Part shown: positions 1-64,000 of the stretch, in pieces
How the letters are laid out: each line of letters opens with the position of its first letter
How positions within the stretch are numbered: the stretch's first letter is position 1
Origin: Streptococcus mitis
GTDB lineage: Bacteria > Bacillota > Bacilli > Lactobacillales > Streptococcaceae
NCBI GenBank assembly: GCA_001560895.1
Contig: CP014326.1
Span: 1,190,001-1,254,000, forward strand
Direction of reading: 5' to 3'
DNA: 64,000 nucleotides
Notes under the pieces: model-generated
The model's database searches: none
Seen by the model: the letters and a program-made list of their open reading frames with translations, nothing else
Told to the model about the DNA's origin: nothing
Translations under genes and position numbers: made by a program

Positions 1-1816
<1,816 letters not shown>

Positions 1817-1824
1817 TAAACTAA

Positions 1825-1848
1825 GCCCTCCTCACAAACGAGAAGGGC
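1825..1848 (-). terminator. Hairpin terminator after the MFS gene (weak)
   Basis: A 9-bp stem (1825-1833 with 1840-1848, one G-U pair) with a 6-nt loop lies downstream of the MFS stop. The following minus-strand sequence is TTAGTTTA, only moderately T-rich, so termination may be partial. It overlaps the ligA promoter region. Confidence 0.5.
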
Positions 1849-1893
1849 GGAAAAAACATTTAGATTGGAATTATTTTTAAAACTCAAATAGAC

Positions 1894-3072
1894 TTATATT
1901 TCTTTTTTAAAATGAGTTCGAACATAAATAAACGATATACAAGACAAGATGATAACACCACTCCCAATTATCAGGAAAGAAGAGAGATGGACACTTGGCA
2001 GGACTGTCATAAATCCTTTTGCAATAGGCATAAATAGAATAGCCAAGGTAAAAATTGTACTTAGTACTCTCCCAAGAAATTCGCTCTCCACCTTGGTTTG
2101 TACTTGAGTAAAAAAGTGAATATTAAAAATCGTCATAAACAATTCACAAACTAAATTTCCAGAAAAGGAAAGCAAATTTGGAAGTGGTAATCCCATTATA
2201 AAAACTCCGACACCTGTCAAAGCCAGTAAAATCAAAAGATTATAAACATTAGCTTTAATTTTACTAGCTAAAAGAGCCCCAATGATGGAACCAATAGCCC
2301 CCATAGTTAAAATACTTGCATAGGCTCCTTCTATCCCGTAAAGCTGATTTGAAAAGGGGAGTAGAAATTCAAAAGCTGCAAAAAAGAAATTAACGCTGGA
2401 AGCTACCAGCAAAAGGAAGAAAATTTCTTGCTGATGCCAGATATAGTGTAACCCATCCTTGATATCTACAAAAATATCTCTCCCAGTAAAAGCTTTTTTC
2501 TCTTGAACTTTTGCTTCCTCTTTTGGAAGGAAAGCAACTAGAACAAAAGCAATGAAAAAAGTCAGCGAGTCTAGCAGTAGCGTCATATGGAGACTTGCAA
2601 ATTGTAAAACAAGGAAGGAAAGAACAGGAGAACTAACACCTACAACCTGCAAAACTAGTTCTAAGCGAGAGTTATAGATCACAATCTCATCTTTCTCCAC
2701 CACTTCAGTTATAATAGCTTTATTGGCTGTACGAGAAAAGGCAAAAGCAATAGCCTGCACAATATTAGCAACAATCAAAGCCCCAATCATCCAACTGTCA
2801 TTCCTTATGAACGAAATAGCCAGACAAAGAATCCCACAAACAAGGTCTGTCACCATTAAAATCTTACGACGAGAAAATCGGTCTGATATAACTCCACCAA
2901 AAGGATTTACGAGAATAGATGTGACGAGTTCAGAAATCTGATACATTCCTAAAACTGTCTGTCCGATAGTTCCCATGGAAGCCAACCAAACACTATTTCC
3001 ATAATCATAGAGCATATTTCCTATCTTGTTAACAGCTCCACGACTAATCAACTGTACTGCATAGCGATTCAT
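1894..3072 (-). CDS. MFS efflux transporter (MefA/MFS_3-like)
   Basis: Predicted integral membrane exporter of 392 residues, near the usual length for a 12-segment major facilitator. Hydrophobic segments run through the whole protein. The loop between segments 2 and 3 carries G-G-V-I-S-D-R-F-S-R-R-K, the classic MFS signature. The overall pattern resembles the macrolide-efflux-like subgroup, but the substrate cannot be read from sequence. ATG at 3070-3072 is preceded by a good GAGGAG site. It follows the Rgg-type regulator by 79 nt and the ABC-F gene before that on the same strand, suggesting a regulated export/protection unit. I am sure of the family and unsure of the substrate. Confidence 0.85.
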   Translation of the reverse strand: MNRYAVQLISRGAVNKIGNMLYDYGNSVWLASMGTIGQTVLGMYQISELVTSILVNPFGGVISDRFSRRKILMVTDLVCGILCLAISFIRNDSWMIGALIVANIVQAIAFAFSRTANKAIITEVVEKDEIVIYNSRLELVLQVVGVSSPVLSFLVLQFASLHMTLLLDSLTFFIAFVLVAFLPKEEAKVQEKKAFTGRDIFVDIKDGLHYIWHQQEIFFLLLVASSVNFFFAAFEFLLPFSNQLYGIEGAYASILTMGAIGSIIGALLASKIKANVYNLLILLALTGVGVFIMGLPLPNLLSFSGNLVCELFMTIFNIHFFTQVQTKVESEFLGRVLSTIFTLAILFMPIAKGFMTVLPSVHLSSFLIIGSGVIILSCISFIYVRTHFKKEI

Positions 3073-3151
3073 ATAAAAACTCCTCTCAAATTTTGAAACT
3101 ATTGTATCAAAACCGAAAGGAGCTTTTTTCTTTTTCCCTTATTTGGGAAAA

Positions 3152-4015
3152 TTAATCTTTGACAAATTTTTCGTAGTGTTCTTGATAGTAGGCTACTTGC
3201 TCTGGGAGACCTAGCACGTCAAAAATATGCATGGCCTCTTGCATTTGCTTACAACCTTCTTTACACTGTCCTTTTTGGTACAAGGCAAAGCCTTTTAGGT
3301 AATGTAAAATATTTCGTTCATAAAGACTAATGTTTTTACCAATGATCTTCTCTGTATAAGTCTCAAAATAGCTTGCATTGTCAAAAGAAAGATGCTCTAA
3401 ACAATGCTGGTAACAATTGAGGGCCAAAATCAACACCAATCTCTTATGGCGCCCAATTTCTTGGTAAAACTCCTCCCTCTCCATAACTTCTCTACCAATC
3501 CGAGTGACATAGTCCACATCGTAGAAACTATAGAGGTTCCCGAAAAGAATCAACTCATACATGGTCCATTCTTCTGTTTTGAAAAGATAATCTGCTACCT
3601 TATCCAAATCATCCTGCTTCATATCATAACTCGCATCTCTTTGACAAATCAGACCCTGTAACAAAATCCAGTTCAGCTCAAAATAAAGGGGATTTGTCGA
3701 ACTCTTAGCCTTTTCAAGTTGTTCTCTTTGAAGCTTTTGAAAACCTGCAATATCATTTGAGTAGTAAAGTGGCACAATTTGTCCCATCATGGCAACATGT
3801 TCATGATTATGAAAATTCCTTGCCTTATCCATGAAATTTTCAATCGTTACATGAATGTTATCCAAAATCTCAAAGAAACGCGAGACTGCCAGGTCAGACT
3901 CCCCAAGCTCAAAGCGAGATAACTGAGAGGTTGAGCAGGACTCGCCTGCAGCCTCTTTTAAGGAATAATTTCCACTTGTCCGAAATTCACGAAATACTTT
4001 TCCAAGATGTTCCAT
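3152..4015 (-). CDS. Rgg/MutR-family transcriptional regulator
   Basis: 287-residue cytoplasmic regulator: an N-terminal XRE-type helix-turn-helix (about residues 5-60, beginning M-E-H-L-G-K-V-F-R-E-F) and a long helical C-terminal region typical of Rgg proteins that sense short peptides. Only the ATG at 4013-4015 fits: upstream in-frame codons lie inside the preceding gene, and an AGGTG site precedes this ATG. The ABC-F stop codon TAA (4018-4020) ends 2 nt before this ATG, so translation is probably coupled. I found no small hydrophobic SHP-type pheromone gene beside it, so whether it is peptide-controlled is open. It probably controls its own ABC-F/MFS unit. Confidence 0.85.
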   Translation of the reverse strand: MEHLGKVFREFRTSGNYSLKEAAGESCSTSQLSRFELGESDLAVSRFFEILDNIHVTIENFMDKARNFHNHEHVAMMGQIVPLYYSNDIAGFQKLQREQLEKAKSSTNPLYFELNWILLQGLICQRDASYDMKQDDLDKVADYLFKTEEWTMYELILFGNLYSFYDVDYVTRIGREVMEREEFYQEIGRHKRLVLILALNCYQHCLEHLSFDNASYFETYTEKIIGKNISLYERNILHYLKGFALYQKGQCKEGCKQMQEAMHIFDVLGLPEQVAYYQEHYEKFVKD

Positions 4016-4017
4016 CT

Positions 4018-5919
4018 TTACACCTGCTCTGATAATTCTTCCCACTCAAGCATAGCTTCTTCCTGACGGTGGATGATTTTGTCCAGTTCAGCCTGCAATT
4101 CCATCAGTTTTTCGGCATCGTTTGTTTCCAACATTTGTTCAGAAATGGCTTGGCTTTGACTTTCTAACTCTTCGATTTCAGCTTCTAGACTTTCAATTTG
4201 TCGCATAAGTTTACGAACCTCTTTTTGACTTTCTTTCTGAGCTTGATAATCATTAACTGGGCTCGGTTCTTTTGCTTGATTGCTGGTTGAAGCTTCCTCA
4301 GCCTGAGTCATTTCTACTTCTGCTTTCTTCTCAACATAGTAGTCATAATCTCCCAGGTAAAGAGTCGAACCATTCTCAGACAATTCCAGTACATGAGTTG
4401 CCACACGATTGATAAAGTAACGGTCGTGGCTGACGAATAGAAGAGTTCCATCGAAGTCAATCAAGGCATTTTCCAACACTTCCTTGCTATCAATATCCAA
4501 GTGGTTGGTTGGTTCGTCAAGAATCAGGAAGTTGTTGTTTTCCATAGACAATTTAGCCAAAAGCAAACGAGCTTTCTCGCCACCAGACAGCATGCCTACT
4601 GATTTTTTAACATCATCTCCTGAGAAAAGGAAGGCACCTAGACGGTTACGAATTTCAACTTCCGGTGTCAGTTTAAAATCATTCCAAAGTTCATCAAGTA
4701 CCGTATTACTTGGTGTTAGCTTACTTTGGGTTTGGTCATAGTAACCAACCTCAACATTGGCACCAAAGCGTTTTTCTCCCTTGATAAAAGGAATCTGCTC
4801 CACGATAGATTTGATAAAGGTTGACTTTCCAATACCATTTGGACCAACAATAGCGACAGCATTCATCTTACGAAGGTCTAGATTGATAGGCTCTGACAAT
4901 ATTTCCCCATCATAGCCAATAGCCACGTTTTCAACAGTCAGAACAACATTGCCCGACGTTTTTTCAGACTGGAAGGTCATATTGGCTGATTTCTTACCAG
5001 CTTCAGGTTTGTCCAAACGCTCCATTTTTTCCAATTGTTTACGGCGAGATTGGGCACGTTTGGTCGTTGAAGCTCGGACTAGATTGCGGTTGACAAAATC
5101 TTCCAGAGCAGCGATTTCCTTCTGTTGCTTTTCATAGTTTTTTGCTTCAGTAGCTAGTTTTTGCTCCTTCAACTCAACAAAACGAGAGTAATTCCCCACA
5201 TAGCGATCCAAGGAATGCTTGGTCAAATCCAGCGTAATCGTTGCAACCTTGTCCAAGAAATAACGGTCGTGGCTGACAATAATGAGGGCACCGCTATAGT
5301 TTACCAAGTAATTCTCTAGCCAGGCAATGGTTTCAATATCCAAGTGGTTGGTTGGCTCGTCCAAGACCAAGAGGTTTGGCTTTTCAAGGAGCATTTTGGC
5401 CAGCGCCAAACGAGTATTTTGACCACCAGAAAGCTCGGCAATTTTCATCTGCCACATAGACTCGTCAAACTTGAATCCATTTAAAATCGCTCGAATATCA
5501 GCTTCATAGGTAAAGCCGCCTGCTTGGCGAAAATTTTCAGATAAACGGTCGTAATCTGACATCAGTTTATCCAAATCCTCACCAGATTTTTCACCCATCT
5601 CCAACTCCATCTGACGAAGTTGTTTCTCAGTTTGACGCAGGTCATCAAAGACATGAAGCATCTCATCGTAGATGGTATTTTCAGACTCAAAACGGCTATC
5701 TTGAGCTAGGTAAGACATAGAAATATCCTTTTTCTTATTGATTTCTCCACTAGTTGGCTCCTCTTCTCCAACCAAAATCTTCAAAAGAGTAGACTTACCT
5801 GCTCCATTTTTCCCAACAAGAGCAATCCTGTCTCGTTCATCAACCTGCAGGTTGATATTATCAAAAAGAACCTCTCCAGCAAAAGATCGTTCAATTTTAT
5901 TAGCTTGTAAAATAATCAT
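4018..5919 (-). CDS. ABC-F ATPase, Uup/YdiF-like, with C-terminal coiled coil
   Basis: Soluble twin-ATPase of 633 residues without membrane segments. Two Walker A motifs (G-K-N-G-A-G-K-S-T and G-P-N-G-I-G-K-S-T), two L-S-G-G signatures and two L-D-E-P-T-N-H-L-D Walker B stretches are visible, joined by a linker rich in K, R and E that acts on ribosomes in this family. The last ~90 residues are Glu/Lys/Gln rich and look like a coiled coil, as in Uup. The start at 5917-5919 (M-I-I-L-Q-A-N-K) is chosen because it begins at the conserved N-terminus. It has no Shine-Dalgarno and sits 6 nt after a strong extended -10, so it is probably translated from a leaderless mRNA. First gene of the ABC-F/Rgg/MFS unit. 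Confidence 0.92.
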   Translation of the reverse strand: MIILQANKIERSFAGEVLFDNINLQVDERDRIALVGKNGAGKSTLLKILVGEEEPTSGEINKKKDISMSYLAQDSRFESENTIYDEMLHVFDDLRQTEKQLRQMELEMGEKSGEDLDKLMSDYDRLSENFRQAGGFTYEADIRAILNGFKFDESMWQMKIAELSGGQNTRLALAKMLLEKPNLLVLDEPTNHLDIETIAWLENYLVNYSGALIIVSHDRYFLDKVATITLDLTKHSLDRYVGNYSRFVELKEQKLATEAKNYEKQQKEIAALEDFVNRNLVRASTTKRAQSRRKQLEKMERLDKPEAGKKSANMTFQSEKTSGNVVLTVENVAIGYDGEILSEPINLDLRKMNAVAIVGPNGIGKSTFIKSIVEQIPFIKGEKRFGANVEVGYYDQTQSKLTPSNTVLDELWNDFKLTPEVEIRNRLGAFLFSGDDVKKSVGMLSGGEKARLLLAKLSMENNNFLILDEPTNHLDIDSKEVLENALIDFDGTLLFVSHDRYFINRVATHVLELSENGSTLYLGDYDYYVEKKAEVEMTQAEEASTSNQAKEPSPVNDYQAQKESQKEVRKLMRQIESLEAEIEELESQSQAISEQMLETNDAEKLMELQAELDKIIHRQEEAMLEWEELSEQV

Positions 5920-5925
5920 ACAAGT

Positions 5926-5956
5926 AGTATAGCATGTTTCTCTAAGGCATTCAAGA
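5926..5956 (-). promoter_or_regulatory. Strong sigma-70 promoter placing +1 at the ABC-F start codon
   Basis: On the minus strand TTGAAT (-35), exactly 17 bp, then TATACT (5926-5931) with an upstream TG (extended -10). The hexamer is followed by ACTTGT and ATG, so the predicted start of transcription is the A of the start codon. Confidence 0.75.
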
Positions 5957-6005
5957 CTTGATAAACAGGCATATGTCACTACTTTTCTGAAAATTATGCT
6001 ACCAT

Positions 6006-6065
6006 TTTACTAAAATACTAAAAAGTGCTATAATGTGAACGGTTAAAACAATTTACAAAAAGGAG
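6006..6065 (+). promoter_or_regulatory. pgm promoter and ribosome-binding site
   Basis: TTTACT, 17 bp, TATAAT (6029-6034) with TG at 6026-6027, then a leader and AAAGGAG ending 7 nt before the pgm ATG. This is an ordinary leadered promoter, diverging from the ABC-F promoter on the other strand. Confidence 0.75.
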
Positions 6066-6072
6066 AATTTTA

Positions 6073-7791
6073 ATGTCTTACCAAAAAAATTACCAGAAAT
6101 GGGTTGATTTTGCGGAACTTCCTGACTACCTTCGTCAAGATTTGGAAAATATGGACGAAAAAACTAAGGAAGATGCCTTCTATACAAATCTTGAATTTGG
6201 TACTGCAGGGATGCGTGGCTTGATTGGTGCTGGTACAAACCGCATCAACATCTACGTTGTTCGCCAAGCTACTGAAGGATTGGCTCGTTTGATTGAATCA
6301 AAAGGTGGAAATGAAAAAGAACGTGGTGTCGCAATCGCCTACGATAGCCGTCACTTCTCACCTGAGTTCGCCTTTGAATCTGCGGCAGTTCTTGCTAAAC
6401 ACGGTATCAAATCTTATGTATTTGAAAGCCTTCGTCCAACTCCAGAACTATCATTTGCAGTTCGTCACCTCAACTGTTTCGCTGGTATCATGGTCACAGC
6501 CAGCCACAACCCTGCACCATTTAACGGTTACAAGGTTTACGGTGAAGACGGTGGACAAATGCCTCCACACGATGCGGACGCGTTGACTACTTATATCCGT
6601 GCTATCGAAAACCCATTTGCAGTTGAAGTTGCTGATGTGGAAGCTGAAAAAGCTTCTGGCTTGATTGAAGTTATCGGCGAAGCTGTCGATGTAGAATACC
6701 TCAAAGAAGTCAAAGATGTAAACATCAACCCAGCCTTGATTGAAGAATTCGGTAAAGACATGAAAATTGTCTACACACCACTTCATGGTACTGGTGAAAT
6801 GTTGGCTCGTCGTGCTCTTGCCCAAGCAGGATTTGACTCTGTTCAAGTCGTTGAAGCGCAAGCAACTGCTGACCCAGACTTCTCAACTGTAAAATCTCCA
6901 AACCCAGAAAGCCAAGCAGCCTTTGCACTTGCTGAAGAACTTGGTCGTCAAGTTGGTGCAGATGTTCTTGTCGCAACTGACCCTGATGCTGACCGTGTTG
7001 GTGTTGAAGTTCTTCAAAAAGATGGTAGCTACCTCAACCTTTCAGGTAACCAAATCGGTGCTATCATGGCTAAATACATCTTGGAAGCCCACAAAAACGC
7101 TGGAACTCTTCCTGAAAATGCAGCCCTATGTAAATCTATCGTATCAACTGACTTGGTAACGAAGATTGCTGAAAGCTACGGCGCAACTATGTTCAACGTT
7201 TTGACAGGTTTCAAATTCATCGCTGAAAAAATTCAAGAATTCGAAGAAAAACACAACCACACTTACATGATGGGATTTGAAGAAAGCTTCGGTTACTTGA
7301 TTAAACCATTCGTACGTGATAAAGATGCTATCCAAGCTGTTCTAGTCGTTGCTGAACTTGCTGCCTACTACCGTTCACGTGGTTTGACCCTTGCTGACGG
7401 TATCGAAGAAATCTACAAAGAGTATGGCTACTACGCAGAAAAGACTATCTCTGTAACTCTTTCTGGTGTCGATGGTGCTGAACAAATCAAAGCAATTATG
7501 GCTAAATTCCGCAACAATGCTCCAAAAGAATGGAACACAACAGCTATCACTGTCGTAGAGGACTTCAAGGCTCAAACTGCTACTACTGCTGACGGAACTG
7601 TTACAAACTTGACAACTCCTCCAAGCGATGTGTTGAAATACACGCTTGCTGATGGTTCATGGATTGCCGTTCGCCCTTCAGGTACAGAACCAAAAATCAA
7701 GTTCTACATTGCAGTTGTAGGTGAAACCAACGAAGAATCACAAGCTAAGATTGCTAATATCGAAGCAGAAATCAATGCTTTTGTAAAATAA
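6073..7791 (+). CDS. pgm: Phosphoglucomutase / phosphomannomutase
   Basis: Interconverts glucose-1-phosphate and glucose-6-phosphate, feeding UDP-glucose for capsule, teichoic acid and glycolipid synthesis in the cytoplasm. 572 residues, the normal length for the streptococcal enzyme. The active-site serine loop T-A-S-H-N-P has Ser144; the metal loop D-P-D-A-D-R spans residues 303-308; the phosphate-binding loop R-P-S-G-T-E-P spans 534-540. ATG at 6073 follows AAGGAG at the right distance. Its own promoter precedes it and a strong terminator follows. Codon choice is strongly biased (for example many GCT, GGT, CGT), as in highly expressed genes. Confidence 0.97.
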   Translation: MSYQKNYQKWVDFAELPDYLRQDLENMDEKTKEDAFYTNLEFGTAGMRGLIGAGTNRINIYVVRQATEGLARLIESKGGNEKERGVAIAYDSRHFSPEFAFESAAVLAKHGIKSYVFESLRPTPELSFAVRHLNCFAGIMVTASHNPAPFNGYKVYGEDGGQMPPHDADALTTYIRAIENPFAVEVADVEAEKASGLIEVIGEAVDVEYLKEVKDVNINPALIEEFGKDMKIVYTPLHGTGEMLARRALAQAGFDSVQVVEAQATADPDFSTVKSPNPESQAAFALAEELGRQVGADVLVATDPDADRVGVEVLQKDGSYLNLSGNQIGAIMAKYILEAHKNAGTLPENAALCKSIVSTDLVTKIAESYGATMFNVLTGFKFIAEKIQEFEEKHNHTYMMGFEESFGYLIKPFVRDKDAIQAVLVVAELAAYYRSRGLTLADGIEEIYKEYGYYAEKTISVTLSGVDGAEQIKAIMAKFRNNAPKEWNTTAITVVEDFKAQTATTADGTVTNLTTPPSDVLKYTLADGSWIAVRPSGTEPKIKFYIAVVGETNEESQAKIANIEAEINAFVK

Positions 7792-7799
7792 GGTCCTAT

Positions 7800-7831
7800 A
7801 AAAGATGAGACAAACCAATCTCATCTTTTTT
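7800..7831. terminator. Terminator after pgm
   Basis: Perfect 9-bp stem AAGATGAGA / TCTCATCTT (7802-7810 and 7819-7827) with A-run before and T-run after, 10 nt downstream of the pgm stop. Confidence 0.9.
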
Positions 7832-7901
7832 CGTATCAAATCTAAGCAATTTTAGAAACTTTATGGCATACTAGACTTATCAACGAAAGCGAGGTAATCT
7901 C

Positions 7902-8249
7902 ATGGAACAATTTTTAGATAATATCAAAGACCTTGAAGTCACTACAGTTGCGCGTGCGCAAGAAGCTCTTGATAAAAAAGAAACTGCAACCTTCTTTATC
8001 GGTCGTAAAACTTGCCCTTACTGCCGTAAATTTGCTGGTACATTGGCAGGTGTCGTAGCTGAAACCAAAGCCCACATCTACTTCATCAATAGTGAAGAAC
8101 CAAGCCAACTCAATGAGTTGCAAGAATTCCGCTCACGCTACGGAATCCCAACTGTACCAGGCTTTGTTCACATCGCAGATGGACAAATCAATGTCCGTTG
8201 CGACTCGTCAATGTCAGCACAAGAAATCAAAGAATTTGCAGGATTGTAA
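7902..8249 (+). CDS. bta: Thioredoxin-fold protein, bacteriocin transport accessory (Bta) type
   Basis: 115-residue single-domain thioredoxin-like protein with the redox motif C-P-Y-C (Cys38, Cys41) and the cis-proline region G-I-P-T-V-P. No signal peptide or membrane segment is visible, so a cytoplasmic place is likely. The Bta family is named from bacteriocin loci, but here there is no bacteriocin gene next to it, so a general thiol role is as likely. ATG at 7902 follows GAGG. Its natural terminator began 1 nt after the stop codon and has been split by the IS element, so transcripts should now run into the transposase gene. Confidence 0.85.
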   Translation: MEQFLDNIKDLEVTTVARAQEALDKKETATFFIGRKTCPYCRKFAGTLAGVVAETKAHIYFINSEEPSQLNELQEFRSRYGIPTVPGFVHIADGQINVRCDSSMSAQEIKEFAGL

Positions 8250-8250
8250 A

Positions 8251-8264
8251 AGATATAAAAAAGA
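8251..8264. terminator. Left half of the bta/vicX terminator, broken by the IS
   Basis: AGATATAAAAAAGA is the left arm of an 18-bp perfect palindrome whose remaining part is at 9687-9712 on the other side of the IS. Alone it cannot fold, so bta has lost its terminator. Confidence 0.85.
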
Positions 8265-8288
8265 GGCTCTATAATATTTGTAGTGGGT
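8265..8288 (+). repeat. Left terminal inverted repeat of the IS
   Basis: GGCTCT followed by an AT-rich stretch and TGTAGTGGGT. Its first 13 bases can also pair with 8302-8314 just inside the element (12 of 13), making a subterminal hairpin absent from the right end. Confidence 0.9.
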
Positions 8289-8387
8289 AAATCCCCTATG
8301 GATATTATGGAGCCTATTTTGTTGTAGAAAAAAAGTCCCATAAGATCTATAATGAAAAGCAACCAAACCATCATTAGAAAGAATCCT

Positions 8388-9644
8388 ATGGAACAATTAC
8401 ATTTTATCACAAAATTACTAGACATTAAAGACCCAAATATCCAAATTATGGATGTCATTAATAGGAATACCCACAAGGAAATCATCGCTAAACTGGACTA
8501 CGACGCTCCATCTTGTCCTGAGTGTGGAAGTCAAATGAAGAAATATGACTTCCAAAAACCGTCTAAGGTTCCTTACCTTGAAACGACTGGTATGCCTACT
8601 AGAATTCTCCTTAGAAAACGTCGATTCAAGTGCTATCATTGCTCGAAAATGATGGTAGCTGAGACTTCTCTCGTCAAGAAGAATCACCAAATCCCTCGTA
8701 TCATCAACCAAAAGATTGCCCAGAAGCTAATTGAGAAGACTTCTATGACCGATATTGCCCGTCAGCTGTCTATTTCAACTTCAACTGTTATTCGCAAGCT
8801 CAATGACTTCTGTTTTAAGTCTGATTTTTCTTACCTCCCTGAGATTATGTCCTGGGACGAATATGCCTTCACTAAGGGAAAGATGAGTTTCATTGCTCAA
8901 GATTTTGATAAGCTCAATATTATCACTGTTCTTGAGGGTAGAACACAAACTATCATAAGAAATCATTTTCTGCGCTACAATCGCTCTGTTCGTTGTCAGG
9001 TGAAAATCATTACTATGGATATGTTTAGTCCTTACTATGACTTGGCTAAACATCTTTTTCCGTATGCCAAAATCGTTCTAGATCGCTTCCACATTGTACA
9101 ACATCTTAGCCGTGCTATGAGTCGTGTTCGTGTCCAAATCATGAAGCAATTTGAGCGAAAATCTCATGAATATAAGGCTATCAAGCGCTACTGGAAACTC
9201 ATTCAACAGGATAGCCGTAAACTGAGTGATAAGCGATTTTATCGCCCTACTTTTCGCATGCACTTAACCAATAAAGAGATTATTGACAAGCTTTTGAGCT
9301 ATTCAGAAGACTTGAAACACCACTATCATCTCTATCAACTCTTGCTTTTTCACTTTCAGAATAAGGAACCGGAGAAATTTTTCGGACTCATTGAGGAAAA
9401 TCTAAAGAAAGTTCATCCTCTTTTTAAGACTGTCTTTAAAACCTTTCTAAAGGACAAAGAGAAAATCGTCAATGCCCTTCAGTTACCCTATTCTAATGCC
9501 AAATTAGAAGCAACCAATAATCTCATCAAACTTATCAAACGCAATGCCTTTGGTTTTCGGAACTTTGAAAACTTCAAAAAACGGATTTTTATCGCTCTGA
9601 ATATCAAAAAAGAAAGGACGAAATTTGTCCTTTCTCGAGCTTAG
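8388..9644 (+). CDS. ISL3-family transposase (IS1167-like)
   Basis: 418-residue transposase starting M-E-Q-L-H-F. An N-terminal zinc-ribbon shows C-P-E-C...C-Y-H-C, followed by a helix-turn-helix (around S-M-T-D-I-A-R-Q-L-S) and the DDE_Tnp_ISL3 catalytic domain with acidic residues in W-D-E-Y-A, I-T-M-D-M-F and near the C-terminal N-A-K-L-E-A-T-N-N. Length and frame are intact. An in-frame ATG exists 36 nt upstream (8352), but the family begins at 8388. No strong ribosome-binding site is visible for either, which fits the low expression usual for transposases. Confidence 0.95.
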   Translation: MEQLHFITKLLDIKDPNIQIMDVINRNTHKEIIAKLDYDAPSCPECGSQMKKYDFQKPSKVPYLETTGMPTRILLRKRRFKCYHCSKMMVAETSLVKKNHQIPRIINQKIAQKLIEKTSMTDIARQLSISTSTVIRKLNDFCFKSDFSYLPEIMSWDEYAFTKGKMSFIAQDFDKLNIITVLEGRTQTIIRNHFLRYNRSVRCQVKIITMDMFSPYYDLAKHLFPYAKIVLDRFHIVQHLSRAMSRVRVQIMKQFERKSHEYKAIKRYWKLIQQDSRKLSDKRFYRPTFRMHLTNKEIIDKLLSYSEDLKHHYHLYQLLLFHFQNKEPEKFFGLIEENLKKVHPLFKTVFKTFLKDKEKIVNALQLPYSNAKLEATNNLIKLIKRNAFGFRNFENFKKRIFIALNIKKERTKFVLSRA

Positions 9645-9654
9645 CTTTTCTTCA

Positions 9655-9678
9655 ACCCACTACAGTTGACAAAGAGCC
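9655..9678 (+). repeat. Right terminal inverted repeat of the IS
   Basis: Read on the minus strand it begins GGCTCTTTGTCAACTG and ends TGTAGTGGGT; it is followed directly by the 8-bp target duplication. Confidence 0.9.
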
Positions 9679-9712
9679 AAAAAAGAAGGCACTCGCCTTC
9701 TTTTTTATATCT
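9679..9712. terminator. vicX terminator (surviving right part of a bidirectional terminator)
   Basis: AAAAAAGAAGGC, loop ACTC, GCCTTCTTTTTT. The target duplication restored the A-run, so the hairpin still works for vicX. The stem covers the last codons and stop of vicX. With 8251-8264 rejoined, the pre-insertion stem was 18 bp and perfect. Confidence 0.9.
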
Positions 9713-10514
9713 CTGTTAATGGTGTTGCGGTATCTGGTGAGGTATCATAAACCTTAAAGTCTACTCCAACTCCCAGATCAGCTTGTGCTAGCTGGTTGAC
9801 CATGGTCATGTGAGCTAGCTCCTTGATATTATTCTCCTTGGACAAATGTCCTAGGTAGATTTTCTTAGTGCGATTTCCTAGCGTCCTAATCATAGCTTCA
9901 GCACCATCTTCATTAGAAAGGTGACCAAGATCCGATAGGATTCGTTGTTTGAGTCGCCAAGCGTAAGAACCTGCTCGCAAAATCTCTACATCGTGATTGG
10001 ACTCAATGAGATAGCCATCCGCATTTTCGACAATTCCTGCCATACGGTCGCTAACATAACCTGTATCAGTCAGCATGACAAAACTCTTATCATCCTTCAT
10101 AAAGCGATAGAACTGCGGTGCGACTGCATCATGACTTACACCAAAACTCTCAATATCAATATCTCCAAAAGTTTTGGTTTTTCCCATCTCAAAGATGTGC
10201 TTTTGCGAAGAATCCACCTTGCCAAGATATTTACTATTTTCCATAGCTTGCCAAGTTTTTTCATTGGCATACAAATCCATACCATACTTGCGAGCTAAAA
10301 CACCTACTCCATGAATATGGTCAGAATGCTCATGGGTAATCAATATGGCATCTAGGTCTTCTGGTTTGCGGTTAATTTCAGCAAGTAGGCTGGTAATCTT
10401 TTTACCAGATAAGCCTGCATCCACTAAAAACTTCTTTTTTGGGGTTTCCAGATAAAAAGAATTTCCACTGGAACCCGACGCTAAAATACTGTATTTAAAG
10501 CCTGTTTCACTCAT
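9705..10514 (-). CDS. vicX: VicX, metallo-beta-lactamase-fold hydrolase
   Basis: 269-residue cytoplasmic protein with the metal-binding motif T-H-E-H-S-D-H and later histidines (for example G-H-L-S-N-E and L-G-H-L-S-K), the pattern of the YycJ/VicX group; a DNA/RNA nuclease-type fold. Third gene of the essential VicRKX operon; its start lies 1 nt after the vicK stop. In streptococci VicX modulates output of the VicK/VicR pair. The C-terminal codons and stop overlap the terminator stem, and the IS insertion ends only 26 nt beyond the stop without damaging the gene. Confidence 0.95.
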   Translation of the reverse strand: MSETGFKYSILASGSSGNSFYLETPKKKFLVDAGLSGKKITSLLAEINRKPEDLDAILITHEHSDHIHGVGVLARKYGMDLYANEKTWQAMENSKYLGKVDSSQKHIFEMGKTKTFGDIDIESFGVSHDAVAPQFYRFMKDDKSFVMLTDTGYVSDRMAGIVENADGYLIESNHDVEILRAGSYAWRLKQRILSDLGHLSNEDGAEAMIRTLGNRTKKIYLGHLSKENNIKELAHMTMVNQLAQADLGVGVDFKVYDTSPDTATPLTEI

Positions 10515-10515
10515 T

Positions 10516-11865
10516 CTAGTCCTCTACTTCATCCTCCCATACTTCTTCTTTCACTGCATCCTTATCATAAGGGAGCACAATGGTGAAGGTTGATCCCTTA
10601 CCGTATTCACTCTTGGCCCAAATAAAGCCCTTATGTTGTTTAATAATTTCTTTGGCAATAGCCAGCCCCAGACCCGTACCACCTTGGGCACGACTTCTAG
10701 CACGGTCAACGCGATAGAAACGGTCAAAGATACGAGGTAAATCCTGCTTAGGAATACCCAAGCCTTGGTCTGAGATCGATAAAATCATCTGATCATCAGT
10801 TGTCTTCATGGTCACTGTGATTTTCCCACCATCTGGAGAATACTTGATGGCATTGTTGAGAATATTATCAATCACCTGCGTCATCTTATCTGTATCAATC
10901 TCAATCCAGACTGAAGTAATGGGGTAATCTCTGACTAATTCATATTTTTTCTCTTCATCTGGTCCCCTCATCTTATCAAAACGGTTGAGAATAAAGGTAA
11001 TAAATGCAGTAAAATTAATCAATTCCACATCCAGGTGGCTGGTTGCATTATCAATTCGTGAAAGATGAAGAAGGTCTGTCACCATCCTCATCATACGGTT
11101 GGTTTCGTCTAGAGACACCTTGATAAAGTCTGGTGCAACAGGTTCTGACAAGGCTCCCTCATCCAAGGCTTCAAGATAGGATTTTACACTAGTCAGCGGC
11201 GTCCTTAACTCATGACTAACGTTAGAAACAAAGAGTCTCCGTTCCCGTTCTTCCTTCTCCTGCTCTGTCGTATCGTGTAAAACAGCAACCAAACCAGAAA
11301 TAAAGCCAGACTCTCTACGGATTAAGGCAAAGCGTACACGAAGGCTCAGATACTCACCATTATCATCCTGAGAATCAATGATGAGCTCAGGAATTTGGGT
11401 AATCAAATCACGAAGTTCATACTCACCTTCAATCTTAAGCAACTCTAGAATACTTTTGTTGAGAACATCTTCTTTCTGAACACCTAACTGTTTCTTAGCC
11501 GTGTCATTAATCATGGTAATCTTCCCACGACGATTAGTCGCAAGAACTCCATCCGTCATGTAAGAGAGGATACTGTGTAACCGTTTACTCTCTTGTTCCA
11601 GATTTTCTTGAGTCAAGCGAATTACTTCTGATAAATCATTGAGATTATTGGTAATATTAGTGATTTCAGAGCTTCCCTGCATATCCAATACCTGAGAATA
11701 ATCTCCTGCAATCAGGTCTTTTACCTTTTGATTGATTTGCTTCAATCGAATATTATCCCGACGATTTTCTAGTAAAAGCAAGGTCACGACTAAAATAAAG
11801 CCAAGTAAAATAAGGATAAAGATAAAATCACTGGTTAAAACTGTGTCTTTAATTAGTTTAATCAT
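10516..11865 (-). CDS. vicK: VicK (WalK) sensor histidine kinase
   Basis: 449 residues. One membrane segment (about 13-33), HAMP-like segment, PAS domain (about 90-200), HisKA box S-H-E-L-R-T-P with His218, and HATPase motifs N-N-A-I-K-Y-S-P and G-T-G-L-G-L-A-I-A. Streptococcal WalK proteins have this single-segment form, unlike the two-segment form of Bacillus. Controls cell-wall hydrolase genes through VicR. The start at 11863-11865 is used because it gives 449 residues and overlaps the vicR stop by 8 nt (translational coupling). Several residues, including the first ten, differ from the pneumococcal protein I remember, one reason to favour S. mitis. Confidence 0.97.
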
Positions 11866-12565
11866 TATTTCGCATATAATAACCAACACCGCGGCGTGTT
11901 AGGATATACTCAGGACGACTTGGTGTGTCTTCAATCTTTTCACGCAAACGTCTGATAGTTACATCAACTGTTCGAACATCTCCAAAATAATCATAACCCC
12001 AGACCGTTTCAAGCAAGTGTTCACGCGTAATGACTTGACCGATATGAGAAGCCAAGTGATACAAAAGCTCAAATTCACGGTGAGTTAAGTCTAGTTCTTC
12101 ACCATATTTTTTAGCCACGTAGGCATCTGGCACAATCTCCAAGTCCCCAATTTGCAAGGGTTGAGTTTTCTTTTCATCAGACTCTTGATTATCTACAGAA
12201 GTCAAATCTGTACGACGAAGAAGGGCTTTGACACGCGCCTGAAGCTCACGATTTGAGAAGGGTTTGGTTACATAGTCGTCCGCCCCAAGCTCTAAACCGA
12301 TAACCTTATCAAATTCGCTATCCTTAGCTGAAAGCATGATAATAGGCACACTACTTGTCTTGCGAATAGTCTTCGCAACTTCTAAACCATCGATTTCTGG
12401 AAGCATCAAATCCAGAATAATAATATCTGGCTGCTCTGCTTCAAATTGTTCTAGTGCTTCACGACCATTAAAAGCAGTTACAACCTCGTAACCTTCCTTA
12501 GTCATATTAAACTTGATAATATCCGAGATTGGTTTTTCATCATCTACAATTAATATTTTTTTCAT
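11858..12565 (-). CDS. vicR: VicR (WalR) response regulator
   Basis: 235-residue OmpR-class regulator: receiver domain with the phosphorylated Asp52 in L-D-L-M-L-P, Lys in the K-P-F loop, and a C-terminal winged helix ending R-R-G-V-G-Y-Y. Essential regulator of wall hydrolases in streptococci. The start [10 protein letters not shown] is preceded by AAAGGTG at good spacing; longer in-frame starts lack a site. A TATAAT (12587-12592) gives a short normal leader. First gene of vicR-vicK-vicX; mutY lies upstream on the same strand. Confidence 0.97.
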
Positions 12566-12586
12566 TTGTTCACCTTTTTCTCTACT

Positions 12587-12592
12587 ATTATA
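12587..12592 (-). promoter_or_regulatory. -10 element of the vicRKX promoter
   Basis: TATAAT on the minus strand, 21 nt before the vicR start codon. The -35 is unclear (TTGTGT at 19 bp is the best candidate). Confidence 0.55.
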
Positions 12593-12620
12593 CCAAAAAA
12601 ATAACAAGACGACACAATAG

Positions 12621-13796
12621 CTAGTCTTTGCTCCTGTCTAAGTTGGCTTGTGCATAAGCCTGCCAGATTTTTTGTTGGGGTTTGGCAAGTGGGTAATTCT
12701 TAAACTCTTCTGGTGAAAGCCAGCGAACTTCCCTATCTGAAAAATTATGGAAATCACTCACCTGACCTGCTACAATTTGAACATGCCATTTACGATGGCT
12801 AAAGACATGCTTGACAGTCTCAAAATAACTATCAAGCCAATCAACATCTAGGTCATAGTCCTGCTGGAAACTCTCTTCTGGACTGGGTCCAAAATTCACA
12901 CTTTCTTCTGCAACCTGATGGAAGAGGTCAAACTGCTCTTCTTGCGAAAACTCATCTACTTCTATCAAGGGGAAATGCCAAAAACCTACCAATAACTTTT
13001 CACTTTCATTTTTTTCAAGTAAAAATTGCCCCTGAGCATTTTTCACAACTAGTGCTTTTAGATAAATGGGAACTGGCTTTTTCTTGGGAGCCTTGATTGG
13101 ATAACGGTCCATTGTGCCATTCTGATATGCCGCACTAAAGTCCTTCACTGGACTGTCTTCTGGCCTAGGATTTACAGGAGCCTCAATATCTGAGCCCAAG
13201 TCCATCAAAGCTTGATTAAAGTCACCTGGCCGTTCTGGGTCAATCAAGATTTCCATCATTGCCTGAAAAATTTTGCGATTACTTGGAATGCCAATATCGT
13301 GGTTAACTTCAAATAGACGCGCCAAAACCCGCATGACATTACCATCGACCGCCGGCTCAGGCAAGTTAAAAGCAATACTGGAAATCGCTCCTGCAGTATA
13401 AGGTCCAATTCCTTTCAAGCTGGAAATTCCTTCATAGTCATTTGGAAATTGACCACCAAAATCAGTCATAATCTGCTGGGCTGCAGCCTGCATGTTGCGT
13501 ACTCGAGAATAATATCCCAGTCCCTCCCAAGCCTTCAACAAACGCTCTTCAGGCGCAGCTGCCAAACTTTCCACTGTTGGAAACCAGTCCAAGAATCGTT
13601 CGTAGTATGGGATAACTGTATCCACCCTGGTCTGCTGGAGCATGATTTCAGATACCCAGATATGATAAGGATTTTTACTTCTACGCCAAGGTAAATCTCG
13701 TTTGTTTTCATCATACCAAGCGAGAAGTTTCTCACGGAAAGAACTAATCTTCTCCTCCGGCCACATGACGATACCGTATTCTTTCAAATCTAACAT
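12621..13796 (-). CDS. mutY: Adenine DNA glycosylase MutY lacking the iron-sulfur cluster
   Basis: 391 residues. Removes adenine mispaired with 8-oxoguanine. Helix-hairpin-helix G-I-G-P-Y-T-A-G with catalytic Asp151, catalytic Glu50 in [10 protein letters not shown], and a C-terminal NUDIX-like 8-oxoG recognition domain (about 235-391). The usual [4Fe-4S] loop C-X6-C-X2-C-X5-C after L-M-D-L-G is kept in length but the four positions read Glu205, Pro212, Ser215 and Ser221; the whole protein has no cysteine. It therefore belongs to the clusterless MutY group. The ATG at 13794-13796 has no ribosome-binding site and follows an extended -10 by 6 nt. A second ATG is codon 11. Works with mutX and ung (elsewhere in the window) against oxidised bases. 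Confidence 0.95.
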
Positions 13797-13802
13797 ATCT
13801 CT

Positions 13803-13831
13803 AGTATAACACAGAAGATTTCACCTGTCTT
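13803..13831 (-). promoter_or_regulatory. Extended -10 promoter of mutY, 6 nt from ATG
   Basis: Minus strand AAGACA, 17 bp, TG-T-TATACT (13803-13808), then AGAGAT and ATG. Predicted +1 at the start codon. Confidence 0.55.
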
Positions 13832-14117
13832 TGTATCTGATTTATAATATTTTTAATAGATAGTATATAAGCTTTCTATCTACTTAAATATTTGACATGA
13901 CTTCAACTGAAAATCAATAAAGTATCGGAGAATGTGATCATCCACTTTCAAGCTTTGATTGTAAAACAAACAAGCTAGAGATATAGGCTTATTTAAAATA
14001 GTTGATAATCCTACTAATCAACAATAAAAACTCATCACTCTCAGAAAATAACGAAAATACTGGTTGACATCATCCTAAAACAAGTGAAAAAATAGTGTTT
14101 TGCCCCAAAACCAAAAG
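13832..14117. other. Intergenic stretch between mutY and HU, no gene seen
   Basis: AT-rich, no open frame of note, no repeat I could assign. It holds only the tail end of upstream mutY sequence and the HU terminator at its right side. Confidence 0.5.
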
Positions 14118-14162
14118 AAAAGCCTGTCACACAAGCTCAAATGCTTGATATGATAGGCTTTT
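14118..14162 (-). terminator. HU terminator
   Basis: Outer stem AAAAGCCT / AGGCTTTT with a G-U pair, inner stem CAAGC / GCTTG. It lies 10 nt downstream of the HU stop and ends in T-rich sequence on the minus strand. Confidence 0.85.
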
Positions 14163-14172
14163 CAAAGGCTGA

Positions 14173-14448
14173 TTATTTAACAGCGTCTTTAAGAGCTTTA
14201 CCAGCTTTGAATGCTGGAACTTTAGAAGCTGCAATTGTGATTTCTTTACCAGTTTGTGGGTTGCGACCTTTACGTGCAGCACGCTCACGAACTTCAAAGT
14301 TACCAAAACCGATCAATTGAACTTTTTCACCAGCTGCAAGGTAATCAGTTACTGCTGCGAATACAGCTTCAACTGCTGCTGCTGAGTCTTTCTTAGTCAA
14401 TTCTGTAGCTTCTGCTACTTTAGCGATCAAATCTTGTTTGTTTGCCAT
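14173..14448 (-). CDS. hup: Histone-like DNA-binding protein HU
   Basis: 91-residue nucleoid protein; the family's normal size. It shows the conserved [21 protein letters not shown] beta-arm region (residues about 46-66) that inserts in the minor groove. The only HU gene of streptococci and essential. Promoter TTGACC-17-TATGAT (14490-14518) and a strong GGAGGA site precede it. Codon use is highly biased, fitting very high expression. Also called hlpA in pneumococcus. Confidence 0.97.
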
Positions 14449-14489
14449 GTTAATGATTCCTCCAAATTAATTTCTAATTAACAAATATA

Positions 14490-14518
14490 ATCATATCCTA
14501 AAATCCCTTATAGGTCAA
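14490..14518 (-). promoter_or_regulatory. HU promoter
   Basis: Minus-strand TTGACC (14513-14518), 17 bp, TATGAT (14490-14495), followed by a leader of about 35 nt with GGAGGA. Confidence 0.8.
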
Positions 14519-14555
14519 GTTAAAAACGCTGTTTATTTGCATTTTCTTTATTTTT

Positions 14556-15395
14556 TTAGGAATGGTAACGTACCAAAATAGCCCACGCATTCTCGCCTGT
14601 ATGAGTCTGAATAATAGAACCTGTTTCTAAAACAGAAATTGGTTTTTCAACATAGGCTTGTAAACTTTCTTTCATCTCTTTTGCCCAGTCAGCATTACCA
14701 GAATATGAAATTCCAATCTCTGCTACAGAACGTTCAGAGAGAGATGTTGTCAACTCATCTAACCATTTTTTAAAGGTTTTAGCTCCACGACCTTTAACAA
14801 TTGGCTGTAATTCATGGTCTTTCATTTGCATGACAACACGGATATTGAGAAGGGAGCTCAACAATCCAGTTACACGGCCAATTCGTCCACCTTTTACTAG
14901 GTTTTCTAGAGTAGAAACACCAATATAGAGCTCCGTATGATTTTTTACCTCTTCAACGTGAGATAAAATTTCCGCCATATCTTTGCCTTCTTGTGCTAAT
15001 TTCGCAGCCTCAACAACTTGGAATTTCAAGGCTTGGTCAGTGAAGGAACTATCGATAACTGTCACATCGGCAGTAGACAGGCTGGCACCTTGACGCGCTG
15101 CTTCTACAGTCCCTGAAAGAGCATGGGACATATGAATAGCAAGAATCTGGCTACCATCCTTGCATAGGTCTTCAAATACTTCAGCAAAGACACCTACAGG
15201 TGGTTGACTTGTTTTCGGAAGATTCTTACTTGCTTGCATCAACTGAAGAAATTTACCCTCTTCTTTCAAATCAGCATCCGAATAAACAACATTATCAATC
15301 ATTACAGATAATGGAACAATTGTAATATCTAATTGTTTTACGAGTTCTGGTTCAATAGTAACAGATGAATCAGTTACAATCTTAATTTTTGTCAT
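14556..15395 (-). CDS. DegV-family fatty-acid-binding protein
   Basis: 279-residue cytoplasmic DegV protein. N-terminal I-V-T-D-S-S and later S-G-T-V-E-A-A and V-I-D-S signatures match the two-domain fold that binds a single fatty acid and serves, in FakB proteins, as the lipid-presenting partner of the fatty-acid kinase FakA. Whether this copy is a true FakB cannot be decided here. Its own TATAAT lies about 60 nt upstream. Sits upstream of HU on the same strand with the HU promoter in between. Confidence 0.9.
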
Positions 15396-15536
15396 AGTAT
15401 CAATCTTTCTATTTTAGGATTCAGATTGGTTTTCTTACTTCTAATTATATCAAAAAAAGATTAAAAATCCTAATGGAGTCAATCAAATTTTCCGTAAAAA
15501 TTTGATATAATCAACTTATAAGAAAAGAGGTGTCCT

Positions 15537-16385
15537 ATGATTAAAAAAATTTACCCCATTTTAACCATTTTACTAGGTGCTGCTATTTATGCTTTTGGCC
15601 TGACTTATTTTGTAGTTCCCCATCATCTCTTTGAAGGAGGGGCGACAGGTATTACCCTCATCACCTTTTATCTCTTTAAAATCCCTGTTTCTCTTATGAA
15701 TTTACTGATTAATATTCCCCTTTTTATCCTAGCTTGGAAAATATTTGGAGCAAAATCCCTCTATTCTAGTTTGCTCGGAACCTTAGCCTTGTCCGCCTGG
15801 TTGGCCTTTTTTGAGCGTATTCCCCTTCATATCGATCTTCAAGGTGATTTACTGATTACTGCACTTATAGCGGGAATTCTATTGGGAATTGGCCTTGGAA
15901 TTATCTTTAATGCTGGTGGTACAACTGGCGGAACTGATATTCTAGCTCGTATTATCAACAAATACACTCATATATCCATGGGGAAACTGCTCTTTATCTT
16001 AGATTTTTGTATTCTTATGCACATTCTCCTGATCTTCAAGGATTTGAGATTGGTTTCCTACACGCTTTTGTTTGATTTTATTGTTTCTCGTGTCATTGAT
16101 TTGATTGGTGAAGGAGGATATGCTGGCAAAGGATTCATGATTATCACAAAACGTCCTGACCAGCTTGCTAAGGCAATCAATGATGACCTAGGAAGAGGTG
16201 TTACTTTTATTTCCGGTCAAGGCTACTATAGTCAAAAAGATTTGAAGATTATCTACTGTATTGTCGGCAGAAATGAGATTGTGAAAATGAAGGAAATGAT
16301 TCATCGAATTGATCCTCAAGCCTTTATAACTATTACAGAAGCCCATGAAATCCTAGGAGAAGGATTCACCTTTGAAAAAGAATAA
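15537..16385 (+). CDS. YitT-family membrane protein (DUF161/DUF2179)
   Basis: 282 residues. Five to six hydrophobic segments in the first ~190 residues, with the family's G-G-A-T-G-I-T and N-A-G-G-T-T-G-G-T-D-I motifs, then a C-terminal soluble DUF2179 domain (about 200-282). Function of the family is unknown; transport is assumed. ATG at 15537 follows AGAGGTG, with TATAAT near 15505. The only plus-strand gene between pgm/bta and the Lsa-like ABC-F; it faces ribF and shares a terminator region with it. Confidence 0.88.
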   Translation: MIKKIYPILTILLGAAIYAFGLTYFVVPHHLFEGGATGITLITFYLFKIPVSLMNLLINIPLFILAWKIFGAKSLYSSLLGTLALSAWLAFFERIPLHIDLQGDLLITALIAGILLGIGLGIIFNAGGTTGGTDILARIINKYTHISMGKLLFILDFCILMHILLIFKDLRLVSYTLLFDFIVSRVIDLIGEGGYAGKGFMIITKRPDQLAKAINDDLGRGVTFISGQGYYSQKDLKIIYCIVGRNEIVKMKEMIHRIDPQAFITITEAHEILGEGFTFEKE

Positions 16386-16455
16386 AAAGAGGTAGTGTAG
16401 TGACCTCAAAAGTTAGACTAAATCATCTATCTTTTGGATTACAAACAACCTCTTT
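16386..16455. terminator. Shared yitT/ribF terminator with a large foreign-looking loop
   Basis: AAAAAGAGGT at the left and ACCTCTTTTTT at the right can pair as a bidirectional terminator, but about 45 nt separate the arms instead of a few. The loop contains GACCTCAAAAGTTAGAC, which resembles the ends of IS3-family (IS150-group) elements. Confidence 0.55.
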
Positions 16456-16472
16456 TTTAATTACTCAAACTC

Positions 16473-17390
16473 TTAAGACCAATTCCGAGCTACTTCTTCA
16501 TCAGTCTTTAACTGATCCACTAATTGGTCAACTGAGTCAAATTTGGTCATATCTCGAATGCGATCAAGCCAATAAACCATGACAGTTTCCCCATAAATAT
16601 CTTGATTAAAATCAAAAATATTGACTTCAAAACGTGCTTCTTCTCCATCAAAGGTCACATTTTTCCCGACACTAGCCATAGCACGATACTTCTGTCTTTG
16701 AATCTCAACATCAACAACATAAACGCCATCTGCTGGCATATAAGTGCGGTCTAAAAGCACCAAATTAGCTGTTGGATAACCAATCGTACGACCACGAGCA
16801 TTACCATGGACAACCATACCTCTTGATGGAAGCGGTGCCCCCAAAAGTTCTCCTGCTTCTTTCACATTTCCATCTACAATAGCTTGACGGATACGAGTTG
16901 AACTGATTTTTCCTTTCTCATCTTCCACAGGTGGAACAATGATAACTTCTCCATCAAAGTAATCCTTTAAATCTTCTGCTGTTTTTTTGTCAGAACCAAA
17001 TGTATAATCAAAACCTGCAACAATAATTTTGGCATTCATAGCCTTGATATAAGTTGCAAAAAATTCTTCTGCCGTGAGACTAGCGAATCGGCTACTAAAA
17101 TCAAGGAGATATAATTCTTCTACACCTTCGCGTTTTAATTTTCTTTCACGTTCAGCAGGGTTCAAAATATGTAAAAACAGATCCGGATGATAAGGCTCTA
17201 AAGCAATCTTTGGAGATTCATTAAAGGTCATAACGACGATAGGCAATAAATCCTTTCTCGCAGCCTTATTGGCAACACGAAACAATTCTTGATGCCCTTT
17301 ATGTATACCATCAAAATAGCCGAGAACCACGACTGAATCAGATGGTGTGCCAATATCTTTTTGGTTTTTTATAGGAATAGTAATAATCAT
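16473..17390 (-). CDS. ribF: Bifunctional riboflavin kinase / FAD synthetase
   Basis: 305 residues. Makes FMN and FAD from riboflavin. N-terminal nucleotidyltransferase domain with G-Y-F-D-G-I-H-K-G-H (about 24-33) and a late S-S-T-R-I-R; C-terminal riboflavin-kinase domain with G-R-T-I-G-Y-P-T-A-N. The ATG at 17388-17390 has no Shine-Dalgarno; an extended -10 ends 6 nt before it, predicting a leaderless transcript. No FMN riboswitch is seen. It faces yitT. Confidence 0.95.
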   Translation of the reverse strand: MIITIPIKNQKDIGTPSDSVVVLGYFDGIHKGHQELFRVANKAARKDLLPIVVMTFNESPKIALEPYHPDLFLHILNPAERERKLKREGVEELYLLDFSSRFASLTAEEFFATYIKAMNAKIIVAGFDYTFGSDKKTAEDLKDYFDGEVIIVPPVEDEKGKISSTRIRQAIVDGNVKEAGELLGAPLPSRGMVVHGNARGRTIGYPTANLVLLDRTYMPADGVYVVDVEIQRQKYRAMASVGKNVTFDGEEARFEVNIFDFNQDIYGETVMVYWLDRIRDMTKFDSVDQLVDQLKTDEEVARNWS

Positions 17391-17396
17391 AAGATA

Positions 17397-17405
17397 ATTA
17401 TATCA
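17397..17405 (-). promoter_or_regulatory. Extended -10 promoter of ribF, 6 nt from ATG
   Basis: Minus strand TGA-TATAAT (hexamer 17397-17402), then TATCTT and ATG. A weak -35 (TTCAGA) lies 18 bp upstream. Confidence 0.6.
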
Positions 17406-17533
17406 TAGCGATAGCTATTTCTGAACCAGAAAATCTGAAATGTCGTTTTTTTAACCTGAAGTGTAGCATTTTTACAAAAGTAAGTATCCTGCAACAAAAA
17501 TGAGTGATGGATTATGGAATTAAAATTAATTTC

Positions 17534-17639
17534 TATAGTATCTTGAAACTGGAACAGTACACTATGGCTGCTAAAAAATTTTAGAAATTCATTTGGCCTT
17601 CCTGATCGTTTTGTTCATATTTTATTTCAATCTATTATA
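17534..17639. repeat. RUP element
   Basis: 106-bp AT-rich element bounded by imperfect inverted repeats (TATAGTATCTTGAAAC at the left; TATAATAGATTGAAAT read inward from the right). It shares the internal AGTACACTATG stretch with a second copy near 39125. Size and ends fit the pneumococcal RUP family (about 107 bp), thought to be moved by an IS630-type transposase. It fills the gap between ribF and the carB terminator; no gene is present there. Confidence 0.8.
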
Positions 17640-17686
17640 ACATTTTTTAGAAAGCAAAGCGTATTATCCCAACTTCAATCCACTAT

Positions 17687-17717
17687 AAAAGCCAGCGATT
17701 TCTGAGGCTGGCTTTTT
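17687..17717 (-). terminator. Terminator of the pyr operon after carB
   Basis: AAAAGCCAGC, 10-nt loop, GCTGGCTTTTT on the plus strand; symmetrical A- and T-runs. It begins about 23 nt downstream of the carB stop. Confidence 0.9.
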
Positions 17718-17739
17718 AACTATGAAAATTCTTTCTCAA

Positions 17740-20700
17740 CTAGATTGCTTCTGTGACAAAACTACGGCTTTCAAGTACCTTAAGCATGGCATTAGCTGTA
17801 TCTAGGGCTGTGAAGAGTGGTACACCATGTTCAATGGCTGAACGACGAATTTGCTCACCATCTTCATCAGCAGTACGTTTGGTTCCAACTGTGTTAATGA
17901 TAGCTTGGATTCTTCCTTTGCGAACAAAGCTTGGGATATCCTGATCATCATCACCTATCTTACCAACAGGTTGTGCTTGCAGGCCATGACTAGCAAAGAA
18001 GGTTGCTGTCCCTTCTGTCGCGAGGATTCCATAACCAATATTTTGGAAACGACGAGCCAAGTCCAAGGCTTCTTCTTTGGCATCATCAGCGATGGTAAAT
18101 ACAACGTTACCAAAAGTTGGCAAGTGTAAGTAAGAAGCTTCAAAAGCTTTATAGAGAGCTTTTTCTAGAGTCGTATCAGAGCCCATAACTTCACCTGTTG
18201 ACTTCATTTCAGGACCGAGCAAGCTGTCTACCTTAGCTAGTTTCGTAAAGGAGAAGACAGGCGCCTTGATATGAACGCGAGTACTTTCAGGATAAAGTCC
18301 ATCTTGGTAGCCAAGTTCTTCAAGTCTTTGCCCAAGAATGAGCTTGGTCGCTACTTGAGCCATAGGAATATTGGTCACCTTAGAAAGGAATGGAACCGTA
18401 CGGCTAGCACGTGGATTGACCTCAATAACATAGACTTTTTCATCCTTGATGACAAACTGGATGTTCATCATTCCAAGGCAGTTGAGGCCGATTGCTAGGC
18501 GTTTGGTGTAGTCTGCGATGGTTTCTTGCACCTTTTGCGACAAGGTTTGTGGAGGATAAACGGCCATTGAGTCACCTGAGTGAACACCGGCACGTTCGAT
18601 ATGCTCCATGATACCAGGGATGAGAACATTTTCTCCATCTGAGATAGCATCAACTTCACACTCTTGCCCAACGATGTAAGAGTCAACAAGAACTGGGTGA
18701 TCTGGACTAGCCTTAACAGCTGTACGCATGTAAGAGCGAAGGTCTTCCTCGTTTTCTACGATTTCCATGGCACGTCCACCCAAAACATACGAAGGACGAA
18801 CGAGGACTGGGAAACCAATCTTGCGAGCTGCAAGCACTGCTTCTTCTTCATTGGTAGCCGTTTGTCCTGGTGGCTGTGGAATATCTAAGTCTTTGAGAGC
18901 TTGCTCAAAGAGGTCACGGTCTTCAGCTCGGTCTAAGTCAGCAACCTGTGTACCAAGGATGGTCACACCTGCTTTTGCCAATGGCTCCGCAAGGTTGATG
19001 GCTGTTTGACCACCGAACTGAACGATAACACCTTTTGGTTGCTCCAAGTCAATGACGTTCATGACATCTTCGAATGTCAATGGCTCAAAGTAAAGCTTGT
19101 CAGACACAGAGAAGTCTGTAGAAACGGTCTCTGGGTTTGAGTTCATGATGATAGCTTCGTAGCCAGCCGCCTGTATAGCCTTAACAGAGTGAACGGTTGC
19201 GTAGTCAAACTCAACCCCTTGACCGATACGGATTGGACCTGAACCTAGGACAAGTACAGATTCCTTATCAGACTTGATAGACTCATTTTCCCAGCCATAG
19301 GTTGAATAGAAATATGGTGTTTCAGAGTCGAACTCTGCCGCACAAGTATCAACCATCTTGTAAACTGGGACAATCTTATTTTCCAAACGAAGTTGGCGAA
19401 CTTGGTCTGCTGTCGTTTCCCAAAGTTCCGCAATCTTACGGTCTGAGAAACCATTGAGTTTGGCAGTTTTCAAAACTTCTAGATCTTGTGGATGGGCACC
19501 TAACTCCTGCTCGATTTCAAAGATATGCAAGAGTTTATCAAGGTAAAAGATATCAATTTTTGTAAGCTCAGCGATTTCTTCTGGTGTGTAACCACGGCGA
19601 ATTGCTTCTGACACATAGAAGAGACGATCATCTTGGGCCTTGACAACCTTTTCAATCAAGGAATCATCAGAAACTGCTGCAAGTTCAGGTATTTCATTGT
19701 GGTGCACACCAATTTCAAGGGAACGACAAGCTTTAAGAAGTGACTCTTCGATGTTACGACCTATCGCCATGACTTCTCCAGTCGCCTTCATCTGAGTACC
19801 CAGGCGGCGCTCACCCTTTTCAAACTTGTCAAATGGGAAACGTGGAATCTTGGCAACGACGTAGTCGAGGGCTGGCTCAAACATGGCATAGGTTGAACCT
19901 GTAACTGGGTTGATAACCTCATCCAAGGTCAAACCGACGGCAATCTTAGCAGCTAACTTAGCAATCGGATAACCTGTCGCCTTAGATGCCAGGGCTGACG
20001 AACGTGATACACGAGGGTTTACTTCGATGACATAGTACTTGAAGCTGTGGGGATCAAGCGCAAGCTGAACGTTACATCCGCCTTCAATCTTGAGAGCGCG
20101 GATAATGCTCAAACTAGCATCACGAAGCATTTGGTTTTCATAGTCGGACATGGTTTGCGCAGGGGCAAATACGATAGAATCTCCTGTGTGAATTCCAACT
20201 GGGTCAAAGTTTTCCATGTTACAAACAACCAAAGCATTGTCAGCTGAGTCACGCATCACTTCGTATTCGATTTCCTTGAAGCCAGCAATGGAACGTTCAA
20301 TCAAACATTGGGTAACAGGTGACAATTTCAACCCATTTTCAGCGATTTCACGCAATTCTTCCTCGTTAGCACACATACCACCACCAGTCCCACCAAGGGT
20401 AAAGGCTGGACGAACGATGACTGGGTAACCAATAGTTGCTGCAAAGGCAACAGCTTCTTCAACCGTGTTGACAATTTCTGATTCTGGAATTGGTTGCTTG
20501 AGTTCTTCCATCAATTGTTTAAAGAGATCGCGGTCCTCCGCTTGGTCAATGGCAGATAATTTAGTCCCCAGAAGTTCGACACCAAGCTCATCAAGAATAC
20601 CATTTTTAGACAATTCCATGGCCATATTGAGCCCTGTTTGCCCACCAAGAGTTGGAAGCAAGGCATCTGGACGTTCCTTACGAAGAATACGTGTCACAAA

Positions 20701-20916
20701 CTCAAGTGTAATTGGTTCGATGTAAACCTTGTCTGCAATCTCCTTGTCCGTCATGATGGTGGCAGGGTTTGAGTTAACTAAGACAACCTCATAACCTTCC
20801 TCTTTCAACGACAAGCAGGCTTGGGTCCCAGCGTAGTCAAACTCAGCAGCCTGACCAATAATAATCGGACCAGAACCAATCACCATAATTTTTTGAATAT
20901 CAGTACGTTTAGGCAT
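17740..20916 (-). CDS. carB: Carbamoyl-phosphate synthase large chain
   Basis: 1,058 residues, the full length of the family. Two ATP-grasp halves (about 1-400 and 545-935), each with its G-S-G-P-I phosphate loop (G-S-G-P-I-I-I-G-Q and G-S-G-P-I-R-I-G-Q), and the C-terminal MGS-type allosteric domain. With CarA it makes carbamoyl phosphate from glutamine, bicarbonate and two ATP for pyrimidine and arginine synthesis. Last gene of the PyrR-controlled operon. It has no recognisable Shine-Dalgarno; the end of a long-hairpin repeat lies 7 nt before its ATG, and 447 nt separate it from carA. Confidence 0.97.
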
Positions 20917-20923
20917 AGTTTAT

Positions 20924-21030
20924 GATACAAAGCCCGTAAAGAACACAGTGAAAATAGGAAACTCGGTGCCAACGCCTTCAGCGTCAAGACGATGTTTATC
21001 TTTTTCACACAGTTCTTAGGGCGTGTTCAC
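20924..21030 (-). repeat. Long-hairpin repeat, unit 1 (carA-carB spacer)
   Basis: About 107 bp that folds as one imperfect hairpin: GCCC/GGGC at the base, then TAAGAAC/GTTCTTA, GTGAAAA/TTTTCAC, and an apical ACGC/GCGT. It shares the core AAAATAGGAAA...TTTATCTTTTTCAC with units in the acoB-acoC spacer and lies in the same orientation relative to transcription. It ends directly before the carB start codon. Confidence 0.75.
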
Positions 21031-21054
21031 TTCCGCGAACAATGTATCTTCTCC

Positions 21055-21090
21055 TTTCTATTCGGCAACTCTCGGGTTGCCATTAAATAA
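21055..21090 (-). repeat. Short hairpin module A1
   Basis: TTTCTATTCG and ATTAAATAA flank a GGCAAC/GTTGCC stem. A second copy (21191-21226) has the same flanks but a different, still self-complementary stem. Confidence 0.65.
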
Positions 21091-21094
21091 ATTC

Positions 21095-21138
21095 TCCGAC
21101 GATTTTTTAGAGAAACGATATTTTTCGATAAAAAATCT
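21095..21138 (-). other. AT-rich hairpin in the carA-carB spacer
   Basis: GATTTTTT (about 21101) and AAAAAATC (about 21130) form an outer stem around a smaller dyad (CGATA...TTTTTCGAT). It could act as a partial terminator inside the operon. Confidence 0.4.
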
Positions 21139-21150
21139 AGTGCAGGGAGT

Positions 21151-21177
21151 TTTTAGTTCGCCTGATAGCGACTAAAA
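21151..21177 (-). other. Hairpin with GCCTGATAGC core
   Basis: TTTTAGT (21151-21157) pairs with ACTAAAA (21171-21177) around TCGCCTGATAGCG. The complement of the 10-nt core recurs at 48028-48037 in the acoB-acoC spacer inside an unrelated stem. Confidence 0.5.
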
Positions 21178-21190
21178 GAAACGACCTGCC

Positions 21191-21226
21191 TTTCTATTCG
21201 TCGCCTCACAGAGCGACATTAAATAA
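21191..21226 (-). repeat. Short hairpin module A2
   Basis: Same flanks as A1 (TTTCTATTCG / ATTAAATAA) around the stem GTCGC/GCGAC. Flanks conserved and stem changed with pairing kept. Confidence 0.65.
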
Positions 21227-21329
21227 GATACAAAGGACGAATAGAAAGCGATTGAATTTTAGGAAATCAAGGAAGGATTGACAATCCAAGTTGGTTTCTC
21301 TAAATTCCGAGCTTTCCGTCCGTGTTCAG
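21226..21329 (-). repeat. Long-hairpin repeat, unit 2 (carA-carB spacer)
   Basis: About 104 bp. Pairing segments from base to tip: GGACG/CGTCC, GAAAGC/GCTTTC, GAATTT/AAATTC, GAAA/TTTC, GGATT/AATCC. It shares GATAC(A/T)AAGG and CGTGTTC ends with the other units. Confidence 0.65.
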
Positions 21330-21363
21330 TTACATAAATTCTCCGACGAGCTTTTACTCGTTC

Positions 21364-22443
21364 TTAGTTTGATTGTTTAAAAGCTTCCATCATCTCGATA
21401 AACTCGTCAAATAGGTAGCTAGCGTCGTGTGGACCAGGGGCTGCATCTGGATGGTATTGAACAGAGAAAGCAGGTTGGTATCTGTGACGCACACCTTCAA
21501 CTGACTTGTCATTGATTTCTTCGTGGGTGATAATCAAGTGCTCTGGCAAGTCCTCACGGCTGACTGCATAACCGTGGTTCTGGCTAGTAAAGTCTACACG
21601 GCCTGTAGCAATCTCACGTACTGCATGGTTAAAGCCACGGTGACCAAACTTCATCTTGTAAGTCTTAGCTCCGTTTGCCATAGCAAAGAGTTGGTGTCCC
21701 ATACAAATACCAAAGATTGGAATTTTCCCTTGCACACCGCGAATCATATCCAGTGCTTGTGGAACGTCTTCTGGGTTACCTGGACCATTTGACAACATAA
21801 CTCCGTCAGGATTGAGATGGAGAATTTCTTCCGCCGTTGTTGAATAAGGAACAACCGTCACGTTACAGTTGCGCTTAGAAAGTTCACGTAGGATTGAGTG
21901 CTTGAGACCAAAGTCCACTAGCACTACGCTTAAACCAACTCCTGGAGCTGGATATGAAGTTTTAGTAGAAACCTGCTTGATATTATCTGTCGGCAAGACT
22001 GTTGCTTGGAGCTGGTCCGTCACGTGGTCCATACTGTCCCCAACATGGGTCAAGGTTGCACGCATAGTACCATGCTTACGGATAATCTTAGTAAGAGCAC
22101 GCGTATCAATTCCTGAGATACCAGGAATTTTCTTGGCTTTCAAAAATTCATCCAGCGTCATTTGATTTCGCCAGTTGCTTGCTCTACGTGCTTCTTCGAA
22201 AACAACGACTCCCTTACAAGTTGGAATAATGGATTCGTAATCATCACGATTTATTCCATAATTCCCCACCAAAGGATAGGTAAAGGTCAAGATTTGTCCA
22301 TTATAAGACTGGTCTGTAATGGATTCTTGGTAGCCGGTCATCCCTGTATTAAAGACGATTTCACCTGTTACATCAATATCTGCTCCGAAGGCCTTGCCTT
22401 CAAAAACTGTACCATCTTCTAATACTAGAAGTCTTTTTGTCAT
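21364..22443 (-). CDS. carA: Carbamoyl-phosphate synthase small chain (glutaminase)
   Basis: 359 residues, the family norm. N-terminal CPSase_sm domain and C-terminal class-I glutamine amidotransferase with the nucleophile in F-G-I-C-M-G-H-Q-L and the triad His in Q-Y-H-P-D-A. Supplies ammonia to CarB. ATG at 22441-22443 follows GAGGTGAG. Third gene of pyrR-pyrB-carA-carB; a hairpin (ACGAG/CTCGT) covers its stop codon. Confidence 0.97.
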
Positions 22444-22492
22444 ATTCTCACCTCTCGTGGACGCTCACTGGCGTCTTTTAACGTCTTGTGTT

Positions 22493-23416
22493 TTAATTGG
22501 CGTTTCTACTCGCCAGTACGGATTCTAAGATTGCCATTCGAACAAAGACACCATTGGTCATTTGTTGGACAATCCGTGATTTTGGTGCTTCAACCAAGTG
22601 ATCTGCGATTTCTACATCACGATTGACTGGAGCTGGGTGCATTAGGATTGCTGTTTCTTTCAAGCGATCGTAACGTTCTTGAGTCAAGCCATGTTGCGCA
22701 TGGTAGTCTTCTTTTGAAAAGACTGCTCCACTATCATGACGTTCATGTTGCACACGAAGAAACATCATGACATCCACCTGATCAATGATTTCATCAATGG
22801 TTACAAACTGTCCATAGTCTGCAAACTCTTGACTTCTCCATTCCTCAGGTCCTGCAAAGAACAGTTCAGCTCCCAAGCGTTTCAAAATCTGCATATTGGA
22901 TTTGGCAACGCGTGAGTGGTCCAAGTCGCCTGCAATAGCAACCTTGAGACCCTCAAAGTGACCAAATTCCTCATAAATAGTCATCAAATCAAGCAAGCTC
23001 TGGCTAGGATGTTGACCCGAACCGTCTCCACCATTGATAATGGAAGTCGTAATCGTCGGACTTGCAATCAACTCTCTATAGTAGTCGACCTCTGGGTGAC
23101 GAATCACACAGACATCCACTCCTAGTGCAGATATGGTCAAGATGGTATCATAAAGTGTTTCACCCTTATTGACCGAACTAGTCTTCACATCAAAGTCAAG
23201 TCGTTCCAGCCCCAGTTTAATCTCTGCTACTTCAAAGGACTTATGCGTCCGTGTAGAATCTTCAAAGAAAAGATTGGAAACAATCGGATGGTCTTCATAA
23301 GGAAGCTGGGCTCCGTTTTTAAACTCTATTCCTCGCTTGATCAATTTCATCACTTGATCAACAGTAATGTATTCCATGGACACCACATGGTTCAGTGCTT
23401 GTTGATTTTCTGACAT
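22493..23416 (-). CDS. pyrB: Aspartate carbamoyltransferase catalytic chain
   Basis: 307 residues. Joins carbamoyl phosphate and aspartate in the first committed step of pyrimidine synthesis. The carbamoyl-phosphate loop F-F-E-D-S-T-R-T-H, the [12 protein letters not shown] motif and the M-H-P-A-P-V-N-R loop are all present. No PyrI subunit is nearby, as usual for Firmicutes. The AAAGGAG site gives the ATG at 23414-23416. 18 nt after pyrR in the operon. Confidence 0.97.
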
Positions 23417-23434
23417 GGCTACTCCTTTAGCTTT

Positions 23435-23999
<565 letters not shown>

Positions 24000-24065
24000 G
24001 AAATGTATAGCCAAGCGAGCCCTACTGCAAACAGTATAGACTTCACCCTTCTACTTTATCACGCT

Positions 24066-24096
24066 CCTTGCCTGCCTCACGGGACAGGTTTAAAGG
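24066..24096 (-). promoter_or_regulatory. PyrR-binding anti-antiterminator
   Basis: On the minus strand CCTTTAAACCTGTCC, CGTGAGG and CAGGCAAGG form a stem with base CCTT/AAGG, inner CCTG/CAGG and a loop of the kind bound by PyrR upstream of pyr genes. Together with the terminator it makes a UMP-responsive attenuator. Confidence 0.85.
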
Positions 24097-24114
24097 AATA
24101 TTTAATTATCAATT

Positions 24115-24143
24115 ACTATAGCACAAATCATGCTTAAAATCAA
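24115..24143 (-). promoter_or_regulatory. Promoter of the pyr operon
   Basis: Minus strand TTGATT (24138-24143), 17 bp, TG-C-TATAGT (24115-24120). It gives a leader of about 150 nt containing the PyrR site and the attenuator. Confidence 0.8.
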
Positions 24144-24166
24144 GCAAAAACTTTCGATGTTCCATC

Positions 24167-24796
24167 TTACAAATTGCTAAAATCATATAATTGTGGGTAC
24201 TGGTCACACTCTGGATTTTTAGGATGACAGATGGCTCTTCCAAAATAAATCATGGCCTGATGGGCTGCCAGCCACTGCTCCGGTGGCAAGATATCCATGA
24301 CCCGCTTTTCCACCTCAAGTGGCGTAGCTGATTTTTTGACGATATCGTGGTGCTTACAAATACGCTCCACATGAGTATCAACTGCAAAGGCTGGAATCCC
24401 AAAGCCCACACTCATAACTACATTGGCTGTCTTGCGACCAACACCTGCTAGACTTTCTAATTCCTCACGTGTCTGAGGAACTTGACCATCAAAATCGTCT
24501 AATAGTTGTTGGGCACATTTTTTAAGGAATTTAGCTTTATTCCGATACAATCCCAAACGAGAAATGTGTGAAGCAATTTCACTCTCAGTTGCCACAGACA
24601 TGGCTTGTGGCGTTGGAAAGGCGGCAAAGAGACCTGGTGTTGCCTTATTTACTGCTGCATCCGTCGTCTGGGCTGACAACATGACCGCAACCAGGAGTTC
24701 AAAATGATTGGTAAAGTCAAGACTAGGCTTGGCATCTGGGAAAAGAGCAATGATTTCTTCAAGCACCTTTCGTGCGCGTTTTTTTGACAAGACCAT
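24167..24796 (-). CDS. nth: Endonuclease III with a degenerate iron-sulfur loop
   Basis: 209 residues. Bifunctional glycosylase/AP lyase for oxidised pyrimidines. The helix-hairpin-helix G-V-G-R-K-T-A-N has catalytic Lys122, and the catalytic acid is Asp140 in F-A-V-D-T-H-V. The C-terminal cluster loop keeps Cys190 and Cys197 (X6 spacing), but the third and fourth ligand positions are Tyr200 and Phe206 at exactly the standard spacing, so a normal [4Fe-4S] cluster cannot form. Start ATG overlaps the yceD stop (TAATG), so it is coupled to that gene. Confidence 0.95.
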   Translation of the reverse strand: MVLSKKRARKVLEEIIALFPDAKPSLDFTNHFELLVAVMLSAQTTDAAVNKATPGLFAAFPTPQAMSVATESEIASHISRLGLYRNKAKFLKKCAQQLLDDFDGQVPQTREELESLAGVGRKTANVVMSVGFGIPAFAVDTHVERICKHHDIVKKSATPLEVEKRVMDILPPEQWLAAHQAMIYFGRAICHPKNPECDQYPQLYDFSNL

Positions 24797-25338
24797 TATT
24801 CGTCTCCGTCAAATAGTCCTTGTAAGCCAGCAAAAGGACTGTTTTCTTCTTTCTTGACTGCTTGTTGGGCTTGGTATTCTTCCTCTGTCATGATTTGCCA
24901 GTCATTTCCTGACACAAAACCTTGACCCGCTTCTTCTTCAGCTGTCAAGACCTTAATAGGGATATTGAGCAGGATATTGTCTGATACGCTCTCAGCAAGA
25001 TCTAGCTCTCCATTTTCAATAGGCAAGACCAAGTCATCATCTAAAACCTCTTGATCTAACTGGTTGGTTGCCCCTTCCATGAAAACTTCTGTGACTGGAT
25101 AAGATTCAGCTAACTCAACTGGCTCCATACTACGACTTGAAGCAAGAACAATGGTGTAAGATAACTGATAATCTAAGAAATACATACGGTCTTCGTACTG
25201 TACTTTCCCAACAGCAAGGATATCTTTCACATCTAAAATTTCTTGATTACGTGCACGCAAGTCTGCGACTAGGTCTAAACTTTGTTCAAAGTGCAAGCCT
25301 TCAGACTGCTTGCGGATCTCTTGAATATTTAATTTCAT
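24796..25338 (-). CDS. yceD: YceD-family protein (DUF177)
   Basis: 180 residues, cytoplasmic. DUF177 proteins are usually next to rpmF and are linked to 23S rRNA accumulation. Here the partner is nth, overlapping by one nucleotide. The C-terminus is acidic and ends G-L-F-D-G-D-E. The two-Cys motif found in some family members is absent. Start ATG at 25336-25338 is preceded by GGAGGAAG. Confidence 0.85.
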   Translation of the reverse strand: MKLNIQEIRKQSEGLHFEQSLDLVADLRARNQEILDVKDILAVGKVQYEDRMYFLDYQLSYTIVLASSRSMEPVELAESYPVTEVFMEGATNQLDQEVLDDDLVLPIENGELDLAESVSDNILLNIPIKVLTAEEEAGQGFVSGNDWQIMTEEEYQAQQAVKKEENSPFAGLQGLFDGDE

Positions 25339-25408
25339 ACTTCCTCCATAAAGATTTACTCTCTTGATTATACCATGAAAAGGCTACAAATCAGCCCACC
25401 AAACTTTG

Positions 25409-25428
25409 TAATTAGAATTCGAATTACT
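25409..25428. promoter_or_regulatory. 20-bp near-perfect palindrome, possible operator
   Basis: GTAATTAGAATTCGAATTAC reads the same on both strands except at two symmetrical positions. It lies about 35 bp upstream of the TATACT of the decayed gene and looks like a dimeric repressor site. Confidence 0.45.
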
Positions 25429-25504
25429 CAACATATTTATGTTATTTTTGTTTTTTAGTGCTATACTATAGGAAAGAATACATCAGAGCAAGGAGGATGC
25501 TCAC

Positions 25505-25725
25505 ATGAAAGACAAAGAACTCATTACTAATGCAACCCAACTCCTATCCGAGTTAAATAAAAGTTTCCAAAGCTGCAAACAGGGTAGGGCTGATGATATT
25601 CGACTACAAGAGCTGCTTTGGGGATTTTAGAACTTGGAATTTCCAGTTTTCTATTGACAAAATATCCTGAAAGGTATAGGATAGAGGTACTAATACTCGG
25701 AGGTAAGGGAGACATGAACAACTAA
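25505..25725 (+). pseudogene. Decayed small gene with intact promoter and ribosome-binding site
   Basis: A good promoter (TG-C-TATACT near 25466) and AGGAGG lead to ATG at 25505 and a 41-codon frame starting M-K-D-K-E-L-I-T-N-A that stops at 25628-25630. Just before the stop, another frame stays open from about 25618 to 25725 and reads like continued protein (L-G-I-L-E-L-G-I-S-S-F-L-L-T-K-Y). This looks like a frameshift in a formerly longer gene. A second AGGAGG-ATG at 25714 is followed by only two codons and a stop. I do not recognise the family; an immunity protein or small regulator is possible. Confidence 0.45.
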
Positions 25726-25732
25726 GTCTATC

Positions 25733-25751
25733 AAATAAAGAACCTTTATTT
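25733..25751 (+). terminator. Weak hairpin after the decayed gene
   Basis: AAATAAAG / CTTTATTT stem with a 3-nt loop, then a T-rich stretch. Could end the transcript of the decayed gene. Confidence 0.45.
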
Positions 25752-25811
25752 AGTAGATCTTGTTTTTGTCTCTTTTTGTGTGCTCTTTTCATACTAGATT
25801 TTCTAGTATCT

Positions 25812-25850
25812 TATCCTCATTGAAAATCAAAAAACTAGAAAGCTAACCAT
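25812..25850. repeat. Degenerate boxC-like fragment
   Basis: CTCATTGAAAATCAAAAAAC and the following AAGCTA resemble the boxC end of the BOX elements at 27766 and 36035; the rest of the element is lost or diverged. Confidence 0.35.
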
Positions 25851-25907
25851 CTGCTCCTCTTGAGTTGGATTAGGCAATCCTAAGCTAGTTTGACGAGCTT
25901 TTCAACG

Positions 25908-25931
25908 ATGATAATAGAGTTTTTGATATAA
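25908..25931 (+). other. Leader peptide frame before the attenuator
   Basis: ATG ATA ATA GAG TTT TTG ATA TAA encodes M-I-I-E-F-L-I. It stops 7 nt before the terminator stem. Only a weak ribosome-binding site is visible. Its GAG region can pair with the 5' arm of the terminator. Confidence 0.35.
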
Positions 25932-25938
25932 ACTTTGG

Positions 25939-25965
25939 CTCTACTAGGTAAAGTAGAGCTTTTTG
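25939..25965 (+). terminator. Terminator-like hairpin in the ABC-F leader
   Basis: GCTCTAC / GTAGAGC perfect 7-bp stem, 8-nt loop, then TTTTT, ending 35 nt before the ABC-F start codon. No gene ends just upstream, so an attenuator is the natural reading. Confidence 0.75.
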
Positions 25966-26000
25966 TTATGCACAATCGACATTCTAGAAAGGGCAACAAT

Positions 26001-27527
26001 ATGATAAAAATCAATCATCTGACCATCACACAAAACAAAGATTTACGAGACCTTGTATCTGACCTAACCATGACTATCCAATACGGGGAAAAGGTTGCTA
26101 TTATTGGTGAAGAAGGAAATGGTAAATCGACTTTACTACGAGCTTTAATGGGGGAAGCATTACCTGATTTTACTATCAAGGGCGACATCCAGTCTGACCT
26201 TCAATCACTGGCATATATTCCTCAAAAACTCCCTGAAATCCTGAAAAATAGAACTCTACACGACTACTTCTTTTTGGATTCTGCTGATTTAGACTACAGT
26301 ATTCTTTATCGTTTGGCGGAGGAGCTGCACTTTGATAGCGACCGTTTTGCTAGCGACCAAGAAATTAGCAGCCTATCAGGGGGCGAAGCTTTGAAAATTC
26401 AGCTCATACACGAGTTAGCAAAACCTTTTGAGATTCTATTTTTAGATGAACCTTCAAATGACCTAGACCTTGAGACGGTTGATTGGCTAAAAAGTCAGAT
26501 TCAAAAGATTAGACAAACTGTTATTTTCATTTCCCATGATGAAGACTTTCTTTCTCAAACGGCTGATACTATTGTCCACTTGCGACTGGTCAAGCATCGG
26601 AAAGAAGCGGAAACACTAGTCGAGCATTTAGACTATGATCGCTATAGCGAGCAGAGAAAGGTTCATTTTGCCAGACAAAGTCAGCAAGCTGCTAACGACC
26701 AAAGAGCCTATGATAAAACCATGGAAAAGCATCGCCGAGTCAAGCAAAATGTAGAAACTGCACTTCGAGCAACTAAAGACAGTACTGCCGGTCGCCTATT
26801 GGCTAAAAAGATGAAAACTGTTCTCTCTCAAGAAAAACGCTTTGAAAAGGAAGCTCAGTCCATGACCCAAATGCCACTTGAAGAGGAACAAATCCAACTT
26901 TTCTTTTCAGACATCCAACCATTACCATCTTCTAAAGTTTTAGTCCAACTGGAAAAAGAAAATTTGTCCATTGGCGAGCGTATTTTAGCTCAGGAGTTAC
27001 AACTAACGGTCCGTGGCCAAGATAAAATCGGTATCATCGGGCCAAATGGTGTTGGAAAATCAACTCTGTTAGCCAAGTTTCAACAACTGCTCAGCGCCAA
27101 AAGAGAAATATCGCTTGGTTTTATGCCACAAGATTACCATAAAAAACTACAATTGGATCTATCTCCAGTAGCCTATCTCAGCAAAACTGGGGAAAAAGAG
27201 GAACTACAGAAAATCCAATCTCACCTAGCCAGTCTCAATTTCAGCTATCCAGAGATGCATCACCAAATCCGCTCCTTATCTGGCGGACAACAAGGTAAAC
27301 TCCTGCTTTTGGATTTAGTGTTGCGCAAACCAAACTTTCTCCTTCTAGATGAACCCACACGAAACTTTTCTCCAACTTCTCAACCCCAAATCAGAAAACT
27401 CTTTACCACTTATCCAGGCGGTCTCGTCACTGTTTCGCATGACCGTTGTTTCTTAAAAGAGGTCTGTTCGACCATCTATCGCTTGACAGAACATGGTTTG
27501 GAGATAGTTAATTTAGAAGATTTATAA
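26001..27527 (+). CDS. ABC-F ATPase of the Lsa/Vga antibiotic-protection type
   Basis: 508 residues, soluble. Two Walker A motifs (G-E-E-G-N-G-K-S-T, G-P-N-G-V-G-K-S-T), two signatures (L-S-G-G-E, L-S-G-G-Q), an interdomain linker of about 80 residues rich in charged residues (about 195-290), and the second Walker B L-L-L-D-E-P-T-R-N-F-S-P, a variant I associate with Lsa-like ribosomal protection proteins. Start at 26001 (M-I-K-I-N-H-L-T-I) follows GAAAGGG; a longer in-frame start runs through the terminator hairpin. The attenuator-like leader fits drug-induced control. Whether it gives resistance or is housekeeping cannot be told. Confidence 0.85.
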   Translation: MIKINHLTITQNKDLRDLVSDLTMTIQYGEKVAIIGEEGNGKSTLLRALMGEALPDFTIKGDIQSDLQSLAYIPQKLPEILKNRTLHDYFFLDSADLDYSILYRLAEELHFDSDRFASDQEISSLSGGEALKIQLIHELAKPFEILFLDEPSNDLDLETVDWLKSQIQKIRQTVIFISHDEDFLSQTADTIVHLRLVKHRKEAETLVEHLDYDRYSEQRKVHFARQSQQAANDQRAYDKTMEKHRRVKQNVETALRATKDSTAGRLLAKKMKTVLSQEKRFEKEAQSMTQMPLEEEQIQLFFSDIQPLPSSKVLVQLEKENLSIGERILAQELQLTVRGQDKIGIIGPNGVGKSTLLAKFQQLLSAKREISLGFMPQDYHKKLQLDLSPVAYLSKTGEKEELQKIQSHLASLNFSYPEMHHQIRSLSGGQQGKLLLLDLVLRKPNFLLLDEPTRNFSPTSQPQIRKLFTTYPGGLVTVSHDRCFLKEVCSTIYRLTEHGLEIVNLEDL

Positions 27528-27765
27528 ACAAAAAGAAACCTAAAGAATTGTTGGAAAAACAATCTTTAAAATACGACTACAATGTTTATTTTTAATAAAT
27601 TGATTACTATAGATTAAGTTTGGGACAAATTTTATAATATTCATACTCATGAGGATAATTCTTTGCTTTGGAGCACTATTTAAACATTATAATCAGTGAT
27701 AAATCTTATGTTCACAGTCAAGTCAATCATTTCTTTCACAGTCATTCATAAGCAACTCTAAGTAA
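27528..27765. other. Non-coding stretch after the ABC-F gene
   Basis: A weak hairpin (27542-27569: AAAGA-TTGTT with AACAATCTTT) may terminate the ABC-F transcript. The rest is AT-rich with no gene recognised. Confidence 0.4.
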
Positions 27766-27960
27766 TACTCAATGAAAATCAAAGAGCAAACTAGGAAGCT
27801 AGCCGCAGGTTGCTCAAAGCACTGCTTTGAGGTTGTAGATAGAACTGACAAAGTCAGTTCAAAACATGTTTTTGAGGTTGCGGATGAAACTGACAAAGTC
27901 AGTAACCATATATACGGCAAGGTGAAGCTGACGTGGTTTTGAGAGATTTTCGAAGAGTAT
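27766..27960 (-). repeat. BOX element (boxA-boxB2-boxC form)
   Basis: About 195 bp. The boxC end begins ATACTCAATGAAAATCAAAG; the boxA end contains TACGGCAAGG and TGAAGCTGACGTGG and closes with CGAAGAGTAT. Two boxB-like segments (AACTGACAAAGTCAGT repeats) lie between. Oriented boxA to boxC on the minus strand. Confidence 0.9.
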
Positions 27961-27988
27961 AACCAGATAAAAACTCACTTCAAAATAG

Positions 27989-28028
27989 AAAAAAACGAGC
28001 ACTTCCTCTTTTGGAAATGCTCGTTTTC
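27989..28028. terminator. Terminator after phtE
   Basis: AAAACGAGCA(C/T)TTCC arms with a short loop, A-run and T-run on the two sides, about 88 nt beyond the phtE stop; bidirectional. Confidence 0.85.
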
Positions 28029-28115
28029 TTATGTTGCCACAGTTTATAATTACAATGAGAAATAGGAAACAGCCTTGAATGGCAAAATCTCCTAGATCTC
28101 CGACTACCAACTTTT

Positions 28116-31100
28116 TTACTCTACTGGTTTTTCTTGATTTCCAGTACTTGTTGTAGATTCTGTTGTTCCCTTTTCTGAAGTTGATTCAGCAGGTTTAGAA
28201 TCTGTTGTGTTGCTTGGTTTGTTTTCGTCATTTGCAGTTTCACTGTTAGATTCCGCAGCTGCTAATATTTCAGTTTCAGTACTGGTCTTCTCAGACTTTG
28301 CTGCTGGAGTTGCTTCTTCAGTTACGCTTGATTTTGACTTGATTTCTTGATTCAAGACCAGAATAGCTTTTGTCAATTCAAGTAAAGCAGCCTTATCTTT
28401 ACTCTTGGCAGAAAGTTGATCTAGTAAAGCATCTACCTTATCAAAGTCCTCATCAGAACCCTTATTGTTTTCTAAGTAAGCGTGAAGCGACATGAGGATA
28501 TCGTAGAGTTTTTGATAGAGTACAAGTGTCTGAGGATCTTGCTCAGTATTTTCCTTCTCTTGTTGAAGGGTGCTAGCGATACGAGTCAAGACATCTTTTA
28601 CCTGACTGTTTACTTCATCCAAGTCTGCATCAGCCTTGTTTGTGGCAGCTTTAAGATTTTCTACTTCTTCTGCCAAAGATTGTCTGATTCCTTCTTCTTG
28701 GATTTGTTCCAAGAGTTGAGTTGCCTTGTTCAAAAGACTTTCTACTTCTTCCTTGCTGACATGATTGACATGCTCCTCAGGCATAAAGTCTCCGTACAAT
28801 TCTTTCAAGAAGCCATAAATAGCTGTCTTGGCACTTTGATTATCTACTTTTTCAGTATCTAGAACTGTCTTACTTGATTTCGCAGCAGTTGGTTGAGCTT
28901 TCAAAGCTTCTTCCACTTCTTGTTTTGCCTGATAGATACTTGGGAATAATTTGTTCAATTCTGCTGCCTTAAGGAAGGATTGAGATTGATACAAGGTCCA
29001 AGTTAACTGAGCTACTTTGTTTCGAAGTTCATCACTCAAACGACCGTCATTGACATGTTCGTAGAAATACTTGATGTATTCTACAGTTGTAACACCTGTT
29101 CGATCATTAAAGTCTTGAAGAGCTTGAAGTTGTGATTCAACCGCTGCTAAACCAGCCTCATCTTTAGCCAACTTAGCTTCCTGGAGTCGAACGAGAAGGT
29201 CTTTCTTAGGAAGTCCATAAGAATCTGTATCTAGTGTATTGATTTTATCAATCAAGGCCTGATATTTCTTATCTAGAGCGCTTGTTTTAACAGGCTTGAC
29301 ACTTTCATCAATATGGATATATTGCTTATCAAAGAGATCCAGTGTTGCAAGATAACCTGCTGTAGAGTTAGTTGCCAGTTTCTTCATGTTTTCAGTAAAC
29401 TGACCTAAAGCTAACTCGATCTGTCTTTGTTCGATAGGTTTGTCTTTATAGATGTTTCTGCTTTCAGCTAGAAGTTGATCTACTTTTGCCAAAACTGCCT
29501 TCTCATCAAAAGCTCCAGGTTGGTAGTTGGATTGTAGAGCTGGAATTTTATTTTTCAAAGCCACTTCATAGCCCTTGGTTTGAACCTTGATGTAGTGATT
29601 GTGGTCACCATGAGGGATCACAAAACTACCATTTTCTACCTGCAAACTATAAGGAGACACACCATCACGTAAGGCAGTCGTATAGAGTTCATTTAGGAAA
29701 TCAAGTTCTGGATTTCCAGTTTGAAGAGGAATCCGAACGTGTTCCTTACGAACAGCGTAAGGATGAATATGAGTTGGATCGTAGGCTTGGTCTGGATTTC
29801 CAAAGACAAAGAATCCGTTGGAAATTCTAATAGCTTCAAGTGGAACTCCGTATGTTTTAGAAATATAAGCAATTTTTTCTTCATCACTAGCATCTCTTGA
29901 GAAAGACTCTACCGTTTTAGCAAGAGGTTTTACAGGCTCTGCATCATGATGTGTTTTCAAATGATCCTGAGCTGCCTTAATTTGCTCCGCTGTCAAGTCC
30001 TTCTTGAAGAAATAATGATTGTGGTCTCCGTGACTCATGACAAATCCTTGCTCATCCTCACTAATGACGCGATCGGCATCAAATCCATGATCATGGCCTT
30101 CATCATGATGGTGTCCATGATGATCTTCGTCGTGATCGGCATCATGTGCTGGTGTTGTTGTATTTGCCCCTTTCAAGTGGTCTTGCGCAGCCTTAATTTG
30201 GTCTGCTGTCAAATCCTTCTTGAAGAAGTAATGATTGTGATCACCGTGACTCATGATAAAACCTTGCTCATCTTCAGCAATAATACGATTAGCGTCAAAG
30301 CCGTGACCATCTTCTTCATGTTCCTCATGTGAAGTTCCTGGATTGATTGGAAGTGATGGCGAAGGTGTTGCTAGACCGTTGCTCGGAAGAATCGGTTGAC
30401 CAATTTGATTCGCCTTAAGGATGTAATGGAAATGATCACCATGTCTTACAATATAAGCTGTAGCCGTCTCTTCAACGATATCTTTTGGATTAAAAATATA
30501 ACCATCAGATGCTGAAGAGAGTTCCTTACTTGTCGTTGAAGAAGAAGGATTACTTGAAAGACTTCCTAGACTAGACGCTACTTTATTAGGTTTTTCATTT
30601 GTAGAAACTGTAGAACCAGTTCCACCGATAGGCACCATTCTAGCAATCTTTTCTTCTAAAGCAGAGAGCTTGCTGTAAGGAATAAAATGATAATGGTCGC
30701 CATGCGGAATCGCAACTCCATTTGGTGTACGACTGATAATCTTAGCAGGGTCAAAGACTAAGCCATCTGATTCACTGTAACGTTGATCGCTAGGTGAATC
30801 GTAGAGTTCTTTCAATAGACTTTGGAGATTGTCAACTTTGCTTTCTGGCTTGCTAGTTGATTCTTTTCCTATAGCTTGATTAGTATTGTCACTAGCTGTT
30901 GAAGAATAGCTTAACTGGCTCGGTTTCGTATTTTTGCCTGCTAGATGAGCTTTTGCTGCTGCTAATTCACTGGCAGATAAATCACTTTTTGGAATGTAGT
31001 GATAGTGACCTCCATGAGGAACGATATAAGCATCACCCGTATCTTCAATAATATCAGCTGGATTAAAGACATAGCCATCATCTGTCGTATAGCGTCCCTG

Positions 31101-31628
31101 AGACCTTGCTACAGCAACATCAGAGCTGACCTTCTCCTTATCTTTGACATGTTCTTGTTTTTGACGGTTGATTTCATCTTTGGTTCGAACATTATCAGCA
31201 TGAGCTACATCTTTCAAATAGACATAATATTTTCCATCGACCTTGATGATATAGCCACCCTTAACCTCGTTGACAATATCTCCATCCTTAAGTTGGTAGT
31301 TTGGATCCTTCATCAGAAGTTCTTCACTAAAGAGGGCATCATAAGGAACTTTCCCGTTATAGTAATGATAGTGATCACCGTGTGATGTCACATATCCCTG
31401 ATCTGTAATCTTAATAACAATTTGCTCGGCCTGAATTCCTTCTTTTTGGCTGACCTGATCTGGTGTCAGGTTTTCAGTTTTCTGACTTGACTGACTGCCA
31501 TCCACATAAGAGACACGATTATTGTCCTTATCTTCCTGCGAGCGATGCTGATTTAGCGCATAAGCACATAGACTCAAGGACACGATAACAGCTGATCCGA
31601 CTGCTATATACTTTTTACTGAATTTCAT
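28116..31628 (-). CDS. phtE: Histidine-triad surface protein, PhtE-like N-terminus with a different C-terminus
   Basis: 1,170 residues. N-terminal export signal ending in a lipobox-like L-S-L-C (Cys21). Seven H-x-x-H-x-H zinc-binding triads: H-G-D-H-Y-H, H-G-G-H-Y-H, H-G-D-H-Y-H, H-G-D-H-F-H, H-G-D-H-N-H three times. About residues 1-480 look like pneumococcal PhtE. A ~48-residue module is duplicated (G-F-D-A-N-R... and G-F-D-A-D-R...) with a His/Asp-rich linker between. The rest is helical, with long coiled-coil-like stretches, and differs from the PhtE C-terminus I remember; it recalls pyogenic-group Htp proteins. Ends in a Thr/Ser/Glu-rich tail. Two AdcR boxes upstream indicate zinc control. 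Role: surface zinc scavenging with AdcAII and complement interaction in relatives. Confidence 0.85.
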   Translation of the reverse strand: MKFSKKYIAVGSAVIVSLSLCAYALNQHRSQEDKDNNRVSYVDGSQSSQKTENLTPDQVSQKEGIQAEQIVIKITDQGYVTSHGDHYHYYNGKVPYDALFSEELLMKDPNYQLKDGDIVNEVKGGYIIKVDGKYYVYLKDVAHADNVRTKDEINRQKQEHVKDKEKVSSDVAVARSQGRYTTDDGYVFNPADIIEDTGDAYIVPHGGHYHYIPKSDLSASELAAAKAHLAGKNTKPSQLSYSSTASDNTNQAIGKESTSKPESKVDNLQSLLKELYDSPSDQRYSESDGLVFDPAKIISRTPNGVAIPHGDHYHFIPYSKLSALEEKIARMVPIGGTGSTVSTNEKPNKVASSLGSLSSNPSSSTTSKELSSASDGYIFNPKDIVEETATAYIVRHGDHFHYILKANQIGQPILPSNGLATPSPSLPINPGTSHEEHEEDGHGFDANRIIAEDEQGFIMSHGDHNHYFFKKDLTADQIKAAQDHLKGANTTTPAHDADHDEDHHGHHHDEGHDHGFDADRVISEDEQGFVMSHGDHNHYFFKKDLTAEQIKAAQDHLKTHHDAEPVKPLAKTVESFSRDASDEEKIAYISKTYGVPLEAIRISNGFFVFGNPDQAYDPTHIHPYAVRKEHVRIPLQTGNPELDFLNELYTTALRDGVSPYSLQVENGSFVIPHGDHNHYIKVQTKGYEVALKNKIPALQSNYQPGAFDEKAVLAKVDQLLAESRNIYKDKPIEQRQIELALGQFTENMKKLATNSTAGYLATLDLFDKQYIHIDESVKPVKTSALDKKYQALIDKINTLDTDSYGLPKKDLLVRLQEAKLAKDEAGLAAVESQLQALQDFNDRTGVTTVEYIKYFYEHVNDGRLSDELRNKVAQLTWTLYQSQSFLKAAELNKLFPSIYQAKQEVEEALKAQPTAAKSSKTVLDTEKVDNQSAKTAIYGFLKELYGDFMPEEHVNHVSKEEVESLLNKATQLLEQIQEEGIRQSLAEEVENLKAATNKADADLDEVNSQVKDVLTRIASTLQQEKENTEQDPQTLVLYQKLYDILMSLHAYLENNKGSDEDFDKVDALLDQLSAKSKDKAALLELTKAILVLNQEIKSKSSVTEEATPAAKSEKTSTETEILAAAESNSETANDENKPSNTTDSKPAESTSEKGTTESTTSTGNQEKPVE

Positions 31629-31696
31629 AAATTCCTCATTTCAATAAATGATGAAGCTTTTTCTTAACTTCTTTTTCTCGGTTAAACAATTTTTTC

Positions 31697-31708
31697 TAAA
31701 CTGGTTAT
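31697..31708. promoter_or_regulatory. AdcR box 1 upstream of phtE
   Basis: TAAACTGGTTAT, a close match to the zinc-repressor consensus TTAACYRGTTAA, 68 nt before the phtE start. Confidence 0.7.
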
Positions 31709-31720
31709 TTAACCAATTAA

Positions 31721-31732
31721 TTAACCAGTAAA
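31721..31732. promoter_or_regulatory. AdcR box 2 upstream of phtE
   Basis: TTAACCAGTAAA, the same site type as the one upstream of adcAII; 24 bp from box 1. Confidence 0.75.
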
Positions 31733-31839
31733 TAGTTTACCTTTTTTAAGCTTATCTGTCAAGATTTTTATATCATTTTAAAAAATAAAAGCCAGTATTG
31801 CTACTGACTCTTACATCATTTTGATTTAATAGGATAAAC

Positions 31840-34800
31840 TTATGCTTCTGATTTCGTCGTTACTGACTCACTCCCTTTTAACAAAGCAAGTAATTTTTCT
31901 ACTTCTGCCATGATACCATTATTATCCATGGTTTGGAGGCTCAAGTTATTTCGTAAACCAGATAGGCTCTCTGTCGCATTGGCTTTCAAACCAGCATCCG
32001 TTACTTTATCAAGTAAAGTTTCTACTTCTTTGAGCTTGGCTTCTACTTTTTCAGTCTCTACTTGAGGGACTTCATCTTCGTCTGTTTTATCTTTAGACTC
32101 CTCCGCTGTCTCTTCTTCATCAGTACTCGGTTTATAAAGATTATCTACTGAAGGATTTAAAGCAGCGTGATTCTCTTTTTCATCAGATTCAGGGCGAGTT
32201 GGCTCACTTACTTCATCATGTTCCTTATTTTCATTATGTTTACCGTCTTGGTCTGCCTTATTTTTACGAACATGGTCGCTGGCATTTCCCCAACCATTAT
32301 CTGAGTGAGGACGTTCTTCAGGATGTTCAACATAATATTTTACAGTCGCAAAGAGATCCTCAAGGCTATAACCCTTAGGTGCTTCATAGAGTCCTTCGTC
32401 AAACCAACCAAATTTAATATTATGGTAATGGTCGTAATGAGGTATAATTAAGCTACCATTTTTAACTTCAACAGTATGTTGTAGATTGTAAGGAATATGA
32501 TCAAGTGGGACCTTCTTAGCTGCTTTCACTTTATTATAGATTGCTTCTACTCCTTTAACCTCAGTATTTCCTGAACCCTTATTCTCTGTTGAAGGAGGTG
32601 TCAAACCTTTCTCTTTAGCATAAGCCTGAGCTGCCACTCTTTCAGCTTCAGACAAACTCTCTTTCTTAATCCAGTGACTATGGGTCATATGTGGAGTTAC
32701 ATAAGCATCTCCCTCATCACTGGTAATATCACGAATATCAAAGATATATCCATCTTCTGTTGTATACTTACCTGCTAATTTCGCTAATTTAATTTCATCG
32801 TCTGTATAAGCAATTTGAGCATTTGGTTTTCCAAGTCGCTCTGGATGGGTAATTGGTGCTAGGAATGCCAATAAGTCATCTACCAATTTTCCTTTATTAG
32901 AAGATTCATCATTCAAGCGTTCTGCTAACTTGTCCAAGGCTTGGAAATCAAAAGTACGACCCTTATTTTCAGACAAGGCTTTATGAGCCTCGGTCAACAA
33001 TTTATATGCTTTATCATAAAATTCTTGATCACGAGGAGCGACATTTTCTTTCTTCGCAACTAGAGCGTGTGTCTCTTTAGTTTTCTTAGACAAGAGATTT
33101 TCAATAACATCAATCTTATCCTTGGTCAAATCTTTAGCTAGAACGTAACGACTGACTCCCTTATCCTCGAAAATATAACCGCCGCCAACTTTTCTAACAA
33201 CCTGGTTGACATCAAGTTCAGTCTGTTTATTTTCCGCTGGTACTTGAGGTTTGGTAGTAGGGGCTGGCTTCAGAGGAGTAACACTTGGCAAGACACTGCC
33301 ATTTTGTCCCTTAACAGCTATCATACGAGCCAATTTTTCTTCCAGCGGTGACATTTGCGAATAAGGAATAAAGTGATAATGGTCTCCATGAGGCACTGCG
33401 ACACCGTTAGCTGTACGTTTGATAATTTGTGCCGGATCAAAGACTAGGCCATCCGATTCCACATGTCGTTCTGACAAAGGTTTGGCATACAATTCACGTA
33501 AAAGTGTTGGAATATCTTCCCCTTGATTTTGATGATAAGTTGGAGTGACAGTCAGATTAGGAGTCTCTGGCAAACTTGGTTGAGTTGGTTTAGCATTATC
33601 ACTACTTGGTTTACTTGAACTTATAGCAGAATGTGAGCCCTGTTTACCATTCCAATAAGCTTGAGCAGCAGCTAATTCTCCTGCTGACAAATCACTCTTA
33701 GGAATATAGTGGAAATGATTGCCGTGAGGGACAACAAAAGCATCACCTGTATCTTCAATCACATCTGTCGGACTAAAGACATACCCATCATCCGTTGTAT
33801 AGGCCCCTCCAGTTCCTCTATTTGGTGCCTGCGTATTGAGATTAAAGTTTGGTTTAATCGTTGAACTTGGTGTTGAACTTGTTTTCTCAGGACTGCTTGG
33901 TTTCGTATTGTCAGAATGACTTTGAACTGGCTGACCTCCAATTGGCAAATTTCGAGCCAATTTTTCTTCCAAAGCAGACATTTGTGAATAAGGAATGAAA
34001 TGGAAATGATCCCCGTGAGGAACTGCCACACCATTGGCAGTTCGTTTTGTAATCTGTGCCGGGTCAAATACCAATCCATCAGACTCCACATGACGTTGGC
34101 TAAGTGGCAAAGCGTACAATTCTTGAAGGAGACTAGCTAAATCCTCATTTTGACTCTCAGGAGCTTGGGCAGAATCTTGAGAAGCCTCAGATGGACTCGT
34201 TCTCATACTAAATCTTGTTTCAGCTCTGCTTAAACGGTATTCAACCGTACTTAATTGACCGCCTTTTCCAGATAGGAAGGCTTGGGCAGCAGCTAATTCA
34301 CTGGCAGACAAATCACTCTTAGGAATATAGTGGAAGTGATTACCATGAGGTACGATATAAGCATCACCAGTGTCCTCAATGATATCAGATGCATTAAAGA
34401 TATAACCATCATCCGTTGTATAACGTCCTTGGGCTCTGGCTGCAACTACTGCCTGATCGTTAGAACCGCCCCCGTGATTACTACTGTGTTCCTGCTTCTG
34501 ACGTTTAATCTCTTCTTTTGTCCGAATATTATCCGCATGAGCCGCATCCTTGAGGTAAACATAGTATTTTCCGTCTACCTTAATCACATAGCCACCCTTG
34601 ATTTCATTGACGATGTCTGAATCCTTCAACTGATAATTCGGATCTTTCATGAGGAGTTCTTCACTGATAATAGCATCGTAAGGAACCTTGCCATTATAGT
34701 AATGATAATGGTCTCCATGAGAGGTCACATAACCTTGATCCGTAATCTTAATGACGATTTGCTCGGCATTGATCCCCTCTCTCTTACTGACTTCATCTGG

Positions 34801-34965
34801 TGTTAAATTTTCTGCCTTTTGACCAGCCTGATCAGCATCTATATAAGCAACTCGATTAGACTCTTTCTTAACTTGACCAGCTTGATAACGACCAAGTTCA
34901 TAGGAACAAACACTTAGGGCAAGAACTGCCACTGAACTTGCTACATATTTTTTATTGATTTTCAT
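31840..34965 (-). CDS. phtD: Histidine-triad surface protein PhtD-like, enlarged
   Basis: 1,041 residues, longer than the ~840 of pneumococcal PhtD as I recall it. Signal with A-L-S-V-C lipobox-like end (Cys20). Seven H-x-x-H-x-H triads; the sixth is H-M-T-H-S-H and the last H-Y-D-H-Y-H. A two-module block is present twice: G-R-Y-T-T-D-D-G-Y...H-G-N-H-F-H plus E-S-D-G-L-V-F-D-P...H-G-D-H-F-H, then again with H-G-N-H-F-H and H-G-D-H-Y-H. The C-terminus is PhtD-like, with H-N-I-K-F-G-W and the late leucine-rich helix L-L-A-L-L-K. It starts 7 nt after the adcAII stop, one transcript under AdcR. Confidence 0.88.
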   Translation of the reverse strand: MKINKKYVASSVAVLALSVCSYELGRYQAGQVKKESNRVAYIDADQAGQKAENLTPDEVSKREGINAEQIVIKITDQGYVTSHGDHYHYYNGKVPYDAIISEELLMKDPNYQLKDSDIVNEIKGGYVIKVDGKYYVYLKDAAHADNIRTKEEIKRQKQEHSSNHGGGSNDQAVVAARAQGRYTTDDGYIFNASDIIEDTGDAYIVPHGNHFHYIPKSDLSASELAAAQAFLSGKGGQLSTVEYRLSRAETRFSMRTSPSEASQDSAQAPESQNEDLASLLQELYALPLSQRHVESDGLVFDPAQITKRTANGVAVPHGDHFHFIPYSQMSALEEKLARNLPIGGQPVQSHSDNTKPSSPEKTSSTPSSTIKPNFNLNTQAPNRGTGGAYTTDDGYVFSPTDVIEDTGDAFVVPHGNHFHYIPKSDLSAGELAAAQAYWNGKQGSHSAISSSKPSSDNAKPTQPSLPETPNLTVTPTYHQNQGEDIPTLLRELYAKPLSERHVESDGLVFDPAQIIKRTANGVAVPHGDHYHFIPYSQMSPLEEKLARMIAVKGQNGSVLPSVTPLKPAPTTKPQVPAENKQTELDVNQVVRKVGGGYIFEDKGVSRYVLAKDLTKDKIDVIENLLSKKTKETHALVAKKENVAPRDQEFYDKAYKLLTEAHKALSENKGRTFDFQALDKLAERLNDESSNKGKLVDDLLAFLAPITHPERLGKPNAQIAYTDDEIKLAKLAGKYTTEDGYIFDIRDITSDEGDAYVTPHMTHSHWIKKESLSEAERVAAQAYAKEKGLTPPSTENKGSGNTEVKGVEAIYNKVKAAKKVPLDHIPYNLQHTVEVKNGSLIIPHYDHYHNIKFGWFDEGLYEAPKGYSLEDLFATVKYYVEHPEERPHSDNGWGNASDHVRKNKADQDGKHNENKEHDEVSEPTRPESDEKENHAALNPSVDNLYKPSTDEEETAEESKDKTDEDEVPQVETEKVEAKLKEVETLLDKVTDAGLKANATESLSGLRNNLSLQTMDNNGIMAEVEKLLALLKGSESVTTKSEA

Positions 34966-34972
34966 TCTTTCC

Positions 34973-35890
34973 TCATTTCAATTCTTCTGCTAGAACACTC
35001 ATATTTTCTTCAAGGTTTTCTAGATAAGTCTTGTCATTTTGTGGGTCTGCTTCTAAAGGATTTAGAGTTTTAAGACCCACACCTGTTGATTTGACAAGAG
35101 TTCCAGCTACTTTTGAAGAAGCGTTACTTTCTGTAAAAATCGTCTTAACCTTATAAGTTTTAACAAATTCCTGAATTTCAGTTAGTTGTCTTGGACTTGG
35201 TTCTTGTTCAGGAGAGATACCTGCAATACCCAATTGATTCAGTCCAAATCGCTTAGCTAGATAAGAAAAGGCTGTATGTTGTGTTACAAAGGTTTTCTGA
35301 CTCGCTTTTTCAAATTTAGGTTGGAATTTCTTAGTCAATTCCTGAGCTTTTTTGATAAAGGCTTGCGCATTTTTCTGGTAAGTTTCTTTATGCTCACTGT
35401 CCACCTCTGAAAGTTTGTCAGCGATAATTTGCGCTTCTTCGCCAGCTTTTTCTGGATCTAGCCATGTGTGAGGGTCATAGAGCGTTTTTTCATCAACTCC
35501 ATCCCCTGCTTCCACATCTTCTAGCCCTGGGACGCGGTCTAAAGTCATTCCCTCTGAAGCCTCTAAAACCTTGACTTTAGATTTTTTTAGATTGGGATCT
35601 AAACTTCCTGCCCAAGATTCGAGCGTATGAGAATGATAAACAAAGACGTCTGCATCATAGATGGCCGCGATGTCATTTGCTGAAGGTTCAAAGGAGTGAA
35701 TCCCACTACTTGACTGAATCATCCGAACATCATTCAAATCACCAGATATCTCTTTAACCATAGAGTAGATAGGATAAAAACTGGTCACAATTTTCATCCC
35801 TTTTCCTGTTTGGCTTTCCTTTTGACCACAGGCCCCTAAACACAAAAGAAAGACACTTAACAATACTAAAAATAAACTTTGTTTTTTCAT
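34973..35890 (-). CDS. adcAII: Zinc-binding lipoprotein AdcAII (Lmb family)
   Basis: 305 residues. Lipoprotein signal ending L-G-A-C with Cys21. Cluster A-I solute-binding fold for metals: His65 in G-I-H-S-F-E-P, the H-T-W-L-D motif, the H-T-A-F-S-Y motif and the late E in F-T-E-S-N-A-S supply the Zn ligands. The His-rich loop of AdcA is lacking, as in AdcAII. Delivers zinc to the AdcCB permease encoded elsewhere; Pht proteins are thought to pass zinc to it. AdcR box at 35913-35924 and AAGGGG precede the ATG. Confidence 0.95.
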   Translation of the reverse strand: MKKQSLFLVLLSVFLLCLGACGQKESQTGKGMKIVTSFYPIYSMVKEISGDLNDVRMIQSSSGIHSFEPSANDIAAIYDADVFVYHSHTLESWAGSLDPNLKKSKVKVLEASEGMTLDRVPGLEDVEAGDGVDEKTLYDPHTWLDPEKAGEEAQIIADKLSEVDSEHKETYQKNAQAFIKKAQELTKKFQPKFEKASQKTFVTQHTAFSYLAKRFGLNQLGIAGISPEQEPSPRQLTEIQEFVKTYKVKTIFTESNASSKVAGTLVKSTGVGLKTLNPLEADPQNDKTYLENLEENMSVLAEELK

Positions 35891-35912
35891 GGATAACCCC
35901 TTAACTATTTAA

Positions 35913-35924
35913 TTAACTGGTAAA
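35913..35924. promoter_or_regulatory. AdcR box upstream of adcAII-phtD
   Basis: TTAACTGGTAAA, 22 nt before the adcAII start; matches the zinc-repressor consensus. Confidence 0.8.
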
Positions 35925-35992
35925 CATTCTACTCCTAAAAATTTAATCTGTCAAGCTATTTTTAGAAAAATTTTGAAATTTCTTTCACATAT

Positions 35993-36026
35993 AAAAATCT
36001 GCTGAGTTTCAACAACTCAACAGATT
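35993..36026 (-). terminator. Terminator of the APC permease gene
   Basis: AATCTGCTGAGTT pairs with AACTCAACAGATT (one mismatch) and is followed by TTTTTAT on the minus strand. A BOX element separates it from the permease stop codon. Confidence 0.75.
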
Positions 36027-36034
36027 CTCACTTT

Positions 36035-36230
36035 ATACTCAATGAAAATCAAAGAGCAAATTAGGAAGCTAGCCGTAGGTTGCTCAAAACACTGTTTTGA
36101 GGTTGTAGATAAGACTGACGAAGTCAGCTCAAAACATGTTTTTGAGGTTGTAGATGAAACTGACGAAGTCAATAACCATATATACGGCAAGGCGAAGCTG
36201 ACGTGGTTTGAAGAGATTTTCGAAGAGTAT
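36035..36230 (-). repeat. BOX element abutting the permease stop codon
   Basis: About 196 bp, same structure and orientation as the copy at 27766 (boxC end ATACTCAATG, boxA end CGAAGAGTAT). Its last base is the first base of the complement of the permease stop codon. Confidence 0.9.
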
Positions 36231-37621
36231 TATTCTTCTATGGTAGAATGCTTATAGCCATAAGTGAAGTAAATCATACTTCCTACTAACAACGCAACTA
36301 GGAAAGCAATCCAAGTTTCCATATTATACTGCAACATAAAGGATAAACAAATGATGATTGATAAAATCGGTAACAGAGGTACCAATGGTGTTTTAAATTC
36401 GCCCGCTTTGGGCATTCCTTTTTCTTTCCGTAAACGAATCAAGCCGTAAGCAAGCATCATCAAGTAGGCCAAGGTACAAATGTTTAAGAAGGCTGCGATA
36501 CTGGCTAGTGGGAATATTCCTGCAGCTACTGCTGAAGCTAGACCCGTCAAGATAGTAGCATTCTTGGGTACCTTGCTAGTCTTCGTTAGTTCTTTAAAGG
36601 CGGCAGGCATCAATCCGTCACGCGCTAAACTGTAAATCATACGCGATAGGGCATAGGTCATCGAAATACAAACTGTAATCAAGGTCAAGATAGCCACTAA
36701 TGACACATAGTTGGCTGCCCAACTAATCCCAACACTACGAAGGGCAAAGGCAACGGCATCGTCGACATTTAGATGACTATAGTGAACCACACCAGTCAGG
36801 ACAAGCGTCACCAAGGCATAGAGAATAGTTACGATAGAAAGCGATAAGACAATCCCTCTAGGAATATTTTTTTGAGGAGTCTTGACTTCATCTACAGCCA
36901 TAGAGATGGATTCAAATCCCAAAAAACCGAAAAACATCAAGGATGCACCAGCCATAATACCAGTACTAGCACCATAGATTTGTCCAAAACCATAGGGAGC
37001 AAAATTACTCCAGTTATCAAGTTTGATATGCCAGATTCCTACTAAAACAAAGAGAGCTAAAGCGGAAAATTTCAAAATCACTAGAATAGAATTAAAGCGT
37101 AAGGCTGCTTTAGCATTGAGTAAAACAAGCGAGGTCACCAAGACCAAGACAAGAATAGGCAATAAATCAACAAATGTCCCTGCTTGAGGATTAAAGGTCC
37201 CATTTAAAGCCTGAGGAAGGGCTATCCCGTATTGAGAGAGCAAGCCTTTAAAATAAGCTGCCCACCCCGAAGCTACGCCTGATATGGCTGTCATGAACTC
37301 CATCATGGTTAACCAACCAGCCAACCAAGCAGGGAATTCTCCTAATATAGCATAGAGATAGCTGTAGGCACCACCTGTAGCAGGTACTCGCGAAGCAAAT
37401 TCTGCAAAAAAGAGGGCTGATAATCCAACGCACAAGGCAGAAATGACGATTGAAATCACTAGGGCTGGACCAGCAAGCGTTGCAGCTGCAGTACCTGTAA
37501 TTGTAAAAACACCTGTACCAACCATGGCTCCGATACCCAGCAAAATCAAATCCCATAACTTCAAATGCCTGTGCATCTCTGTTTTATCCAAACTAACATT
37601 CTTTGTTCTAAATATATTCAT
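36230..37621 (-). CDS. APC-family amino acid permease (CAT/YfnA-like)
   Basis: 463 residues with 12 or more hydrophobic segments. The first segment carries G-I-G-A-M-V-G-T-G-V-F, the substrate-backbone motif of the amino acid-polyamine-organocation superfamily, and F-F-G-F-L-G-F-E-S lies in segment 6. The substrate is probably a cationic or branched amino acid, but this is not readable. AGGAGAAG gives the ATG at 37619-37621, with TG-G-TAAAAT as its -10. It sits between the zinc locus and the redox pair, separated from both by terminators. The stop codon touches a BOX element. Confidence 0.88.
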   Translation of the reverse strand: MNIFRTKNVSLDKTEMHRHLKLWDLILLGIGAMVGTGVFTITGTAAATLAGPALVISIVISALCVGLSALFFAEFASRVPATGGAYSYLYAILGEFPAWLAGWLTMMEFMTAISGVASGWAAYFKGLLSQYGIALPQALNGTFNPQAGTFVDLLPILVLVLVTSLVLLNAKAALRFNSILVILKFSALALFVLVGIWHIKLDNWSNFAPYGFGQIYGASTGIMAGASLMFFGFLGFESISMAVDEVKTPQKNIPRGIVLSLSIVTILYALVTLVLTGVVHYSHLNVDDAVAFALRSVGISWAANYVSLVAILTLITVCISMTYALSRMIYSLARDGLMPAAFKELTKTSKVPKNATILTGLASAVAAGIFPLASIAAFLNICTLAYLMMLAYGLIRLRKEKGMPKAGEFKTPLVPLLPILSIIICLSFMLQYNMETWIAFLVALLVGSMIYFTYGYKHSTIEE

Positions 37622-37702
37622 CTTTCTTCTCCAAATAAAATGATGATTCTATTTTACCATAAATATAGGATATTTGTGAATATTTATAAAATGTTTTTCT
37701 AA

Positions 37703-37735
37703 AAAAATCTGATTACATATTGTAATCAGATTTTT
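37703..37735. terminator. Terminator of ccdA-tlpA
   Basis: 15-bp perfect stem AAAAATCTGATTACA / TGTAATCAGATTTTT with a 3-nt loop, 8 nt beyond the thioredoxin stop; works in both directions. Confidence 0.92.
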
Positions 37736-37742
37736 ATCGATT

Positions 37743-38309
37743 CTAGTTCATTTCTTTAAAGGCTGCTTCCGCATCCGCATTGCTGATGACACCAAATTGA
37801 ATCTTTCCAATCTTTCCTTGGCTATCAATTAAATATTCTGTAGGAATGCTTCGAATTTGATAAGCTTGGAAGGTGGTTGCTTTGGTATCATAAAGAACTG
37901 GGATATCCTTATAACCTTGATCTTGGAACCATTGTGGGAATTGCTCAACAGTTTTTTCACCTTGAATTCCTGGTGCAATGACACTAAGAATTTCGAAATC
38001 ACGATCTGGTTTCGCAGCTAATTCCATCAACTCAGGCATACTTTTCTTACATGGACCACACCATGAAGCCCAAAATTTCAAGTAGACTTTTTTACCCTTA
38101 TAATCAGATAACCTAACTTCTTTACCATCCATGGATTGCAAGGTGAAGTCTGGAGCTTCTTTTCCAACAGCAATTTGTTGTACAGGCGTTTGTTGCTGCT
38201 GTTTTGGGGCTTGTTCTGGTGCTTGAGTCTTTTTAGTTTCTTCCTCCCCGCAAGCTATTAAAACGACTAATGACAAGAGGCTTAAGCCAGCAAACATTGC
38301 TTTTTTCAT
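37743..38309 (-). CDS. etrx2: Surface thioredoxin-like lipoprotein (TlpA/Etrx2 type)
   Basis: 188 residues. Lipoprotein signal L-I-A-C (Cys20), a Gln/Pro/Lys-rich spacer (about 24-45) that lifts the domain off the membrane, then a TlpA-like thioredoxin domain with W-C-G-P-C (Cys84, Cys87) and cis-Pro in S-I-P-T. In pneumococcus the paired proteins Etrx1/Etrx2 reduce the surface methionine sulfoxide reductase. It follows ccdA by 11 nt, which gives the electron source. Confidence 0.88.
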   Translation of the reverse strand: MKKAMFAGLSLLSLVVLIACGEEETKKTQAPEQAPKQQQQTPVQQIAVGKEAPDFTLQSMDGKEVRLSDYKGKKVYLKFWASWCGPCKKSMPELMELAAKPDRDFEILSVIAPGIQGEKTVEQFPQWFQDQGYKDIPVLYDTKATTFQAYQIRSIPTEYLIDSQGKIGKIQFGVISNADAEAAFKEMN

Positions 38310-38320
38310 CTTTTTCTCCT

Positions 38321-39028
38321 TTATTCAAAAATTCCAGCTAGAACATTTACTTGTCCTAGTATTAACAAAATTCCCATTAAAATAATGAGGAAACCACCAA
38401 TTTTCTTCAGTAGCATCATATGACGCTTGATTTTACTAAAATAAGGCATCACTACACCTGAAGCTAGAGCCAAAACCAAGAAAGGAATGGCCATCCCTAG
38501 AGTGTAAATAAGAGTATAGATAGCACCTTGCCAAGCTCCATTACCACCAGAAGCCGCAAGAGCTAAAACCGAACTCAAAACTGGACCGATACATGGCGTC
38601 CAACCGAAGCTAAAGGTAATACCAAGTAAAAATGCCGACCAATAACGATTGGCTTCTGATTTCTTAAAAGTAAAGCTTTTTTGAACCTCTAATTTCTTAA
38701 AATGAAAAATTTCCATCTGGTGAAGGCCTAAAATGATAATAATCGTACCCATAGTATAGCGAAACCAATTGGCATAGAGAATATTACCAAAGTAACCAGC
38801 ACCAAATCCTAGAATAAAGAAAATAAGAGAAATACCTGCAATAAAGCAAAGCGTTCGAATCAGACCCGACCAAAGAACCTTTCTCCCAAATAAGGAAAAA
38901 CTTTTTGCACTTTCCTGATCATCCAGCAAAATTCCAGTGTAAACGGGTAACAGAGGAAAAATACAGGGAGAAAAGAAGGACAAGACCCCTGCTAGAAAAA
39001 CGGAGATTGAAAATACTAGCGTTTCCAA
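38321..39028 (-). CDS. ccdA: CcdA-type thiol electron-transfer membrane protein
   Basis: 235 residues, six hydrophobic segments. The two redox cysteines are in F-F-S-P-C-I-F-P (segment 1) and W-T-P-C-I-G-P (segment 4), the DsbD/CcdA hallmark. Moves reducing power from cytoplasmic thioredoxin to the surface thioredoxin encoded next. The start codon is TTG (complement of CAA at 39026-39028): no in-frame ATG or GTG lies upstream before a stop, and AAGAAAG precedes it. Confidence 0.93.
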   Translation of the reverse strand: METLVFSISVFLAGVLSFFSPCIFPLLPVYTGILLDDQESAKSFSLFGRKVLWSGLIRTLCFIAGISLIFFILGFGAGYFGNILYANWFRYTMGTIIIILGLHQMEIFHFKKLEVQKSFTFKKSEANRYWSAFLLGITFSFGWTPCIGPVLSSVLALAASGGNGAWQGAIYTLIYTLGMAIPFLVLALASGVVMPYFSKIKRHMMLLKKIGGFLIILMGILLILGQVNVLAGIFE

Positions 39029-39124
39029 TAAAGAACCAACTTTCTTAAGAATTTAAACCTATTGTACTATAAATATTAAAATTTGTATCAAGTTTGCTAC
39101 GGTTAACTGTTTTTATCATTATAT

Positions 39125-39228
39125 TATATGGAATAAACTCTTTAATAGTACACTATGTTTTCTAAAACATTGTTAGAAATTGATTTGAATTTCTCAATCA
39201 AGTTGTTCGGTTTTTTCATTTCACTATA
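39125..39228. repeat. RUP-like element, degenerate
   Basis: About 104 bp aligning over its length with the RUP at 17534-17639; the inner AATAGTACACTATG and TTAGAAATT stretches match, but the left inverted repeat has decayed. It lies between the map terminator region and ccdA. Confidence 0.6.
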
Positions 39229-39295
39229 GATAAAAGAAAAAATTGAAGAAAATTGTCCAAAGAGCCACTTTTTCTTCAATCTGTTTTTAATTATT

Positions 39296-40156
39296 TTAAT
39301 AAGTTCCTTCTTCACCTTGACTAGTCAAGATAACAGGACCATCTTTCGTAATCACGAATTGGTGTTCATACTGGCATGACAATCCACCGTCGATGGTTTT
39401 ATGTGCCCAACCAGTTTTCATATCTGTATCGATTTCCCAGTCACCTGTATTGATCATTGGTTCAATTGTCAAGACCATCCCTTCACGGAGACGGAGTCCA
39501 CGACCTGCAATACCATAGTTAGGAACCATTGGTTCTTCGTGCATAGTTGGTCCAACACCATGACCAACCAAATCACGCACTACCCCGTAACCACGACTTT
39601 CAGCGTATTCTTGAATAGCCGCACCGATATCACCGATACGATTTCCAACGACAGCTTGCTCGATTCCCTTGTACATGGCTTCTTTGGTTACATCCATCAA
39701 ATTTTTCACTTCTTCGGACGGTGTACCTACAGCGTAAGCCCAACATGAGTCTGCTAGACCACCAGAATAGCTCTGAGTGTATTTTTTCATTTGCTCGACA
39801 TTGTTGAAGTTTAATTTTGAGACATTCAAATCAGATTTGGCAATTGGACCTCCCAAAACCATATCCACTTTGAGCAAATCACCATCTTTCAAGATATAAT
39901 GACGAGGGAAAGCGTGAGCAACTTCATCATTAAGAGAGCAGCAGGTAGCATAAGGATAATCCATCATGGCACCGTCAACCCCAATCTGAAGTGGAAGGAA
40001 ATTTTCTTCCTTACAACGACGGCGAACATACTCTTCAACTTCCCACATATCTACGCCAGGCTTAATCAAATCACGTAAGCCGATATGAATACTTGCAAGG
40101 AAATCACCGGCTTTATCCATAGCTTCGATTTCACGAGCTGATTTTAATGTTATCAT
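39296..40156 (-). CDS. map: Methionine aminopeptidase, type I
   Basis: 286 residues. Removes the initiator Met from new proteins. The five metal ligands can be placed in K-V-D-M-V-L, D-L-N-V-S, G-H-G-V-G, T-I-E-P-M and Y-E-H-Q-F. The protein is longer than E. coli Map (~264) because of an insert near residues 110-135, usual for streptococci. AGGAGAAAAG precedes the ATG. Last gene of the murA-GNAT-spxR-map unit. Confidence 0.95.
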   Translation of the reverse strand: MITLKSAREIEAMDKAGDFLASIHIGLRDLIKPGVDMWEVEEYVRRRCKEENFLPLQIGVDGAMMDYPYATCCSLNDEVAHAFPRHYILKDGDLLKVDMVLGGPIAKSDLNVSKLNFNNVEQMKKYTQSYSGGLADSCWAYAVGTPSEEVKNLMDVTKEAMYKGIEQAVVGNRIGDIGAAIQEYAESRGYGVVRDLVGHGVGPTMHEEPMVPNYGIAGRGLRLREGMVLTIEPMINTGDWEIDTDMKTGWAHKTIDGGLSCQYEHQFVITKDGPVILTSQGEEGTY

Positions 40157-40171
40157 CTTTTCTCCTAGTTT

Positions 40172-41449
40172 CTAATTAATTTTAACGGTCACATTTGCTT
40201 TTGAAACAATCTGATGACCGTGATAAATATCGTAGTCAATAATAGCTGATCGTCTAGTATGATGGATAATGCGTGCTTGAATGCGCAGTATATCATCAAT
40301 CTGAACAGCCTGCAAAAAGTAGATCAGCATCTGCTCGATAATGAGATTGCGCCCGCTATTCACAACTAAATCTTGGGTCATGTGAGTCAAAATTTCAGCT
40401 AATACACCATTAGCCAAAACACCGTTTTTTTCAAGCATAAAAGGTTCCACTGTAATGACTACTTCATCATGGTGATAAGAGAGTTTTTGTCCAATCTGCT
40501 CAGAAAAAGTTGGTAGAGCCGAAACTTGGGAACGACTCATTTTCTCCATGACATCTCGTCGTGTCACAACTCCAAGCAAGGTTTGATTATTCCGAACAAC
40601 CGGTACCATTTCAAAGTCTTCAGCAATCATCCGTTGACTCACATTGGCAATATTTGTCGATAAACCAACTAAAAATAGACTACGCGACATGACCTTGTCA
40701 ATTGTGGTACTTGGTGACTTATCACCAGCGTCTCTCATGGTTACAACTCCAACAACAACCTGATGTTGGTTAATCACTGGAAAACGACTGCTACGATTCT
40801 TACGAACTAAGTCCAAATAATCTTTAACGGTGTCAGTCTCTCTCAGAAAACCATACTCATGACTCGGACGATAAAGTTTCTCAACTGTCAGAATATCCGT
40901 CTTAATTTGAACATTTGACAAGGCTTTATTGATCATGGTCGCAACAGTGAAAGTATCATGCTTGCTTCTTAAAACAGGAATTCCTTTTTGATTTGCCAGT
41001 TTAAGAACATCATCATGAACATGGAAACCACCTGTAACCAAGACTGCATTTTCATTTTCAAGCGCTAATAATTGGATACGAGTACGATCTCCGACAATCA
41101 AGAGCCCCCCATCATGAAGGTAAGACAAGATGTTTTGTTCAGTCATGGCACCGATTGAAAACTTGCTAAATTCTCTCTCTAAACCTTCTTGACCAGCCAG
41201 AACCTCCGAAGAAGTCACTTCTGCAATTTCATCAAAAGTTAATCTTTCAATAGCAACTTTCTGGGATTTAACGCGAATAGTACCACTTCTTGGTCGAGTC
41301 TCCACAATTCCACGGTTTTCAGCTTCCTTGATAGCGCGATAAGCCGTTCCATCACTGACTCCCAGATGGTTGGAAATACTACGAACACTAACCCTCTTTC
41401 CGACAGGTAATTCTTCCAAATAGCTTAGAATTTCCTGATGCTTACTCAT
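40172..41449 (-). CDS. spxR: SpxR-type regulator (HTH, DRTGG, CBS pair, HotDog)
   Basis: 425 residues. Domains in order: winged-helix HTH (about 1-60, with S-D-G-T-A-Y-R-A-I), DRTGG-type domain (about 70-185), two CBS domains (about 190-310), and a C-terminal HotDog fold (about 330-425). This order is that of pneumococcal SpxR, which raises expression of pyruvate oxidase SpxB and probably senses an adenylate or acyl-CoA through CBS and HotDog parts. It overlaps the GNAT gene by 8 nt, so it is co-translated. Confidence 0.9.
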   Translation of the reverse strand: MSKHQEILSYLEELPVGKRVSVRSISNHLGVSDGTAYRAIKEAENRGIVETRPRSGTIRVKSQKVAIERLTFDEIAEVTSSEVLAGQEGLEREFSKFSIGAMTEQNILSYLHDGGLLIVGDRTRIQLLALENENAVLVTGGFHVHDDVLKLANQKGIPVLRSKHDTFTVATMINKALSNVQIKTDILTVEKLYRPSHEYGFLRETDTVKDYLDLVRKNRSSRFPVINQHQVVVGVVTMRDAGDKSPSTTIDKVMSRSLFLVGLSTNIANVSQRMIAEDFEMVPVVRNNQTLLGVVTRRDVMEKMSRSQVSALPTFSEQIGQKLSYHHDEVVITVEPFMLEKNGVLANGVLAEILTHMTQDLVVNSGRNLIIEQMLIYFLQAVQIDDILRIQARIIHHTRRSAIIDYDIYHGHQIVSKANVTVKIN

Positions 41450-41993
41450 TGAATTCTCCTTTTACATACCGAAATTCAAGATAATCCCGCATTTTTCTTG
41501 TGTAGCGATCACTTCCCTTAAACTGACGGAACAAACTAAATCCAGCCTTAAGAGCAACCTTTTGACTTGCTTCATTTTCGAGATGGGTAATAATAGATAA
41601 TTGTTTTAAGCCAAATTCCTCAAAAGAAAGCTGACAAATTTTTCTAACAACCTCTGTCATAAATCCTTGACACCATACATCTTTTCTCAAAAAATAGCCA
41701 AGTTCTGCTTCTTTTTTAATTTCATCTAGCTTCTCAAACTTAATTGAACCAATCATTTTTTCAGTTTTCTTATCACAAATAGCCCATACTCCTAAAGGAA
41801 CCTTCATAAAATAATTGGCCAGTGCATATTGACTCTCTTCAGGACTAGCTTGACTTGGAAAAATGAATTGTAAATTTTCTGGATTTGAAGCTATCTCATG
41901 GAAGTCCTTACTATCACTAAAAAAGAAAGGACGCAAATACAAGCGATCCGTTTCAAAAAAAGAAAACATTGCTAATTTGGTCCAAATATTCAT
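41442..41993 (-). CDS. GNAT-family N-acetyltransferase (RimJ/RimL type)
   Basis: 183 residues. RimJ/RimL-like pattern: F-E-T-D-R-L-Y-L-R-P at the N-terminus, the acetyl-CoA region L-G-Y-F-L-R-K-D-V-W-C-Q-G-F-M-T-E, and N-E-A-S-Q-K-V-A-L-K-A-G-F near the C-terminus. Target unknown. The ATG at 41991-41993 is preferred to the GTG two codons upstream because AGAGG is 5 nt before the ATG and overlaps the GTG. Middle gene of the murA operon. Confidence 0.88.
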   Translation of the reverse strand: MNIWTKLAMFSFFETDRLYLRPFFFSDSKDFHEIASNPENLQFIFPSQASPEESQYALANYFMKVPLGVWAICDKKTEKMIGSIKFEKLDEIKKEAELGYFLRKDVWCQGFMTEVVRKICQLSFEEFGLKQLSIITHLENEASQKVALKAGFSLFRQFKGSDRYTRKMRDYLEFRYVKGEFNE

Positions 41994-42008
41994 AAACACC
42001 TCTACGGT

Positions 42009-43268
42009 TTAATCCTCAACAAGTGTAATATCCGCTCCTAGATTACGTAATTTTTCGATAATATCAGAATAACCACGTAAGATAAACTCGATATTGGTAA
42101 TTTCAGTTTGTCCCTCGGCCATCAAACCAGCAATAACTAAAGCTGCACCAGCTCTCAGGTCAGTTGCTTTAACACTTGCCCCACGCAAATCACGTCCACC
42201 TGTGTACAAAATATGACCATTTGTTGTCGAAATGTCCGCATCCATCTTTGCTAGTTCAAAAACATGATTTACACGTTTTTCGTAAATCGTATCGACAATT
42301 GTACCACGACCATTCGCTCTTAGTAAAAGTGGAGTAATCGGTTGTTGCAAGTCAGTAGCAAAACCTGGGTAAGGAGCCGTCTTAATATTGATTGCTTTCA
42401 AATTAGACTGCTCTTCGACAAAAATGCTGTCTTCAGATACAGTCATTCTCACTCCCATTTCTTCCAGCTTAGCAATAAATCCTTCTAGGTGTTCGTAAAG
42501 AACATTATTTATACGAATCCCCTTGCCGACTGCAGCAGCTAAAGAAATATATGTTCCAGCTTCGATACGGTCTGGAATCACCTGATGACGGGTTCCATGT
42601 AATCTTTCAACACCATCAATAATGATGATATTAGTTCCTGCACCGCGGATATGGGCTCCCATATTATTCAAGAGAGTAGCTACATCAATAATCTCAGGCT
42701 CACGGGCTGCATTTTCAATAATGGTACGACCATTTGCTTTAACTGCAGCAATCATCGTATTAATCGTCGCACCAACACTAACCGTATCCATGTAAATACT
42801 TGCACCATGAAGTCCTGTATCTTTAGCAGATAACTTCATGTTATCTCCCTCGTAGCTAACAGTGGCACCCATAGCTTCAAAAGCCTTAAGGTGTAGGTCA
42901 ATCGGACGAGGACCAAGATCACATCCTCCCGGCAAACCAACTGTCGCTTCACCAAAGCGGCCTAAGAGGCTCCCATAAAAATAGTAAGATGCACGAAGAC
43001 TGTTAATTTTACCATAAGGCATTGGAATATTTTGAACACCTCTTGGATCAATCTCCAAGACATCGTCATAACGCTTAACAGTAGCTCCCATCAATTCCAT
43101 AATTTCGACAAGACTGGCTACATCCGAAATATCTGGAACACAATCCAAAGTCACCACATCATCAGCCAATATAATAGCTGGAATTAAGGCCACAACACTA
43201 TTTTTAGCACCACTAATAGTGATTTCACCTTGCAGTGGTAATCCACCATTGATAACAATTTTTCTCAT
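42009..43268 (-). CDS. murA: UDP-N-acetylglucosamine 1-carboxyvinyltransferase (MurZ paralogue)
   Basis: 419 residues. First committed step of peptidoglycan synthesis. Active-site Cys116 in L-P-G-G-C-D-L-G, Lys22 in S-G-A-K-N-S, and the R-A-G-A-A-L-V region near the C-terminus are present; a Cys at 116 predicts fosfomycin sensitivity. Streptococci have two paralogues; at 419 residues this one fits MurZ in the pneumococcal naming. No close ribosome-binding site: GAAAGAG is about 15 nt upstream. TG-A-TATAAT about 55 nt upstream is the likely promoter. Confidence 0.95.
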
Positions 43269-43787
43269 TATAAGTTTTTAATACTCTTTCAAGATTTCTA
43301 ATAAGGTCTTTAAAATAAATTATATCATAAATGTAACCTTTTTTCCATCCTTTTCAATTTTATTGGATAGTAAGCAATAAATAGGATTAAGTTGAAAGGT
43401 TGAGTCCATATTTTATGAAACATCTTTTGATACTAAAAAATCCTGAATTAAAAATTATAAAATACCTCAAAAATTAGATTTTCTATGTCTAACTTTTGAG
43501 GTATCGTTCAACTATAGAAATAATAGTCTTTTGGTGGTGTCTATACTATATAGAAATCAAAAAGCAACTCGCGCCTGTGTCACCTTACAGTCAATCTAAT
43601 ACTAACTTTCTCATCTCAATATTCAATTGCAAATAGTCGTATTTACTTGACTCAGATCAAACTTCCAAGTTTTTTATTAAGCATTGGAAGTGAGTTCTTT
43701 TTGATTCTCGTTCAGCAGATTGCAAGACTTGTCCTATCCAGATAATATCTTTTCTGCAATCCACAATGACTAACCAATAGCTTTTCT
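43269..43787. other. 519-bp gap between murA and lplA
   Basis: Contains the murA promoter at its left, a 43-bp inverted repeat (43464-43506), and further right an AT-rich stretch with a weak boxC-like fragment (near 43540). No gene with a convincing start was found. Confidence 0.5.
43464..43506. repeat. Inverted repeat resembling IS3-family ends
   Basis: ATACCTCAAAAATTAGA and TCTAACTTTTGAGGTAT pair around ATTTTCTATG-type loop sequence. CTCAAAAGTTAGAC also occurs at 16400, so both may be relics of one IS150-group element; as a hairpin it could also terminate lplA transcripts. Confidence 0.45.
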
Positions 43788-44777
43788 TTACTCTACTACC
43801 GCTTCAGCGATTTCTTCACGGCTAATACCAGCGAAGTAGCGTGTAATATCAATAGTTTCCAGAGCTTTAAGAACATCTTCACGTTCGTATTTGACGCCAC
43901 GAAGGACATCTTCTACAGCTGCAACGTCCTCGATACCAAAGAAGTCACCATAAATCTTGATGTCTTGAATTTTTGATTCGACGACATTCGCAAAGACTTC
44001 GACTTTACCACTGGTGAATTTTGTCCCACGACGGACGTTAAACTCAGGTGATTTACCATAGTTCCAATCCCAAGTTCCAAACTTAGTATCCTTGATGCGA
44101 TTGATTTCAGCCAATTCTTCCTCAGAAAAGACGTATTCAGTCATCTCTGGGTACTCTTTTTTCATGTATTCCAATAGCAAATCACGGAATTCTTCAACTG
44201 TGATTTTTTCTGGTAGTTCATTGACAATATTGGTTACACGAGCACGAACCGATTTTACACCTTTTGATTCAAATTTATCTTTTGAAACCTTGAGGGCGTT
44301 AGCAAGGACTGACAAATCAACGTCAAAGAGCAAGCAGCCGTGGTGCATGATACGGCCATTGATATAGGCTTGGGCATTTCCACAGAATTTCTTGCCATCA
44401 ATCTCTAGGTCATTACGGCCTGTGAACTCAGCTTTAACCCCAAGTTGAGCTAGTGTATTGATAACTGGAGTTGAGAAGCTCTTAAAGTCAAAAGCCTTGT
44501 TTTCATCTTCTTTTGAGATAATCGTGTAGTTGAGATTGTTTAAATCGTGGTAAACAGCTCCACCACCACTGATACGGCGGACTACCTCAATACCATTTTC
44601 ACGAACATAATCACGGTTGATTTCTTCGATAGTATTCTGGTGACGACCAACAATGATAGATGGTTTGTTAATCCAAAGAAGGAAGATTTGATCCTCATCC
44701 AAAAGGTGTTTAAAGGCATATTCTTCCAAGGCAATATTAAAGGCAGTGTCGTTTGAATGATTGATAATATATTTCAT
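43788..44777 (-). CDS. lplA: Lipoate-protein ligase A
   Basis: 329 residues. Activates lipoate with ATP and attaches it to lipoyl domains. R-R-I-S-G-G-G-A-V-Y-H-D and the G-R-N-D-L-E-I-D-G-K-K-F-C-G-N-A region form the lipoyl-AMP site; a C-terminal accessory domain follows. Its only visible target here is Lys43 of the lipoyl domain fused to LpdA, encoded 59 nt upstream. Last gene of the aco unit. AAGGGA precedes the ATG. Confidence 0.95.
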   Translation of the reverse strand: MKYIINHSNDTAFNIALEEYAFKHLLDEDQIFLLWINKPSIIVGRHQNTIEEINRDYVRENGIEVVRRISGGGAVYHDLNNLNYTIISKEDENKAFDFKSFSTPVINTLAQLGVKAEFTGRNDLEIDGKKFCGNAQAYINGRIMHHGCLLFDVDLSVLANALKVSKDKFESKGVKSVRARVTNIVNELPEKITVEEFRDLLLEYMKKEYPEMTEYVFSEEELAEINRIKDTKFGTWDWNYGKSPEFNVRRGTKFTSGKVEVFANVVESKIQDIKIYGDFFGIEDVAAVEDVLRGVKYEREDVLKALETIDITRYFAGISREEIAEAVVE

Positions 44778-44836
44778 GATATCCCTTTATACGATAGAAA
44801 CTGGAAAGATATTTTCCAGTCTAGTCTATCTTCGTT

Positions 44837-46540
44837 TTATTTTTTCTTAGGTGAATGGATGGCCATTCCTAGAACATCCGCAAATGCTTCGTACATCACT
44901 TCAGAGTAGGTTGGGTGTCCGTGGATAGTCTTCAGCATTTCTTCAACAGTAATTTCCATTTCGATAATGCTTGACGCTTCGTTGATTAACTCTGCGGCTG
45001 CAGGACCGATAATGTGTACACCAAGGATTTCTCCGTATTTCTTATCTGCAATAACTTTTACGAAACCTTGAGCAGCATCTGAGGCAATGGCACGACCGTT
45101 AGCAGCAAAGTTGAACTTACCGATTTGGACATCGTATTTCTCACGAGCTTGTTCTTCTGTCAAACCTACTGCTGCTACTTCAGGAAGAGTGTAGATGGCT
45201 GCAGGAGTCAAGTTCAATTTGGCAACAGCATGATTTCCTTTAAGGGCATTTTCAGCGGCAACTTCACCCATGCGGAAAGCTGCGTGGGCCAACATCTTCG
45301 TACCGTTGATGTCACCTGGAGCGTAGATTCCAGGAACAGAAGTTTCCATGTATTCGTTGACCTTGATACGTCCACGATCCAGTTCAAACTCAACATCACC
45401 AATTCCTTCAAGGTCTGGCACACGACCGATTGAAAGAAGAGCTTTGCTTGCAATGATATCATCTTTTCCTTCAACCTTGATACGAAGTTGACCATTTTCC
45501 TCGATGATTTCTTGGAGCTTAGTGTCAGTTAAGATGGTCATACCTTTGCGCTCAAGGATCAAACGAAGGTTCTTAGAAACTTCAGCATCCATAGCTGGCA
45601 CGATACGGTCCATCATTTCGATAACAGTTATCTTTGAACCAAATGTCATGAAAGCTTGGCCGAGTTCAATACCGACAACGCCACCACCGATGATAACAAG
45701 GCTTTCTGGTACTTCATTCATTTCAAGAATGTCGTCACTGGTCATGACAAGTGATGATTCCATACCAGGGACGTTAATCTTGCTGACTTTTGAACCACCA
45801 GCAAGGATAATTTTCTTAGTTTCAAGCAATTCAGAACCATTTACCAAGACATTCTTATCTTTAGTGATGGTACCGATACCCTTATGAACAGTAACTCCGT
45901 AGCTACGAAGAAGACCTGCAACACCGCCAACAAGAGTATTAACAACTTTAGATTTAGTTTCTAAAAGTTTTTCCATATCAACAGTGAAGTTAGGATTTTC
46001 AATTACGATACCACGATTTGCTGCATGACCGATATTCTCGATAATTTCAGCGTTATGGAGGTAAGTCTTAGTTGGAATACATCCGCGGTTCAAGCAAGTA
46101 CCACCAAGTTCAGATTTCTCAACAAGAGCAACCTTACCACCTAATTGTGCAGCTTTAATAGCAGAAACATAACCAGCAGGTCCACCACCGATAACAACGA
46201 TATCGTAAGCGTCATCGCTCTTACCATCATCGTTTGAAGCACTTGCTGTAGGTGCTGGGCTAGCTTCTGGCGCTACTACTCCAGCTGTTGGTATGTTTTC
46301 GCCTTCTTCACCGAGGTAACCGATAACTTCCGTTACAGGGACTGTTTCACCGTCCCCTTTAAGGATAGCGATCAAGTAACCGTCTTCTTCTGCTTCCAAT
46401 TCCATGCTGACTTTGTCAGTCATGATTTCCAAAAGGATTTCTCCTTCTTTTACAAATTCTCCGACTTTTTTATTCCATTGGACAATTTGTCCTTCTGTCA
46501 TATCCACGCCGGCTTTTGGCATAATTACTTCTAAGGCCAT
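44837..46540 (-). CDS. lpdA: Dihydrolipoamide dehydrogenase with N-terminal lipoyl domain (E3)
   Basis: 567 residues, about 100 more than a plain E3. Residues 1-80 are a lipoyl domain (M-P-K-A-G...M-T-D-K-V-S-M) with the modifiable Lys43, then a flexible Ala/Pro/Ser linker (about 84-110). The FAD-binding G-G-G-P-A-G starts at 118; the redox disulfide is Cys149/Cys154 in G-G-T-C-L-N-R-G-C; the catalytic pair is His542-Glu547 in H-P-T-Y-S-E. Reoxidises dihydrolipoamide with NAD+. The partner E2 has no lipoyl domain, so this one carries the swinging arm. Confidence 0.96.
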   Translation of the reverse strand: MALEVIMPKAGVDMTEGQIVQWNKKVGEFVKEGEILLEIMTDKVSMELEAEEDGYLIAILKGDGETVPVTEVIGYLGEEGENIPTAGVVAPEASPAPTASASNDDGKSDDAYDIVVIGGGPAGYVSAIKAAQLGGKVALVEKSELGGTCLNRGCIPTKTYLHNAEIIENIGHAANRGIVIENPNFTVDMEKLLETKSKVVNTLVGGVAGLLRSYGVTVHKGIGTITKDKNVLVNGSELLETKKIILAGGSKVSKINVPGMESSLVMTSDDILEMNEVPESLVIIGGGVVGIELGQAFMTFGSKITVIEMMDRIVPAMDAEVSKNLRLILERKGMTILTDTKLQEIIEENGQLRIKVEGKDDIIASKALLSIGRVPDLEGIGDVEFELDRGRIKVNEYMETSVPGIYAPGDINGTKMLAHAAFRMGEVAAENALKGNHAVAKLNLTPAAIYTLPEVAAVGLTEEQAREKYDVQIGKFNFAANGRAIASDAAQGFVKVIADKKYGEILGVHIIGPAAAELINEASSIIEMEITVEEMLKTIHGHPTYSEVMYEAFADVLGMAIHSPKKK

Positions 46541-46585
46541 GTCTTCCTTCCTTTATCTATATCTTTAAAATGAATACTCTTGTTC

Positions 46586-47629
46586 TTAAATCAACATTGA
46601 GATTGGATTTTCAATCAATTCTTTCAAGTCTTTCATAAACTTAGCACCTGCCATACCATCTACAACACGGTGGTCAATTGTTAAGCCAAGACTCATGATT
46701 GGACGAATGACAATCTCACCATTGACGACAACTGGCTTCTCAATAGTCGAACTGACACCAAGAATAGCTGAGTTTGGTTGGTTGATGATAGGACCAAAGG
46801 ACTGAACACCAAACATTCCCAGGTTACTGATTGTGAATGTTGAATTTTGCAGTTCACTTGGAGCCAATTTACCATCCAAGGTACGGCCAATAACATCCTT
46901 GAAGGCTACGACCAGCTCTGAAAGGCTCATCTTTTCAGCATTGTAAACAACAGGTGTCATCAAACCATTATCCATCCCAACTGCCATCGCAAGGTTGACG
47001 TAGTTATGAGTGATAATAGTCTTGCCGTCTTCTGTCAATGAAGCGTTGATGTAAGGGTGTTTCATAAGGGTCTTCACAACAGCAAGTGAAAGAAGGTCTG
47101 TTACAGTAGTCTTCTTCCCAGTTGCTTCCATGATTGGCTCAAGAACCTTCTTACGAAGAGCCAGCATTTCAGTCATATCAACTTCATAATTGAGTGTGAA
47201 AGTTGGCGCAGTTAGGTATGATTCAACCATACGTTGGGCAATAACCTTACGCATTGGTGTCATTGGAATACGTTCAATTTCACCGTATGGTGTTACGTTA
47301 TCTGGAACTTCTTCCACTTTTTCAATCTGAGCAGGAGACTTGATAGTGTCGTTTTCGATATTTTCAGGAAGCAAGGCCAAAACATCCTTCTTCATGATTT
47401 TACCACGATGACCCGTTCCTTGAATTTCCTGCCAAGCAATGTTATGTTCGAGGGCAATTCGTTTTGCAAGTGGCGAAATGCGAACCACGTTTGTGTCTTT
47501 ATAAGTTTCCACGTCTTCTTTGTGGACACGACCGTTTGCACCTGAGCCAGAAACATCGTAGAGGTTGATCCCTAAATCATCCGCTAACTTTCTAGCTGCA
47601 GGAGTCGCTCTTAGCTTGTCATCAGCCAT
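46586..47629 (-). CDS. acoC: E2 acyltransferase without a lipoyl domain (AcoC)
   Basis: 347 residues. It opens directly with a peripheral-subunit-binding domain (R-A-T-P-A-A-R-K-L-A, about 7-42) and then a second one (I-S-P-L-A-K-R-I-A, about 50-86), followed by the catalytic acyltransferase core (about 120-347) with His320 and Asp324 in D-H-R-V-V-D-G. The N-terminal lipoyl domain of ordinary E2 proteins is absent; it is on E3. ATG at 47627-47629 with GGAGAGG. 560 nt of repeats separate it from acoB. Confidence 0.94.
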   Translation of the reverse strand: MADDKLRATPAARKLADDLGINLYDVSGSGANGRVHKEDVETYKDTNVVRISPLAKRIALEHNIAWQEIQGTGHRGKIMKKDVLALLPENIENDTIKSPAQIEKVEEVPDNVTPYGEIERIPMTPMRKVIAQRMVESYLTAPTFTLNYEVDMTEMLALRKKVLEPIMEATGKKTTVTDLLSLAVVKTLMKHPYINASLTEDGKTIITHNYVNLAMAVGMDNGLMTPVVYNAEKMSLSELVVAFKDVIGRTLDGKLAPSELQNSTFTISNLGMFGVQSFGPIINQPNSAILGVSSTIEKPVVVNGEIVIRPIMSLGLTIDHRVVDGMAGAKFMKDLKELIENPISMLI

Positions 47630-47650
47630 GACCTCTCCAATTCTATTTAT

Positions 47651-47754
47651 GATACTAAGGGCGTTTAAAAGCGATAGAAAAATAGGAAATCGACGATGGC
47701 TTCGATGAAGCCAAGGAGATTTATCTTTTTTCCGAGCTTTTAGCCCGTGTTCGA
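47651..47754 (-). repeat. Long-hairpin repeat, unit 3 (acoB-acoC spacer)
   Basis: Pairing segments: GGGC/GCCC, TAAAAGC/GCTTTTA, GAAAAA/TTTTTC, AAATC/GATTT, and apical TGGCTTC/GAAGCCA with loop GAT. Conserved core AATAGGAAA, GACGA, AAGG and TTATCTTTTT. Confidence 0.85.
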
Positions 47755-47760
47755 ATATAA

Positions 47761-47865
47761 GATATTAAGGACGCAGAGGGCAATGAAAAAATAGGAGATT
47801 GACGATGTGTTCGATGAACACAAGGAAATCTATCTTTTTTTTCGCAGACCTCCGTCCGAATTCAA
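47761..47865 (-). repeat. Long-hairpin repeat, unit 4 (acoB-acoC spacer)
   Basis: Same layout with different paired bases: GGACG/CGTCC, GAGG/CCTC, GAAAAAA/TTTTTTC, GATT/AATC, apical TGTGTTC/GAACACA with loop GAT. Confidence 0.85.
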
Positions 47866-47871
47866 TTAAAT

Positions 47872-47977
47872 GATACTAAGGGCGTCAAAAGTCAAAGTGA
47901 AAATAGGAAACTTGACGAAGAAACTTTAGTTTCTAGGAAAGTTTATCTTTTTCACACAGACTTTAGCCCGTGTTCAA
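47872..47977 (-). repeat. Long-hairpin repeat, unit 5 (acoB-acoC spacer)
   Basis: GGGC/GCCC, AAAGTC/GACTTT, GTGAAAA/TTTTCAC, AAACTT/AAGTTT, apical AGAAACT/AGTTTCT. Nearest in sequence to unit 1 of the carA-carB spacer. Confidence 0.85.
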
Positions 47978-48189
47978 CTCTACAAGTAACTTGGACACGA
48001 AACGCATCTCAAGTTACTACGGTTGCCGCTATCAGGCGGACAACCTAGTAGACTTACTAATTCATTCGTCGAATATTATCGATTCGACTCACTCATGTCG
48101 CAACTCTTCAAATCACTTGAATACAACACGTATCTCAAGTTACTAAAGTTAAAAAATCAAATATTTTACATAATTTAATTTATGTGATT
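47978..48189 (-). other. Hairpin-rich remainder of the acoB-acoC spacer
   Basis: ATCTCAAGTTACTA occurs twice (near 48006 and 48133). GGTTG/CAACC (48021-48025, 48041-48045) encloses the GCTATCAGGC core shared with 21160-21169, and GTCGAAT/ATTCGAC forms another small stem near 48070-48090. No gene. Confidence 0.6.
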
Positions 48190-49182
48190 TTATTCTTTGT
48201 TATATGTCTTACGGATTGCTTCTTTAATGCTTTCAATGGTTGGAATCATTGCATTCTCTAGGTTTTGTGCATAAGGCATTGGCACATCTTCTCCTGCGCA
48301 ACGGCGGATTGGTGCATCTAGATAATCAAATGCTTCTGATTCTGAAATAATAGCTGAAATCTCTCCGATATAGCCGCTTGTTTTGTGGGCATCGTTGACC
48401 AGAACAACCTTACCAGTCTTCTTAACTGAGTTAATGATGATATCCTTATCAAGCGGAACAAGGGTACGTGGGTCAACAATTTCAACTGAAATGCCTTCTT
48501 CTGCTAATTCTTCAGCAGCTTGAACCACACGGCGAAGCATTTTTCCATAAGTAACAACTGTTACATCCGTACCTTCACGTTTGATTTCCCCAACTCCAAG
48601 TGGAATCGTGTAGTCTGGATCAACTGGCACTTCCCCTTTTTGGTTAAATTCTGACTTGTACTCAAGAATGATAACAGGGTTATTATCACGGATAGAAGAC
48701 TTAAGCAATCCTTTCATATCCGCAGGTGTACCTGGTGCCACAACCTTAAGTCCTGGAATGTGAGTAAACCAAGACTCTAGTGATTGCGAGTGCTGGGCTG
48801 CAGAACCAACTCCGTTACCTGCTGCACAACGGACAGTCATTGGAACCTGACCTTTACCACCAAACATATAACGTGTTTTGGCAGCTTGGTTGACGATATT
48901 GTCCATGGCAATAACCGAGAAATCCATGAAGGTCATATCGACGATTGGACGAAGCCCTGTCATGGCTGCTCCTGCTGCTGCACCTGAGATAGCAGCCTCA
49001 GAAATTGGACAGTCACGAACACGTTCTGGACCAAATTCTTCAAGCATTCCAACAGATGTTCCGAAGTCTCCTCCGAAGACACCGACATCTTCTCCCATCA
49101 AGAACACATTTTTATCGCGACGCATTTCCTCAGACATAGCAAGGATAATGGTGTCACGGAACGACATTGTTTTTGTTTCCAT
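48190..49182 (-). CDS. acoB: Dehydrogenase E1 beta subunit (AcoB)
   Basis: 330 residues. Transketolase-type pyrimidine-binding domain (V-F-L-M-G-E-D-V-G with the conserved Glu that activates thiamine diphosphate) and the C-terminal domain. Forms the alpha2beta2 E1 with AcoA, which decarboxylates pyruvate or acetoin. The annotation as acetoin or pyruvate dehydrogenase is not settled by sequence. Starts 15 nt after the acoA stop. Confidence 0.94.
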   Translation of the reverse strand: METKTMSFRDTIILAMSEEMRRDKNVFLMGEDVGVFGGDFGTSVGMLEEFGPERVRDCPISEAAISGAAAGAAMTGLRPIVDMTFMDFSVIAMDNIVNQAAKTRYMFGGKGQVPMTVRCAAGNGVGSAAQHSQSLESWFTHIPGLKVVAPGTPADMKGLLKSSIRDNNPVIILEYKSEFNQKGEVPVDPDYTIPLGVGEIKREGTDVTVVTYGKMLRRVVQAAEELAEEGISVEIVDPRTLVPLDKDIIINSVKKTGKVVLVNDAHKTSGYIGEISAIISESEAFDYLDAPIRRCAGEDVPMPYAQNLENAMIPTIESIKEAIRKTYNKE

Positions 49183-49197
49183 TTTATCTCTTTCTCC

Positions 49198-50166
49198 TTA
49201 GTCTGCGTAAATATCTTCAAATGCTGATTCAAGCGGTGGGAATGGACTTTCTTCCGCAAATTTAACAGAAGCTTCTACTGCTTCCTTTACTTGCGCTTGG
49301 ATTTCTTCCAATTCTTCAGCATTTGCAATGTTATTTTCAACAAGGCACTTGCGAAGATTTTCGATTGGATCTTTTTGTTTCCACAATTCCACTTCTTCAC
49401 GTGTACGATATTTACCAGGGTCAGATGATGAGTGACCGAGCCAGCGATAAGTTACACTTTCAATCAAGACTGGACCATTGCCACCACGAACATGGTCTAC
49501 AGCTTTCTTAAATCCTTCATAGACATCGATGACGTTGTTGCCATCTTCGATAAACATTCCAGGAATTCCGTAAGCAGCACTACGTTGATGAATGTGCTCT
49601 ACATTAGTCATTTTCTTGATATCCGCAGAGATTCCATAACCATTGTTGATGCAGTAGAAAATGACTGGGAGTTTCCAGATAGAAGCCATGTTGACTGCTT
49701 CGTGGAAGACACCTTCGTTGGTCGCACCATCACCAAAGAAGCAGACGACAATTTTTCCAGTATGTTGCATCTGTTGACTAAGGGCTGCACCAACAGCGAT
49801 TCCCATACCACCACCTACGATACCATTGGCACCAAGGTTACCAGCATCAAGGTCGGCGATATGCATAGAACCACCTTTCCCTTTACAGGTTCCAGTGTAT
49901 TTCCCAAGGATTTCTGCCATCATTCCATTGAGATCAATTCCTTTGGCAATAGCTTGTCCGTGACCACGGTGGTTTGATGTGATCAGATCATCTGAATTGA
50001 GAGCTAACATAGCCCCCACGTTAGCTGCCTCTTCACCAACAGAAAAGTGCGTCATTCCTGGCACTTTTCCTTTCTTTACTAATTGCGCAATTTTTAAGTC
50101 CATACGACGGATTTCTTCCATCTTACGAAACATCTCTAGCAAAAGATTTTTATCTAAAGTTGACAT
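49198..50166 (-). CDS. acoA: Dehydrogenase E1 alpha subunit (AcoA)
   Basis: 322 residues. The thiamine diphosphate motif G-D-G-A-T-N-E-G...N-N-G-Y-G-I-S is complete, and H-R-G-H-G and the phosphorylation-loop-like S-S-D-P-G-K-Y-R-T are present. First gene of acoA-acoB-acoC-lpdA-lplA. Its promoter (TTGACA-17-TAAAAT) is one of the best in the window. The complex gives acetyl-CoA and NADH; SpxR and pyruvate oxidase compete for the same pyruvate. Confidence 0.94.
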   Translation of the reverse strand: MSTLDKNLLLEMFRKMEEIRRMDLKIAQLVKKGKVPGMTHFSVGEEAANVGAMLALNSDDLITSNHRGHGQAIAKGIDLNGMMAEILGKYTGTCKGKGGSMHIADLDAGNLGANGIVGGGMGIAVGAALSQQMQHTGKIVVCFFGDGATNEGVFHEAVNMASIWKLPVIFYCINNGYGISADIKKMTNVEHIHQRSAAYGIPGMFIEDGNNVIDVYEGFKKAVDHVRGGNGPVLIESVTYRWLGHSSSDPGKYRTREEVELWKQKDPIENLRKCLVENNIANAEELEEIQAQVKEAVEASVKFAEESPFPPLESAFEDIYAD

Positions 50167-50200
50167 CTTCTTGCCTTTCTAACTTTCTTCTTACCTTACT

Positions 50201-50229
50201 ATTTTACCGTTTTTGGAAAATACTGTCAA
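50201..50229 (-). promoter_or_regulatory. Promoter of the aco operon
   Basis: Minus strand TTGACA (50224-50229), 17 bp, TAAAAT (50201-50206), about 35 nt before the acoA start. Confidence 0.85.
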
Positions 50230-50260
50230 AGTTTTTCTTGAGGAAATTTCACAAAATAAA

Positions 50261-50292
50261 AAAGAAACCCCAATGAGAACAAGGGATTTTCT
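50261..50292 (-). terminator. Terminator after the MATE gene
   Basis: AGAAAATCCC, loop, GGGGTTTCTTTTTT on the minus strand, about 28 nt past the stop codon and just upstream of the aco promoter. Confidence 0.8.
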
Positions 50293-50319
50293 TATCAAGA
50301 ATATTTTTTCACAAACTTT

Positions 50320-51681
50320 TTATTGTTTAGATTTTGCTAAAGATTCAAATCTCTTTATAATCACAGTTAAACGCCAACGGTAGAGGGCCCCACTCACAAT
50401 CAGACTAATAATCAAGCCAATCCAGTATGAATAAGCACCAAAATCTGTTAGAGTATCAAATACCATAGCGACTGGGATTGCTACACCCCAATAACCAACC
50501 AAACCAAGGTAAAAAGGAATAACTGTATCCTTATACCCCCGTAAAATTCCCTGAAGGGGGGCCGCAAAGGTATCTGCTAACTGGAAGAAAAGACTGTAAG
50601 TCAAAAAGCGCGCTGTCAAATCGATAAATTCTGGGTCGTTACCATAAAGACTAGCCACATTTCCCCTAAAAATGTAAAGGAAGGATAAGGTGAAGCCTGC
50701 AAAGATGAGGGCTGTCCATCTTCCTAAACCAATATAGGTTTTCGCATCATCAAATCGCTTAGCACCCACTTCATAGGAAACGACAATAGCCATAGCCGAT
50801 GAGATACTCATAGGAAAGGCGTACATGAGACTTGAAAAGTTCATTGCTGATTGATGACTAGCAATAATCAAAGACGAGAACTTAGCCATAATCAAGCCAA
50901 CCACAGAAAAGATAGCCACTTCCGCAAAGACAGTTCCCCCAATAGGCAGACCTAAGCGAACCCCTTCCTTGATTTTATCCATATTAAGCGGAATGCGTTT
51001 CTCAAGATGTAGGGATTTGAGCTTTTCCTGTTTAAATAAAACCAGAATAGAAATCCCCAGTAAGACCCAATAGGCCAAGGAAGTACCTAATCCAGAACCA
51101 GCACCTCCCAACTCTGGAACACCAAAGGCCCCGTAAATCAAGAGATAGTTAAATCCACTATTGAGAGGAAGTAACAAAAGCATGAGATACATGGACAGTT
51201 TGGTCAACCCCAGCGAATCCAGCAAGGAACGAATAACACTAAAGAGCAACAAGGGGATGATCCCGATAGATAAAAACCAAAGATAGCGAACTGCTACTGC
51301 TGCTACTGGCGCTTCTAACCCAATATGATTCAAAACAGGTGGTGCCAGGAAAAGTACCAGTCCCAGCAAGACCACGGATAGACCCAAGGCCAGATAGATG
51401 AACTGGTAAAAATCTGATGCCACTTCTTCCTTTTTACCTCGACCAAGATGGTGACCAATGATGGGCACCAAGGCTGAAACAATCCCAGTTAAGAATGTAA
51501 AGAAAGGATTCCAGATACTGGTCGCCATAGACACACCAGCCAAGTCTATAGTGCTGTATTGACCTGTCATAGTCGTATCAACAAAGGAGGCAGAATAATT
51601 GGCAAATTGATAAATCAGGATAGGGAAAAATATCTTTAAAAATAAGATAAACTTGTCTTTAAAATGATGGGTTTGGTACAT
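50320..51681 (-). CDS. MATE-family multidrug efflux transporter
   Basis: 453 residues, 12 hydrophobic segments in two related halves, the MATE length. N-terminal half holds P-I-L-I-Y-Q-F-A-N-Y and later Q-P-style turns are replaced as in the Gram-positive DinF/PdrM-like branch. Exports drugs with Na+ or H+; a pneumococcal counterpart is PdrM. Last gene of ung-mutX-pyrC-MATE, 41 nt after pyrC. Substrate unknown. Confidence 0.88.
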   Translation of the reverse strand: MYQTHHFKDKFILFLKIFFPILIYQFANYSASFVDTTMTGQYSTIDLAGVSMATSIWNPFFTFLTGIVSALVPIIGHHLGRGKKEEVASDFYQFIYLALGLSVVLLGLVLFLAPPVLNHIGLEAPVAAVAVRYLWFLSIGIIPLLLFSVIRSLLDSLGLTKLSMYLMLLLLPLNSGFNYLLIYGAFGVPELGGAGSGLGTSLAYWVLLGISILVLFKQEKLKSLHLEKRIPLNMDKIKEGVRLGLPIGGTVFAEVAIFSVVGLIMAKFSSLIIASHQSAMNFSSLMYAFPMSISSAMAIVVSYEVGAKRFDDAKTYIGLGRWTALIFAGFTLSFLYIFRGNVASLYGNDPEFIDLTARFLTYSLFFQLADTFAAPLQGILRGYKDTVIPFYLGLVGYWGVAIPVAMVFDTLTDFGAYSYWIGLIISLIVSGALYRWRLTVIIKRFESLAKSKQ

Positions 51682-51722
51682 ATAGGCTCTCTATTCTTTT
51701 TATTTACAGAGCAGACTCCAAC

Positions 51723-52991
51723 CTAGTTTTGATAGACAATTTGTCCCTTACAGATGGTATATTTAACCTGCCCTTTTAAGGTTTCACCGATGAATGGTGA
51801 ATTAGCTGCTTTGGAAGCAAAATGGGAGTCCACAAGGCGGTCAGCCTTAGCATCAAAAATAGTAATATCCGCTGGACCATTCTCAGCCAAGTAACCTGCT
51901 TCAAAGTTATAAAGTTTAGCTGGGTTATAGGTCATTTTTTCAAGCAATTCCATCAAGCTCAACTCCCCAGCTTCCACCAAATAAGTCAAACCGAGAGACA
52001 GAGAGGTTTCTAAACCAGTCATACCAGATGGCGCTTTGGTAATATCCTCAACATTTTTCTCATCCGCATGGTGAGGCGCGTGGTCTGTCGCGATAACTGT
52101 AATGACACCTGATTTGAGACCTTCGATAACGGCACGACGGTCTGATTCCAAACGAAGCGGTGGATTCATCTTAGCATTGCTACCTTGTGTCAAAAGGAGC
52201 GCTTCGGTCTTAGAAAAATGCTGTGGTGCTACTTCTGCTGTTACTTGCGCTCCCAATCCTTGAGCAAACTCAACTACTTTGACACTTTCTTCCTTAGACA
52301 AATGCTGAATATGAACATGGGCCTTGGTTGCATAGGCAATCATGACATCACGCGCCATCATAGCATACTCAGCCACCCCAGTCGCACCGCATATATGGAA
52401 ATGTTCTTTAGCGATATTTTCATTAAAGCCAAGAACACCGTTCAAACCTGGATCTTCCTCATGAAGACTAATAAAGGTATTGAGTTTTTTGGCTTCCTCC
52501 ATGGCTTCCTTGACAACCTTACTGCTTTCAAGAGGAATACCGTCATCAGAAAAACCAACAGCACCTGCTTCTAAGAGTGCCTTAAAGTCAGTCAAATCTT
52601 GCCCATTAAAATTCTTAGTTATGGTCGCAACCGTCTTAACATTAATCTTCTCTTTGGCAGCTGACTGGAGAACTTCTTGCAAAGTCTCCACGTCTGAAAT
52701 GGTTGGACTAGTATTAGCCATCATGACAACCGTTGTAAAACCACCTGCAGCGGCTGCTAGAGCACCTGTATGGATATCTTCCTTGTGGGTTTGACCAGGT
52801 TCACGGAAATGAACATGAATATCGACCAAGCCAGGAGCAACTACAAGACCAGTAGCATCTAAGATTTCTGCTCCTTCTTCTTTAATCTCAGGCGCAATTT
52901 TGATAATTTTCCCACCTTGAACTAAGACATCACACACTTGATCCAAACCAGACTTGGGATCCATTACACGACCATTTTTGATTAGTAGCAT
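51723..52991 (-). CDS. pyrC: Dihydroorotase
   Basis: 422 residues, class I bacterial type. Metal ligands in D-I-H-V-H-F-R-E-P and the catalytic region A-T-D-H-A-P-H are visible. Closes carbamoyl aspartate to dihydroorotate, the step after PyrB. It is not in the PyrR operon but in a repair/transport unit with ung and mutX. AAAGGAG precedes the ATG; gap to mutX is 12 nt. Confidence 0.95.
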
Positions 52992-53003
52992 CTGCTTTCT
53001 CCT

Positions 53004-53468
53004 TTATTCATAGAAATCAACTTGAGTATCCAACAATTTATCCCCATCATAAACAAACTTGGCTGAAAAGAAGGGTTTATCTTCTAAAAGCCACCCAACA
53101 AAGGTATGATCCCCTTCCCAAGTCGGCTTACTCAAAACCTCATCATAGGGAACCCATTCTAGCGTCCCCTCATTGCAGTCAATCAAGTCCCCCTCAAACT
53201 CTGTCACCTTAAAAACATAGGTATACCAGTCTAAATCTGGCGTAAATTCAGGAAAAGTGATTACGCCTTTTAGAACTGGCTTGGCTTTAAGCCCTGTTTC
53301 TTCGAGGATTTCACGCGCAGCACATTCCTGAGGTGTCTCTCCTCGCTCTAGCTTACCACCCACACCAATCCATTTCCCTTCATGAACATCATTGGGTTTC
53401 TTATTACGGTGGAGCATGAGCAGTTCTTTCCCGTTATCAATGTAGCAAATCGTCGCTAACTGAGGCAT
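53004..53468 (-). CDS. mutX: MutT/MutX-type 8-oxo-dGTP pyrophosphatase
   Basis: 154 residues. The complete Nudix box reads G-G-K-L-E-R-G-E-T-P...R-E-I-L-E-E-T-G. Cleans oxidised dGTP from the nucleotide pool, which complements MutY. In an H2O2-producing streptococcus this matters directly. Nine nt behind ung, in the same unit. Confidence 0.93.
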   Translation of the reverse strand: MPQLATICYIDNGKELLMLHRNKKPNDVHEGKWIGVGGKLERGETPQECAAREILEETGLKAKPVLKGVITFPEFTPDLDWYTYVFKVTEFEGDLIDCNEGTLEWVPYDEVLSKPTWEGDHTFVGWLLEDKPFFSAKFVYDGDKLLDTQVDFYE

Positions 53469-53477
53469 ATTCTCTCC

Positions 53478-54131
53478 TTATCTAAGCCAATCTACTGGCT
53501 CTTGTCCTGTTTCTGTTAAGAATGTATTAGCCTTGGAAAAAGGCTTGGAACTCCAGAATCCTCTATAAACCGACAAAGGACTGGGATGGGCTGATTCGAT
53601 AATCAAGTGGTGAGGATTGGTAACCAAGACCTTCTTCTTGCGTGCATAGGCTCCCCAGAGTACAAAAACGACTGGTCTATCTAGATGATTGACCACCTGA
53701 ATCACAGCATCTGTAAATGACTCCCATATCTGCCCAGCATGACCATTGGCATGACCGGCAGGAACAGTCAGACATGCATTGAGAAGTAAGACTCCTTGCT
53801 CAGCCCAAGCCGTCAAATCATGTGATTTCTTAACTCCGATATCATCTGACAATTCTTTCAAGATATTTTGCAAGGATGGCGGAGCTGGGATAGAGTCAGG
53901 AACAGAAAAACTCAAGCCCTGCGCCTGACCTGGTCCGTGATAAGGATCCTGCCCCAGAATCACCACCTTAACTTCTTCAAGCCGTGTTGTCAGGAGAGCC
54001 TGAAAAACCTTCTCCTTAGGTGGATAAACGGTTCCCTGAGAATAGACCTGGTTCATAAACTGATTGATTTTACCGAAATAACCTTCAGGTAATTGCTCCT
54101 TAATCAAAGCATGCCAAGACGAATGTTCCAT
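53478..54131 (-). CDS. ung: Uracil-DNA glycosylase
   Basis: 217 residues. Water-activating loop [16 protein letters not shown] and the late H-P-S-P-L-S-V-Y are complete. Removes uracil from DNA. The ATG at 54129-54131 is used: AAGGAG lies 6 nt before it, whereas an in-frame TTG two codons upstream overlaps the site. Its -10 (TATAAT, 54160-54165) lies between this gene and the terminator of the preceding HAD gene. First gene of ung-mutX-pyrC-MATE. Confidence 0.96.
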
Positions 54132-54159
54132 AGCCAACTCCTTCGTTTTTACTGCCTCT

Positions 54160-54168
54160 ATTATAGCA
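54160..54168 (-). promoter_or_regulatory. ung operon promoter (extended -10)
   Basis: TG-C-TATAAT on the minus strand, directly after the T-run of the HAD terminator. Confidence 0.65.
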
Positions 54169-54194
54169 AAAAGTGGCTATCTAAACCACTTTTT
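54168..54194 (-). terminator. HAD gene terminator overlapping its stop codon
   Basis: AAAAAGTGG / CCACTTTTT perfect 9-bp stem with 9-nt loop. The first bases coincide with the HAD stop codon. Confidence 0.88.
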
Positions 54195-54885
54195 ACAGTT
54201 TATCTAAACAATCCAGCAAGTCTTGATAAGAATGGACTTCGTAAGTCGGCTGGGCTTGTGTATGATTTTCTAGGTGATGAGGGTTGTACCAAATCGTGTC
54301 AATTCCAGCATTATTGCCACCTTGAATGTCGGCGGTTAGGGAATCTCCAATCATCAGCGTCTTTTCTTTGCTAAAACCTTCAATCTGCTGACCAATTTTT
54401 TCATAAAAGAGAGCGTCAGGTTTTTGTGTTTGTAGCTGTTCAGAGATAAAGACTTGATTGAAATAAGGTGCCAGACCAGACTGAGCCAAACGCCCTGTCT
54501 GAATAGCAGTAATGCCATTTGTCGCAGCATACAAGTCATAATCACGCTCGATGAGACTGTCCAAGAGTTCATGAGCGCCTGAAAAAGTTTGTCCCTGTTG
54601 AGCTAAGTAAAATTGGTAACGCTGGGCTAGAAAGCTACCGTCTTTTTCCTGTCCAAAATGGGCAAATAAACGAGAAAAGCGCGTGTTAATCAGCTCTTGT
54701 TTACTGATTTTCTTTTGCTCCAAGTCCTTCCAGAGAGCCTTGTTCATAGGAACGTAATAGTCTTTATAAGCCTGAATATCTGCAACCCCTTCTTCCTTTA
54801 GAAGTTGCGTCAAAGCCACATTCTCAGCAGCATCGAAATCAAGAAGAGTGTGATCAAGGTCGAAGAGTAGAAATTTGTAGGACAA
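54193..54885 (-). CDS. HAD-superfamily phosphatase (YjjG-like)
   Basis: 230 residues. Motif I D-L-D-H-T-L-L-D, motif II around A-A-T-N-G, and motif III/IV M-I-G-D-S-L-T-A-D-I. The alpha-helical cap after motif I and the N-terminus match YjjG, a nucleotidase for non-canonical pyrimidine nucleotides. That role would fit its repair-gene neighbours but is inferred. The start is TTG (complement of CAA 54883-54885): no in-frame ATG or GTG lies upstream, and AAAGGAAA is 8 nt before. Confidence 0.88.
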   Translation of the reverse strand: MSYKFLLFDLDHTLLDFDAAENVALTQLLKEEGVADIQAYKDYYVPMNKALWKDLEQKKISKQELINTRFSRLFAHFGQEKDGSFLAQRYQFYLAQQGQTFSGAHELLDSLIERDYDLYAATNGITAIQTGRLAQSGLAPYFNQVFISEQLQTQKPDALFYEKIGQQIEGFSKEKTLMIGDSLTADIQGGNNAGIDTIWYNPHHLENHTQAQPTYEVHSYQDLLDCLDKL

Positions 54886-55220
54886 TTTGAGAGTTTCCTT
54901 TCTGAAAATTCATTAAGAATATTATAACATAAAGCACCTCACACAATTAACTAATTTAATAACTTGAAAAAATTCGAACACTATCCTATACAATTGACAT
55001 CCCAAATCTTTCAGAATAGAGCAATTCTAACTATCGAACACCTCGATTTCATAAATATATATGCAATTCTCGGCATAGAATTCCTATAAACTAAATGTTT
55101 TCGCACTCTTATAAGACATTGATTGCCTTAAATTTTAGTTTCTGAAGGATTCTAAAGCTAGAATAGCTCTAAAATCACGAGAACTAAGGTATTCGAAACC
55201 TAGAAGAACGTATCCACACC
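54886..55220. other. 335-bp gap without a gene
   Basis: AT-rich. It carries the HAD ribosome-binding site at the left. A run of short words (for example TTCTAAAG/GAATAG and TCGAA) recurs loosely, but I see no open frame, repeat family or clear terminator for the ClbS-like gene. Confidence 0.5.
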
Positions 55221-55766
55221 TCAACTACTACACTTACAATTCTTCCTATGCGCTTTGAGTTTTTTCAGAGCCCAATCATAGTGGCTTGACGTGCTACTAA
55301 CAAAGTAGGAACCTAGACTTGTTCCTCCCGTCCACCTATAGATACCTTTGGCAAAGAGTTCGTCATTGCTAAAGCTTTCCATCAACTCTAACACTTCTTT
55401 ATGTGATTGTTCCAAGAGTCTAGTCGCTTCTTCTAAGGACGTTTTCTGGTGCTTATTCCAAAAAACGACATTCATTTCTCCATAAGTTTTCCAATTATAA
55501 GGTTCAGGAAGAAAAGGTCTTTCGTGACCTTTTTGATTAGAATGAACCCAAGTCAAAAGTAACTGATGCCATTCATAGAGATGGATCAAAACATCCCGTA
55601 GATTCTTATCCCTTTTCCAGTGGGCTTCTTTTTTCTTTGGGTCTCTTGAAAAATCAAATGGAGTCTGTAGCTCATCTTCACTTAGTTGGGAGATGAAACG
55701 ATTGAGCTTTTCATAGTTTTCCTTAGAGGCCAGTATTAGCTCCTCTTTTGTTTTTGGTCTAGGCAC
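55221..55766 (-). CDS. ClbS/DfsB-family four-helix-bundle protein (DUF1706)
   Basis: 181 residues. The N-terminal P-R-P-K-T-K-E-E-L...Y-E-K-L-N, the D-P-K-K-K-E-A-H-W-K-R-D-K-N-L-R-D-V-L-I-H-L-Y-E-W-H region and a late S-S-T-S-S-H-Y-D-W-A-L-K-K are typical. Family members include ClbS, which protects against the genotoxin colibactin; most, including this, have no known target. The start is GTG (55764-55766), preceded by AAGGGAGA. Ends with a basic cysteine-bearing tail (N-C-K-C). Confidence 0.82.
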   Translation of the reverse strand: MPRPKTKEELILASKENYEKLNRFISQLSEDELQTPFDFSRDPKKKEAHWKRDKNLRDVLIHLYEWHQLLLTWVHSNQKGHERPFLPEPYNWKTYGEMNVVFWNKHQKTSLEEATRLLEQSHKEVLELMESFSNDELFAKGIYRWTGGTSLGSYFVSSTSSHYDWALKKLKAHRKNCKCSS

Positions 55767-55822
55767 AGAGTTTCTCCCTTCATATTGCTAGTTATTATGA
55801 GAATTTTTTCTCCTTTAAATCT

Positions 55823-56317
55823 CTATAACTTATCCTTTAATTTCTCAACAAAGAGATAGGCTGCTGGACAGGTCAAGGTATTTTTAATCGTTAAATGGTT
55901 GATTTGATGAATTTTTTTACGGTCTGTATGGGGGAACTCTCGACAGGCCTTTGGACGAACGTCATAGATGGAACAGAGATTATCTCCTCCTAAAAAGGGA
56001 CAGGGCATAGATTTGAAAACCTTGTCCCCATCTTCATCTACCTGCAAAAACTCTGCTTCAAAAGCAGGTAATTTCATCTTAAAATACTTGGCGATTCGTG
56101 TAATATCCGCTTCTTTAAAGTCAGGCCCCAATGTCTTGCAACAGTTAGCACAGGCCGTACAATCAATCTCCGCAAAGACTTCTTGGTGAATCTGTTGGGC
56201 TATCTTATCTAGATTTTTTGGTGGCTTTTTCTTTAAATTGGCTAAAACTTTTCGATGCTCCTTCTGCTTTTGTAAGGCTAGCTGGTGGTAATACTCAATA
56301 TCAATTTCTTTAGACAT
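55823..56317 (-). CDS. YkgJ-family cysteine-cluster protein
   Basis: 164 residues. The cysteine pattern C-T-A-C-A-N-C-C...C-P-F-L...C-S-I-Y-D-V-R-P-K-A-C-R-E-F-P...C-P-A identifies the zinc/iron-chelating YkgJ/CxxCxxCC family. Function unknown; metal binding is likely, perhaps zinc or an Fe-S cluster. Soluble, cytoplasmic. ATG follows AGAGAG. Lies 56 nt before the ClbS-like gene on the same strand. Confidence 0.88.
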   Translation of the reverse strand: MSKEIDIEYYHQLALQKQKEHRKVLANLKKKPPKNLDKIAQQIHQEVFAEIDCTACANCCKTLGPDFKEADITRIAKYFKMKLPAFEAEFLQVDEDGDKVFKSMPCPFLGGDNLCSIYDVRPKACREFPHTDRKKIHQINHLTIKNTLTCPAAYLFVEKLKDKL

Positions 56318-56414
56318 GATTTCTCTCTTATTCTATTTATTTCTCCTATTATATCATGCCTCTGACTCATTGAAAAGTGGACTTTACAAGACTATACTAT
56401 TCCCGAATGTAGCA

Positions 56415-56443
56415 AAAAACCTTGCAACTAGGTTACAAGGTTA
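56415..56443 (-). terminator. Terminator of ptsHI
   Basis: AACCTTG / CAAGGTT stem with 11-nt loop and a TTTTTT run on the minus strand, 7 nt past the ptsI stop. Confidence 0.88.
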
Positions 56444-56449
56444 ATGACA

Positions 56450-58183
56450 TTAATCGAAGTTAACGTATTCTTTTTGAAGTTCAAGAACTTCTTCCATTGT
56501 TGAACACTCTGTAAGGGCACGGTTAGCGTACTCTTCCATCTTAGCAGTATCCAATTTCTTCATCAAGCTACGTGTACGAAGTACTGATGTTGCTGACATA
56601 GAGAACTCATCCAAGCCCATTCCGACAAGAAGTGGAACAGCTTTTTGGTCACCAGCCATCTCACCACACATACCAGCCCATTTACCTTCAGCGTGAGCTG
56701 CCTTGATAACGTTGTTGATCAAGCGAAGGATTGATGGGTTATATGGTTGGTAAAGGTATGAAACTTGTTCGTTCATACGGTCTGCTGCCATTGAGTATTG
56801 GATCAAGTCGTTTGTACCAATTGACATGAAGTCTACTTCTTTTGCAAATTGGTCTGCAAGCATCGCTGCTGCAGGGATTTCAATCATGATACCAACTTGG
56901 ATATCATCCGCAACTGCAACACCTTCAGCAAGAAGGTTTGCTTTTTCTTCTTCATAAACTGCTTTAGCTGCACGGAATTCTTTCAAAAGGGCAACCATTG
57001 GGAACATGATACGCAATTGACCATGAACAGAAGCACGAAGAAGGGCACGGATTTGTGTACGGAACATTGCATCTCCAGTTTCAGAAATAGAGATACGAAG
57101 GGCACGGAATCCAAGGAATGGGTTCATTTCATGTGGCATATCGAAGTAAGGAAGTTCCTTATCTCCACCGATATCCATTGTACGAACAACCACTGGTTTA
57201 CCATTCATTCCCTCAAGTACAGCCTTATATGCTTCATACTGCTCATCTTCAGTTGGGAAGTCTTGAGAATCCATGTACAAGAATTCTGTACGGTAAAGTC
57301 CAACAGCTTCTGCACCGTTGTTGTTAACACCTTCAACGTCTTTTGGAGTACCGATGTTAGCAGCCAACTCGAAGTGTTTACCGTCAGCAGTCACTGTTTG
57401 AGCATCTTTCAAAAGTGCCCATTCAGCTTTTTGTTTAGCATAAGCTTCACCAGCTGCTTTAAATTCTGCCGCTTGTCCATCTGTTGGGTTGATAATCACT
57501 TCACCAGTAATTCCGTTAACGGCAAGGATATCACCGTCTTTCACTACTTCAGTGATGTTATTTGTTCCCAATACAGCTGCAATTTCAAGTGTACGTGCCA
57601 TGATAGCTGAGTGGCTTGTACGTCCACCGATATTTGTTACAAAAGCTTTTACAAAGTTTTTGTCCAATTGAGCTGTATCAGATGGTGTCAAGTCATGTGC
57701 AATCACGATTACTTCTTCATTGATTGAAGCTGGGTTTGGCAATTTCTTACCAAGAAGGTTTGCCAACACACGTTTTGTCACGTCGCGGATATCCGCTGCA
57801 CGTTCTTGCATGTATGGGTTGTCTTCCATGCCTTCAAAGATAGTGATGAACATGTCAGTCACTTCTTTAAGACCTGCTTCTGCATTGACTTTCTTGGCAC
57901 GGATTGTTTCTTTAATCTGACCAATCAATTCTGGGTCAGAAAGAACCATCAAATGAGCGTCAAAAACTTGAGCCGCTTCTTCACCAAGCGTACCTACAGC
58001 TTTCTCACGGATAAGAGAAAGCTCGTTTTGGGAAGCTTCAAGAGCTACATCCAAACGAGCCTCTTCTGCGTTTGTATCTTCGACTGAAACAGTCTCGAAT
58101 GACAAATCCGGTTGAACGAGTAGATATGCTTTTGCAACTGCAACACCGTCAGATGCCGCGATTCCTTTAAGCATTTCTGTCAT
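56450..58183 (-). CDS. ptsI: Phosphoenolpyruvate-protein phosphotransferase, Enzyme I
   Basis: 577 residues. Takes phosphate from PEP to HPr for all PTS sugars. Phosphorylated His191 in G-G-R-T-S-H-S-A-I, the PEP-binding G-I-M-I-E-I-P-A-A, and the catalytic Cys in M-C-G-E-M-A-G are all present. Highly biased codons fit its abundance. Starts 5 nt after ptsH, so it is translated from the same transcript. Confidence 0.97.
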
Positions 58184-58188
58184 TTTCC

Positions 58189-58452
58189 TTATGCCAATCC
58201 TTCTTTTTCCATTGTTTCTGAGATTGCAGCGATAGCGTCATCTGCATCTGCACCTTCAGCTGAGATAGTTACGTCAGCACCTTGGCCAACACCAAGACTC
58301 ATAACACCCATGATTGATTTAAGGTTAACTGATTTACCTTTGTACTCAAGAGTGATATCTGAAGCAAATTTGCTAGCAGTTTGTACCAACAATGTTGCTG
58401 GACGTGCGTGAATACCTGTTTCTGCCACTACGTGGAAATCTTTAGAAGCCAT
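58189..58452 (-). CDS. ptsH: Phosphocarrier protein HPr
   Basis: 87 residues. His15 (G-I-H-A-R-P) is the phosphoryl carrier and Ser46 (N-L-K-S-I-M-G) the HPrK target that drives CcpA-dependent catabolite control. Promoter TTGAAA-17-TATAAT with an extended -10 (58515-58543) and AAAGGAG upstream. Very strong codon bias. Confidence 0.98.
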
Positions 58453-58514
58453 AGTTTGACTCTCCTTTTGTTCTTTCTTTTTTGAGTTATATGTGATAAC
58501 CCTTACAATTTGGT

Positions 58515-58543
58515 ATTATATCATCTTCTCGGATTTTTTTCAA
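58515..58543 (-). promoter_or_regulatory. ptsHI promoter
   Basis: Minus strand TTGAAA (58538-58543), 17 bp, TATAAT (58515-58520) with TG one base upstream. Confidence 0.82.
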
Positions 58544-58612
58544 GCATTTTATGGGATTTATTCGATTTCCTTTCAGATAACTTCCTGAAAATCTTCTATT
58601 CTAGATAACAAA

Positions 58613-58690
58613 ACACAGGATATAGTTTTCCAAAAAACTACTTGTAGGATAACTATCACTATTTCACAAAACAAACACTACATATTGTGT
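58613..58690 (+). promoter_or_regulatory. Two NrdR-type boxes upstream of nrdH
   Basis: ACACAGGATATAGTTT (58613-58628) and ACACTACATATTGTGT (58675-58690) resemble the NrdR consensus ACACWATATATWGTGT; the second is the better match. Their starts are 62 bp apart, about six helical turns, twice the usual three-turn spacing. Confidence 0.6.
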
Positions 58691-58739
58691 TTTGTGACCT
58701 CGAGTAGAAAAATAGACCACTATATTTAGTTTCAAATCA

Positions 58740-58767
58740 TTGACAAAAATTTATTTTCTGATATACT
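58740..58767 (+). promoter_or_regulatory. nrdH promoter
   Basis: TTGACA (58740-58745), 16 bp, TATACT (58762-58767) with a TG upstream; AAGAGGAG then gives nrdH. The rest of the 350-bp gap holds only the ptsH promoter and NrdR boxes. Confidence 0.85.
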
Positions 58768-58802
58768 AAGAAAGTAATCTATTTTGAAAGAGGAGTTACA
58801 CA

Positions 58803-59021
58803 ATGGTAACCGTTTATTCTAAAAACAACTGTGTCCAATGTAAGATGACCAAACGTTTCTTGGACAGTAATAATGTCGCTTATCGTGAAATCAATCTTGA
58901 TGAGCAACCTGAGTACATCGATCAAGTTAAAGAGCTCGGTTTCAGCGCAGCTCCTGTTATCCAAACACCAACTGAAGTCTTTTCAGGTTTCCAACCAGGA
59001 AAATTGAAACAATTAGCATAA
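58803..59021 (+). CDS. nrdH: Glutaredoxin-like NrdH, electron donor
   Basis: 72 residues. C-V-Q-C (Cys10, Cys13) near the N-terminus and the NrdH-specific W/F-S-G-F-x-P-G-K-L stretch. Reduced by thioredoxin reductase, it supplies electrons to NrdE. First of the nrdH-nrdE-nrdF set. A hairpin terminator follows it before nrdE. Confidence 0.95.
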   Translation: MVTVYSKNNCVQCKMTKRFLDSNNVAYREINLDEQPEYIDQVKELGFSAAPVIQTPTEVFSGFQPGKLKQLA

Positions 59022-59046
59022 TCTTAGTACATCATCCAGAAGAAAC

Positions 59047-59078
59047 TGCTTCTAGGGCTAACTTAGAAGCCTTTCTTT
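59047..59078 (+). terminator. Partial terminator between nrdH and nrdE
   Basis: GCTTCTA / TAGAAGC perfect stem with 9-nt loop followed by CTTTCTTTT. No promoter is seen between it and nrdE, so some read-through must occur. Confidence 0.75.
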
Positions 59079-59101
59079 TGTAATTAGATAAGGGAAATTT
59101 T

Positions 59102-61261
59102 ATGGGATTAAAACATCTTGAAGACGTGACTTACTTCCGTCTCAATAACGAAATCAACCGTCCTGTTAATGGACAAATCATGCTTCATAAAGATAAGGAA
59201 GCCTTGGATGCTTTCTTTAAAGAAAATGTAGTTCCAAATACTATGGTTTTTGATTCAATCAAAGATAAAATCAACTACCTCATTGAACACAACTACATCG
59301 AAACAGCCTTTATCAAGAAATACCGTCCAGAATTTTTGGAAGAATTGCATCAATTTATCAAAGAACAAAACTTCCAATTCAAGTCTTTCATGGCAGCCTA
59401 TAAGTTTTACAATCAATATGCCTTAAAGACTAACGACGGTGAATATTATCTTGAAAGTATGGAAGACCGCGTCTTCTTTAACGCCCTTTATTTCGCTGAT
59501 GGCAATGAAGCTATTGCAATCGATATTGCCAATGAAATCATCCACCAACGCTACCAACCTGCTACTCCTTCCTTCTTGAATGCTGGACGTGCTCGTCGTG
59601 GAGAGTTGGTATCATGTTTTCTGATCCAAGTAACTGATGATATGAACTCTATCGGACGTTCTATCAACTCAGCTCTTCAACTGTCACGTATCGGTGGTGG
59701 TGTGGGGATTTCCCTCAGCAACCTTCGTGAAGCTGGTGCACCAATCAAAGGTTATGAAGGAGCAGCTTCTGGTGTCGTACCAGTCATGAAACTCTTCGAA
59801 GATAGCTTCTCTTACTCAAACCAATTGGGTCAACGTCAAGGTGCTGGTGTTGTCTACCTCAACGTCTTCCACCCAGATATCATCGCCTTCCTTTCAACTA
59901 AGAAAGAAAACGCCGATGAAAAAGTTCGTGTTAAGACCCTTTCACTTGGTGTTGTGGTGCCCGATAAATTCTACGAATTAGCACGTAAAAATGAAGAAAT
60001 GTACCTCTTCAGCCCATACTCTGTAGAGCTTGAATACGGGGTACCATTCAACTACATCGACATCACTGAGAAATACGATGAACTAGTTGCAAATCCAAAT
60101 ATTCGCAAGACAAAAATCAAGGCGCGTGATTTGGAAACTGAAATCTCTAAATTGCAACAAGAATCTGGCTACCCTTATGTCGTCAACATTGATACGGCTA
60201 ACCGTGCAAATCCTGTTGATGGTAAGATTATCATGAGTAACTTGTGTTCTGAGATTCTTCAAGTCCAAGAACCAAGCTTGATCAACGATGCTCAAGAATT
60301 CCTTCAAATGGGAACAGACGTTTCATGTAACCTTGGTTCAACCAACGTGGTCAACATGATGACTTCACCTGACTTTGGTCGTTCTATCCGTTCTATGGTT
60401 CGTGCCTTAACTTTCGTTACAGATAGTTCACACATCGTAGCTGTTCCTACCATCAATCACGGAAATAGCCAAGCCCACACCTTTGGTCTTGGTGCCATGG
60501 GACTTCACAGCTACCTTGCACAACAATTGATTGAATATGGATCGCCTGAGTCTGTTGAATTTACAAGCATCTACTTCATGCTCATGAACTACTGGACCTT
60601 GGTAGAATCAAACAATATCGCGCGTGAACGTGGTATTACCTTCCATAACTTTGAAAAATCAGACTATGCTAACGGAAGCTACTTCGACAAGTATGTAACT
60701 GGAGAATTTGTTCCAAAATCAGACCGTATTAAAGAACTCTTCAAAGATGTCTTTATCCCAAGTGCTGCTGACTGGGCTGAACTTCGCGACAAGGTTCAAG
60801 CAGATGGTCTTTACCACCAAAACCGCCTTGCTGTAGCGCCAAATGGTTCTATCAGCTACATCAACGACGTTTCTGCTTCTATCCACCCGATTACACAACG
60901 TATCGAAGAACGCCAAGAGAAGAAAATCGGTAAAATCTACTACCCTGCTGCTGGCTTGTCAACAGAAACCATTCCATACTACACTTCTGCCTACGACATG
61001 GATATGCGTAAGGTGATTGATGTTTACGCTGCTGCAACTGAGCACGTGGACCAAGGACTTTCACTCACCCTCTTCATGCGTAGTGATATTCCAAAAGGAC
61101 TTTACGAATGGAAGAAGGAAAATAAACAAACAACACGTGACTTGTCTATTCTTCGTAACTATGCCTTTAACAAGGGTATCAAATCTATCTACTACGTCCG
61201 TACCTTTACAGATGATGGTGGAGAAGTCGGTGCTAACCAATGTGAAAGCTGTGTGATTTAA
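59102..61261 (+). CDS. nrdE: Class Ib ribonucleotide reductase large chain
   Basis: 719 residues. Makes deoxynucleotides from NDPs under aerobic conditions. Substrate-site cysteine in S-C-F-L-I-Q, the N-L-C-S-E-I pair and the C-terminal shuttle Cys714/Cys717 (C-E-S-C-V-I) are visible. It lacks the long N-terminal ATP cone of class Ia. A strong terminator separates it from nrdF. Confidence 0.97.
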   Translation: MGLKHLEDVTYFRLNNEINRPVNGQIMLHKDKEALDAFFKENVVPNTMVFDSIKDKINYLIEHNYIETAFIKKYRPEFLEELHQFIKEQNFQFKSFMAAYKFYNQYALKTNDGEYYLESMEDRVFFNALYFADGNEAIAIDIANEIIHQRYQPATPSFLNAGRARRGELVSCFLIQVTDDMNSIGRSINSALQLSRIGGGVGISLSNLREAGAPIKGYEGAASGVVPVMKLFEDSFSYSNQLGQRQGAGVVYLNVFHPDIIAFLSTKKENADEKVRVKTLSLGVVVPDKFYELARKNEEMYLFSPYSVELEYGVPFNYIDITEKYDELVANPNIRKTKIKARDLETEISKLQQESGYPYVVNIDTANRANPVDGKIIMSNLCSEILQVQEPSLINDAQEFLQMGTDVSCNLGSTNVVNMMTSPDFGRSIRSMVRALTFVTDSSHIVAVPTINHGNSQAHTFGLGAMGLHSYLAQQLIEYGSPESVEFTSIYFMLMNYWTLVESNNIARERGITFHNFEKSDYANGSYFDKYVTGEFVPKSDRIKELFKDVFIPSAADWAELRDKVQADGLYHQNRLAVAPNGSISYINDVSASIHPITQRIEERQEKKIGKIYYPAAGLSTETIPYYTSAYDMDMRKVIDVYAAATEHVDQGLSLTLFMRSDIPKGLYEWKKENKQTTRDLSILRNYAFNKGIKSIYYVRTFTDDGGEVGANQCESCVI

Positions 61262-61347
61262 TCTTTGCTTGAGGAAACTACATTTACTCAGGCTATCGAT
61301 TCATTTACCAAGCTAAACTGGAATAAGCATCTACACTATGAAATATC

Positions 61348-61371
61348 AAAAAGTCGGGCTTCCGACTTTTT
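61348..61371. terminator. Terminator between nrdE and nrdF
   Basis: AAAAAGTCGG / CCGACTTTTT perfect 10-bp stem with GCTT loop, 86 nt past the nrdE stop. Confidence 0.92.
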
Positions 61372-61450
61372 GTGCGATACTCCTCTAGATTTATGATAAA
61401 ATAGAGGTAATTGTGAGTTCGCAATACTAAACACAGAAAGAGATTTCAAA

Positions 61451-62413
61451 ATGGAAACTTACTACAAAGCCATTAACTGGAATGCCATCGAAGATGTCAT
61501 CGACAAATCAACTTGGGAAAAACTGACGGAGCAATTCTGGCTTGATACACGTATTCCCTTATCAAATGACTTGGATGACTGGAGAAAGCTATCAAATGTA
61601 GAAAAAGACTTGGTAGGAAAAGTCTTTGGTGGTTTAACCCTTCTCGACACTATGCAATCTGAAACTGGGGTTCAAGCCCTTCGCGCAGACATCCGTACAC
61701 CACATGAGGAAGCTGTTTTCAATAATATCCAATTTATGGAATCTGTCCACGCAAAATCTTACTCATCAATCTTTTCTACTTTGAATACTAAGGCTGAGAT
61801 TGAAGAAATTTTCGAATGGACCAATACCAATCCTTACCTACAAAAGAAGGCTGAGATTGTCAACGAAATCTACCTCAACGGTAGCCCACTTGAAAAGAAA
61901 GTTGCCAGTGTCTTCCTCGAAACCTTCCTCTTCTACTCTGGTTTCTTCACGCCGCTCTACTACCTTGGTAATAACAAACTAGCCAACGTTGCGGAAATCA
62001 TCAAATTAATTATTCGTGATGAGTCTGTTCACGGAACCTACATCGGTTACAAATTCCAACTTGGTTTCAATGAATTGCCTGAAGAAGAGCAAGAAAAACT
62101 CAAAGAATGGATGTACGACCTGCTCTACACTCTTTACGAGAACGAAGAAGGTTATACAGAGAGCCTCTATGATGGTGTTGGTTGGACGGAAGAAGTCAAA
62201 ACCTTCCTTCGCTACAATGCTAACAAGGCACTCATGAACCTGGGGCAAGATCCACTCTTCCCAGATTCAGCAGATGATGTGAACCCAATCGTTATGAACG
62301 GTATTTCAACAGGGACATCTAACCACGACTTCTTCTCTCAAGTCGGAAATGGTTACCTTCTTGGTGAAGTTGAAGCCATGCAAGACGATGACTACAACTA
62401 CGGTTTAGACTAA
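61451..62413 (+). CDS. nrdF: Class Ib ribonucleotide reductase small chain (radical protein)
   Basis: 320 residues. Carries the dimetal site and tyrosyl radical: Q-F-M-E-S-V-H-A-K-S-Y and the second R-D-E-S-V-H-G ligand helix are complete. In streptococci the cofactor is usually dimanganese made with NrdI, which is not in this window. Its own promoter (TG-A-TAAAAT near 61400) follows the nrdE terminator. Confidence 0.97.
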   Translation: METYYKAINWNAIEDVIDKSTWEKLTEQFWLDTRIPLSNDLDDWRKLSNVEKDLVGKVFGGLTLLDTMQSETGVQALRADIRTPHEEAVFNNIQFMESVHAKSYSSIFSTLNTKAEIEEIFEWTNTNPYLQKKAEIVNEIYLNGSPLEKKVASVFLETFLFYSGFFTPLYYLGNNKLANVAEIIKLIIRDESVHGTYIGYKFQLGFNELPEEEQEKLKEWMYDLLYTLYENEEGYTESLYDGVGWTEEVKTFLRYNANKALMNLGQDPLFPDSADDVNPIVMNGISTGTSNHDFFSQVGNGYLLGEVEAMQDDDYNYGLD

Positions 62414-62436
62414 GTCAACAATTTCAGAAGTGATAT

Positions 62437-62475
62437 AAATATCATGGTTTGTTTAAAACAACCATGATATTTTTG
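62437..62475 (+). terminator. nrdF terminator
   Basis: AAATATCATGGTT / AACCATGATATTT perfect 13-bp stem, 10-nt loop and T-rich tail. Confidence 0.92.
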
Positions 62476-62502
62476 TTTTTGTTTTCTTTTGTTTTTTAAA
62501 TT

Positions 62503-62531
62503 GATTGATTTAATACTTTATGATAAAATAG
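62503..62531 (+). promoter_or_regulatory. lacR-like promoter
   Basis: TTGATT, 17 bp, TAAAAT with TG one base upstream (extended -10), then GAGGTG and the ATG at 62555. Confidence 0.7.
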
Positions 62532-62554
62532 TAATAGAAATAGAGGTGATAACG

Positions 62555-63322
62555 ATGCTAAAGCAGGAAAAACTAGATAATATTCTAGAAACAGTAAATA
62601 CAAAGGGAACTATTACTGTAAAAGAAATCATGACTCGCTTGGATGTATCAGATATGACTGCTAGACGCTACTTGCAAGAGTTGGCAGACAAGGATCTACT
62701 TGTTCGAGTACACGGGGGAGCTGAGAAAATTCGCACAGGTTCTATTTTGAATAATGAACGTTCCAATATTGAAAAACAAAGCTTACAAATCGCAGAAAAA
62801 CAAGAAATTAGCCGTTTTGCAGGCCATTTAATTGATGAGGGTGAAACTATTTTTATCGGCCCTGGTACGACCTTAGAATCTTTTGCCCGTGAACTTCCAA
62901 TTGATAATATTCGTGTTGTAACAAACAGTTTACCAGTCTTTCTCATTCTAAACGAACGAAAACTAACAGATTTGATTTTAATCGGTGGAAACTATCGCTC
63001 TATCACTGGAGCTTTTGTGGGAACACTAACCTTGCAAAACTTAGCCAATCTCCAATTTTCTAAAGCTTTCGTGAGCTGTAATGGTATTAAGGACAATGCG
63101 ATTGCGACCTTTAGTGAAGAGGAAGGTGAATCCCAACGCATCGCCCTCAATAATTCCAATAAAAAATACTTACTAGCTGACAATAGTAAGTTCAATAAGT
63201 TTGATTTTTACACCTTCTACAATATCTCAGATATTGATACCATCGTTTCAGACTCTAAACTGAGCAAAGAAACCTTTGAACAACTTTCAAAACAAACAAA
63301 AATTATTCTTTCTAAACCATAA
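62555..63322 (+). CDS. lacR: DeoR-family repressor, LacR-like
   Basis: 255 residues. N-terminal DeoR helix-turn-helix (about 5-57: T-I-T-V-K-E-I-M...D-M-T-A-R-R-Y-L) and the C-terminal DeoRC phosphosugar-sensing domain with I-F-I-G-P-G-T-T, V-V-T-N-S and the late A-D-N-S-K-F. The ATG at 62555 is used because GAGGTG precedes it and the HTH then starts at the family position. It faces lacG and probably represses the lac (tagatose-pathway/phospho-beta-galactosidase) genes. Confidence 0.9.
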   Translation: MLKQEKLDNILETVNTKGTITVKEIMTRLDVSDMTARRYLQELADKDLLVRVHGGAEKIRTGSILNNERSNIEKQSLQIAEKQEISRFAGHLIDEGETIFIGPGTTLESFARELPIDNIRVVTNSLPVFLILNERKLTDLILIGGNYRSITGAFVGTLTLQNLANLQFSKAFVSCNGIKDNAIATFSEEEGESQRIALNNSNKKYLLADNSKFNKFDFYTFYNISDIDTIVSDSKLSKETFEQLSKQTKIILSKP

Positions 63323-63344
63323 AAATGAGGATTAATAAAAATAT

Positions 63345-63393
63345 AAAATGCGTCACATCAAGAAAATAAGAATCTTGATATGACGCATTTTTT
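63345..63393. terminator. Bidirectional terminator after lacR
   Basis: AAAATGCGTCA and ATCAAGA arms pair with TCTTGAT and TGACGCATTTT (single bulges), with A- and T-runs. Serves lacR and the small gene facing it. Confidence 0.93.
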
Positions 63394-63427
63394 GATGAAG
63401 ATTTTTACAAAGAGTTTCCTAGATTCT

Positions 63428-63685
63428 TTATGATTGTTGAAACGGCATAAAATCTGAATCAAAGGAGATATTATCCCGTTCTTCAGGACTGATAAAATTT
63501 AAAAAGATATTTTTAAATTCTTCCAGCTCATAGTCTGAATGGCAAATCCATTCTTTACCGGTAGAGACATACCATTTCCCAAGTTTTTTCAGCTCCTCAT
63601 TAGTCAAACAAGGTATTTGAGAACATTTATCAAAATTGATAATATAAACTTTTTCATAAATAGATTGGATAAAATCTTTGAACAT
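63428..63685 (-). CDS. Small hypothetical protein, 85 residues
   Basis: Not recognised. GAGGT 7 nt before the ATG at 63683-63685 and a terminator downstream make it a likely real gene. The product is acidic and soluble, with a few cysteines (C-S-Q-I-P-C and I-C-H), aromatic residues (K-W-Y, E-W-I) and no signal or membrane segment. It sits between lacR and lacG on the lacG strand, 42 nt past the lacG stop, and could be read with lacG. Confidence 0.6.
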   Translation of the reverse strand: MFKDFIQSIYEKVYIINFDKCSQIPCLTNEELKKLGKWYVSTGKEWICHSDYELEEFKNIFLNFISPEERDNISFDSDFMPFQQS

Positions 63686-63727
63686 CTTTTTACCTCATTA
63701 GAATTCTATATCTAATTACTCATTCTA

Positions 63728-64000
<273 letters not shown>

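Follow-up and report, generated by a model that had tools for sequence, protein, structure and literature searches.

A Streptococcus-wide family of palindromic hairpin repeats in the acoB-acoC gap of Streptococcus mitis, with a subset of copies that probably bridges split ribosome-binding sites

The gap between acoB and acoC of Streptococcus mitis, in the window of 64,000 nucleotides analysed here (contig CP014326.1, positions 1,190,001 to 1,254,000), contains three tandem hairpin units whose arms change together, which raises the question of what these units are and on which nucleic acid their complementarity is kept. The sequence check bears out the initial annotation in placing there three units of about 105 nt with a common layout and spacing, and in counting five units in the window, the other two being located in the carA-carB gap (Table 1). 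The flanking genes encode E1-beta (48190-49182) and E2 (46586-47629) of a 2-oxoacid dehydrogenase complex on the - strand, and their protein matches fit 'aco' and 'pdh' alike. The units had been described as lying in the same orientation; they are alike among themselves but run antisense to this - strand operon. Folding is strong on the + strand (z -5.0, -4.9 and -4.4 for units 1-3, with 0 of 200 dinucleotide shuffles as good) and also good on the - strand (z -5.0, -3.5 and -3.4, with 0, 1 and 0 of 200 shuffles as good). The units belong to a Streptococcus-wide family of palindromes of about 105 nt, of which a subset probably bridges split ribosome-binding sites; the aco array is most likely a tolerated spacer.

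Table 1. Repeat units of the window and the translation signals next to them.
Feature	Position	Strand	Basis and remarks
Repeat unit 1	47651..47754	+	model match 105.0 bits; GATAC end 21 nt from acoC start codon
Repeat unit 2	47761..47865	+	model match 95.4 bits
Repeat unit 3	47872..47977	+	model match 105.7 bits
acoC Shine-Dalgarno, GGAGAGG in mRNA, intact, between unit 1 and start codon 47627-47629	47632..47638	-	read from sequence
Unit parting carB start codon (20914-20916) from its Shine-Dalgarno	20924..21030	+	model match 84.8 bits, layout, carB identity
Fifth unit, carA-carB gap, away from start codons	21227..21329	+	model match 80.0 bits
carB Shine-Dalgarno, AAAGGAG in mRNA	21051..21057	-	predicted fold of carB leader
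GATACA of carB mRNA, just 3' of Shine-Dalgarno	21043..21048	-	predicted fold

Each unit is an ordered series of paired modules: A-y-GA(T)AC, the arms P1, P2 and P3 (ends AAAA), a bulged U, AGG, the arm P4, the internal loop GACGA, the apical hairpin, the loop AGGA, the mirror arms with ATC-TTTTT, and the end GTTC-RA-z-T. The core AAAATAGGA ... TATCTTTTT is conserved, the outer arms vary but stay complementary, and the apical hairpin is variable. The ends A-y-GATAC and GTTC-RA-z-T pair, y and z being mostly complementary (A/T, T/A, G/C; flanks judged by eye, without statistics), and the terminal stem occurs as GATAC/GTTC, GATGC/GCTC, GATAT/ATTC and GATGT/ACTC; terminal inverted repeats, a general feature of MITEs, are thus present as ends that pair with covariation. 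The paired changes reported for the arms of the first three units recur among 16 copies of the same genome as double changes at 21 of 28 predicted pairs, and the statistical test of covariation that had been proposed gives, for 69 diverse copies, a score of 0.521 versus 0.154 (sd 0.007) in shuffled alignments, with 0 of 500 shuffles as high. Controls with slid partners score at most 0.138, the tested structure being partly derived from the same sequences, which favours actual over slid pairings. In the same 69 copies, 25 of 31 pairs show double changes and 92.4% of 2106 cells are paired, versus 72.4% after shuffling and 33.0-55.6% with slid partners. The carB loci alone (35 distinct rows, in an alignment fitted to the model) have double changes at 20 of 28 pairs, and in these rows one of five covariation measures, further pair types, is not above shuffles (149/500). 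Long variants of about 150-210 nt, with extra hairpins in loops or bulges, were also seen (L017, L020, L033, L042).

These units are members of a real hairpin repeat family, genus-wide in Streptococcus and with divergent relatives in other Lactobacillales. The source genome has 20 covariance-model matches, and a 351-bp query finds 14 places in it by BLAST, the query itself included. Matches to the model (R1) are present in 56 of 59 Streptococcus genomes, with 0 to 67 per genome under strict filters that drop weak matches (G022 counts as 0, yet has a short weak match before dnaJ); S. pneumoniae 19F has 17 and S. sanguinis BCC31 has 12. A pattern scan of genome contigs gave at least 117 stretches, and 77 of the 80 matches listed are from Streptococcus, the species listed including sanguinis, suis, ratti, mitis, oralis, infantis, vestibularis, pseudoporcinus and acidominimus; the three stretches from outside the genus among these 80 do not match the model, nor do two azizii loci. 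Across Lactobacillales, 50 of 198 genomes in 10 of 54 genera have matches, 27 of the 50 being Streptococcus and some of the others weak enough for chance. In six genomes from outside Streptococcus the copies are divergent (about 30-60 bits) and keep the core AAAATAGGA...TATCTTTTT, and divergent copies in other families of the order (G063, G071, G188, G194, G195; L173-L202) include several that are arranged in tandem, with about 118-123 bp from one copy to the next.

Streptococcal copies often have the GATAC end close against a gene. Judged by start codons taken from ORFs, which are rough except at carB and dnaJ, 29 of 150 hits have this end at most 9 nt from an ATG start and 31 have it as close to a stop codon, the corresponding numbers for the GTTC end being 0 and 2; after de-duplication to 78 hits the figures are 18 and 16 for the GATAC end and 0 and 1 for the GTTC end. 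All 29 start-adjacent hits have a Shine-Dalgarno-like motif within 45 nt past the far end of the element and none between the element and the AUG. Where the element ends 10-30 nt from the start, the motif is in the gap in 13 of 16 cases and beyond the element in 0 of 16, the background for a motif beyond elements not near a start being 11 of 103. Of the 20 copies in the source genome, 4 split a ribosome-binding site in this manner, none of them one of the three aco units, and 4 lie behind a stop codon. Among 16 classed copies of S. pneumoniae 19F (L086, G001), five split a ribosome-binding site and two follow stop codons. The five genes include dnaJ and carB, recognised by the first residues of their products and with starts equal to those of the orthologue survey below; the other three are presumably parC, deoD and prmA. 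None of 29 loci from other Lactobacillales families was classed as split, in a rough count in which the strand of some was wrongly guessed.

Two of these sites can be followed across the genus. At dnaJ the element is present in 46 of 59 genomes, 4-7 nt 5' of the AUG and always antisense, and AAAGGA lies one nucleotide from its other end in 21 genomes and 56-67 nt away in three. The carB junction was read in 48 of the 59 genomes, the other 11 having no match to the query, and carries the element in 30, 6-8 nt 5' of the AUG, all antisense and with AAAGGA 16-53 nt beyond. No Shine-Dalgarno is found between element and AUG at the 46 dnaJ and 30 carB sites. Of the remaining 18 carB junctions, 12 are compact, with 5-13 nt from Shine-Dalgarno to AUG, others hold a different, longer sequence (G019, G025, G027, G041, G048) and one received no call (G016). 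On a 360-nt carB tree, built without support values, occupancy follows clades, and in one clade the element is absent at carB and present at dnaJ. At carB, the element at one and the same site differs between species, so that replacement happens. Empty carB junctions also exist, with flanks too diverged to place the insertion and with no evident target-site duplication. Two further features of this leader were observed: before carB of one genome (L224, G059) the compact AAAGGATTTGTATCATCATT-ATG resembles the scar of an element loss, and directly 5' of the carB Shine-Dalgarno (window ~21058-21090; L203-L250) there is a stem-loop whose loop resembles CUGUGAG or CAGAGAG, seen by eye in many of the 48 genomes, the compact ones included.

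In the leaders that carry the element, the linear distance from Shine-Dalgarno to AUG is 86-179 nt at carB and dnaJ, and the fold that may bridge it was computed with both signals held single-stranded. In the predicted fold of the source-genome carB leader, 134 nt are reduced to 9 unpaired nt, and the GATACA listed in Table 1 pairs with TGTATC right before the AUG (+ strand 20924-20929), closing the junction. A single helix with 3-13 nt left is predicted for 24 of 30 carB and 25 of 46 dnaJ leaders; shuffled inserts give this in 85 of 600 and 148 of 920 cases, respectively. The nucleotides left number 10-16 in all 30 carB leaders, with shuffle medians of 17 for carB and 15 for dnaJ; more than 13 nt are left in 21 of 46 dnaJ leaders (19-24 nt in 18 of the 46), which counts against bridging there. 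Since shuffled inserts fold too, spacing tests at a single locus are weak and only the pooled comparison is informative. Free folding of the 30 carB leaders leaves the Shine-Dalgarno unpaired in 13; in the other 17 part of it is paired, which may reflect regulation or may be evidence against the bridging model. The defining feature of a split site, a structure that cuts the spacing between Shine-Dalgarno and AUG, is thus present by position and in predicted folds, at dnaJ in part. The dnaJ and carB genes may have ribosome-binding sites that are split in the manner of phage T4 gene 25 and bridged, in their case, by a dispersed repeat. Position, conservation and predicted fold suggest that at both genes the folded transcript most likely joins the two halves of the ribosome-binding site and that translation at such sites would need the hairpin. 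Counting against this are the small number of splitting copies in the source genome, the aco units and the 29 loci from other families, where no site is split, and the lack of a significant G-U excess on the mRNA strand. On a wider reading, which has about an even chance of being right, the family has repeatedly built split sites in housekeeping genes across the genus: the ribosome would skip more than 100 nt, and the hairpin would be harmless on arrival and then become indispensable, leaving room for regulation by refolding.

The suggestion of a structured, possibly mobile element agrees with the strong fold, the covariation and the dispersed and tandem copies. The units would act like a non-autonomous, slowly moving DNA repeat, to judge from copies that are scattered or in tandem and from sites that, depending on the species, are occupied, empty or filled by a different copy. 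The same facts, namely the dispersed and tandem copies in widely varying numbers per genome and the single site that holds different elements across species and is empty in others, also fit a purely parasitic, MITE-like repeat that inserts preferentially at the borders of genes and persists between Shine-Dalgarno and start codon because, folded on itself, it does no harm, with no host benefit or regulation and with arms kept complementary through a folded single-strand DNA intermediate. The occurrence in both orientations and the Watson-Crick purity without strand bias described below speak for such a parasite as well, while the positions held across large clades and the lack of an evident target-site duplication in the (diverged) flanks speak against it; it is credible, though not quite to the point of an even chance.

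Orientation and mismatches bear on the strand at which the arms are maintained. The 150 hits comprise 73 antisense, 41 sense, 13 convergent and 3 divergent copies and 20 at locus edges, according to crude ORF calls with orthologues included and with antisense and sense referring to co-directional gene pairs. Non-Watson-Crick pairs make up 2-3% within helices. On the mRNA strand, the ratio of G-U to A-C, counted in helix-interior pairs with the conserved G-U left out, is 2:5 in sense copies, 15:9 in antisense copies, 6:4 at carB loci and 18:11 at dnaJ loci, none of them significant. On the + strand of the element, A-C exceeds G-U (27:12, p 0.02, the copies not being independent), an excess that goes with the majority of copies being antisense. 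Of 372 pairs in the stems of 17 tRNAs from these loci, 41 are G-U, a control that is biased because the tRNA finder does not admit A-C. Since G-U is about as rare as A-C and the copies occur in both orientations, covariation does not establish selection on a one-strand RNA. The statement of the initial annotation that covariation means selection on RNA or single-strand DNA structure is therefore retained for the covariation, and its single-strand DNA clause fits, while the RNA part holds only partly. What is kept is complementarity itself, whether in the DNA or on both strands, with an RNA signal that is at most weak; for the arms, DNA-level upkeep explains the data no worse than RNA selection does.

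Such upkeep might be purely mutational, through template switching between the arms of the palindrome or exchange among copies, without selection on the fold. In helices 1-4 of the 69 copies double changes far outnumber single-sided ones, and apical hairpins recur among copies with different outer arms, as this would predict; these processes should, however, erase asymmetric bulges and internal loops, yet those beside AGG/UCU and GACGA/AGGA are well conserved, which makes this explanation unlikely.

Some copies are transcribed, as three small ORFs that were published from Ribo-RET data for S. pneumoniae D39 (rio26, rio27 and rio28, in the part of PMC9426450 that was available) resemble the hairpin repeats by eye. 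Rather than being genes, the three ORFs may stem from the structure of the repeat or from initiation inside it, and published small ORFs inside such repeats deserve a second look. At its gathering score Rfam matches none of the five units of the window, and at 12 pneumococcal loci it gives one match, group-II-D1D4-3 (L171:1022-1196), which overlaps a repeat copy by 25 nt. A cis-acting element that works in operon mRNA on one strand, as a processing site, decay barrier, terminator or thermosensor, agrees with the strong fold and covariation, with these transcribed copies and with the hits close behind stop codons, but it is improbable given the two orientations, the lack of a G-U excess and the lack of an Rfam family at the window units.

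At the acoB-acoC junction itself the ribosome-binding site of acoC is intact, so the split-site mechanism does not apply. The number of units at this junction, recognised elsewhere by the same start of the acoC protein, is three model matches in S. cristatus A53 (L070), two in S. sanguinis KO16 (L062) and in strain HMSC078D09 (L052), and one in strain Marseille-Q0941 (L050). The aco array is most likely a tolerated, variable structured spacer, which at most would tune mRNA processing or decay. A second modular repeat, of about 150 nt and with several hairpins, adjoins the first by eye (window ~47990-48170 and 21090-21200; L013, L009) and is seen at aco, car, grpE-dnaK-dnaJ and pnp, with motifs like CGCTAT..GGC, TTACTA and CGTCG. 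Elsewhere in the window Rfam matches SpF43 (25689-25787), Srn266 (8265-8375), SpF36 (37691-37739) and a PyrR binding site (23968-24100).

In the titles, abstracts and text passages covered, which took in few subscription journals, no prior account of the hairpin family or of a repeat splitting ribosome-binding sites was found, and the core sequence strings led to one relevant source, the Ribo-RET list in the available part of PMC9426450. The family offers a target for a covariance model outside the pneumococcal repeats BOX, RUP and SPRITE, being set apart from the last two by description. BOX is built of boxA, boxB and boxC modules. RUP, of about 107 bp, is alike in length, but it has a mean GC of 27.5% and is rare outside S. 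pneumoniae, while the hairpin repeats have 40.7% and occur in 56 of 59 genomes. Among other palindromes, EFAR are miniature repeats of a Lactobacillales genome that insert into stem-loops, and ERIC and NEMIS are transcribed intergenic repeats of about 100-160 bp found in both orientations; we know of no ERIC or NEMIS copy between a Shine-Dalgarno and an AUG. Their comparison with the hairpin repeats, and in particular the likeness of EFAR, is by description and not by sequence. EFAR repeats of Enterococcus faecalis are named in PMC3733652, and ERIC and NEMIS in PMC2267715 and PMC3733652, in the parts of these sources that were available.

SPRITE had been indicated as the known family to be compared first. 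In the accessible text of PMC3049150 it consists of an 18-bp duplex and a U tract, with 28.1% GC and 30 copies, 15 of them between convergent genes, and is nearly absent from S. sanguinis. Both are structured intergenic repeats, short and interspersed, in mitis-group streptococci, and both have AAAA/TTTT in the stem and, behind a hairpin, a stretch rich in U; the hairpin repeat differs in its paired ends and in its 17 matches, against the 30 SPRITE copies, in one pneumococcal genome (PMC3049150). The identification was rejected, by description and not by sequence, on copy number, GC content (mean 40.7%, range 29-50%, n=132), species distribution (12 model matches in S. sanguinis BCC31) and gene context: for S. 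pneumoniae 19F, crude ORF calls that ignore short repeat-overlapping ORFs show 0 of 12 loci as convergent, and 13 of 130 classed hits are convergent overall.

The closest systems in terms of function are the split ribosome-binding sites, so far known from few single genes. The copies at dnaJ and carB may add a natural series with several genes, tens of species and compact relatives as controls, in which one could ask what size of hairpin a ribosome can bypass at initiation and in what way a mobile repeat enters a translation signal without breaking it. In genes 25 and 38 of phage T4 the split sites were tested, with the spacing reduced from 27 to 11 and from 22 to 5 nt, as given in the available part of PMC3014915, and in E. 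coli thrS a long hairpin is accommodated between Shine-Dalgarno and AUG, according to the portion of PMC3936740 at hand. The common trait is a structure between the two signals that shortens their spacing (PMC3014915, PMC3936740); the T4 cases concern single genes with short hairpins and experimental tests, whereas the repeats described here exceed 100 nt and recur, with a predicted fold, before several genes of many species (PMC3014915).
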